Below are positions 1 to 33,989 of a stretch of 33,989 nt of DNA, one piece after another. Position 1 is the stretch's first letter. Every line of letters starts with the position of its first letter. Made by a program: the position numbers and the translations under genes. This DNA comes from a virus, in the IMG/VR virus record IMGVR_UViG_3300010391_001345, positions 1-33,989 of that record; one strand, 5' to 3'. The notes under the pieces are model-generated. The model did no database searches and was not told the origin of the DNA. It was given only the letters and a program-made list of their open reading frames with translations.

Positions 1-324
1 CGTGTCGAGGTGGGCATAGAGTGTGTAGTAGCCTTCGCCGTGCTTCACAACGACGTAGTTTCCGTATGTCGAACTGCAATTGCAGACGCCACCTTCGCGC
101 TGACGCCGCGCTCGGGCCGACATTGCATCAATCTGCGCTTCGGAAAGACAGTCTGTGACAATTTTCTCGACTGTTCCGGCAGCAACAGCGTAAACAGGCG
201 TACCGGTCGTGCCACTTAGGTCGACGCCATTGTGCCAAACCGAACGTCCCGGACGCTGTCCCTGTCGACTCAAGATTATCGAGCCTGGGACAGGGTTGGT
301 GGTAGATCCTGGTACAAATGCCAC
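1..324 (-). CDS. M23 (LytM-type) peptidase, 3' end cut by window edge
   Basis: Reading leftward from a GTG at 324, preceded by AGGAGG at 5-base spacing, gives 108 codons that are open to the edge. The protein contains HNGVDLSG (the first zinc-ligand motif, H-x3-D), then GTPVYAVAAGTVEKIV and a YGNYVVVKHG...LYAHLDT block with the H-x-H region. This is the layout of M23 metallo-endopeptidases, which cut peptide cross-links of peptidoglycan. A Cys-containing insert of about 30 residues separates the two motifs. No signal peptide is visible, which fits a phage lysin or virion-associated enzyme. The start overlaps the stop of the SGNH gene by one base (TAGTG), so the two are translationally linked. 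The C-terminus is not in the window. Confidence 0.85.
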   Translation of the reverse strand, partial: MAFVPGSTTNPVPGSIILSRQGQRPGRSVWHNGVDLSGTTGTPVYAVAAGTVEKIVTDCLSEAQIDAMSARARRQREGGVCNCSSTYGNYVVVKHGEGYYTLYAHLDT

Positions 325-947
325 TACGTCCTCCTCTGCCAATACCACACGCCAGCCAGAACTGCGACGGCGAGTGATGCTCCAACAACCAGCTTCTTCC
401 AAGCAAATGGTGCTGCCAAGACGTTCATGGTCGGCTGCACCTTTGTAAAGATGCGCTCAGCCCAAATCTTCGATCCCTGCGAGGTGAAATGTACGCCGTC
501 GGGGGTTCGCATGGCATCGAGGTCATGTGTCATTGCGCGGCCATCAAGCAAAAGCACTTTCTGCTGCGCAATGATTCTGTTGCGCGCGGCGGAACCGGCA
601 TCTTCCTCGGGGCTGCGTGGAATAGTCGGCGGCCCAACCCAAACCACTTTTGCCCTACCTGTCTGTTGTAGCACTTTGCCGATCTGTTGCAGGTAGACGG
701 AAGGCGCGTGTTCTTCTAGCTCGTCATTCGTCCCAAGAACAATGACAACGAGATGAGGTTTTGTTTGTGCTACTAGCGAAGAAATGGTGCTCTGCCGTCC
801 GTACCAGCGGGTGCTCTTGCCGATGTTGGCTTCGCTAGTGACATCCCACCCAACCGCTTCGGCAAGCTTCTTGAAGTGCGGAGCTAGTCCAGCGACCAAC
901 GAATCGCCGACCAACAACACATTTCGCCTGTCAGACGGTAATACCAC
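324..947 (-). CDS. SGNH/GDSL-family hydrolase with C-terminal membrane anchor
   Basis: A 207-residue protein with all four SGNH blocks: GDSL with Ser16, Gly43 in ANIGKS, GTND at 72-75, and D150-x2-H153 in DGVHFT. Family members are serine esterases or lipases, often acting on acetylated cell-wall polymers or lipids. The substrate here is unknown. Residues 186-203 form a hydrophobic helix ending in WYWQRRT, so the enzyme is tail-anchored. No N-terminal signal is seen. The start is GTG, three bases after the TAA of the upstream gene. It lies in the run of tail-anchored proteins and directly before the M23 peptidase, which suggests a joint role on the cell envelope. Confidence 0.85.
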   Translation of the reverse strand: MVLPSDRRNVLLVGDSLVAGLAPHFKKLAEAVGWDVTSEANIGKSTRWYGRQSTISSLVAQTKPHLVVIVLGTNDELEEHAPSVYLQQIGKVLQQTGRAKVVWVGPPTIPRSPEEDAGSAARNRIIAQQKVLLLDGRAMTHDLDAMRTPDGVHFTSQGSKIWAERIFTKVQPTMNVLAAPFAWKKLVVGASLAVAVLAGVWYWQRRT

Positions 948-949
948 TG

Positions 950-1321
950 TTAATTTCCAACCAGCCCAATCAGCTTTGCGAAACCGGCACCTGCGACACC
1001 GCTAGCAATAGCTACTCCGATAAACATCGCCCAGCCGCGTTCCAACTTGCCCATGCGGCTAACAAGTCCACTGTTACCATCCTTGCCTTGAATAGCGGTA
1101 ACAAGACGTTCGAGGTATTCGTCGGTTTGGGTCATGAAGTTAGTCAAGTGTGCTTCGAGCCTCGTCGCGCGATCTGTCAATCCGTCTGCACCACCCTGTC
1201 CTTGCAGCAGATTCAAGATGCGGGTCAAGTTCTGGCTAGTAGTTTCCGCGTGCGCACGAAAGAGAATGTTCAGTTCCGTCTGCTCGCGAACTAGCTTGTT
1301 GTGTTCTGGGCAAGTAGACAC
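950..1321 (-). CDS. small coiled-coil protein with C-terminal transmembrane helix (XhlA-like layout)
   Basis: A GTG at 1321, preceded by AAAGGG, gives 123 residues starting STCPEHNKLVREQ. A longer reading to 1372 would overlap the upstream gene and has no ribosome binding site. Most of the protein is charged helix with heptad-like spacing (residues about 10-90). It is followed by one hydrophobic helix, FIGVAIASGVAGAGFAKLIG. Coiled coil plus one terminal helix is the layout of the haemolysin XhlA family, found beside phage holins and lysins. The match is by layout only. Its neighbours, an SGNH hydrolase and an M23 peptidase, support a lysis or envelope role. Confidence 0.7.
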   Translation of the reverse strand: MSTCPEHNKLVREQTELNILFRAHAETTSQNLTRILNLLQGQGGADGLTDRATRLEAHLTNFMTQTDEYLERLVTAIQGKDGNSGLVSRMGKLERGWAMFIGVAIASGVAGAGFAKLIGLVGN

Positions 1322-1337
1322 CGCATTTTCCCTTTCT

Positions 1338-2009
1338 TCACTTCGCAACCACACGATAGACAACGTAGCCACCTGCGATAAGAGCTACAGTGAAAAGGAT
1401 CGGCCCCAGCCCTTTGAACAACCCACTAAGCAGACCACTTGCCGCTCCTCCCACAAGTTCTGCACCCGCTTCTGCTCCTGCTTGAATTACGCGAACGGGC
1501 GCTGAAGTGATGGCAAGAACTGTCTCCCAATACTCCAATTCAGCCTGCGCTATAGCTAACTGTTGATCCAGCACTTGATCCGTTGCTGTAAACCCGGCAG
1601 ATACCGCATTCGCAATTGCACTGTACCAAGCCTTTCCTCTATCAGGTGGCATCTTTTGAACACGTCTGATTACCTCGGCCGTGTTCTGTGCAGCAACAAT
1701 CTGGCGCCAGTCAGCCCCCAGGTACAGTGAGCCCTCTGTAAGTTTGGCGAGGCGCTTGACTTCTGTATTAGCTAGGCTTACTTTTACGTAGGAATCCTCT
1801 TGGGCACTTCCTCGGCAAATAACGCGGCGTAATAAGGGTGCGTTAGCACCACAGTCCGCCTCAAGAGGAGCTAACTTCTCCGGTAAAACACGCTCGAAGC
1901 GACTGAGTCCCCACAGCACACGTCGTATGTGTTCGCCAAACTGCTCTTTAGTCATGAGCGCCGTCTGGCGAGTGACGTCGTGAGGTGTAGTGTTGCCTAA
2001 AACGTACAC
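1338..2009 (-). CDS. tail-anchored membrane protein, short paralog of the 2598-3590 product
   Basis: 223 residues from a GTG at 2009 with GGAG six bases upstream, just after the stop of the previous gene. This start aligns YVLGN with PYVLQ at the start of the longer paralog. The N-terminal half shares LGADW and a region rich in Arg and Lys. The C-terminus AGAELVGGA..GLLSGLFKGLGPILF, followed by the hydrophobic segment ending GGYVVYRVVAK, is nearly identical to the paralog. The two-CxxC zinc-ribbon region of the longer copy is reduced to scattered cysteines here. Function unknown. No signal peptide, so it is probably anchored by its tail with the N-terminus in the cytoplasm or virion interior. 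Confidence 0.75.
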   Translation of the reverse strand: MYVLGNTTPHDVTRQTALMTKEQFGEHIRRVLWGLSRFERVLPEKLAPLEADCGANAPLLRRVICRGSAQEDSYVKVSLANTEVKRLAKLTEGSLYLGADWRQIVAAQNTAEVIRRVQKMPPDRGKAWYSAIANAVSAGFTATDQVLDQQLAIAQAELEYWETVLAITSAPVRVIQAGAEAGAELVGGAASGLLSGLFKGLGPILFTVALIAGGYVVYRVVAK

Positions 2010-2010
2010 T

Positions 2011-2592
2011 TCAGACTCCAGACAAGGCGGAAGCACGTGCTGTTATTTCCGCACTCCGCAATTTGCGATAGACTAAGAAACCGCCAACACCGAGTGCAGG
2101 AACTATTAGCCACCAGAACTTTTGCAGGAAGCTTTTCTCCTCGTACACCCGAGGATCTACACGATACACACTCTGCCAGACAAGATCCGAGGCCGACGGA
2201 ACTGTTGTCGGAGTCTGCACTGAAGGTACCGATCCGCTAGTTGAAGCTATCGGAAGAGAGTCTGCCAAAACAAACGCCAGGGCCTTGTCCTTCAGAACAA
2301 ATTCCTTGTCGGTAGCGTGCTCGCTCACTGCCCAACTCTTCAACTTGGTTTTTGCAAGCAATCTCACTTTGGTATTCGGCAGAAGAGGTACCAGAAACAC
2401 CATTTGAACTTTCTTGTTTTGGAACGGAGCGGACCAAGTCGAAGGAGCAATACTAGACGCCCCAAACGGAACCACGTCAATTTCCTTGGTTACTACAACA
2501 GGTGTGTAAGCAATCACCTTGTAATCTAGGACACCGAAGCTGGAGATTTTGGTTCCAGGCCACAGAACAACGTAGCTATTCGGAGGCAGCAT
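2011..2592 (-). CDS. tail-anchored membrane protein, unknown function
   Basis: 193 residues from an ATG at 2592, with AGGAG about nine bases upstream. The N-terminal 110 residues are rich in Val, Ile and Thr and look beta-stranded. A Ser/Thr/Pro-rich linker (about residues 115-135) follows. Near the C-terminus is one hydrophobic helix, FWWLIVPALGVGGFLVYRKL, with a short tail. The G-G-F-x-V-Y-R end of the helix matches the GGYVVYRVV end of both flanking paralogous genes, although the rest is unrelated. This suggests a shared anchor module. It lies between the two paralogs with gaps of 1 and 5 bases, so it belongs to the same transcript. I do not recognise a family. Confidence 0.75.
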   Translation of the reverse strand: MLPPNSYVVLWPGTKISSFGVLDYKVIAYTPVVVTKEIDVVPFGASSIAPSTWSAPFQNKKVQMVFLVPLLPNTKVRLLAKTKLKSWAVSEHATDKEFVLKDKALAFVLADSLPIASTSGSVPSVQTPTTVPSASDLVWQSVYRVDPRVYEEKSFLQKFWWLIVPALGVGGFLVYRKLRSAEITARASALSGV

Positions 2593-2597
2593 TATCG

Positions 2598-3590
2598 TTA
2601 GCTCCTACTTTCCAAGTGCGCAATTGATTGTCTTCTTTTCGTAACCACACGATAGACAACGTAGCCACCAACAATAAGAGCTATAGGGAAAAGGATCGGC
2701 CCTAGCCCTTTGAACAGCCCACTAACTACGCCACCAGCCACCCCGCCAACAAGCTCTGCACCTGTACGAGCAACAAACTGTATGGCACCCATCGTGCTGT
2801 TAATGAGAGCATCAAAGGCTTCGGATGTAGCAGCCCCTAAACTAGCAACGGTGTTGCGGAAGCTGTTATCCCACTGCTGCAATACCGCCTTGTCTGGTAT
2901 TTGCGCAGCAGTATTATAAATACGCGTAGCTGCAACCATTTGGTCAGTAACAGTCTTATACCACACTTTTGCTGTCGTTGCCGGTATGCGTCGTAGACGC
3001 TTGATAACCTCCACACCACCTGCTAGTCTGCTTTCTTCAGATGCACTCGCGGGAAGAGTGCGAACTATACTAGCCCAATCTGCACCCAGCACCTGCGCTG
3101 TGAGAGCTAGTGCAGCTTTTAGTGGAGGCACCGCAGGAAGAAGCGCAGTAAGAGTTTGTTCAGCACACTGCTCAGCCCGCGCCTGCCAAATTCTGGCTGC
3201 TCCATCTGTACCGTGCCAGAGGAGATCCCAATACGAGATACCTTGAATCCCCCTGTCTTCGAATTTACACAAAACAGGTCGGATGGCTACAGGCAATGGT
3301 TGGCTGCACTCAGAGCATTTCCTAGCACCTGCCAGTTTTCCAACCTCTTTCCCAGCACTTGCCGATGCTGAAAACCCTGGAATCATTTCTGGGGTGGCCA
3401 CCCCTGGCAAATACACACGGCGACAAATGCCACACCAAGCAACATTCTTCAAACCTTCAATTTCCGGAAGAATCAGCCTATCCAACCCCTCCAGTTTACG
3501 AAGCACCTCCAGTATATGCAGCGCAAACTGGTTGGGTGTCATCGACATCTGCACAGGTGGTGCGCCCAATCCTTGCAAAACGTACGGCAT
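2598..3590 (-). CDS. tail-anchored membrane protein with zinc-ribbon cysteines, long paralog
   Basis: 330 residues from an ATG at 3590 with AAGGG six bases upstream. A GTG reading from 3617 is possible but overlaps the upstream gene. Two CxxC pairs (WCGICRR and KCSECSQ, about residues 50-100) look like a zinc ribbon. A helical, Ala-rich middle follows. The C-terminal block has TGAELVGGVAGGVVSGLFKG, a hydrophobic helix ending GGYVVYRVVTK and a basic tail. The last roughly 45 residues and their DNA are close to those of the 1338-2009 gene, pointing to duplication. Function unknown. A cytoplasmic or virion-internal domain tethered to membrane is the likely arrangement. Confidence 0.75.
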   Translation of the reverse strand: MPYVLQGLGAPPVQMSMTPNQFALHILEVLRKLEGLDRLILPEIEGLKNVAWCGICRRVYLPGVATPEMIPGFSASASAGKEVGKLAGARKCSECSQPLPVAIRPVLCKFEDRGIQGISYWDLLWHGTDGAARIWQARAEQCAEQTLTALLPAVPPLKAALALTAQVLGADWASIVRTLPASASEESRLAGGVEVIKRLRRIPATTAKVWYKTVTDQMVAATRIYNTAAQIPDKAVLQQWDNSFRNTVASLGAATSEAFDALINSTMGAIQFVARTGAELVGGVAGGVVSGLFKGLGPILFPIALIVGGYVVYRVVTKRRQSIAHLESRS

Positions 3591-3592
3591 GA

Positions 3593-4045
3593 TCAACCCT
3601 TCTGGCGTTTCCACCACCAGTAGCCTGCTCCCGCACTACCAGCAAGAGCAAGTACCCACCAGTAATCGGCCAACAAACGCTTAGCCAAAGATGGTCGGGA
3701 CAGACCAACTGTGTCGGGATTGAAAGGTGGCCATTTCTCGTCTTTTTTGGCCCAGCGCGCCCACCCGGCAAACGCCCATGTAGCGTCTGCTTGACTAAGA
3801 CCAGCCTGTACTAGCCACTTATGGAAGAACAGAGGATTCAGCAGATTCTCCGGAAGTGCCTTGACAACACCGGGAATTGTAGGAGTGCGCCTTACCCACT
3901 CTAGAAATCCTCGATGGGTGAAATCGTCGTATACTCCTGTTTGGATGACACCAATTACTTTCTGAAATGCCATAACACCTGCTTCAGTCCTCAGACCGGC
4001 TTCGGCAGGTGTCATGCCACTAAGACTTTGGAAGAGGTAACTCAC
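3593..4045 (-). CDS. tail-anchored protein with a possible peptidoglycan-binding-like segment
   Basis: 150 residues from a GTG at 4045, three bases after the upstream stop. Residues about 22-50 (GVMAFQKVIGVIQTGVYDDFT) recall the A-FQ-x(n)-G-x-x-x-T-G-x-x-x-x-x-T pattern of PG_binding_1 domains. The match is short and should be treated as weak. The middle is Trp-rich (WAFAGWARW). The C-terminus has the hydrophobic helix YWWVLALAGSAGAGYWWWKR followed by a basic end. The gene abuts its neighbours and shares their tail-anchored design. No other family is recognised. Confidence 0.7.
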   Translation of the reverse strand: MSYLFQSLSGMTPAEAGLRTEAGVMAFQKVIGVIQTGVYDDFTHRGFLEWVRRTPTIPGVVKALPENLLNPLFFHKWLVQAGLSQADATWAFAGWARWAKKDEKWPPFNPDTVGLSRPSLAKRLLADYWWVLALAGSAGAGYWWWKRQKG

Positions 4046-4048
4046 GGT

Positions 4049-4282
4049 CTACCAACCTGCGGTCGGCGACTCTTTGCTAGGCAACAGCGGTACCCCTGCC
4101 TTGCGCATACGCCAAATTGCGTAAATCGCAAGCAGTGTAGGAACGCCTACAAGGAAGCCCAACCAGGAAGTCTTGATTACAGTAGTACCCAAACCTTCAT
4201 CTGGCTGGACACTGTAGCCACCCTTCGCAACTACACTACCGGGCTGCGTTGTTACTTCTTCTGCTGCCAAAGTATACGGCAT
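4049..4282 (-). CDS. small single-pass membrane protein
   Basis: 77 residues from an ATG at 4282, preceded by GAGG. The first 40 residues are polar. A hydrophobic helix (LGFLVGVPTLLAIYAIW) follows at about residues 41-57, then a basic stretch RMRKAG and a short polar tail. By the positive-inside rule the C-terminal side faces the cytoplasm, unlike what would be expected of a simple tail anchor. Function unknown. It lies in the eight-gene membrane-protein run. Confidence 0.7.
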   Translation of the reverse strand: MPYTLAAEEVTTQPGSVVAKGGYSVQPDEGLGTTVIKTSWLGFLVGVPTLLAIYAIWRMRKAGVPLLPSKESPTAGW

Positions 4283-4285
4283 GGC

Positions 4286-4369
4286 TTACCTCTTTCCCTT
4301 CAACGAAACTGTTGCAATAAAAATACTTAACGCCAAAAGCACCGTCAAAGTTGGTACTAGCACTCGCAC
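4286..4369 (-). CDS. 27-residue hydrophobic microprotein
   Basis: A GTG at 4369 preceded by a perfect AGGAGG at 5-base spacing opens 27 codons ending in TAA at 4286. The product is almost entirely hydrophobic (VLVPTLTVLLALSIFIATVSL) with basic ends (VR and KGKR), as expected of a single-helix membrane peptide. The gap it fills is otherwise empty, and the ribosome binding site is among the best in the window. It lies directly between the 4371-5033 and 4049-4282 genes. A small holin-like or spanin-like role is possible but not shown. Confidence 0.65.
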   Translation of the reverse strand: MRVLVPTLTVLLALSIFIATVSLKGKR

Positions 4370-4370
4370 C

Positions 4371-5033
4371 TCATCCTCCTATGGTGGTCGTCACCACCGC
4401 TGCACGCAACGAGTCCCTTATTGCCATCAGGCCGCTCGTCAGGCCGCCACGCACCTGTGTAATGCCTCGTGCATAAGCCGGGAACGCCTTCCAGTAGACT
4501 TCAGGGTGCTCGACCGCATGCTGGACCAGTGTCGACACCAAAATCCCGTCACGCAACGTACCATCCTCACGCACGAAGCCGTTCGCAGCAGCCATCCCTA
4601 CGACGCGCCCTCGTATCCAGCCGTCAACTCTGATGTGAAGCCGGTTGCGATCACGCAACGTGCGTTCGGGCTCGCTACGCGATTCGATGCCCACGCGAGG
4701 GCCGATAGTTACCCGCACCGCTTCCGTCAGATCCGTTCGGATGTCGCAAAGCCCCAACCACAAACCCTGTGCCACGAGCATCAACCCGTTAACGTACAAC
4801 GCTACGGCTGCCTGTTCGTGCGGTGTCCAGCCTTCCGTCAGCGCGCAAACTAGCAGAACACGTGCGATTTCTGCGTCGCGTGGTGATCCTTCGGCGGTGA
4901 AAAGGTTATACTTCTGCGCGAGGCCGTTCAGCGTCTCGCGAAGCTCCTTCGTGATCCGAACTGTGTACTCACGCCGCGCGGGATACTCACGCGGTGTCGC
5001 GACAAATTCGTCCGTGGCAAGAACGCCTTCCAT
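4371..5033 (-). CDS. unknown protein with two ribbon-helix-helix-like segments
   Basis: 220 residues from an ATG at 5033. No ribosome binding site precedes this ATG, and a candidate promoter ends only about 10 bases upstream, so the message may be nearly leaderless, as is common in actinobacteria. Residues about 22-65 (REYTVRITKELRETLNGLAQ then a second helix) and 131-175 (RLHIRVDGWIRGRVVGMAA then a helix) each show a beta-strand followed by two helices, the pattern of RHH DNA-binding folds. This is a visual impression only. It is the first gene of the membrane-protein run and could regulate it. No membrane segment is evident. Confidence 0.65.
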   Translation of the reverse strand: MEGVLATDEFVATPREYPARREYTVRITKELRETLNGLAQKYNLFTAEGSPRDAEIARVLLVCALTEGWTPHEQAAVALYVNGLMLVAQGLWLGLCDIRTDLTEAVRVTIGPRVGIESRSEPERTLRDRNRLHIRVDGWIRGRVVGMAAANGFVREDGTLRDGILVSTLVQHAVEHPEVYWKAFPAYARGITQVRGGLTSGLMAIRDSLRAAVVTTTIGG

Positions 5034-5043
5034 CTCGCGTGTA

Positions 5044-5073
5044 AGGGTACACCATACATGCCCCTACCGTCAA
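5044..5073 (-). promoter_or_regulatory. weak candidate promoter for the membrane-protein run
   Basis: On the minus strand TTGACG is followed after 18 bases by TACCCT. Transcription would start only about four bases before the ATG at 5033. The -35 box is good but the -10 box is poor and lacks the TAGA of the other promoters here. It sits in the 113-base divergent gap between the 5033 and 5147 starts. No convincing plus-strand promoter was found in this gap. Confidence 0.35.
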
Positions 5074-5146
5074 CCATGTAGACGCACATGCGAGGATGCT
5101 TGCCTGTAGAAGGAAATTGACGTAGGATCGACGTGGAGGAAACGAG

Positions 5147-5392
5147 ATGCCTTACACATTTGGCGCAGTTACGCTTCCGCAAGGCGCATTCGAGACATAC
5201 AATATCACCAAGCGCGCCGCCGACGAATTGGCGCGGGTATTGACTCAGTACGGAATCGACTGGGAGAGCATCGAGGCAAACGTCGCGGAAGGCTACGTCT
5301 TGCTCAAGATAACAAAAGAAGTGGGCGGGATACCTCCCACCATTCTAGGCATCCCGGTACGTATTGGTTCAAAAGTAGTTTCTACACGCTAG
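5147..5392 (+). CDS. conserved-looking small hypothetical protein
   Basis: 81 residues from an ATG at 5147, with GGAGG seven bases upstream. It is soluble, with a mixed helix and strand pattern and no cysteines or recognisable motif. The gene is transcribed divergently from the membrane-protein run. It ends 11 bases inside a convergent minus-strand reading frame (stop at 5382). I do not recognise a family. Confidence 0.65.
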   Translation: MPYTFGAVTLPQGAFETYNITKRAADELARVLTQYGIDWESIEANVAEGYVLLKITKEVGGIPPTILGIPVRIGSKVVSTR

Positions 5393-5585
5393 GATACAGG
5401 CGCTGTTCTTCTTCGGACGTCAAATGATTGACGTTGTAGACATCCACTCCAAAAAGGGTTCTGTTCAGCGCCTCGATGCGGAACTCGAAGCTAGGCTTGT
5501 GGTCGTCCCTGAACAAGTCCAAGTTGCAGACCCCGTCCCAAAAAGTGACGATGCGAGCCAGTCGGACACGGGAGGTCCCTGCACC
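5382..5585 (-). CDS. reading frame following a TAG stop; start unclear
   Basis: Directly after the TAG of the 5586-5930 gene the same frame stays open for 67 codons and ends in TAG at 5382. The codons look like real coding sequence, for example VRLARIVTFWDGVCNLDLFR and PSFEFRIEAL. No ATG or GTG lies in this frame. The only usual start is TTG (about 5520-5530), with a weak GGGG upstream. Possible explanations are a short TTG-initiated protein of about 46 residues, read-through of the TAG, or an upstream gene recently split by a nonsense mutation. Function unknown. Confidence 0.4.
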   Translation of the reverse strand, partial: GAGTSRVRLARIVTFWDGVCNLDLFRDDHKPSFEFRIEALNRTLFGVDVYNVNHLTSEEEQRLYPSV

Positions 5586-5930
5586 CTACCTAGAACGTGC
5601 TGTGGTCGTGTGCTCGCGCAGGAAGAAGTCAATTCCGTCGAGCCCGGCGTACGAACGCCCAACCTCGTCCCGCAAGAACGGCAACGCGTACCACTCGCCA
5701 ACGGAGTCCGGGCATACAACCTTCTCAACGTCAAGATCAGGTCTGCGTCGGATCCTGTCGAACGCCTCACGTCCCTTCTCGTCCTCGCGCCCAACGTAGA
5801 GCACCACTTTCATTTCGCCGCCCTCCTCCCTCCATTCGCGAATACGCTTACCTAGAATTTCGACTTCGACGCCATAACCGCTCGTTTGGAACGAGAAACC
5901 GCGACTTGTCCACTTCAGATTGTGCAGCAC
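5586..5930 (-). CDS. unknown protein; C-terminal half resembles a cysteine-less thioredoxin fold
   Basis: 114 residues from a GTG at 5930, with AGAGGG six bases upstream, overlapping the previous gene by 16 bases. A second possible start is the ATG at 5810, preceded by GGAGGGAGGAGGG. The part after that ATG (MKVVLYVG...ALPFL then a final strand and helix) is arranged like a glutaredoxin/thioredoxin fold with a LP turn but no CxxC. The N-terminal part is beta-rich. It ends in a TAG beyond which the frame remains open (see the 5382-5585 entry). The fold suggestion is tentative. Confidence 0.55.
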   Translation of the reverse strand: MLHNLKWTSRGFSFQTSGYGVEVEILGKRIREWREEGGEMKVVLYVGREDEKGREAFDRIRRRPDLDVEKVVCPDSVGEWYALPFLRDEVGRSYAGLDGIDFFLREHTTTARSR

Positions 5931-6343
5931 GATAAGCCCTCTGCCGGTTTCTCCTCCGGCTCGAAACGATGTAACGGGCACCACGGGTCGCTTCGGTAGC
6001 GCAGAACCTCTCGCTGGCTAAGCGTGCAGGTCGTTAGCTGCTGCAAGACGCCGCGTCGGTGGGAAGGAACCCAACGGTATCCAACACACCACTTGCATTC
6101 CGCACAGTGTTGTTTCGAACGTTGCATCGCCTCAGCTTCCAATTGCAGGTCTTCCGGCGTCGGACGACTTTCGGGCTGTGTGGCAGAGAAGAGAGGCAGG
6201 GCATAGTCGAACCGATCATCTGGAATCGTGAACGGTGATGGGGCCAGCCGAACCACGACGACCATGATGGGACGCTCGGCAGTGGGTGCCGTTGGTTCGG
6301 ATGAACTTGGACCTGTAGAATCGTGATCGTTGATGTTTTTCAT
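5915..6343 (-). CDS. Cys-rich (putative zinc-binding) hypothetical protein
   Basis: 142 residues from an ATG at 6343. This ATG overlaps the stop of a 19-codon upstream frame (ATGA), suggesting translational coupling. The N-terminal 75 residues are polar and Ser/Pro-rich with one hydrophobic strand (MVVVVRLA). The C-terminal half has HCAECKWC (C-x2-C-x2-C), a later TTC, and WCPLH, which would make a zinc site. No family is recognised. It is the first sizeable gene behind the promoter at 6438-6466. Confidence 0.6.
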   Translation of the reverse strand: MKNINDHDSTGPSSSEPTAPTAERPIMVVVVRLAPSPFTIPDDRFDYALPLFSATQPESRPTPEDLQLEAEAMQRSKQHCAECKWCVGYRWVPSHRRGVLQQLTTCTLSQREVLRYRSDPWCPLHRFEPEEKPAEGLSCCTI

Positions 6344-6399
6344 GCTGCACCGCCTGCGATGTTCTGCCGCCGGTCCGTGCCAAGGTTGTTCTGTTCCAT
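6340..6399 (-). CDS. 19-codon leader reading frame
   Basis: An ATG at 6399, preceded by GGGGG at 7-base spacing, opens 19 codons (MEQNNLGTDRRQ...). They end in TGA overlapping the ATG of the next gene. It lies about 32 bases behind the predicted transcription start at 6431. It may be a short leader peptide that couples ribosomes onto the 5915-6343 gene, whose own ribosome binding site is poor. Coding status is unproven. Confidence 0.4.
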   Translation of the reverse strand: MEQNNLGTDRRQNIAGGAA

Positions 6400-6437
6400 G
6401 TCGTTCCCCCGTCTTGTATTCGTTCCGCCAGCGGGGC

Positions 6438-6466
6438 TTTCTACCACATCCTACTATATTCGTCAA
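6438..6466 (-). promoter_or_regulatory. promoter TTGACG-N17-TAGAAA
   Basis: Minus strand: -35 TTGACG (6466-6461), 17-base spacer, -10 TAGAAA (6443-6438). It overlaps the stop codon of the 6463-6888 gene and points at the genes starting at 6399 and 6343. It matches the other TTGAC/TAGA promoters of the window. Confidence 0.6.
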
Positions 6467-6888
6467 GAACGGCTCGGGCAGACTTCCAGCCACACACCAA
6501 ACGTAGGACGGGCAACTTTCTCAGCCGCCGCAGCCGCCTTCGCGTGGGAGCCCTTGGCGTTCATCACAGCCGTCTGAAGCTGCGCGATAGCTACTTTATG
6601 CCGAGATGCTTCTTCTTCGAGCCACGCCATCGTACCACCAAACACGGCACGTTCCGGCGATTCGGAGGACGTAGTTGTCTTCAAACGGGCCGACAGCCAT
6701 TCCATGTCACGACGCATCTCGTTGAGATCACGCAAGTGGCGGTCAATTTCCCGCAAGTGCATGAACGTCACCGTGAAAACGAAGACGTCCTCATAGCTCG
6801 TTCCGACCTCTTTCTTGGCGAGAGCCAACACCTCTGGAATGTCAAGCTTGCCGGGGGCTGGGGAACCGCCAATAACTTCAGCTTCCAC
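6463..6888 (-). CDS. helical (coiled-coil) hypothetical protein
   Basis: 141 residues from a GTG at 6888 with AGGAGG at 5-base spacing, the ribosome binding site starting right at the TAG of the previous gene. Residues about 35-130 are predominantly charged helix (EIDRHLRDLNEMRRDMEWL, EEEASRHKVAIAQLQTAV), probably coiled coil. There is no membrane helix or cysteine cluster. The codons for Ser-Pro-Ala-Pro-Gly near the N-terminus are one copy of a 14-base repeat found elsewhere in the window (6850-6863). Function unknown. Confidence 0.65.
   Translation of the reverse strand: MEAEVIGGSPAPGKLDIPEVLALAKKEVGTSYEDVFVFTVTFMHLREIDRHLRDLNEMRRDMEWLSARLKTTTSSESPERAVFGGTMAWLEEEASRHKVAIAQLQTAVMNAKGSHAKAAAAAEKVARPTFGVWLEVCPSRS
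6850..6863 (-). repeat. copy of 14-bp repeat CCCCAGCCCCCGGC
   Basis: On the minus strand this is an exact copy of the core found also at 8777-8790, 22022-22035, 22064-22077 (inverted) and 31110-31123. Here it lies inside a gene and encodes SPAPG. It is followed four bases later by TTGACA, but no -10 box is at the right distance. Confidence 0.7.
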
Positions 6889-6897
6889 TTCAACCTC

Positions 6898-7842
6898 CTA
6901 CGGAACCAGCGGGAGCGTTCCTGTTCCCATTAGCTTGTTCACGCACTTGGTGATCTTGGTGTACCGCGCTTCTCTCAACGAAGCTTTGCACTTCACACAC
7001 TTGCTTGTGCCGGGCTTGTTCTGGAAGCTGCACTTGGGGCACAATGCAGCCTTGTAAATGCCCCAGTTGCCAAAAACGGAATTGGCAAACTTCCGCGCCA
7101 GTCTAGTTGTAAAGCCCTTTGGGTCTTTTGCGAAAGTGCCGCCATTGCTGATTGTGTACAAATACGACTCGGCATTTCGTGGCGAATTCTGCCAAAAACT
7201 CCAGAAAGCCGCCCGCGCAGCATCGTCCGGCACAACAGCCGCAGCACCTGCGGCGGGCCACCCTTTCGAGTACAGGATGCTGTCAATGGTTGTATTGTTC
7301 ATTCTAGGACGTTGCAGGGTTGCTTCGTACTGAAGCTCGTTCAGAAAAAAGTCCCGCTGAACTGTGTCCAGCGTCGGATCGAGGAAAAGCGCGTTGAAAG
7401 CGATAGCTGCCGCCTTTGCTTTATCCCAATTAGCACCCGACTGCGGAGTCTTTCCGTCAGGAGGTGTGAAGAGGGCACGCAGACTGTCCTTGGATGTCAG
7501 CTTTGTTGTGCCCTTGCAGATAACACCGTTCTGGAGCGTCAATCCCCAATCCGAAAACAACTTTCCGACAGTCGCGTTGAACGTTGCAGGCGCTTTTGTT
7601 CGGCAGACTTCGAGAAGCTTTTGTAATCTGCCTGAAGTTGCCGTCCACTGAAAAAGTCCGAGAGTCGTAGCCGTGCCGTCACAGTTGTAAAGGCAATCGT
7701 ACGCGCCCCCTTCAGGATATGCAACAGTGTAAACCAAGACGTTCGTCCACGACGTCGGTGGTGTCGCGGGAGTATACGGGCGTGTGCCCTTGACACGAGG
7801 ACCGCTCCAGTCTCCGTACGATGCCCACTTAACATCTACCAT
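6898..7842 (-). CDS. probable lysozyme-like protein with C-terminal zinc ribbon
   Basis: 314 residues from an ATG at 7842, with AAGGAG seven bases upstream (10 codons inside the longest frame). Residues about 37-80 read VAYPEGGAYDCLYNCDG..TTLGLFQWT then a helix. A Glu followed by Gly-Gly, an Asp-containing loop and G-x-FQWT is the active-site pattern of lysozyme-fold muramidases and transglycosylases, with Glu as the general acid. A long helical region (QRDFFLNELQYEATLQ) follows. The C-terminus has CPKCSFQNKPGTSKCVKC, a clear four-Cys zinc ribbon. It could be an endolysin or a tail-tip lysin. The zinc ribbon is unusual for either. The assignment rests on motifs only. Confidence 0.55.
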   Translation of the reverse strand: MVDVKWASYGDWSGPRVKGTRPYTPATPPTSWTNVLVYTVAYPEGGAYDCLYNCDGTATTLGLFQWTATSGRLQKLLEVCRTKAPATFNATVGKLFSDWGLTLQNGVICKGTTKLTSKDSLRALFTPPDGKTPQSGANWDKAKAAAIAFNALFLDPTLDTVQRDFFLNELQYEATLQRPRMNNTTIDSILYSKGWPAAGAAAVVPDDAARAAFWSFWQNSPRNAESYLYTISNGGTFAKDPKGFTTRLARKFANSVFGNWGIYKAALCPKCSFQNKPGTSKCVKCKASLREARYTKITKCVNKLMGTGTLPLVP

Positions 7843-8143
7843 GAAAATTCTCCTTCTTGGCAAGTTCCACATTCATTTGCACGCATTGCTCGACGTGCTC
7901 TTCCCACATCTTCCGCTTCCACTCGTGCATGATACCTAGGACAGTCCCTCTCCGCTTGTAACGAAAACGACTAAAGTCGCCACTCTCGTGCCTGCCGCGC
8001 AACTCTGCATGCACTTCCTGAAAGGAAGGAATCCCTGCACGAAAGTTTCTGTACCGGCACGCTTTAGAACATCCATCACAAACCACTTTCCGCCAGTAGT
8101 AGCCCTTCTTCTTGTTGTTACGGGGCTTGACAAACGATGGCAC
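7829..8143 (-). CDS. small basic hypothetical protein with a CxxC
   Basis: 104 residues from a GTG at 8143, with AGGAGG five bases upstream. It is strongly basic (KPRNNKKKGYYWRK, RFRYKRRG). It has CDGCSKAC near residue 25, and HVEQC later, which may bind zinc. It overlaps the following gene by 14 bases. A basic zinc-binding protein may bind nucleic acid, but no family is recognised. A competing ATG in another frame uses the same ribosome binding site; this frame is preferred for its cysteine motif and length. Confidence 0.55.
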   Translation of the reverse strand: MPSFVKPRNNKKKGYYWRKVVCDGCSKACRYRNFRAGIPSFQEVHAELRGRHESGDFSRFRYKRRGTVLGIMHEWKRKMWEEHVEQCVQMNVELAKKENFHGRC

Positions 8144-8188
8144 ATCGTCCTCCTGGAGGAAGCATTCTGCACCAAACCTCGCAACAGT

Positions 8189-8752
8189 TCAACCACATCC
8201 TGTCGTGGTTGCGCAGTTGGGACATACCCAGCAACTTCCTGCTCTGCGAAGCAGGTGGCCACACTTGGCGCATGGCGGCCCATCACCAGTAGTCGTTTCG
8301 GGTGTAGGAGGTATGGAAAGTGCGGGAGCAAACGCTTTAGGAGCTTCCTCAGAAGGGAGAAACTTCTGGGCTAAATATCGAGCGATGTAGTCTATTGGAG
8401 AAGTAGCAAATTCAATTCCCTTATGTCCTGTGTACCCAGCAGGCTCAAATCTGGAAAATGAAAGCTTGTCTGTAAGTGACTTGAGTGGTACTCCATATTG
8501 CAGTGCCAACGACGTGACAATAGCAAAGGAATCGAGAAGGCCAGACATAGTTGCACCTTCTTTTGCCGCTTTTAAAAAGACTTCTCCGGGAGTACCGTCC
8601 TCCGGGTACATTCCTATGGTCATGTAACACTCAAAATTTGCCACCGAAAATTTATGGGTCAGGCTCTGACGTGTATCCGGGAGGCGTCGCCGGAACACCT
8701 GCGGCTTATCCACGGGCTTTTCCACTGACTCCTTCTTCTCCTCGTCAGCCAT
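8189..8752 (-). CDS. stand-alone C-terminal (TSCPD plus zinc-ribbon) domain of class II ribonucleotide reductase
   Basis: 187 residues from an ATG at 8752. After a Lys/Glu-rich leader, residues about 28-140 follow the C-terminal region of adenosylcobalamin-dependent reductase NrdJ: a strand pair (KFSVANFECYMTIGMY), DGTPGEVFLKAAKEG, a helix with SLALQYGVPLKSLTDKL, RFEPAGYTG, and SPIDYIARYLA. The end, CAKCGHLL...CWVCPNC then TTGCG, is the zinc ribbon that closes NrdJ. The roughly 600-residue catalytic barrel is not encoded nearby. Split NrdJa/NrdJb reductases are known in pseudomonads, so this may pair with a large subunit outside the window or with the host enzyme. Alternatively it may be a domain reused for another task. 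Confidence 0.7.
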   Translation of the reverse strand: MADEEKKESVEKPVDKPQVFRRRLPDTRQSLTHKFSVANFECYMTIGMYPEDGTPGEVFLKAAKEGATMSGLLDSFAIVTSLALQYGVPLKSLTDKLSFSRFEPAGYTGHKGIEFATSPIDYIARYLAQKFLPSEEAPKAFAPALSIPPTPETTTGDGPPCAKCGHLLRRAGSCWVCPNCATTTGCG

Positions 8753-8996
8753 TGCCTTGATCCTTCGATGGTTGCCCCCCAGCCCCCGGCGAACGGAGCC
8801 TTAAGGTCGGGTCGGGAAGAGACATGTTGCTTCCTGCCCGTATCTGGTGTAGCGCCAGTATATTGTCAATGAGCTTGACGTACTGGAGTGCCGCTTCGCC
8901 CTTCCAAATCATGACGGTGCCGTCGTCCAACTCGATTTCAACACGAGCCACCTTTGGCTGCGAGGTTGTAGCAGGTTGCGTGTCAACTAGCTTCAT
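8745..8996 (-). CDS. small hypothetical protein
   Basis: 83 residues from an ATG at 8996, with GGAGGAGG upstream. A beta hairpin (ARVEIELDDGTVMIWKG) is followed by a helix (ALQYVKLIDNILALHQ) and a disordered Pro/Gly-rich tail. The tail codons include one copy of the 14-base repeat (8777-8790). The gene overlaps both neighbours by 8-14 bases, consistent with one operon. Function unknown. Confidence 0.6.
   Translation of the reverse strand: MKLVDTQPATTSQPKVARVEIELDDGTVMIWKGEAALQYVKLIDNILALHQIRAGSNMSLPDPTLRLRSPGAGGQPSKDQGNG
8777..8790 (+). repeat. copy of 14-bp repeat CCCCAGCCCCCGGC
   Basis: Exact copy of the repeat core on the plus strand. It sits in the 3' end of the 8745-8996 gene, antisense to its coding direction. 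Confidence 0.7.
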
Positions 8997-9426
8997 CGTC
9001 AGCCTCCTCCTTCACAGTGTAGCCTTCATCCGTCTTGGTCATCCTAGCGGTGCCACCTCCCGGCAAAATGACTTCGAGGTCGGCACCGATTTCAACGTAG
9101 CGTTCGAGGGGCGTTCCGGCAAGCGGGTCAGCCCCGATAAGCACTTCCTTGCCTTTGTCGCTCATAAGTGCCAACCGTGAGGAGTTCGCCGGAATTGTAA
9201 CTGCCTCTTCGCAATAATCATCCGGCACCAAGAACACACGCTGGATATGCCACGTGTGGTCGAACTCGCCCGTGCTACGCTCTGTAGGGGAGGGCGCATA
9301 GACAGCACACCCGTCAGCAAACTGTGACAGCGCAGCTACCAGTGGTACCTGCTGCGTCGCCCACTCGACGTGCTGCTTGATCGTTTCAAGGCGTTCTTTG
9401 CTGACTGTTCGTGTTTTCTTTCCCAT
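8983..9426 (-). CDS. hypothetical protein
   Basis: 147 residues from an ATG at 9426 with GGGAG upstream. It has a basic N-terminal helix (KKTRTVSKERLETIKQHVEW) and then a mixed strand region. The C-terminus is acidic and contains a strand rich in hydrophobics (VEIGADLEVILPGGG). It contains no membrane segment, cysteine cluster or known motif. It lies in the operon between the polymerase and the reductase-domain gene. Confidence 0.6.
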   Translation of the reverse strand: MGKKTRTVSKERLETIKQHVEWATQQVPLVAALSQFADGCAVYAPSPTERSTGEFDHTWHIQRVFLVPDDYCEEAVTIPANSSRLALMSDKGKEVLIGADPLAGTPLERYVEIGADLEVILPGGGTARMTKTDEGYTVKEEADDEAS

Positions 9427-9429
9427 GGC

Positions 9430-9651
9430 TCACTCCCTGATTTCGCTTTCCAGACACACCTTGCAACGCAGAGGTGGCAGGCCGCTGTTCTCGTTATATT
9501 TCAGCGAAGTGTTCTGTTTCGTTGTCCACAAACGCATGCACTCGGCACCAAGACCGCATTTGTCCAGCGCAGGGCAATTCCACGCGCAACGCTTTTCGTC
9601 GCTTGTCCACACCTTTGCCTTGATCGCCAACGTAATTTCTCGTGCCTTCAC
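9430..9651 (-). CDS. small Cys-rich (putative zinc-binding) protein
   Basis: 73 residues from a GTG at 9651, with GGAGGG five bases upstream, beginning ten bases after the polymerase stop. Cysteines fall in CAWNCPALDKCGLGAEC and, near the C-terminus, RCKVC, six in all, suggesting a bound metal. A longer frame back to 9732 would overlap the polymerase gene and is not favoured. It could be an accessory to the polymerase, but no family is recognised. Confidence 0.6.
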   Translation of the reverse strand: MKAREITLAIKAKVWTSDEKRCAWNCPALDKCGLGAECMRLWTTKQNTSLKYNENSGLPPLRCKVCLESEIRE

Positions 9652-9661
9652 AGCTACCCTC

Positions 9662-12600
9662 CTATACCTGATCCCATGACCGACCGATTTGCGCGTCAGC
9701 CGGGAACAAACACTTGTGACCGTCCAATTCAATCTCTGAGGTCATAGTCTGTGTAACAAGCGCCGCCACCTCTTCTCCACGATCCTCGTCTGTCTCGATA
9801 ACCAGCGCGTCGTGGATCTGCATGATGATCCAGTCGCGCTTGCGATCTAGCTTCTCCCACAGATCGAGCACGCACATGTCCATCAAGTCTGCGGCTGTGT
9901 TCTTGGACACAACACCCTCGCTGTCGAATCTGTGCAGGGAGTTGTGTACTGCCAATGTGTATGTAGGCTCATGCTTGTTCAGTTCTCTCTTGTGCTTCAA
10001 TTTCCTGTAACCATACAGGGGCATAGGTAGTTCCACTCCAGTTTTGTCCAAAAGCCACTTCAATGTGTACACACTGATTGTTCCTCCATTAAGCAAGCGA
10101 AGCCACAAAACGTAGCCACTTTCGCCACACGTGTGGCGTGTTATTGGCAGGTGCCTGAAGTGATTACGTATCCACTCACAAATAAATACAGGAACGGCCA
10201 TGTGTATTCGCGGTTTGCAACGTGCTGTTTTGTCGTCTACACGGGACATGAACATATTGCCGATGGTGTCCAGTCGATAGCTAATATACTCACCATACTT
10301 GTACGGTCCACGAACTGACGATTCAACTCCAAGCGTGCGAAGAAGAAGCCGCACGTCTTCCAGTAGTGGCCGCTGACAGAGGTGCAGATTGGGACCACCC
10401 CACTCAGGACGACTGGCGTAGCCGTCGGAGTCGAACAGACCCTTCACGAAAGCTTTTCGGTTGGCTAGGCTCTCTCCGAAGACACGTTCCGGTACTCGTT
10501 TTGTTTGTGCTAGGGCAGGTGGTACACTCAAGTCCCGCAACCAGCGAACAAGGTCAACACTATAGAAGTTGACTGTGTACACATAGTGTGTTCCAGAAGG
10601 GAGCCTTCGACAACGCAGGTCGACATTTGCGTGTAAGCCCCACTTTTCCCAATAGTTGCAACACTGTTCCAGTTTGTCTATCTCATGCCTACCGAAGACG
10701 TAGAAGAGATTGCCGTATGTTTCGCATTTTGGTTTTCCATGAGAATTATGGTGGAGTGACAGATAGCCGTCACCGTAGTAGTAACCAATCCAGTACCAGA
10801 AATCGGCATCAATTTGCTGAGGGTGTAGCTGGATCGTGGCTTTTGCTGATCGCCGTAATGGGGGAAGAGGTGCGGGTGGTGAAAATTCTATGGGGAAAAC
10901 CATTGGTACGGCGACACGGTCTCCTTCCTTCAGGTCCTTGAAGGTTTTCCACACATAACCCGTGTCTTCGATACAAAGCACTTCGTGTCGCGTGTCACAC
11001 GGTAAGATAGTACCTCCTTGAAGTTCAAGTTCGGCACGTTGCCACTTCCCACGATCTAGTATGTCGAAGGGTGCCCACTGGGTACCCGTCCACACTTCGT
11101 CTGTTGGCTTCTTGTCCTGTAAGAGACTTTTCAGCGTTCGGTAGCCGCCGCGTTGCACGAGTACACGTGTGTGTACAGGCAAACACCCTTGGACCGGATG
11201 ATTCACAGCTTGTGTCGGGTCGAGGCGTCCCAACGGGAACGGGCGCTTACGGCCTAGTAGTGGCGACACAATCTCCTGGCTGGTGACAGCATCGATAGCA
11301 GCCTTCTTGCGCCATGCTTCAATTTGTGGCCACATTTGTGGAAACATCTGGACGAAGCGGACACACTGTTCGGGCTCAATTTCCATACCCATGTCACGCA
11401 GTTTCTCGTCTGACCGCAACTTTATGAACAGGTTCTCGGCAGTCGAGCCGTACAAGGAAGCATACGTAGCACGCTTTGTAAGCTCGCGGAGGCGTTTCAT
11501 TGCCGTTCCGCTCTCCTTGTACTGCTTTTGTTCTTCTGCAAACCGCGTCTCGAACTGACGGCGCTGTAGCGGGCTGGTAGCTGACGCCATCAGCCGCTCC
11601 AACTCTTCCATATTCTGTTTGGCCTGTGCCATATTACGTGTCAGAATGGGCCAGACATCCGAATACAGCCTTGCCGCGTTTTCGGAGTGAATGTCGCGTG
11701 TAGAATCGCACAGAGCTTCAAGCAGGTCCTCTTGCCCGGCCAACAACGCAATGATGCGGAATTCCACTTGTGCAAAATCGGCACCTACAAAAATACGTCC
11801 CGGTGGCGCAACAATCATTCGTCGTAAGTTGCGTACTGTATCTTTGTAGTCTTTTTTCCAGTTCATCATATTTGGGGCGCATGTCCAACGTCCCGTAACT
11901 GCACCCCAAATCTTCCAATCAGGATGAATACGCCCATCTTCACCCAACCTCAGGCCAATACCCTCTACGAAAGTCGAGACTAGCTTTTCGGAGGCACGGT
12001 AATCAATCAAAGCTCTTGTTAGAGGATGTCCTATTGTTGCGATTATCTCGTTTTTGGTAGAGCGTAATTTCGTCTTGGGTGTGATCGACCCCGGAGGTGC
12101 CGGAACTTCCAGAAGGTCCATCAACGCAGTCATCTGGTACGGACTCGCTAGCGAGAGGCGCTTCGTTTTTTGAACGGACTTCAAGAAACGTTCGATATAG
12201 ACTGGGTGCGTTTCGTCATTGATAGCCTCTATGGCCATCGAGTGAATTTTATCAACAGCCTCCTTCGCGCGTTGCTTCAATGCCTGCCCGATTTCGTCAC
12301 GTACCTCAGCATCCAAGGGCACGCCCCGAATACGCATGTGCCGAGCGACTTCAGACAGTCTTACATCAAAGTCCGCTACGTGCCGAACATCCATCTCTCG
12401 GCATTCTTCGTCCAAGTAGGGAGCAACCCCTAAGGTAGTTGCAGCGTCACCAGCGTTGTACTGAAGTTCGTCCTCAATATCCTTGATACCGCGTCGCTTA
12501 CGCACGGCTTCTCTCGCGTAGTATTCGGCCTTCCACGGATTCGTAATAAGGAAATTGCACACAACACTGGACAGATCGTGGTCGCATTCTGGAGCGATAA

Positions 12601-13558
12601 CGTGGTGCTCAAGCAGCGTGTCACGTATTGGGCCGCGTATGGGAAGGTCGTGACGTTCGAGAACCGTTTGGTCAAACGTAAAATTGTGTAGAACTTTTGG
12701 TACGGCTTCATCTGCCAGCAACGCTCTGATAGCCTCACGTTGCGCCAATGTTGCAGTCGGCCACCACAACGACAACACCAAAACACCATCGGCGTCCTTG
12801 ATAGCAATCCCGATGATAGTCAGGTTGGTCGTCAATGCGTCCAGGCTGTCGGATTCGATGTCGACCGCGATCAGCTTCTTGGCCTTCCGCGCATTCGTGC
12901 AGAACTCGACGGTATCCGCAGGGTCGCACCGGTAGAACTTGAACTCCTCTTGTTCGCCATTTGCAAAGCGCCACGCCTTCGCCAAGTCGTTTGCGACTGC
13001 CTGCGCCTCGGCATCCGACGTCTTCCCCGGCCTTGCGTCTCCGCCTTGTCCACCTGCACGAAGCAGCATCGCAGGGTGCCATGTCGGGAAGATAGCGTGG
13101 CCCTTCCAGTCGCGGAACAGCGCACCTCGCTGCGGTCGCTTGCCTCCTAGCGGGATGCGATGTCCCATGAGGCCCCACGTAGCACTCACACCCAACGCCA
13201 AAACGACTTTAGATTGGAGGTCGCCTTCAGCCTCGCGACGCTCGGCACAACAAGCTAGTGCGTGCTCGAACATAGTTCCAACCCCGTGAGGGCCAGGATC
13301 GTGCATCAGTTTCTCTTTGTCGGAATCGATTGGGCCGCAAAGGAGAACGTTGCCGATGCGAATGCTTTCACGCGGAATGTTGTAGAAACCAAGAAACTGA
13401 TCCAGCAATTGCCCGGCTTGTCCGACAAAGGGCTTGCCTTGTCGGACCTCGGTCATTGCCGGAGCTTCACCGATGATGGCGAGCTTGGCGTCAATTGGAC
13501 CGTCGAAGCCGACACGAGTACGGGTCTTGAAGGGACAAGTGGCACAAGCGTCGCTCAT
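9662..13558 (-). CDS. uracil-DNA glycosylase / family A DNA polymerase fusion, interrupted by an intein
   Basis: 1298 residues, 869 after intein removal. Residues 1-195 are a family 4-type uracil-DNA glycosylase: CATC at 5-8 and C74 for an iron-sulfur cluster, GEAPAMTEVRQGKPFVGQAG at 30-49, and TWHPAMLLR at 159-167. Residues 228-380 are a DEDDy 3'-5' exonuclease (D233, E235; HNFTFD with D296; Y367-x3-D371). The polymerase follows: motif A GADFAQVEFR (592-601), and motif B R691-x3-K695-x3-Y699-x3-Y703-G. The NHPVQG/TAAD block is split by the intein, and motif C is IHDALVIE near the C-terminus. Tyr699 stands where E. coli Pol I has Phe762. The enzyme probably replicates the phage genome. The glycosylase domain may remove or sense uracil ahead of synthesis. 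The ATG overlaps the previous stop (ATGA). Confidence 0.93.
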   Translation of the reverse strand: MSDACATCPFKTRTRVGFDGPIDAKLAIIGEAPAMTEVRQGKPFVGQAGQLLDQFLGFYNIPRESIRIGNVLLCGPIDSDKEKLMHDPGPHGVGTMFEHALACCAERREAEGDLQSKVVLALGVSATWGLMGHRIPLGGKRPQRGALFRDWKGHAIFPTWHPAMLLRAGGQGGDARPGKTSDAEAQAVANDLAKAWRFANGEQEEFKFYRCDPADTVEFCTNARKAKKLIAVDIESDSLDALTTNLTIIGIAIKDADGVLVLSLWWPTATLAQREAIRALLADEAVPKVLHNFTFDQTVLERHDLPIRGPIRDTLLEHHVIAPECDHDLSSVVCNFLITNPWKAEYYAREAVRKRRGIKDIEDELQYNAGDAATTLGVAPYLDEECREMDVRHVADFDVRLSEVARHMRIRGVPLDAEVRDEIGQALKQRAKEAVDKIHSMAIEAINDETHPVYIERFLKSVQKTKRLSLASPYQMTALMDLLEVPAPPGSITPKTKLRSTKNEIIATIGHPLTRALIDYRASEKLVSTFVEGIGLRLGEDGRIHPDWKIWGAVTGRWTCAPNMMNWKKDYKDTVRNLRRMIVAPPGRIFVGADFAQVEFRIIALLAGQEDLLEALCDSTRDIHSENAARLYSDVWPILTRNMAQAKQNMEELERLMASATSPLQRRQFETRFAEEQKQYKESGTAMKRLRELTKRATYASLYGSTAENLFIKLRSDEKLRDMGMEIEPEQCVRFVQMFPQMWPQIEAWRKKAAIDAVTSQEIVSPLLGRKRPFPLGRLDPTQAVNHPVQGCLPVHTRVLVQRGGYRTLKSLLQDKKPTDEVWTGTQWAPFDILDRGKWQRAELELQGGTILPCDTRHEVLCIEDTGYVWKTFKDLKEGDRVAVPMVFPIEFSPPAPLPPLRRSAKATIQLHPQQIDADFWYWIGYYYGDGYLSLHHNSHGKPKCETYGNLFYVFGRHEIDKLEQCCNYWEKWGLHANVDLRCRRLPSGTHYVYTVNFYSVDLVRWLRDLSVPPALAQTKRVPERVFGESLANRKAFVKGLFDSDGYASRPEWGGPNLHLCQRPLLEDVRLLLRTLGVESSVRGPYKYGEYISYRLDTIGNMFMSRVDDKTARCKPRIHMAVPVFICEWIRNHFRHLPITRHTCGESGYVLWLRLLNGGTISVYTLKWLLDKTGVELPMPLYGYRKLKHKRELNKHEPTYTLAVHNSLHRFDSEGVVSKNTAADLMDMCVLDLWEKLDRKRDWIIMQIHDALVIETDEDRGEEVAALVTQTMTSEIELDGHKCLFPADAQIGRSWDQV
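9899..11185 (-). mobile_element. intein in DNA polymerase with LAGLIDADG endonuclease
   Basis: 429 residues beginning CLPVHTRVLV and ending EGVVSKN, inserted between Gly and Thr of NHPVQG/TAAD. The splicing blocks are visible: Cys1, a block B CDTRHEV, and a block F-like LHRFDSEG. The penultimate residue is Lys rather than the usual His, and the +1 residue is Thr. The endonuclease has two LAGLIDADG-type motifs, WIGYYYGDGYL and VKGLFDSDGYA, so it is probably an active or recently active homing element. Confidence 0.93.
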
Positions 13559-14316
13559 CGTTTGTCGTCCCGCTTCCGTTCTTCATCGAGCATGATGTGA
13601 TGGGTTGCAAGAAGATCAGCACGCGTGGCTGGAACGAGTCGAAGGTGCTCGGTCAGTTTTTGGCGGCGGCTTTCTACGCGATAGAGCACGTCAGGCTCGA
13701 TACCTTCACCTGCGGTAGCTGTAATTGCACGTGACATCGAGTCTATTCCACTGCCTTCCACAAAGATCAAGCATCCCGAATGTCGCGCCGCAGCGACGCT
13801 GCAATTTCCCACCTGCGCCACGCCAAAGGCACCTGCCACGGCAATCGATCTGTGTTCTGCGACGATTCTAGCGTGAGGGTACCCGTAAATGCAGCCGAAG
13901 TTGCCGACAATTCCAGTTCCCGCAAAGCCTACAATCATCCTGCAAAGACTTCCCCCAACTCTCGTCTCGTTTCGTCCATCCGCAACTTCTGCCTCGCCGC
14001 CGCCGTCCGATATTACATAAAGGTGTTTTAGAAGTATCTGTCCCTGCATGGGTCGGTAAGGAACACATTCCTGCCCCGCTCCCGACCAAGTACAACTTCC
14101 ACGAAAACGTCTGCACGATCCACACAATGACGGCGTGTAACTCTTCAGCCACGCGTTAGCTAGCTTCAAGCAGTCCTTGCACAGCGCCAACATACCCTGC
14201 CAATAAACTCGTCGTCGTACAAGCCAGCGGCCAAGCGACGCCGAGCCCTCCGAACAGAAAAGACATTCATTCTTCGGCACGACTTTACCGGAAAGTTCCA
14301 CGCTAGCTTTAACCAT
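13555..14316 (-). CDS. Cys-rich N-terminus with a possible beta-helix-like repeat domain
   Basis: 253 residues from an ATG at 14316 (GGAG nine bases upstream), overlapping the previous gene by 8 bases. The N-terminal 90 residues have cysteine pairs (ECLFC, LCKDC, LCGSC, then SC and EC), suggesting one or two zinc sites. Residues about 115-215 show short alternating hydrophobic, Gly and Ala units (GIVGNFGCIYGY, SIAVAGAFGVAQVGNCSVAA) that look like a beta-helix with short rungs. The C-terminal 45 residues are charged helix. The gene ends in an ATGA overlap with the polymerase start, so the two are co-translated. Function unknown. Confidence 0.6.
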   Translation of the reverse strand: MVKASVELSGKVVPKNECLFCSEGSASLGRWLVRRRVYWQGMLALCKDCLKLANAWLKSYTPSLCGSCRRFRGSCTWSGAGQECVPYRPMQGQILLKHLYVISDGGGEAEVADGRNETRVGGSLCRMIVGFAGTGIVGNFGCIYGYPHARIVAEHRSIAVAGAFGVAQVGNCSVAAARHSGCLIFVEGSGIDSMSRAITATAGEGIEPDVLYRVESRRQKLTEHLRLVPATRADLLATHHIMLDEERKRDDKR

Positions 14317-14851
14317 GACCCCGTTCTCCACGCAATTGCCAGAACCGCTCAAGGAAAGCGTGTTCGGCCTGTTTTGGTGAAATCGGAACGATGTGCCGTT
14401 CCGAGGGCGGAGGCATCGGATTCCACGGCTGCGGAGGCGGCGCCATTAGGTCGCGCGCTTCGGTTGCGAGTGCAACGAGGTCAGCATGTGTGACGGACTC
14501 TGGTTGTTGAGGAGGCAACCCGAAAATTTCGCAGATGAGCTTCGTCGTCAGCCGTTCGATAATACGATACTGTTCAAACTCCGGTAGCTTCTTGAGCGGA
14601 CGCGGAACGTCACCTAGATACGCCTCGGATGCGTCGTGCAGTAGGCCCCACAAGGCATCCTGCGGAGGTACCAGTTCACTGACAAAAACACTGTGTTGAG
14701 CGACGCTGTAGAAAATTCGTGAGTGTCCCAAGAACCTGCATTGGTTGGAAAGTGCATGCGCAACGTCAATAATGGAAATCGTGGATACATCAGGGTCTAG
14801 CGGATATACCGCTTGGCCCAGGAACGATTGCAACCAATCCCCGCGCGGCAT
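14309..14851 (-). CDS. HD-domain phosphohydrolase
   Basis: 180 residues from an ATG at 14851 that overlaps the previous stop (TGATG). A GTG one codon earlier is possible. GGAGG lies just upstream. The sequence has YSVAQHSVFVSELV (first His), LLHDASEAYLGD (the His-Asp pair that gives the family its name) and the PRPLKKLPEF segment typical of phage and bacterial HD hydrolases related to YfbR. These are metal-dependent phosphohydrolases, often acting on deoxynucleotides. It is consistent with a role in nucleotide metabolism next to the polymerase. The substrate is not known. Confidence 0.85.
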   Translation of the reverse strand: MPRGDWLQSFLGQAVYPLDPDVSTISIIDVAHALSNQCRFLGHSRIFYSVAQHSVFVSELVPPQDALWGLLHDASEAYLGDVPRPLKKLPEFEQYRIIERLTTKLICEIFGLPPQQPESVTHADLVALATEARDLMAPPPQPWNPMPPPSERHIVPISPKQAEHAFLERFWQLRGERGHG

Positions 14852-15147
14852 CACCCATCCTCCAGTTCAGGAAGTTCCTCTTCCGGTTCATCGGCTAATG
14901 CACCGGCTTCAGGAAGCTTGTCGTAGTCAAGCACAGGACTTTTAAAAGCGCGCGACATGTGCTCTAGCTCGACTTTCAATTCGTCAACGGAGTCGGCAAC
15001 CAACGGAAGCGGATCTTCCGAGACAGACCAGACTTTGCCTTTTGAGTCATAGAAACATTCATGGATACCGAAAATGGTGCTGGGTATACTGTTCTTCATT
15101 ACAGGTTGAATCACATGCTTGACAACACGGTAGTTCCAGTGTCGCAC
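14851..15147 (-). CDS. small conserved-type hypothetical protein (HWNYRV family)
   Basis: 98 residues from a GTG at 15147, one base after the upstream stop. It begins VRHWNYRVVKH, then FGIHECFYDSKGKVWSVSEDP, then an acidic helix (SVDELKVELEHMSRAF). This strand-strand-helix arrangement with NYRV...IHE-x-Y-x-D-x-x-G is familiar from short unassigned proteins in many phages and bacteria. No function is known to me. The C-terminal tail is highly acidic. Confidence 0.7.
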   Translation of the reverse strand: MRHWNYRVVKHVIQPVMKNSIPSTIFGIHECFYDSKGKVWSVSEDPLPLVADSVDELKVELEHMSRAFKSPVLDYDKLPEAGALADEPEEELPELEDG

Positions 15148-15148
15148 G

Positions 15149-15775
15149 TCAACACACTCCGCGATAACGGCGGCAGTGTGCCTTAACGAACATTTCAAGG
15201 TGTGCTCCGTTAGGTGATGCAATTACGAGTTCGACCCACCGCTTCTCTACCCTGCGCAGAGGTAGAGCTTCCGGCAGTACAAAACTGCCGTGCGCCGCGT
15301 ACGGCTCCCAACGTGCCATAGCCGCCATGTTGCACTGGTAGAAAGGCTTCTCGCCTCCTACGTAGAACTCAAAAACCGTCTTGACGAGGAAAACCTGCAC
15401 AGCAGCCAAATGCTCAGGTAGGAACAGCATGTGCCATGACACTTCAAGCAGATCCAACGACTCGTCAAAGATCCGCCCTCTCGGGGGAAGGTTCGTGTCC
15501 TGTATTGTGGCGATATAGCCTTCTACATTTGGCAGCGTCTCGCCTACGCCGTGACTCGGTAATACATCCGACCCCTCTCCGAAATTCAAACGGACACGTC
15601 CATCCTTGCCTTCAGGAATAGGTACACGCAAATAGTAGTCGAACGGACCAACGTCGTGCAGACCGCCATGCTCGTCTCGCAAACAGCCATCACGGCAGCG
15701 CCACAAGCCGTGTCCGTGATACTCTACAGGAGCATACTTGTCAGTTTCCTTTTCTTTCTTGTCAAAGAGGCTCAT
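15149..15775 (-). CDS. hypothetical protein, intact member of a tandem paralog pair
   Basis: 208 residues from an ATG at 15775 overlapping the previous stop (TAATG). Recognisable blocks are DVGPFDYYLRV, a TNLPPRGRIFDESLDL segment, SWHMLFLPEHLAAVQ, FEFYVGGEKPFYQC and a C-terminus ending RGVC. The same blocks occur in order in the upstream gene (15775-16337), so the two arose by duplication. The family is not recognised. Two cysteine-containing segments near the N-terminus (WRCRDGC) are absent from the sister copy. Confidence 0.7.
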   Translation of the reverse strand: MSLFDKKEKETDKYAPVEYHGHGLWRCRDGCLRDEHGGLHDVGPFDYYLRVPIPEGKDGRVRLNFGEGSDVLPSHGVGETLPNVEGYIATIQDTNLPPRGRIFDESLDLLEVSWHMLFLPEHLAAVQVFLVKTVFEFYVGGEKPFYQCNMAAMARWEPYAAHGSFVLPEALPLRRVEKRWVELVIASPNGAHLEMFVKAHCRRYRGVC

Positions 15776-16337
15776 TAACACACACCTCTGCTACGGGTAC
15801 AACCAATTCGGAACACGACGTCAATCGGCACGTTAACCTTCGGGGGTTTGACTTCGACGTAGAAAAGCTCATTCTCCACAAGAGGAGGATGGTGGTCCCT
15901 GCTGTTCATCTTGAGACCCTGTGGCAGTATAATAGGATAGGCGCGCATCACGTACATTCCAGAAAGGGCTGTGGTACAGAAAAGTCCTTGGTAGAAAGGT
16001 TTTTCTCCTCCAACGTGAATTTCCCACGAACCGCAATCCATGAGCCTCTGTACTTCTACAAGATGCTCTGGTAGTGTAGGCAATGTGATGTGCCACGAAA
16101 GATCGGTTGCTGTGATACTTTCGTCCAACAGACGTCGCTTGGAAGATTTGTGTTGACAACGGTTGCTACACGATCCGTGCCGGGAATTGGATCCCCCAAG
16201 CCGTAGTTGAAGCAGCGGACTTCGGCGCCTTCGGTTCCTACTGTCAAACGCGAGTACAGTTCGAGCGGACCAACGTCCTTGTAGGTACGGACGACACCAG
16301 CGTTTTCGTCAGCACCTTTTACTTTACTTCCAAACAT
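15775..16337 (-). pseudogene. frameshifted paralog of the 15149-15775 gene
   Basis: The first part, from an ATG at 16337 (GGAG eight bases upstream), reads MFGSKVKG...VNTNLPS and then leaves frame near 16143-16148. The remainder (KRRLLDESITATDLSWH...RGVC) continues in another frame to the TAA at 15775. Alignment with the intact sister (TNLPPRGRIFDES) places the break just after TNLP, consistent with one lost base. No canonical slippery heptamer is present, so programmed frameshifting is unlikely. A mutation or sequencing error is the simplest reading. The sister copy may supply the function. Confidence 0.7.
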
Positions 16338-16510
16338 TCCACACGCTCCACATCTTCGAGATACTCCCACTCGAAGTGATCCGTTTCCTTGCCATCAACC
16401 TCGACAGCCAGCTTCACTTGCAGCCCGTCGATCTCTTTCACGATACGGACGTGTTCCTTCCACGGCTGAATCCAGCAGCGGACACGGACGCGGTCGTCAA
16501 CAGCGATCAT
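16319..16510 (-). CDS. small acidic beta-rich hypothetical protein
   Basis: 63 residues from an ATG at 16510. It is made of alternating strands (RVRVRCWIQPW, VRIVKEIDGLQVKLAVEVDG) and an acidic C-terminus (HFEWEYLEDVERVE), like a small beta-barrel. The ribosome binding site is weak. It overlaps the next gene by 19 bases. Function unknown. Confidence 0.6.
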   Translation of the reverse strand: MIAVDDRVRVRCWIQPWKEHVRIVKEIDGLQVKLAVEVDGKETDHFEWEYLEDVERVECLEVK

Positions 16511-16530
16511 GTCACCAAAAGCCTCGCACG

Positions 16531-17208
16531 CTACCTACAGAAGTGGCTTGGTTTCTCTTCCGGCCACATTTTCGCCTTCTCGATAGCTTCACGCACATCG
16601 AGTCCGTCTAGCTCCAAACCGGTACACGACCAAATAGGCTCGGTTTCACGCCACCTTCTCGCAAACAGTTCCAGTCGCTCCCCTTCGGGGTACATCGCGT
16701 CCAAATCATCTTGGAGCTTCGTCGGTTTCGTCGAATGCGGAAGTGGAGGTCCAATATACACGTTACGCCTGTGTTCCACCACCTTGAGCTTCTTGCCCCG
16801 GCGGAAGATCAAAGCGTGCTCGGTAGCTCCCCGGAACACGTGTCCCATACCGAAAGCCAGTTTGCCGCTGGCACACAAGTCCTCGATAGCGTCTGGCGGA
16901 AGGTTCGATGCCCTAAGCACAGCCGCCAGTTTCGGGTCAAGCGGATTGCGCTTCACCCAGGTCCACGTACCAACGTACTTGTCAAAGCCCCACGCGCGCC
17001 CCACGGCGAAGCCGTCTTCAAGCATGGAGGAGGGGCACCAGAGGGCGAGGACGGCTTGGTCGGCGACGATGGATTTCACATCAAGCTGCATGAGGTCTTT
17101 CGTCGGCATGGTTTGGTAGTTGGAAGCGGCGCCGCGCTTGACTGAGGCCATGGTAAGCCCATCACCAAATTTCCATGGGCAGTCACTACATACAATCGTG
17201 AACTTCAC
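16531..17208 (-). CDS. MT-A70-family adenine methyltransferase
   Basis: 225 residues from a GTG at 17208 with GAGGAG eight bases upstream. The longer frame to 17382 lies inside the helicase gene. SDCPWKFGDG at residues 8-17 carries the DPPW-type catalytic motif as DCPW. Also present are ALWCPSSMLEDGF, TWTWVKRNP, HVFRGATEHALIFRRGKK and KPTKLQDDLDAMYP, in the order seen in MT-A70 enzymes. These transfer a methyl group from S-adenosylmethionine to N6 of adenine. In a phage the usual inference is genome methylation that blocks host restriction. No partner nuclease is next to it. Confidence 0.85.
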   Translation of the reverse strand: MKFTIVCSDCPWKFGDGLTMASVKRGAASNYQTMPTKDLMQLDVKSIVADQAVLALWCPSSMLEDGFAVGRAWGFDKYVGTWTWVKRNPLDPKLAAVLRASNLPPDAIEDLCASGKLAFGMGHVFRGATEHALIFRRGKKLKVVEHRRNVYIGPPLPHSTKPTKLQDDLDAMYPEGERLELFARRWRETEPIWSCTGLELDGLDVREAIEKAKMWPEEKPSHFCR

Positions 17209-17210
17209 AG

Positions 17211-19808
17211 CTAGCTCCTCTCCCGGTAACAAGCAGAGCAGTAGTAGTCCACTCCCTTTGTGGGAGGGAATGGGATAGTTGCATCCACCTCGCACTCGGC
17301 ACACCTGATCCAGTGACTCTCGGCCCGTGGTTTCCCTACTACGTACAATGCTTGCTTTGCGCGTGTCGTAGCGACGTACCACAAGTTCTCTTCTTCGACA
17401 TCATCTTTGGATGCTCGCCGAAACGTGCCAGCTAGCACCCACACACGATCCGCCTCCAACCCCTTCGCCTTGTGCACTGTCGAGCATCGAATGCCTTTCC
17501 CATCATCGGTTAGCAGGATCTTCAACTTGGTATTCAAGGCGTCGAGGTCGTCACATTCCGCAGCTAACGTACGTACAGTTGCGTACTGGTCTGCGATACG
17601 TTCGAGCATCCTTTCAGGGGAATGCTGCAAGCGTTCACAACGTTCCACTATCCGTTCACGCTCGTTCGCGTACCATACACGTAGCCAGTCCAACAAGTCA
17701 CTCAGTGTATCGGCTTTGGAGCGCTCGACAAGCAACCTGACGCTCTTGCCGATGTCCTTACCGACCATGTACGCTTTCTTGCCCCGTGCCAAGAAATCCA
17801 AACAGGTATCGAAAGCGCCGACGTTGGTTCTACTGAGCACGAAATCACCATCACTGGCTCTTTCGTGGGAGTCGCAGAAAGTCACGTTTCCTGCCGGTGC
17901 GCCCTCCCATGCTTCAAGATCCGGGACCGTCCGCTTCGCGTACTTGACTATTTCTTGACCACACCTGTAGCAAATAGGCAGAGGCATAACCTTCGCCTTC
18001 AATTCGGAAATGAGCCGTTGGACGTTGCTTGTTGACGCACCACGGAACCCGTAAATGCTGTTATGTACACATACTCCACCTACAAAGTAATTAGCCAAAT
18101 TCTCAATTTCAAGATCGCGGCACGTGAATTGCCCAGCTTGTTCCATGCGCAATTTGACCCGATCACGTTGGATCTGGTGCTCTGGCCCAACCGCTACGAT
18201 AACGTCCATTCCCGGCCACAACTGCGCTGCATTGAGTGGGCGTACGCTTCCCCCTTCATTCCCGATGGAAAGCCTGTGGCTAATGTAACTAGTAGTTTCT
18301 CCTAGTGCTGCATGCAATTCGTTAGCAAAAATGACAGCATCCTTATATGACCTGAATGCCGCACGAAGCCTACCAAAACGCTTACCGTGTTTTGTCCCAG
18401 CAATACACTGGAATTTTTCCTCGAAGTCTTGCGGTAATGCACTGCTCCACAAACTAACAAGTGTGCCTTGTCTGCCAGCTTGGTTGATGTTTATTGATAT
18501 TTTCCCATTCCCTGTGGCTCTAGCCTTGGTAAGAAAAGCTGGCAACTCGAACAAAAGTCTTCTATCACGAAGCAGCCGTTCACCGTTTTGTCCAAATTCG
18601 GCGAATATCTTTACACGAACTTCCTTATTGATTCGTTCATCAGGACGCGACCAGAAAGTAATTGTCGGAATTTGGTAACGCAGAGAGAGAGACGCTTCTT
18701 TGTATCTAGCTTCGCTTAGAGAAGCCGCGAAATCAACAAACCACATACGCTCAGCTTTTTCTATAGTGGCGCGCGTCATCCAACCAGCACCTTCAACTAA
18801 ATAGCCGCTTCTAGTCACACCAATTCGCCAGCCTAAGGCTTGCTTCCACATTAGGTAAATGAAATACCCACGCGACTCTGGAGATAAAGCTGCGTATACT
18901 ACGTGATTAGGGGTGCACCGAAATTTCTGTCCCTTGTCCGTCTCGAAAGTCAAGATACGTTGATGAGCAGATTGGCTAGTTCTAAGAACTCTAGCCGTCA
19001 CCACATCTTGGCCTTTCGCCGCTAGCACAAAATCTCCTACCTGCAAGGTTTCAATAGGGCGCGGGCCTTTTGGTGTCGAAACAAGTTGCCCGTCGGGGAT
19101 ACACTGACGGTCGTCGCCCACACTAAAAATTCTCCCGCCCTCTTTACAAAGCCTCTTCGCTAGCTCGATTTGGCACGGATTGAGATCCTGAACCTCATCA
19201 ACAAAAACCACGTCGTACGGAAGTAGCGGAAGGTTGAGAACTATCGGCAGCCAGATCATGTCATCGAAGTCAATTTCCGGACTGACCGTCTTACACTGTT
19301 CGAGAGCTTCCATGACCAACGGAAACAGGTCCGGCCAGAAAGTAGCAGCTTCTTCCCTCTCAGCGGCCATTTCGTAAAGTTCGTCTTCGTTCTGTACCAG
19401 ACAGTTTTTTGCCAGCGACAGCAATGACACGCCAGCACGAAACTGCTCGAAGCCTTCACGACTCTTCGTGTTGATGTCGTTCTCTTCAAGGAGGGTACGT
19501 ATGATTCCCTCGGCACGGGTGCGTTCTACCCGTACAGCACCCCAAGCCTTCATGACAATTTCACGCCCGAGACTGTGCAAGGTACGCGCATCGGCACGCG
19601 GAGGTACTCGCCGTTCCAGTTCCTTCTGCGTCTCCTTGCCGAAGGCACAGAACACAATGCGTTTGAATTTAGGAACGTACTTGATAGCCTCCAGAATAGT
19701 GGTCGTCTTTCCGCTTCCGGCACGCGCCTGAATGACGACGTTGGACGTTCCTGTCTTGACTTCCTCGAAAATAGCCTTTTGATAATCAGACCACATACAG
19801 CTTACCAT
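17211..19808 (-). CDS. UvrD/Rep-type superfamily 1 helicase, interrupted by an intein
   Basis: 865 residues, 517 after splicing. Helicase motifs in order: Walker A ARAGSGKTT (28-36), FCAFGK, TLHSLGRE, motif II VFVDEVQDLN (DEVQD at 204-208), and motif III VGDDRQ/SIYGFRGAS, split by the intein. The C-terminal part has motif V STVHKAKGLEADRVWVL and motif VI LWYVATTRAKQALYVV. The C-terminus adds a zinc ribbon (CAECEVD...YYCSACYRE). Such enzymes unwind DNA 3' to 5' with ATP during replication or repair. The start is an ATG at 19808 overlapping the previous stop by 7 bases. An ATG at 19796 is an alternative. It is more compact than host UvrD. Confidence 0.9.
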   Translation of the reverse strand: MVSCMWSDYQKAIFEEVKTGTSNVVIQARAGSGKTTTILEAIKYVPKFKRIVFCAFGKETQKELERRVPPRADARTLHSLGREIVMKAWGAVRVERTRAEGIIRTLLEENDINTKSREGFEQFRAGVSLLSLAKNCLVQNEDELYEMAAEREEAATFWPDLFPLVMEALEQCKTVSPEIDFDDMIWLPIVLNLPLLPYDVVFVDEVQDLNPCQIELAKRLCKEGGRIFSVGDDRQCIPDGQLVSTPKGPRPIETLQVGDFVLAAKGQDVVTARVLRTSQSAHQRILTFETDKGQKFRCTPNHVVYAALSPESRGYFIYLMWKQALGWRIGVTRSGYLVEGAGWMTRATIEKAERMWFVDFAASLSEARYKEASLSLRYQIPTITFWSRPDERINKEVRVKIFAEFGQNGERLLRDRRLLFELPAFLTKARATGNGKISININQAGRQGTLVSLWSSALPQDFEEKFQCIAGTKHGKRFGRLRAAFRSYKDAVIFANELHAALGETTSYISHRLSIGNEGGSVRPLNAAQLWPGMDVIVAVGPEHQIQRDRVKLRMEQAGQFTCRDLEIENLANYFVGGVCVHNSIYGFRGASTSNVQRLISELKAKVMPLPICYRCGQEIVKYAKRTVPDLEAWEGAPAGNVTFCDSHERASDGDFVLSRTNVGAFDTCLDFLARGKKAYMVGKDIGKSVRLLVERSKADTLSDLLDWLRVWYANERERIVERCERLQHSPERMLERIADQYATVRTLAAECDDLDALNTKLKILLTDDGKGIRCSTVHKAKGLEADRVWVLAGTFRRASKDDVEEENLWYVATTRAKQALYVVGKPRAESHWIRCAECEVDATIPFPPTKGVDYYCSACYRERS
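18060..19103 (-). mobile_element. intein in UvrD-like helicase, no recognisable endonuclease motif
   Basis: 348 residues, from CIPDGQLVSTPKGP to NYFVGGVCVHN, inserted between Gln and Ser of helicase motif III (DDRQ/SIYG). Cys1, block B CTPNHVV and the terminal His-Asn are intact. The +1 residue is Ser, so splicing should work. The roughly 200-residue middle (SLSEARYKEASLSLRYQIPT and following) shows no LAGLIDADG or HNH motif by eye. It may be a diverged or decayed homing endonuclease. Confidence 0.92.
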
Positions 19809-20770
19809 TCCTGAAATTTATCGACGGGAATGAGCACACAAGGCTCGTTACCATCGTCGTACAAGCCAGCAGGCAACGCGCCCAGGTCCTCCCGCGTCAA
19901 CTGAACACTACGTACACCATCATCAAGCTTCACTGTGTACGTGAGCACTATAGGTGTACCGTCCGAGCGCAAACAGAACTCAAGAAGAATCCGCGCTTCC
20001 AACCATTTACTGTACGGAAACGCGTGGCACTCCGGCGGCTTGAAGGAAGCCCACGTTCCTGGCTGCACTTCTACCATATGCCATTCAAGTAACTCTCCAC
20101 CGTTGTCGTAACGAGCCCAAAACGACGAGTCTGGAAGCCTCTTGCTAACCCCTCCGCAGATTTGCACGTAACGTCTCAGAACGGCTTCTTCAACAGACGT
20201 CCCGCTAACAAGTTCTCGCATGGGGTGTAAAGTTCGCCCTCTGGCAGACCAGCCCCGCAAATCAGGATTGTCCTCCGTACCAGCCAATTCGCGTCCATAC
20301 AACCATCCTGCAAAAAACACTTCGACTGGAACTTCAGCCTCCGAAGGGCGCTGTGTGACACCGAAGACGTAAATCACGTCTTCCAATGTCTTACCTCGTG
20401 CGTAAGTCAAACACAGCTTCAGTGCAGCTTGAGGCCCTAGCAGCCCCTTTGCTTCGGAACCAGTAACATCCACCTTACGACCATCCGGCAACACATGATC
20501 GAAACCACCATCACCTGTCAACGGATGCTGGTTCTGCTCTTCTCTTCGTCTAACGAAGACATCGAACTCTCCAACCCCAAGCCACTTCGCGAAAGCAGCC
20601 TCGCACGCCATAGCAGTTAGCTGGTTTGGATTCAGGTTGTCGTAACGATCATTACCCCAACCGTAAATATCCGAACGACCGCCAACCGCAGCCTTCTCCG
20701 CGTGAAACTTGACAAGCGCCCGTTCTTCTTCCGTCAAGGAAATTTTCACGACATCACGTTCGTCAAGCAC
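19802..20770 (-). CDS. possible PD-(D/E)XK-fold protein
   Basis: 322 residues from a GTG at 20770 with GGAG six bases upstream. A TTG start at 20782 is less likely. Residues about 50-110 have a helix with a conserved-looking Glu (NQLTAMACEAAFAKWLG) followed by GGFDHVLPDGRKVDVTGSE. This resembles the E...D-x(n)-D-V-K core of phage and restriction-like PD-(D/E)XK nucleases. Thr occupies the place of the expected Lys, so activity is doubtful. The C-terminal half contains beta-strand pairs and no known motif. It lies between a DnaQ-like exonuclease and a helicase, which fits a DNA-processing role. Confidence 0.5.
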   Translation of the reverse strand: MLDERDVVKISLTEEERALVKFHAEKAAVGGRSDIYGWGNDRYDNLNPNQLTAMACEAAFAKWLGVGEFDVFVRRREEQNQHPLTGDGGFDHVLPDGRKVDVTGSEAKGLLGPQAALKLCLTYARGKTLEDVIYVFGVTQRPSEAEVPVEVFFAGWLYGRELAGTEDNPDLRGWSARGRTLHPMRELVSGTSVEEAVLRRYVQICGGVSKRLPDSSFWARYDNGGELLEWHMVEVQPGTWASFKPPECHAFPYSKWLEARILLEFCLRSDGTPIVLTYTVKLDDGVRSVQLTREDLGALPAGLYDDGNEPCVLIPVDKFQEW

Positions 20771-21443
20771 AAGTGTCTCCAAGCACCTTTTCCAACGTGT
20801 CCCGGTACCGATACGGAACCTGACGCTCCCATTCCTGAATGCACAGTTCTTGCTCTTTCAGTAAAGCGTCGAAGTCCTCAGGTAAGTTCAACTCGTCAGC
20901 CAGCTTCAGCATGGCTTGAATTGTAGAACGTACGTCCTTGCAAGCTTCGTGAGCGCCTCCCATTGGAACACCAAGGCGTGCGCATAGTTCTTGGAGACGA
21001 TTATGCGGCCATTGCATACGTGCGAAAGTAAGCGGGTCAAGTGTTCGATAAGGATCGATAGGGAAGGCGGCAAGCATGTCACGGCGCTTGAAGGCTTGGT
21101 AGAGAAAGGCCACATCGAAGACAACATTGTATCCCAAAAATATATGGTCTTCCCCTATGAAGTCCGACAAGAAGTCAACAAGCTCATCCAAAAGATCATC
21201 CGCAGTGGGCTTGTTCGCGATGTCTTCCGGTTGGATACGGTGGATGTCAGTCACATCCGGCGTCAGCAGAACACCGTCAGAACCACAGCGCCGTTCGTAC
21301 TCTGGTCCGAAGGCATCCGTACCCGGCGTATAGATAGTGAAAGCCAACTGGACAATACGGCCCTGAATCGGATCGAGAGCCGTCCTGTCAGGACCGGCTG
21401 TCTCCACGTCGAATCCGATAATTCGGGCCTCACGCCAATTCAC
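20763..21443 (-). CDS. DnaQ-like (DEDDh) 3'-5' exonuclease
   Basis: 226 residues from a GTG at 21443 overlapping the previous stop (GTGA). Exo I is GFDVETAG (D12, E14), Exo II is GYNVVFDVAFLYQ, and Exo III is the HEACKDVRST segment with the His and Asp of DEDDh enzymes. DTxHxIxxED-like spacing is seen in VTDIHRIQPEDI. Such proteins remove nucleotides from 3' ends as proofreaders or in DNA degradation and recombination. The polymerase in this window already has its own exonuclease domain, so a separate repair or processing role is more likely. Confidence 0.85.
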   Translation of the reverse strand: MNWREARIIGFDVETAGPDRTALDPIQGRIVQLAFTIYTPGTDAFGPEYERRCGSDGVLLTPDVTDIHRIQPEDIANKPTADDLLDELVDFLSDFIGEDHIFLGYNVVFDVAFLYQAFKRRDMLAAFPIDPYRTLDPLTFARMQWPHNRLQELCARLGVPMGGAHEACKDVRSTIQAMLKLADELNLPEDFDALLKEQELCIQEWERQVPYRYRDTLEKVLGDTCA

Positions 21444-21736
21444 GCTGTTTCGTCCCCACCGGTCGTTTCGTCCTTACCATTTCCACAAGCGACATCCAGA
21501 TCGCTACCATTTCCTTTCGGCTTACGTACACGCTTCACGGCAGCGACACTGATCTTGAATCGGCGGTCTCCGAACTGAAAAACGGTGGAAGCTGTGTCCC
21601 CTTTAGCCGTTACGGGAACAATAACCGTCCCACCTTCCAATTGCTGAAGAAAGTACGAGCAGAACTCAGTGGGGCTCAATACTACTGTCTCAGCCTCTGT
21701 AACTTCGGAAGGTGTCTCTTCTTTATTCTCAGTCAC
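21440..21736 (-). CDS. small protein related to its upstream neighbour
   Basis: 98 residues from a GTG at 21736, with AAGGAGG seven bases upstream. An acidic N-terminus is followed by TEFCSYFLQQL and a short beta unit FQFGDRRFKISVAAVKRVRKP. That unit matches FRYGSQKFKVTFEQIDRLRIP in the adjacent 21729-21995 gene, so the two are probably diverged duplicates. The tail is Gly/Asp-rich. Function unknown. It overlaps the exonuclease gene by four bases. Confidence 0.6.
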   Translation of the reverse strand: MTENKEETPSEVTEAETVVLSPTEFCSYFLQQLEGGTVIVPVTAKGDTASTVFQFGDRRFKISVAAVKRVRKPKGNGSDLDVACGNGKDETTGGDETA

Positions 21737-21995
21737 TTTTTGCCTCCTTTGGGATGCGTAGCCGGTCGATCTGCTCGAAAGTCACTTTGAACTTCTGGGA
21801 ACCGTACCGGAACGCCAGGAATGCTTCCTTACCGCCACGCAGAGTCGTCGGCTTGGCTAGCATTTCGACAACATCCGCTGGAAACTCGGCCATTTTCGAA
21901 CCGTAGCGCTCACACATGTATGCAACGTCAATCTCGGCTGGTATGCTTACCTTCTCACCCTCACTGACTTCTACCTCGACTTCAGCAGACTCCAC
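21729..21995 (-). CDS. small protein, paralog of the 21440-21736 product
   Basis: 88 residues from a GTG at 21995 with AAAGGGG six bases upstream. It has an acidic N-terminus, a helix (AYMCERYGSKMAEFPADVVEML) and the beta unit EAFLAFRYGSQKFKVTFEQI shared with the next gene. No known family. It lies directly downstream of the 16-bp inverted repeat. Confidence 0.6.
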   Translation of the reverse strand: MESAEVEVEVSEGEKVSIPAEIDVAYMCERYGSKMAEFPADVVEMLAKPTTLRGGKEAFLAFRYGSQKFKVTFEQIDRLRIPKEAKSD

Positions 21996-22013
21996 AACAC
22001 ACCCCTTTCGTCG

Positions 22014-22035
22014 GTGGTGGACCCCAGCCCCCGGC
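22014..22035 (+). repeat. 22-bp repeat containing the 14-bp core
   Basis: These 22 bases are identical to 31102-31123. The last 14 (22022-22035) are the CCCCAGCCCCCGGC core that occurs five times in the window. Confidence 0.75.
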
Positions 22036-22079
22036 TAGGCAAGCCGGTGGAGGCGCTAGACTCGCCGGGGGCTGGGGTC
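22020..22079. repeat. perfect 16-bp inverted repeat with 28-base loop
   Basis: Arms 22020-22035 and 22064-22079 are exact reverse complements (GACCCCAGCCCCCGGC), each containing the 14-bp core. It fills the gap between the DUF669 gene and the 21729-21995 gene. A transcript would form a very GC-rich hairpin. No U-run follows on either strand, so it is not a standard intrinsic terminator. It may halt or protect RNA 3' ends, or be a protein-binding site. Confidence 0.75.
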
Positions 22080-22110
22080 GACCGACCCAATTACGCTTCC
22101 GAAGCCGCTG

Positions 22111-22746
22111 TTACTGCGGCGTCGGGATATTAGCCGGACGCCGGAAAGGCGACCGCTGTACCGGAGCCGTCGCAACTGCCGCAGGCTTCGTGGCCAGTGC
22201 GGGCTTCGACACGGGCTTCGGCGCCGCAGGCTTCGCAGGAACCGTAGCGGGCTTCGCCGCCGCCTTCGGTGCTTCTACCGGAGCTTCCACCGGAACTTCC
22301 GAAGTGTTGGTGCTCTCGTCCTGCGGCAGGTAGATACGCTGCACACGAGTCTGGACTTCGCCCGCGTGATCGGGGCGGTTGTCGTTCTCGTTGCGAGTGC
22401 GAATCATGGCACGCATGCCGACCATCATGTCGGTATCGCCCGACCCGGTATCGTAGTCGAACGTGCCGGGAAACGCGTCGAACAGTTCCTTCAGACGCTG
22501 GGCCACGAAGGACTCGGGGCCTTCGGTGTCGAGCGGCAGATTGCGCCGGTCGAAAATGCGCCGATTGCGGAATTCGGCGGGCTCCTCGACCTTGAACTGG
22601 AGAACGATCAGGTTCCGCCCCGGTGTGGCCGTAGGCTTCACTTCCGCACTGAGCACCTCGATGAGATACTCGCCGGGGGGCAACGGCTCAAACGAACCGC
22701 TCGGCGCCTGTGCATCGTTCATGTTGATGTTGACTTTGAACTGCAT
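22111..22746 (-). CDS. DUF669-type phage protein (putative ssDNA-binding)
   Basis: 211 residues from an ATG at 22746 with GAGGAG upstream. The longer frame to 22788 lacks support. The N-terminal 140 residues follow the DUF669 pattern: PGEYLIEVLSAEVKPT, a strand pair around LIVLQFKVEEP, RRIFDRRNLP, a helix (VAQRLKELFDAF) and VGMRAMIRTRNEND. The C-terminal 60 residues are a Pro/Ala/Lys-rich unstructured tail ending FRRPANIPTPQ. DUF669 genes usually sit beside Sak4-like ATPases and nucleases in phage recombination modules and are thought to bind single-stranded DNA. That is the context here. Confidence 0.7.
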   Translation of the reverse strand: MQFKVNINMNDAQAPSGSFEPLPPGEYLIEVLSAEVKPTATPGRNLIVLQFKVEEPAEFRNRRIFDRRNLPLDTEGPESFVAQRLKELFDAFPGTFDYDTGSGDTDMMVGMRAMIRTRNENDNRPDHAGEVQTRVQRIYLPQDESTNTSEVPVEAPVEAPKAAAKPATVPAKPAAPKPVSKPALATKPAAVATAPVQRSPFRRPANIPTPQ

Positions 22747-22808
22747 TGCTTCTCTCTCCTCTTTCCGTTCCCCTGCGGGGACTACCACGCAACCCCTTGC
22801 TGCGTGTG

Positions 22809-23702
22809 CTAACCAGCACTATCTGACGGTGCTGTGTTGTCGTTGCTAGCACCATCGCTTGCAAACGACTGGATTTCCTCTTCGGTCGGCGTCGCTTCCT
22901 CTAGCGGAGCTTCCGGTCCTTCCGGCCCGTACAATGGCTTCTCCAGAAGCTGCATTACGGCTGCAAAAGTAGGCTCGATCTTTCCGGGAACCGGCGCTCC
23001 ACGGACACGTGCGGAGTAGTACCGGTGGCGAGCGCTGTGTGCATACCACGCAGGGCCGCCTTTCAGTGTCTTACCCGCTTCAAGGTACAGAACGACGTCC
23101 ATGACGTTCCAGACTGTGCGCTGAAGCGTCTTGAACATCTTCGGATAACCTTCGATGTCACCTGTCAGGTCGTCCTTTTCGGTGTCTACACCGGCTGTCC
23201 AGACCTTCTGGCAACCGGGCCACGAGTGGATGCGCTCGATGATCTCACGAGTGGCGTTGGCAACAACACCCCAATCGGCCTGAGCTAAACCACGTCCACG
23301 CTCTTCCTGTGCGCGTCGCCTTTCGGCAAGAAGCATGTCCACGATAAAAGACAGGGAATCGATGGCAACCGTACGGAACGGGAAATTATTCTTTGCGATG
23401 TTCTCCTCGGCACGATTGATCTTCTCTGCCAGCATGATGCTGTCAGTGATGTCCCAGTAGAGGGTGTACGGGTCACGGCGAAGCGTACGAACACTGTTCT
23501 CCGCAGTCGGGTTGAAGTACAGGATCGGCTTCGGGAATGTGCCAATCATGGTCGTCTTTCCCGAACCTGCCTGCCCATAAAGCAGGAAAGTGTACTCTCG
23601 TACGCTGATTGTCGAGGCGGATTTCAGGTCAGGATCCCACGCCTCAGCATCAAACTCATATGGGTTGAATAGCGGGTTGTTGTAGTTGATTATCGCGCCC
23701 AT
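22809..23702 (-). CDS. Sak4-like / AAA_24 RecA-fold ATPase
   Basis: 297 residues from an ATG at 23702 with AAAGGAG upstream. Walker A is GQAGSGKT (43-50), and Walker B is TVAIDSLSFI (Asp115). A Gln/Trp-rich region (QADWGVVANATREIIERIH) and VDTEKDD follow. The C-terminal 60 residues are acidic and Pro-rich. This is the layout of phage Sak4 single-strand annealing ATPases, which promote annealing or strand exchange together with a DUF669/SSB-type protein, encoded next. It probably serves recombination-dependent replication. Confidence 0.8.
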   Translation of the reverse strand: MGAIINYNNPLFNPYEFDAEAWDPDLKSASTISVREYTFLLYGQAGSGKTTMIGTFPKPILYFNPTAENSVRTLRRDPYTLYWDITDSIMLAEKINRAEENIAKNNFPFRTVAIDSLSFIVDMLLAERRRAQEERGRGLAQADWGVVANATREIIERIHSWPGCQKVWTAGVDTEKDDLTGDIEGYPKMFKTLQRTVWNVMDVVLYLEAGKTLKGGPAWYAHSARHRYYSARVRGAPVPGKIEPTFAAVMQLLEKPLYGPEGPEAPLEEATPTEEEIQSFASDGASNDNTAPSDSAG

Positions 23703-23742
23703 TGAATCTCCTTTGCGACCCCTTGTCGCAAGCTCCAGAAAA

Positions 23743-24195
23743 CTAGCGGCACCCCTTGTGCACGCTTCCGAACGTCCAAAGCCCTCCGCCGACGCTGAAC
23801 TTGTTCGGCTGGGGCTGCTTGAATGTCACTTGGCCAGTACCACAGTCAATGACTGCACCTGTAGCACGTAGAAAATCGAGTCCGATCAAGTTGCGTGGAG
23901 GGTCAATAATAGGTACGGCCGCACCAATGGTGGCAGTGTGCCCTCCTACAGTAAGCGTGACAGGTAAGATGTAGCACCGAACGTGTTCATTGCTCGGCGT
24001 CACAGCCATCTCAATCTTGCCGTGCTTGGGGCGACCAGCGAAAAGAAAAACGCTCGGAGCACCCAACTTGTTCGCGAGATCGTGGCGCAATACCGTTCGT
24101 TCCGATCCCGAAATCCTACCCGTGGCCTTGAACTCGCCACACGGCGTTCGCGCGGTAAACGGCTTGTCTATTGTTGTTTTCGGGAGCTTGTTCAT
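23743..24195 (-). CDS. retropepsin-fold protein lacking the catalytic Asp motif
   Basis: 150 residues from an ATG at 24195 with AAGGG seven bases upstream. The C-terminal half (LPVTLTVGGHTATIGAAVPI, then LIGLDFLRATGAVIDCGTG and QVTF) follows the second half of clan AA aspartic proteases. The upstream ERTVLRHDLANKLGAP fits the helix that follows the catalytic D-T/S-G. At the expected DTG the sequence reads GRISGSE, so the nucleophilic Asp is missing. The fold may be kept for binding. The protein sits in a recombination operon, overlapping the 47-residue gene by four bases. Confidence 0.55.
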   Translation of the reverse strand: MNKLPKTTIDKPFTARTPCGEFKATGRISGSERTVLRHDLANKLGAPSVFLFAGRPKHGKIEMAVTPSNEHVRCYILPVTLTVGGHTATIGAAVPIIDPPRNLIGLDFLRATGAVIDCGTGQVTFKQPQPNKFSVGGGLWTFGSVHKGCR

Positions 24196-24335
24196 CGCAC
24201 GTCCCTTGTCTCGCTGCCGGACAGCGCTACTACGAACATTACTGGACCACCAAGTTCAGGTACGTCATAGAAACGGAGGAATGGTTGTCCAAAGCGTCGT
24301 CTCACGCTGCTCTCGAACGCTTCGTGTGTTGTCAC
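24192..24335 (-). CDS. 47-residue hypothetical protein
   Basis: A GTG at 24335 opens 47 codons ending in TGA that overlaps the next ATG (ATGA). The frame is the continuation of the nuclease gene after its TGA. The sequence (RRRFGQPFLRFYDVPELGG, then PVMFVVALSGSETRDVR) has clean codon usage and a beta-stranded look. Upstream of the GTG the ribosome binding site is poor, so it may be translated by re-initiation. Function unknown. Confidence 0.5.
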   Translation of the reverse strand: MTTHEAFESSVRRRFGQPFLRFYDVPELGGPVMFVVALSGSETRDVR

Positions 24336-24353
24336 GAATAGCTTCGACTCGCA

Positions 24354-25352
24354 TCACTTCTCGCTCCAGTCCATCCCACCGAAAATCTTTGGGGCTTCCG
24401 GGTCGGTAGGATCGGGTACCGGCTCGATAGTGCCTTCTGAGCCGTAGACTTCTTCTAGAGCACCTACATTATTCAGATTAGAAGTGATCTGGTCCTTACA
24501 CAGATCAAAATACGCGCATTTAAAGCCCGAATTGCATCCCGTAAGATTACGCGGCCAACCCAACTTCTCCGCAATGGGCTGTATCTCCAGCAATGCTTTG
24601 ATGGCGTCAACGTGCATCTGAATGTTGCGCGGACGAAGCCGGAAAACCAACCGCTCAAACTTAGGTGTCTTCGTTTTGACAATCAAGTTGATGATCAGCC
24701 CCTTGACTTGATTGCCCCACCTCTTCTGCGCCAACCACAGCAACCCAAGGATTTCACCCTGCATTGCCCAGTCAGTCACGCTGTCGTCCAATGCACGTGC
24801 TGTTTTGTGATCAACGACCCAGATACCGTCCAACCTCTTGATAGCCAAGTCCATCCGACAGGTGTAGTTGAACGGCGTATCGGTCTGGAGCATTTCTTCG
24901 ACCGCAACTATCTCTGTTCCCGGCGCGAAGAAATCGTCGGGACGGCTGATGACGTTGCCTTTCGAGTCCTTGATGACCTTACCGCCCGCCTGCCAGTAAT
25001 AGAGATAGGCTTCCATGAGCCGCATGACTTCTTCAACAGCCTTTTCGTACCCGTTGATGCGGCAGACCTCGATCATCTTGTCGATTTGCTCACTCGGATC
25101 TTGTCCAAGCGGTGTCGAGTACCATGTGGCTAGAATTTCATGCAGCAACGTCCCAATGGCGAGTGCTGGAGAGTAGAAACGGTCTACCTTGAGTTGCTCT
25201 GAGAGGTGATACTTGTACCAGCACTGGAATCTCGTAGCGAAGGTGTGCCACCCGTACGGGGTGCCACCACCCTTTCGCCCGAGAGTTTCGAGCAGCTTGT
25301 CCAATGGCGGGCGTTCCGCCGAGACCTGACGGTCAATATTGAAACCGGCCAT
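24354..25352 (-). CDS. RecB/Cas4-like PD-(D/E)XK nuclease with four-Cys cluster
   Basis: 332 residues from an ATG at 25352 with GGAAG upstream. A GTG at 25376 would fall inside the second 5' hairpin. Core motifs are GTLLHEIL (His71), MDLAIKR (Asp168), VVDHKTA (Asp181 and Lys183) and QGEILGLLWL. Cys44 near the N-terminus plus C273, C279 and C285 near the C-terminus are placed like the iron-sulfur cluster of Cas4 and AddB nucleases. It probably resects DNA ends as the nuclease partner of the Sak4-like and DUF669 proteins encoded downstream. It is the first gene after the promoter at 25478-25507. Confidence 0.85.
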   Translation of the reverse strand: MAGFNIDRQVSAERPPLDKLLETLGRKGGGTPYGWHTFATRFQCWYKYHLSEQLKVDRFYSPALAIGTLLHEILATWYSTPLGQDPSEQIDKMIEVCRINGYEKAVEEVMRLMEAYLYYWQAGGKVIKDSKGNVISRPDDFFAPGTEIVAVEEMLQTDTPFNYTCRMDLAIKRLDGIWVVDHKTARALDDSVTDWAMQGEILGLLWLAQKRWGNQVKGLIINLIVKTKTPKFERLVFRLRPRNIQMHVDAIKALLEIQPIAEKLGWPRNLTGCNSGFKCAYFDLCKDQITSNLNNVGALEEVYGSEGTIEPVPDPTDPEAPKIFGGMDWSEK

Positions 25353-25373
25353 ATTCTCTTCCGCCGACGGCAC

Positions 25374-25405
25374 CACGGGCCTCGTGTCCCCTTGGCCCTT
25401 ACGTG
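25374..25405 (-). promoter_or_regulatory. 5'-leader hairpin 2 of a tandem pair
   Basis: On the minus strand: CAC, unpaired GTAA, 5-bp stem GGGCC/GGCCC, a loop containing AAGGGGACA, then GTG closing on the CAC. It ends 21 bases before the nuclease ATG. It shares bulge, loop core and outer pairs with the hairpin at 25429-25458, while two stem pairs differ in a compensating way. Confidence 0.6.
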
Positions 25406-25428
25406 GTTCGTCGCTTTTGTCGGCTTCT

Positions 25429-25458
25429 CACAGGTCGTTGTCCCCTGACCTTTACGTG
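25429..25458 (-). promoter_or_regulatory. 5'-leader hairpin 1 of a tandem pair
   Basis: On the minus strand: CAC, unpaired GTAA, 5-bp stem AGGTC/GACCT, a loop AGGGGACAAC, then GTG closing on the CAC. It lies about 13 bases behind the predicted transcription start (about 25471) and 55 bases from the start of the second hairpin. Confidence 0.6.
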
Positions 25459-25477
25459 AGCTTGCCGAACTGGAAGG

Positions 25478-25507
25478 ACTCTACCCGAGAATAAGGAGGG
25501 CTGTCAA
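25478..25507 (-). promoter_or_regulatory. promoter TTGACA-N18-TAGAGT
   Basis: Minus strand: -35 TTGACA (25507-25502), 18-base spacer, -10 TAGAGT (25483-25478). It lies between the sigma-like gene and the nuclease gene, with a predicted leader of about 120 bases holding two hairpins. It should drive the recombination operon. Confidence 0.7.
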
Positions 25508-25541
25508 TACCTTTTCGGCGTCGGACATTGTCTACGCGAAA

Positions 25542-25787
25542 CTACTTTCGTGGGGCGCAACGCAGTTTGCGTAGGGCCTTTTGCTCAATTTCCCGAATAC
25601 GTTCGCGGGCAGCACCGAAGTCCTGCGCGACCTCGTCTAACGAGTGCTCACTAGCCACCCCGAGGCCAAAGCGCATACGCAGAATCTTCTGCTCCTTCGG
25701 CGTGAGGGTGTTCAGGACGGCGCCAACACGCTCGTTCAGGTCACCTAGACCCGCTAGGACATTCTTCGTGTGGGCTATTGCACTCAT
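25542..25787 (-). CDS. stand-alone sigma-70 region 4-like protein
   Basis: 81 residues from an ATG at 25787 with GAGG six bases upstream. Residues about 26-78 reproduce sigma region 4: [16 protein letters not shown], then [10 protein letters not shown] and [15 protein letters not shown], the helix-turn-helix that reads the -35 box. Regions 1 to 3 are missing, so it cannot act as a full sigma factor. It could instead bind RNA polymerase or the -35 element as an anti-sigma, appropriator or repressor. It lies just before a TTGACA promoter. Confidence 0.8.
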
Positions 25788-25795
25788 GAGCGGCC

Positions 25796-26323
25796 TCAAT
25801 TAAGCACCCTCAACCCGAGCAGCACGACCCCACCTGTCACCAGCCCTGTCACCACAAAGCGCAGCAAGGCCACAACCACACGATGCTTGAATTCGGCCTT
25901 CTGGCGGGTTTCCAGACGCCGCAGCGCTTCCCAGTCGCGGAGAGTCATTTTGGCGGTGTACCAGCGTGTCCGTACAATTTCCCATAGCAGGTACTCTTTG
26001 AAAAACCACGCTTCCTGCTTTGGCAGCCACTCTGCTAGACGCTTGCCATGCTCCTCACGCGTCTCACCTTCCTCTCTTCGCGGTTCGGTAGGCCCTGATG
26101 GCATTACCGGCTCTGTGCCGGGATTTGGTGGCGGACTAGCTACGTCACTGGCCGGATGCAGCTTGGCATAGGCTGCTTCGTACAGCGTTGCCCAGTCACG
26201 GATAGCTGCCTTGAAAGCATCAGCATCCTTGAAGCTGTTAATGTCAGGTGCTTCCGGCAGACCCTCCTTGTCCAACTTCGGCAGTTCCTTTGGGGGTACC
26301 GTCTCCGTCTTCTCCTCGCTCAT
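25796..26323 (-). CDS. hypothetical protein with C-terminal membrane segment
   Basis: 175 residues from an ATG at 26323 with GGGAG upstream. The N-terminus is Pro/Glu/Lys-rich and probably disordered, with two helical parts ([20 protein letters not shown]; Trp-rich [19 protein letters not shown]). The last 25 residues are hydrophobic ([10 protein letters not shown], then [15 protein letters not shown]). This again gives a tail-anchored design, like the proteins at 0.3-4.3 kb. Function unknown. Confidence 0.65.
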
Positions 26324-26741
26324 CGAATTCTCCCTTTTCTAGATTTCTGAAGCGGTCTACATCGACAGGATTTCCGTCCGGAAGACCTTGTAACGCATCA
26401 CTGACGTACTCGTCAATGTCATCCAATGGTACGACAGGTAAAGGCTGCCCTCGCCGTTCATGAATACGTTCAATCTTAGCTGCCTGTCTCTTGAAGAAGG
26501 CGTAAGCTACGTCGAGCGGAAGCGCGAAACGACGATGGTCGCCGTTTGGCCCGTGAATGCCATACCAGAACTCCACACCGTCTCCACGAATCACCGTGAA
26601 CATGTGCGGATCGCGCCAACCACTGTGACGAGCACGCACTTTCTTCGTGCTTACATCACGCTCGTAAGGACGGGGCTCTTCCGGCGGCGGGCGCCGCTCG
26701 TCAAACCGCTCCAAAGCGCTTCTGCTTTCTAATTTGTGCAT
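26244..26741 (-). CDS. hypothetical protein, start uncertain
   Basis: About 165 residues if read from the ATG at 26741. No good ribosome binding site is visible, and the start could be later. A core (HMFTVIRGDGVEFWYGIHGPN then HRRFALPLDVAYAFFKRQA) looks like a beta sheet followed by a helix. The C-terminal 25 residues lie in an 80-base overlap with the next gene and are Gly/Asp-rich, so the true C-terminus may be functionally unimportant. No family recognised. Confidence 0.5.
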   Translation of the reverse strand: MHKLESRSALERFDERRPPPEEPRPYERDVSTKKVRARHSGWRDPHMFTVIRGDGVEFWYGIHGPNGDHRRFALPLDVAYAFFKRQAAKIERIHERRGQPLPVVPLDDIDEYVSDALQGLPDGNPVDVDRFRNLEKGEFDERGEDGDGTPKGTAEVGQGGSAGST

Positions 26742-26946
26742 ACAAGCGTGTACGCGCACAAATCTTGGCATAACGCGCCCGCTCACGAGCACGTACACAA
26801 TTTTCGTTGTAGCAATACAACCCCTTGCCTGGATGCAGCGGTACGAAAGTACATTTACAGGCAGCGCACGTTTTCAGCTTCGTGACCGAAGCCGGAACCG
26901 CTACCAATTCGCCCAGCGATCCGCCTAACGTAGCGACTGCTATCAT
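26701..26946 (-). CDS. small zinc-finger-like basic protein
   Basis: 81 residues from an ATG at 26946, with AGGAG eight bases upstream, overlapping the previous stop (ATGA). It contains CAACKC and, 13 residues on, CYNENC, giving a four-Cys zinc site, followed by a basic helix (RARERARYAKICARTRLYAQ). It is likely to bind nucleic acid. The exact family is not recognised. Confidence 0.6.
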   Translation of the reverse strand: MIAVATLGGSLGELVAVPASVTKLKTCAACKCTFVPLHPGKGLYCYNENCVRARERARYAKICARTRLYAQIRKQKRFGAV

Positions 26947-27176
26947 GAAGCATCTCCTAGGAGTTGATTGATTTCTTTCGCGAGATGTGCAGCATCGTTA
27001 TCGCCATTCGCTTCCAGAGCACGCAAGATAAGTCTGGCATCATGTAGGATTTTTCTTGCAGCGGTATTCTGTCGAATCAAAGCGCGTACCTGTGAAGCTC
27101 TAAGCACAACCGTTCCCAGGTAAATATCCGTGTGCTCGGCTATGTAGTCTTCAGTCAAGTTTTCTGGAGTATCCAC
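26943..27176 (-). CDS. small helical hypothetical protein
   Basis: 77 residues from a GTG at 27176, with GAGG six bases upstream, 13 bases after the helicase stop. It is mainly helical (SQVRALIRQNTAARKILHDA and ALEANGDNDAAHLAKEINQL) and acidic. No motif is recognised. It is co-transcribed with the SNF2 gene. Confidence 0.6.
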   Translation of the reverse strand: MDTPENLTEDYIAEHTDIYLGTVVLRASQVRALIRQNTAARKILHDARLILRALEANGDNDAAHLAKEINQLLGDAS

Positions 27177-27189
27177 GTAGCACCTCGAT

Positions 27190-29667
27190 TCAATCGTCTC
27201 TCCCCGCCAAGTCAAAACTGCGTTGGATCATGCCCAAAATCGACTTGGCGATTTCCTTGTCACGCAGTGTATCACGAGATTGCAACCCACTGACATCCGC
27301 CATCATCTGCTGGTCACCTTCCAACGACTTCCCGAGTGCAGCGGCCATTCCCGCCTTCCCCCATAGGGCATCCACAATATGCGCCTCGATAGTGTCATCG
27401 GCAACTAGCCAGTAGGTTATGCAAGGTTGGGTCTGACCGCTACGGAAAACGCGCGCTTCCGCCTGCGACATGTCAGCGGCCGTCCAGGAAAGCTCTGCCT
27501 GGATCGTGATGCGGGCGCGAGTCAGGTCGATAGCAAAACCACTTGCCGACATCGTGCTGATGAACTTGTTAGCTGCACCACTCTTGAAAAGGTCGATTTT
27601 CTCGTCGCGCTTCTTACGGGACTCCTCGCCTGTAACGACTACCGCGTCCGAGTAGGGCTTCCCTATCGCTTCCGCCACGTCGCGGTGCCACGTCCAAACA
27701 ACAACAGGTTCGCCGCAGGAACGGATGAGTTCCTGCACAGAATGCACTTTCGCTCGTCCAACGAGACGCCGCAGCATGTTAACCTGCTGCATACTTTCGG
27801 CACCGCGCAAGTCGGCCTTTTCAAGTGCTTTCAGCACCTCGCGGATGTCCACCGCAAGCCTGTTGTACTCCTCGCGCTGCTCGTCCGACAATGTTACGAC
27901 ACATCTCTCGCGGGTGATAGGCGGGATAGTCATAGCTACTTCCTGCCACGACCGCGCGAACATTACCTCAGACAAACGACTTCGTAGCTCAGGCACATTA
28001 GAGGGATCGCCTAGTACAACGCCATGCTCGCCTTGCTGCGCCCCGGCGTACTTAAACATCCAATCTCGCCACCCTCCCCATCCACCGGGGTTAATCACGC
28101 CAAGAATGCCATACAGGTTAGCGAGGTGCTTGAGAATTGGCGTGCCAGTCAACGCAACGTTGCGGATGTACGGAGAGCAATTGGCTAAGACAGAAGCCCC
28201 CTGCGAACGCTGTGCTTTCGGATTGATGTAGTAGTGTGCTTCGTCGAAAATGACCCAATCCGGCCTGATTGCCGCAAGGTCGTTCCCGCCGCGTGTGCGC
28301 AATAGTTCCGGGTTGACAATGTAAATATCAGCATCTGCAACCAGTTGTGCTCCGGTCTTCGCGTGGCCGCGAACAATCTGAATCTTCGCGCGAGTGGTAG
28401 CGTCAACCGGATCGTTGTTTTGGGGATCCACCCATGTTGTAGGTGATTTAGGATCCCACAAGGCCAGATCGCCGTAAGCGTTCTGAAGTTCCTTGATCCA
28501 GACCTTGAACGCGACGAGCGGCGAGACAATGACGCCGCGTCCCCAGCCGACGGCGACAAGAGCAGTACGTGTCTTTCCGCAGTTATGGACTACAATGCCG
28601 TTAGCTACAAAGTTGTGGTATGGACTGTCCATCACAACATCAAAAACAACCGTTTTACCGTCCGAGCGCACCGAAGCTACTTTGTCAGGCTTTGGGAAGA
28701 AGCAAACTTCTCCACCTTTTCCGGCGAAGCCTTTCAGGCGTCGATACACCCTGTGCAAGCGCATGTGAGTTGCAACGTCGACTAGTTCCAGATTCTCTAC
28801 ACGGTTATCCGCGCGGTTTCCGTTGACATGATGCACCTGCTCATTCGGGAAGAGATGTCTCCCAAAAAAACGCTCCATAACGAGAATGTGCTCATATACC
28901 TGCCTATCCTTACCTGCCCTCGGGTGGTTTACGCATCGCACACGGATGTAACCGTCTTTGTCTAGTGTGCGTGCATACTGTTCCTTGTAAACATGCCGTT
29001 GGGGTACCCATGAAGTGTGCAGCCCGCCACAAATTTCACATGCTGGAATTCCGTTCGTCCAGACCTCCACTCCCGGAGAAAGTGCTTCGACTGCACACCA
29101 ACTACCATCAGTCAGCCCGACCTCGTGATCAGGCGTGAGGCGTAGAACTTTTCCAGAAGCAAGTTCGAGCCTTACTACAGGCCGTACCCCAACGTACGCG
29201 ATGTCCAACATACGATGAAGGCGAAGCTCATCTCCACAAAGCGCCCGCAAGTAGGTAGGAATGGTAGGGTCCCACCCACCCGTTTTGTAACCACAACCCA
29301 CGTGGTGCGTTTTGTTGTAAACTTCTATTAGTCTGTAAGGCCGTCCCATCCCTCCACGGTTCACTCGTACGACAGCATCTCCCTCGACACAACCCATCGC
29401 CAGCGCCAGCAACGTCCCGCGTCTGTCCGCGCAGAACTTGGCAGCCTCGCGCTGGTAGGGTCTTAGTGCGTCATCGGGAACGTCGATGACGTGCTCTTCG
29501 GGTGGAGCCGGAAACTGCTTTCGCGTCTCTTCGGACAAGAGGGGCCACATCGAGCGATGGATCTTCACCAGCCCAGTGTTGCCGACCTGCCGGACGCCGG
29601 GCACACCGTTCAGTTCCGTCAGCGCGGACGGCTGCACCCGTTGCAACCAGTCGAACTCCCACTTCAT
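27190..29667 (-). CDS. SNF2-type superfamily 2 helicase, interrupted by an intein in the P-loop
   Basis: 825 residues, 555 after splicing, from an ATG at 29667. A TTG at 29730 coincides with the -35 box and is rejected. After a short N-terminal region, RPYQREAAKF is the Q-like motif. Walker A is split as LLALAMG/CGKTRTALV by the intein. DEAH is in VIFDEAHYYIN, motif III in VALTGTPILKHLAN, and motif VI in QAEARVFRSGQTQPC. This is the SNF2/RapA-like family of DNA translocases common in phage replication modules. The helicase cannot bind ATP until the intein is removed, so splicing controls activity directly. Confidence 0.9.
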   Translation of the reverse strand: MKWEFDWLQRVQPSALTELNGVPGVRQVGNTGLVKIHRSMWPLLSEETRKQFPAPPEEHVIDVPDDALRPYQREAAKFCADRRGTLLALAMGCVEGDAVVRVNRGGMGRPYRLIEVYNKTHHVGCGYKTGGWDPTIPTYLRALCGDELRLHRMLDIAYVGVRPVVRLELASGKVLRLTPDHEVGLTDGSWCAVEALSPGVEVWTNGIPACEICGGLHTSWVPQRHVYKEQYARTLDKDGYIRVRCVNHPRAGKDRQVYEHILVMERFFGRHLFPNEQVHHVNGNRADNRVENLELVDVATHMRLHRVYRRLKGFAGKGGEVCFFPKPDKVASVRSDGKTVVFDVVMDSPYHNFVANGIVVHNCGKTRTALVAVGWGRGVIVSPLVAFKVWIKELQNAYGDLALWDPKSPTTWVDPQNNDPVDATTRAKIQIVRGHAKTGAQLVADADIYIVNPELLRTRGGNDLAAIRPDWVIFDEAHYYINPKAQRSQGASVLANCSPYIRNVALTGTPILKHLANLYGILGVINPGGWGGWRDWMFKYAGAQQGEHGVVLGDPSNVPELRSRLSEVMFARSWQEVAMTIPPITRERCVVTLSDEQREEYNRLAVDIREVLKALEKADLRGAESMQQVNMLRRLVGRAKVHSVQELIRSCGEPVVVWTWHRDVAEAIGKPYSDAVVVTGEESRKKRDEKIDLFKSGAANKFISTMSASGFAIDLTRARITIQAELSWTAADMSQAEARVFRSGQTQPCITYWLVADDTIEAHIVDALWGKAGMAAALGKSLEGDQQMMADVSGLQSRDTLRDKEIAKSILGMIQRSFDLAGRDD
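28582..29391 (-). mobile_element. intein in SNF2 helicase with HNH endonuclease
   Basis: 270 residues from CVEGDAVVRVNRGG to NFVANGIVVHN, placed inside Walker A (AMG/CGKT). Cys1, block B LTPDHEV, block F SPYHNFVANG and the terminal His-Asn are intact. The +1 residue is Cys. An HNH-type endonuclease is inserted (EHILVMERFFGRHL, then VHHVNGNRADNRVENLEL), with CxxC (CEIC) just upstream. It should splice and home. Confidence 0.93.
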
Positions 29668-29701
29668 GCTACGCTCGAAAAGCTCCCTCTTCCGCAAACT
29701 G

Positions 29702-29730
29702 ATTCTAACAGGAGGTAGGCGTACAGTCAA
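29702..29730 (-). promoter_or_regulatory. promoter TTGACT-N17-TAGAAT
   Basis: Minus strand: -35 TTGACT (29730-29725), 17-base spacer, -10 TAGAAT (29707-29702). It lies between the DUF3987-type gene stop and the helicase ATG at 29667. Its -35 box overlaps the end of the upstream gene. Confidence 0.65.
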
Positions 29731-30977
29731 GACGAAGACGTGTTCTCTAGTGCCGATGTCGTATTCGGCGTGAGCTTAATCCACTTCTGACGCGGCTTAT
29801 TGTGCTCGCTACGAACCAGAATTTCCAACTCACCTGTATCACACATGGAAGTCGCCGCAGCTTCCAGCGTTTTCCACGCCATTCCAGTAGCGCGTTGAAC
29901 GTCACGAAGAGACAGTGTGTTCTCAGGTACGTTTTCTAGAACGTTCCTGAGAACAAACATGGTACGCACAACCGGATCAGGCGAAAGTGCCATGCCAAGC
30001 GTTTCAATAGCTCCAACAGTGTACCTGCCTAGAGAGATAGCACGAGTCATTTCACTTTCGCCTACAGCGGAGTGCATACAACTGACGGCGTACAACCCCG
30101 CTACACGCAAGATATGTTGTGGGAGCCTCGTCAAAGCCGCCCTGACATGATCGGGTTTGGAAGAGATAAGCTCGTTAATTTCTCTGCCCCACTCCACGTA
30201 GGCATCGATAGCCTTTTCTGTAAGTCCTATACCGGTGCTATCACTAGCCGCTTCTACAACCTTGCCAAGCACATCACGCACTGCACTTTCAGCAGAGGGA
30301 TTCCGTAAATTCGGGAAGGGGCAAAACTGTGTCTGTTCCCCATGAAAAGGTAACATTCTCCCAAAAATACCACCTAACCAAGACGCTTTGGACATGACCA
30401 TCTGTAACATGCCGAGAGATGCACAGGTCAGTATCGTAGCACGTGGTTGCAGCACGACAATTTCAAGCTTAGAGCCCCCCGACATGAGAGTGCGCCGGAA
30501 ATCGTTACCGTCGTAGATTTCGCTCAGGAAGGGTGCAAAACTGTTCTGGTGAATCAACCCCGACAACTCAGGAAAGTAAAAAAGGCTGTGTGGGTTAAGT
30601 CCGACCCACGAGAGAATCTTCTCCACCGTTCCACTCGCAGGACCAGTTTCACCTTGATAGAGGCGAAGCGCACGGTCGCACGCAGTGCTTTTTCGTGTGG
30701 TAGAATCCCCAAGAAGCATTACCCAAACGTGCAATGGGGTGGAAATCTCAGTTTTCCCCACTTTGGATTGCAGACTCACTTTTCCAGAAACAGACGCCGA
30801 CAACGTCGCCAAGCCAGCCCCTAAGTGGAAGATAGCTGGAGCATCCGATGTCTCTTTTGCATAGTGCATGTATTGTGACAGGAAGCCCTCCGAGGGAGCC
30901 GCACTGAAAGCGTCAAAGTCTCCTGGCCGGTTAGGCTTGTCGGAAATGGAAATAGACACGGGCTTCTTTGCCTTCAC
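29727..30977 (-). CDS. DUF3987-type P-loop protein, minus-strand paralog
   Basis: 416 residues from a GTG at 30977 with GGGAGG upstream. Longer readings to 31055 run through the promoter. It has the DUF3987 layout: FLSQYMHYAKETSDAP, VMLLGDSTTRKSTACDRAL with a variant P-loop (G-x-S-x-x-R-K-S/T at 90-98), FYFPELSGLIHQ, and FGRMLPFHGE. The C-terminal half is helical with a winged-helix-like end (SLRDVQRATGMAWKTLEAAA). Such proteins sit in phage replication modules in place of, or beside, primase-helicases. It is clearly homologous to the 31467-32753 product on the other strand. Confidence 0.75.
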   Translation of the reverse strand: MKAKKPVSISISDKPNRPGDFDAFSAAPSEGFLSQYMHYAKETSDAPAIFHLGAGLATLSASVSGKVSLQSKVGKTEISTPLHVWVMLLGDSTTRKSTACDRALRLYQGETGPASGTVEKILSWVGLNPHSLFYFPELSGLIHQNSFAPFLSEIYDGNDFRRTLMSGGSKLEIVVLQPRATILTCASLGMLQMVMSKASWLGGIFGRMLPFHGEQTQFCPFPNLRNPSAESAVRDVLGKVVEAASDSTGIGLTEKAIDAYVEWGREINELISSKPDHVRAALTRLPQHILRVAGLYAVSCMHSAVGESEMTRAISLGRYTVGAIETLGMALSPDPVVRTMFVLRNVLENVPENTLSLRDVQRATGMAWKTLEAAATSMCDTGELEILVRSEHNKPRQKWIKLTPNTTSALENTSSS

Positions 30978-31026
30978 GGAAACCTCCCGCTGTTTCGTCC
31001 CGTGCCACGATGAGCACAGTAAAGTA

Positions 31027-31055
31027 CCTCTACGTGAAAGCGCGGCCTGCGTCAA
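31027..31055 (-). promoter_or_regulatory. promoter TTGACG-N17-TAGAGG
   Basis: Minus strand: -35 TTGACG (31055-31050), 17-base spacer, -10 TAGAGG (31032-31027), about 50 bases before the GTG at 30977. It is the leftward half of the divergent promoter region. Confidence 0.6.
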
Positions 31056-31101
31056 GAGGCAAACTAGTTCGATCCTCGCGCGAAACCACTTTGTGCATTA
31101 C

Positions 31102-31123
31102 GTGGTGGACCCCAGCCCCCGGC
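31102..31123 (+). repeat. 22-bp repeat containing the 14-bp core, between divergent promoters
   Basis: Identical over 22 bases to 22014-22035. The core CCCCAGCCCCCGGC is at 31110-31123. It ends 11 bases before the rightward -35 box, a position suited to an activator or repressor site. Confidence 0.75.
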
Positions 31124-31134
31124 CAGAATTCGCC

Positions 31135-31163
31135 TTGACCCGCGAGGGCTCAGGTGTTAGATT
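31135..31163 (+). promoter_or_regulatory. promoter TTGACC-N17-TAGATT
   Basis: Plus strand: -35 TTGACC (31135-31140), 17-base spacer, -10 TAGATT (31158-31163). The predicted start is near 31170, followed by a small TGTGC-AGC-GCACA hairpin and the gene at 31202. It is the rightward half of the divergent region. Confidence 0.7.
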
Positions 31164-31201
31164 CAACGTGCGCCTGTGCAGCGCACAAAGAGGTCGCCAA
31201 A

Positions 31202-31465
31202 ATGCCTACACCGCGTCTCGCCGTTTCGGCTGTCGGTTACTTTCCTCCTGGAGCGGAAACTTACCCTCGTGGTGAGATAGACACTATCGTCTGGATCGTT
31301 TTCGTGGCGTGCAAACAGGGTTGGAAAGTGTCGTCAATTTGGCTGACGCGAGAGGCAGCTAACAAGGCGTCGGGTAAGTTCAAGCATCGCCAGACGAAGA
31401 TTGTCAGTGTGTACGTTCCAGGACTCCTGCTTACAGCGGTAACCAAGCTGCGAACGGCCGAGTAG
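31202..31465 (+). CDS. small hypothetical protein
   Basis: 87 residues from an ATG at 31202 with GAGG eight bases upstream. It has beta strands (TIVWIVFVACKQGWKVSSIW) and a basic region (KFKHRQTKIVSVYV). No motif is recognised. The stop lies one base before the ATG of the DUF3987-type gene, so the two are co-transcribed. Confidence 0.65.
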   Translation: MPTPRLAVSAVGYFPPGAETYPRGEIDTIVWIVFVACKQGWKVSSIWLTREAANKASGKFKHRQTKIVSVYVPGLLLTAVTKLRTAE

Positions 31466-31466
31466 T

Positions 31467-32753
31467 ATGTCGACAATTTGGGACGCCATTCCTGTTGAAG
31501 GTTTCATCCCGCAATACCTGCGCTATGCTAAGTCCGTCTCGGACGCTCCCGACATCTACCATGTAGGTGCGGCCCTCGCGTCTTTTGCAACGTGCGTTTC
31601 CGGCAGGGCCAAGCTCGAGTTCAACGTACAGAACGGCGCAACAGCCGATTTCCCGCTTCACATGTGGATCATGCTGCTCGGTAAATCGGCGGCACGCAAG
31701 TCTTCCGCGTGCGACCGTGTTCTCAGCGTGCTTGATCCATTCGTGCAAGAGCGCGGTCCTACCGGTGGGTCGCCGGAAGCTTTCTACCAGTGGATTGCAA
31801 AGAAACCCGCGTGCATGTTCTACTTCACGGAAATGGCCGCCCTGTTCGGCTTGCAGCAAGCAAGCTACTGGCAGCAGGGCTCGACTTTCTTCACGGAGGT
31901 CTACGATGGCCAGAACTTCAAACGCACGCTGCTGTCTGCGGAAAAGGGAAAGAAGGGGAAGAAGGTCCTCGAAATTGAAATTATCAACCCGCGTGTGACG
32001 CTGCTCGGCTGCGCTACTCCTTCGCTGTTGGATAACTCGACACGAGAAGTGGACTGGACGGGCGGTATGATCGGCCGTATGATGCCGTTCTACGCCGACC
32101 GGAACACGTTGAACGTTTTCCCGAACATGAAATTCGTCGCAGCCGAGGAGGCACTTCGTGCACAAGTCGGTCAGGTACTTGACGCTATCGGGGACAGTGT
32201 TGTCATCGGTCTGACGCGCGGCGCCATGAACGCGTACGAAGAATGGATGCGTAACATTGACGGTTCTATTGACGAGTACCCCGAAAGGATGCAGGCCCTC
32301 ATTACGCGTCTTCCGCAGCACGTTCTGCGCGTAGCAGGACTTTATGCACTCAGTTGTATGGCCGCCGACGCAAATACGGACCTGATGATGCGTGCTATTA
32401 CGCTCGGTGACATGTCGAAGTCAACAATTCTGAAGCTAGGCGAGATGTTGACACCTGATCGTGTCGCGCGTCTCGTGAAGCTTCTGCGGCAGCGGTTACT
32501 CCAATGTCCTGGCTACACTGCCTCGATACGCGACCTTCTACGCTCGATGAACATCGCGTGGAAGACGTTAGAGCCCGCCTACAAATCGATGGCGGAAGCG
32601 GGCGAACTGACGATGTTGATCGACCAAGCTACCAGAAAGAAGTGGTTACAGCTTCTCGAAATTCCTCCCGCGTTGGCACGTCGTATGAGCACCCCACCGC
32701 CTGAAGAGGGCGAGCCCGGCGTCGATTTCCCGTATCCTGACGAGACACCATAA
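31467..32753 (+). CDS. DUF3987-type P-loop protein, plus-strand paralog
   Basis: 428 residues from an ATG at 31467. It aligns along its length with the minus-strand product: FIPQYLRYAKSVSDAPDIYH, IMLLGKSAARKSSACDRVL (variant P-loop at 72-80), FYFTEMAALF, GGMIGRMMPFYA, ITRLPQHVLRVAGLYALSCM and IAWKTLEPAYKSM. Both copies keep the R-K-S/T P-loop and the GRM-PF element, so neither looks inactivated. The C-terminal tail is Pro/Glu-rich. The family is tied to phage and mobile-element replication, but its biochemical role is not established. Confidence 0.75.
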   Translation: MSTIWDAIPVEGFIPQYLRYAKSVSDAPDIYHVGAALASFATCVSGRAKLEFNVQNGATADFPLHMWIMLLGKSAARKSSACDRVLSVLDPFVQERGPTGGSPEAFYQWIAKKPACMFYFTEMAALFGLQQASYWQQGSTFFTEVYDGQNFKRTLLSAEKGKKGKKVLEIEIINPRVTLLGCATPSLLDNSTREVDWTGGMIGRMMPFYADRNTLNVFPNMKFVAAEEALRAQVGQVLDAIGDSVVIGLTRGAMNAYEEWMRNIDGSIDEYPERMQALITRLPQHVLRVAGLYALSCMAADANTDLMMRAITLGDMSKSTILKLGEMLTPDRVARLVKLLRQRLLQCPGYTASIRDLLRSMNIAWKTLEPAYKSMAEAGELTMLIDQATRKKWLQLLEIPPALARRMSTPPPEEGEPGVDFPYPDETP

Positions 32754-32764
32754 GTTCGAAGCGT

Positions 32765-32794
32765 TTGACAGGCAGTCGTAGGTAAACGTAGACT
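32765..32794 (+). promoter_or_regulatory. promoter TTGACA-N18-TAGACT
   Basis: Plus strand: -35 TTGACA (32765-32770), 18-base spacer, -10 TAGACT (32789-32794). It lies in the 58-base gap between the DUF3987-type stop and the ATG at 32812. Confidence 0.7.
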
Positions 32795-32811
32795 GCTGGA
32801 GAGGAACTGTT

Positions 32812-33142
32812 ATGCCGCAGGTAATTCCGCGCTTTGTCGACCAGTACGATTTCCTGTCCAACTTCTACCCTGCGAAGGTCGTGCTGGATGGCGAAACGTA
32901 CTTTTCGACAGAACACGCTTACCAAGCAGCAAAAACGCTAGGTCATGTTGGACCTACTGCGGCAGAAGTTCGCACCCGGAAGCGAATTGGCGGAGCAGCT
33001 ACTGGCTACAGGCGACGCCACGCTCCAGGAAGGGAACGATTGGTGTGATGTCTGGTGGGGGATCTATCGAGGGCGCGGTTCTAACTGGTTGGGAAAGCTG
33101 CTCATGAAAGTGCGAGAGGAGCTTCGTGATGGCGTATCGTGA
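32812..33142 (+). pseudogene. NADAR (YbiA-like) gene broken by an internal deletion and frameshift
   Basis: The first 43 codons read MPQVIPRFVDQYDFLSNFYP and then TEHAYQAAKTLG, the N-terminal NADAR signature. The frame then changes at about 32944. The continuation (MLDLLRQKFAPGSELAEQLL, then LATGD, GSNWLGKLLMKVREEL) is the C-terminal NADAR signature. Roughly 40 residues normally found between these blocks are absent, so sequence has been lost as well as frame. NADAR enzymes remove nucleobase from ADP-ribosylated or riboside substrates. The copy is probably inactive despite its good promoter and GGAGAGG site. An in-frame TAG precedes the second part, arguing against read-through. Confidence 0.75.
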
Positions 33143-33626
33143 ACAAGTAAAGAAACAAGCGGGCTTCACTGCGTATATCGAAGTCGACGAAACGCCCGAC
33201 AACCCTCGTGACTGGGATAACCTAACAGTGATGGTGGCTTTTCACAGACGCTACAACTTTGGGGACAAGCACGCCTATCGACAAGAGGACTATTCTAGTT
33301 GGGACGGATTGAAACAAGCTATTGAAGAACAGTATCATCCCCTTATCATCGAGCCTCTCTTCGCGTACATCCATAGCGGTGTCGTTCTCAGCACAACACC
33401 CTTCAGTGACTCGTGGGATAGTGGACAAGTCGGCTTTGTCTTTATCCCATACTCCAGCGTCAAGGAAGTAGCTGCCTATCGCCCAAAGAAGCCTGCGCTA
33501 ACAGCTTATCACGACCCACACATGTACGAACGTGCTGTGGCTAAACAGATCGTCGAGAACGAAGTAGCTACATACAACAAGTTTCTCGAAGGTCAACTAC
33601 CGCCAGCTAAAGCAGGCGGCTTGTAG
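33129..33626 (+). CDS. conserved phage-type hypothetical protein with C-terminus altered by an insertion element
   Basis: 165 residues from an ATG at 33129 with AGGAG seven bases upstream, overlapping the NADAR remnant. It has a familiar unassigned pattern: NPRDWDNLTVMVAFHRRYNFGD, then PLFAYIHSGVVLSTTPFSDS and WDSGQVGFVFIP. I know this pattern from short phage and bacterial proteins of unknown function. The last nine residues (LPPAKAGGL) are read antisense through the end of the tnpB gene and its hairpin. The original C-terminus was therefore probably cut off by the insertion. Confidence 0.75.
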   Translation: MAYREQVKKQAGFTAYIEVDETPDNPRDWDNLTVMVAFHRRYNFGDKHAYRQEDYSSWDGLKQAIEEQYHPLIIEPLFAYIHSGVVLSTTPFSDSWDSGQVGFVFIPYSSVKEVAAYRPKKPALTAYHDPHMYERAVAKQIVENEVATYNKFLEGQLPPAKAGGL

Positions 33627-33989
33627 GTAGCAGGTTGTTGAATCCCTACTCCCACGTTTGGCCGGTTGACTGCGGCCCTGCGGATATTCTCCGCAGCGAT
33701 GGTATCTGCCGGGCCAGCGAACCCGCAGCGGATACACTTGAACAACGCTTGTGTCGGACGGTTACGTTTGTCGATACAATCGCATCTTGGGCAGGTACGC
33801 GAGGTGTTGCGTGGATCGACAAAGACAACGCAGACTCCTACCAACTGCCCTTTGTAGTCGATGAAGGATCGCAATTGGTAGAAGCCCCAAGAGTGCTGGA
33901 CACGCCGCTGAGCCTTGCGAACCGTGATCCGTGCACGGATGCCTTTGAGGTCTTCAAGGGCAATTCCGCGCCCGGTGTCTTTGGCTTTC
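33593..33989 (-). CDS. tnpB: TnpB (IS200/IS605-type RNA-guided nuclease), 5' part beyond window edge
   Basis: About 131 C-terminal residues open to the edge. GIALEDLKGIR carries the second RuvC Glu. DPRNTSRTCPRC, then KNRPTQALFKCIRCG form the four-Cys zinc ribbon (written here as two segments). PADTIAAENI has the third RuvC Asp. The C-terminus PPALAGGS is usual for the family. TnpB is an RNA-guided DNA nuclease that helps the element persist, and its guide RNA normally derives from the 3' end of this gene and the right end. The window cannot show whether a tnpA accompanies it. Confidence 0.92.
   Translation of the reverse strand, partial: KAKDTGRGIALEDLKGIRARITVRKAQRRVQHSWGFYQLRSFIDYKGQLVGVCVVFVDPRNTSRTCPRCDCIDKRNRPTQALFKCIRCGFAGPADTIAAENIRRAAVNRPNVGVGIQQPATYKPPALAGGS
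33600..33619 (-). repeat. hairpin at the tnpB 3' end, candidate IS right end
   Basis: On the minus strand CCGCCTGC-TTTA-GCTGGCGG folds into a stem with one T-T mismatch and a 4-base loop. It lies five codons before the tnpB stop and is followed by TAGTTGAC. Imperfect hairpins beside a short cleavage sequence mark IS200/IS605 ends, and the same region usually forms the guide-RNA scaffold. Confidence 0.5.

Follow-up and report, generated by a model that had tools for sequence, protein, structure and literature searches.

What do two tandem bulged hairpins do in the leader of a phage nuclease operon? The hairpins lie in a 33,989-base IMG/VR virus record (IMGVR_UViG_3300010391_001345), analyzed here over its whole length (the window), which is a phage fragment carrying genes of replication and recombination, almost all of them on the minus strand. 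The preliminary description had reported two units of the same plan behind a TTGACA/TAGAGT promoter, and the sequence, the coordinates, the promoter, and both units were found as it gave them. The features of the locus, all on the minus strand, are as follows.

25478..25507, minus strand: promoter TTGACA-18-TAGAGT (consensus scan, 10 of 12 matches)
near 25471-25470, minus strand: predicted transcript start, from promoter spacing
25420..25468, minus strand: hairpin H1, 49 nt, GUAA bulge at 25455-25452, loop AGGGGACAAC
25414..25419, minus strand: single-stranded linker CAAAAG between H1 and H2
25365..25413, minus strand: hairpin H2, 49 nt, GUAA bulge at 25402-25399, loop AAGGGGACACGA
25356..25363, minus strand: likely ribosome-binding sequence, CGGCGGAAG region, directly behind H2
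24354..25352, minus strand: PD-(D/E)XK (Cas4/RecB-like) nuclease gene, from its likely ATG
23743..24195, minus strand: 150-aa ORF, second gene of the run
22809..23702, minus strand: Sak4-like ssDNA annealing protein gene (phrog_124, E 1.9e-29)
22111..22746, minus strand: DUF669/ssDNA-binding-like protein gene, likely ATG behind GAGGAG

From the promoter match we infer transcription of the leader. H1 begins ∼7 nt past the promoter and ∼3 nt from the predicted transcript start, and the predicted 5′ UTR comprises little beyond H1 and H2. The nuclease matched phrog_1218 (E 4.8e-13) and PF12705 (E 1.8e-8), the 150-aa ORF gave no PHROG match and no significant Pfam match, and the DUF669 gene matched phrog_2300 (E 1.3e-24), phrog_6015 (SSB, E 4.2e-6), and PF05037. 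The gene order behind the leader is nuclease, 150-aa ORF, Sak4-like, and DUF669/SSB-like, and on the basis of these matches the downstream genes are assigned recombination functions. Directly upstream of the leader promoter (25542-25799, minus strand) lies the gene of an 85-aa protein consisting of sigma-70 region 4 only, a possible phage transcription switch factor.

H1 and H2 were defined by folding, by pair probabilities, and by pair-by-pair comparison. Both follow a common plan from the base upward, with an outer stem, a small internal loop, a middle stem, a bulge, an inner stem, and a loop, and each contains three 5-bp stems and a 4-nt bulge (GUAA) confined to the 5′ side. The outer stems are UCGGC/GCCGA in H1 and CGACG/CGUCG in H2, the middle stems are CUCAC/GUGAG and ACCAC/GUGGU, and the inner stems are AGGUC/GACCU and GGGCC/GGCCC, respectively. 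The GUAA bulge and the loop core AGGGGACA are identical in the two copies; if an extra G-C pair forms, the loops are GGGACAA and GGGACA. Pair probability was at least 0.93 for 26 of the 30 pairs, the remaining 4, at stem bases, had values of 0.58 to 0.81, and the loops and bulges were predicted to be mostly unpaired. The predicted stabilities of the two hairpins were −18.2 and −23.9 kcal/mol, and the predicted leader fold is well supported. Because all 30 pairs are Watson-Crick (zero G-U) and the opposite strand folds too, folding cannot name the strand.

Compared pair by pair, H1 and H2 differ on both sides at 9 of 15 pairs and are the same at the other 6, with no one-sided change and no broken pair, a comparison that amounts to one contrast without a phylogeny. 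All five pairs of the outer stem differ. Leader sequence is free where paired and fixed where unpaired. The count of nine takes the pairing by structure; in the 36-column covariance-model alignment the inner stem is imperfectly placed, so that the tool's own pair count understates the case. The covariation comes from two paralogous units in one genome, since no homologue was found outside the contig. When the 3′ letters of H2 were shuffled, all 15 pairs were kept in 1 of 100,000 trials, and the leader fold had a z-score of −3.4, with equally stable shuffles in 0 of 200. A scan for the plan (5 bp, 4-nt 5′ bulge, 5 bp, 8-13-nt loop) found three instances in the window, two of them H1 and H2, as compared with 0.46 per shuffled genome, and a tandem pair appeared in 0 of 300 shuffled genomes. 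By local folding z-score the leader ranked only 5th of 847 windows of 120 nt, so that folding strength alone is not unique, whereas the repeated plan is. The case for two units of one plan with covarying stems is stronger than the preliminary description made it, the units being 49-nt three-stem hairpins with 9 of 15 pairs compensated. We conclude that the leader is a real, well-formed structured RNA with internal duplication, of a type absent from the databases searched.

At gathering cut-offs Rfam 15 matched nothing in the window, and over 25300-25530 it matched nothing even at E up to 5, which bears out the preliminary description, where no known class was recognized. No close relatives were recovered from IMG/VR with the nuclease, Sak4, or the DNA polymerase, none with the nuclease from GTDB species genomes, and none by nuclease tblastn against INPHARED; database matches of Sak4 reached 28% identity only. 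The UvrD/Dda-like helicase (intein removed) retrieved 80 loci at 30 to 41% identity, none with the nuclease or the hairpin motif, and a distant Sak4 match occurred in one record only. Motif pattern scans of IMG/VR and species genomes gave no further copy, and comparison of the leader with INPHARED and PLSDB returned short chance matches only. Among the pattern matches, L002 and L003 fall in coding sequence for a peptide that they share; folding of L084-L087, L088-L093, L094-L104, and L106 revealed the tandem plan in none of them, and L089, with a single 5-bp stem within overlapping ORFs, was taken as chance. The covariance-model search that had been proposed for finding additional copies covered the window together with 76 virus records encoding a related helicase and produced no convincing one. 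Its third match in the window (31106-31085) was partial, with an E of 0.24, and lies where predicted folding is no stronger than in shuffles. Another occurrence of AGGGGACA, with CGTAA upstream (21616-21595, inside a 98-aa ORF), was dropped as a third-copy candidate because its alignment score of 14 is within the shuffled maxima (12.45 ± 0.9, maximum 15) and its fold departs from the plan. A lack of homologs preserving the pairing had been named as evidence against the structure, and such a lack was found only in the sense that the databases searched contain no close relatives of the phage. The absence of homologues therefore means that the phage lineage is unsampled and says nothing against conservation of the element.

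Behind H2 the order is GGCGGAAGAGAATATG, the likely ribosome-binding site, and the nuclease gene start, and H2 does not take the ribosome-binding sequence itself into a stem. The nuclease frame is open up to a GTG at 25376, inside H2, and the start codon is uncertain between this GTG and the ATG at 25352. The ribosome-binding sequence was assigned from its spacing to the ATG (25352-25350), as compared with other gene starts in the window, and ATG 25352 behind GGAAG appears to resemble the starts of the other genes more closely than GTG 25376 does. A 10-codon ORF (MRSRQKRRTT; 25399-25431, minus strand), which starts at GTG 25431 behind the H1 loop AGGGG and stops at a TAA within the bulge of H2, could be either a chance frame or a leader peptide; the latter reading was set aside, the ORF being too short to test and the reading being supported by nothing else.

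Fixed unpaired letters on a variable stem are typical of RNA operators that bind proteins. H1 and H2 would together form a cis-acting RNA element accounting for nearly all of the 5′ UTR of a phage recombination operon, and each hairpin would offer the same unpaired letters (the GUAA bulge and the AGGGGACA loop) on a stem of variable sequence. We give an even chance to the reading that they form a tandem RNA operator through which a bound protein controls the recombination operon. This reading is the simplest because the unpaired letters are fixed, the two copies are close together, the element adjoins the ribosome-binding site, and the gene products bind nucleic acids. Against it count the lack of homologues outside the contig, the ribosome-binding sequence left free by H2, and the uncertain start codon of the nuclease. 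Such a pair of copies, set 55 nt apart, would be well matched to a protein that is dimeric or binds cooperatively. Most probably the element would control translation of the nuclease: the likely ribosome-binding sequence lies directly behind H2, and a protein bound to H2 would therefore block the start site. Alternatively, a protein that remodels the RNA would open it. Between these, we infer binding with repression rather than activation. The binder would most likely be encoded among the phage's own genes for recombination or replication and act by feedback in the manner of T4 gp32 and gp43; against this reading, no candidate RNA-binding protein was identified in the contig, nor any CsrA or NusG-like gene. 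The proposal in the preliminary description that the nuclease leader contains a structured RNA or a duplicated site for RNA binding holds, with 9 of 15 pairs compensated in an element located by computation between promoter and gene; its suggestion that the leader controls the nuclease operon, possibly by way of a protein or a small ligand, is carried forward here as a proposal. What is known in detail of how phages regulate recombination and replication genes through RNA comes mainly from T4. If the operator reading is true, this small duplicated operator, with its clear recognition letters, would offer a tractable system beyond T4 and could provide a new RNA-protein pair like those of MS2 and boxB, and structured leaders without database relatives would be shown to be recognizable by internal duplication in a single genome.

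CsrA/RsmA sites present GGA in a leader hairpin loop, often at several sites per leader. The leader likewise has GGA in its hairpin loops, but both loops read AGGGGA and depart from the ANGGA consensus, the conserved 4-nt bulge is foreign to the motif, and no CsrA gene was found in the contig by a search whose controls were positive. For T4/RB69 gp43 the operator is a hairpin whose loop letters are conserved, and T4 gp32 and gp43 are phage precedents for feedback operators (PMC3014915). As in these operators, the leader structure adjoins the ribosome-binding site of a replication/recombination gene, judged here from the likely start codon. The T4/RB69 operators are recognized by a DNA replication/recombination protein, lie upstream of or overlap the ribosome-binding site, and consist of a single hairpin (16-18 nt) or a pseudoknot with an A+U-rich tract, whereas two 49-nt bulged hairpins with a G-rich loop are present here. 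The ANTAR element comprises two hairpins joined by a linker of 5 to 12 nt, has conserved loop letters, and is bound by a dimeric protein (PMC3369931), and the leader resembles it in its two hairpins, conserved loop letters, and short linker (6 nt). However, ANTAR requires hexaloops with A1 and G4 (PMC3369931), which neither the loops AGGGGACAAC and AAGGGGACACGA nor their shorter forms GGGACAA and GGGACA are, and an intrinsic terminator competing with the hairpins, which the leader lacks; the minus strand showed no terminator-like site within the leader or beyond it. LoaP, a NusG paralogue, uses a UNCG-type hairpin in the leader (PMC12691694). Such a loop is absent from H1 and H2, and the contig contains no NusG domain.

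The put RNA of phage HK022 binds the zinc-binding domain of the RNA polymerase β′ subunit and suppresses termination. A put-like antiterminator is the main rival to a protein-bound operator: the nascent two-hairpin RNA would bind RNA polymerase or recruit a factor and so cause read-through of the minus-strand block. HK022 putL (∼70 nt) has two stem-loops just downstream of PL (PMC9378689), and in the leader, too, two adjacent bulged stem-loops lie directly downstream of a (predicted) phage promoter, ∼3 nt from the predicted start, followed by ∼25 kb of minus-strand block in which nearly all genes share the strand. However, put stems I and II are unlike each other, whereas H1 and H2 follow one plan, and terminator-like sites are not enriched downstream. 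Local alignment of the leader with HK022 (NC_002166, 27000-31500, where the put sites were expected but not separately located) revealed no sequence similarity, with a score of 14 versus 14.2 ± 1.3 for the shuffled leader, and we regard antitermination as unlikely. A role in stability or processing, in which 5′-terminal hairpins would protect against 5′-end-dependent decay or offer an RNase III-type cleavage site, agrees with the location of H1 at the extreme 5′ end of the predicted transcript and with the stability of both hairpins. Such terminal protection needs neither fixed bulge and loop letters nor a second copy, however, and the conserved letters of H1 and H2 are the unpaired ones; this role seems quite unlikely.

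That the element acts as DNA, either as a repeated binding site or as an extruded single-strand hairpin (an origin or recombination site), is very doubtful: compensated changes would be unneeded in a double-stranded DNA site and a location between promoter and gene start is as expected of an RNA leader, although the 30 Watson-Crick pairs, the folding of the opposite strand, and the presence of other dispersed repeats and palindromes in the contig would fit such a site. Tandem aptamers with conserved unpaired letters exist, as in the guanidine-II and glycine riboswitches. A sensor of a small ligand built from two similar aptamers is nevertheless most improbable here, given the lack of any Rfam match at E up to 5 and of a terminator or alternative fold in the leader for a ligand to switch. 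Chance resemblance of two unrelated hairpins is scarcely credible; the plan does arise ∼0.5 times per shuffled genome, and 120-nt windows of comparable folding z-score occur elsewhere in the contig, but tandem copies with the same bulge and loop arose in 0 of 300 shuffles, and the outer stems, which were outside that shuffle test, pair in both copies.

Three further hairpins, each a possible operator, lie downstream in the same gene run.

23746..23765, minus strand: H3a, GCG-U-GCAC-AAGGG-GUGC-CGC, upstream of Sak4 and overlapping the end of the previous ORF
23713..23731, minus strand: H3b, UUGCGAC-AAGGG-GUCGCAA, directly before the Sak4 Shine-Dalgarno AGGAG
22786..22806, minus strand: H4, CACGCAGC-AAGGG-GUUGCGUG, upstream of the DUF669 gene

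These were found by a scan for AAGGG pentaloops, and H3a was also folded. Exact AAGGG pentaloops with a stem of at least 4 bp occur three times in the contig, all before Sak4 (at 23757 with 4 bp and at 23724 with 7 bp) or DUF669 (at 22798 with 8 bp). Two have stems of at least 7 bp, as compared with a shuffled mean of 0.044, and two were reached in 0 of 500 shuffles. The loops of H1 and H2 likewise open with A(A)GGGG right behind a C-ended stem but, in contrast to the pentaloops, are 10 to 12 nt long. More tentatively, H1, H2, and the AAGGG hairpins before Sak4 and DUF669 may be sites of one regulon. We treat the shared regulon as a possibility only, because the loop was picked post hoc, the loop sizes differ, and the looser count, of AGGGG in loops of any size, revealed no enrichment. 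AAGGG(G) also serves this phage as a Shine-Dalgarno-like sequence, and ribosome contact is therefore another possible reason for these loops. Sequestration of the Sak4 Shine-Dalgarno by H3b was seen only in a short folding window, was absent in a longer one, and is not proposed here. It is rather unlikely that the leader typifies a new class of phage operator, in which GUAA/AGGGGACA tandem three-stem hairpins would be bound by a phage protein that also acts through the related AAGGG hairpins before Sak4 and the DUF669/SSB-like gene and so coordinates the whole recombination operon at the RNA level.

Several other features of the contig were recorded. The 14-mer GCCGGGGGCTGGGG occurs five times, at 6850-6863 (plus strand), 8777-8790 (minus), 22022-22035 (minus), 22064-22077 (plus), and 31110-31123 (minus); three of the five copies extend to GCCGGGGGCTGGGGTC, and the two within 22016-22083 form a 29-nt near-perfect palindrome between genes. 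The repeat could be an origin, packaging, or recombination signal. A 1298-aa ORF (9662-13558, minus strand) has an N-terminal family-4 uracil-DNA glycosylase domain, a family-A DNA polymerase, and a probable intein, and is annotated from these domains as a UDG-polymerase fusion. In the UvrD/Rep-like helicase (17211-19808, minus strand) an intein interrupts the motif GDDRQ/SIYGFRG, and the SNF2-type helicase (27190-29730, minus strand) carries an HNH-containing intein, so that there are probably three inteins in 34 kb, the polymerase included. The C-terminal part of a TnpB/Cas12f-like RNA-guided nuclease (33593-33988, minus strand) runs off the contig end. A 132-nt direct repeat, 84% identical between 1335-1466 and 2631-2762 in neighboring minus-strand gene regions, looks like a duplicated segment.
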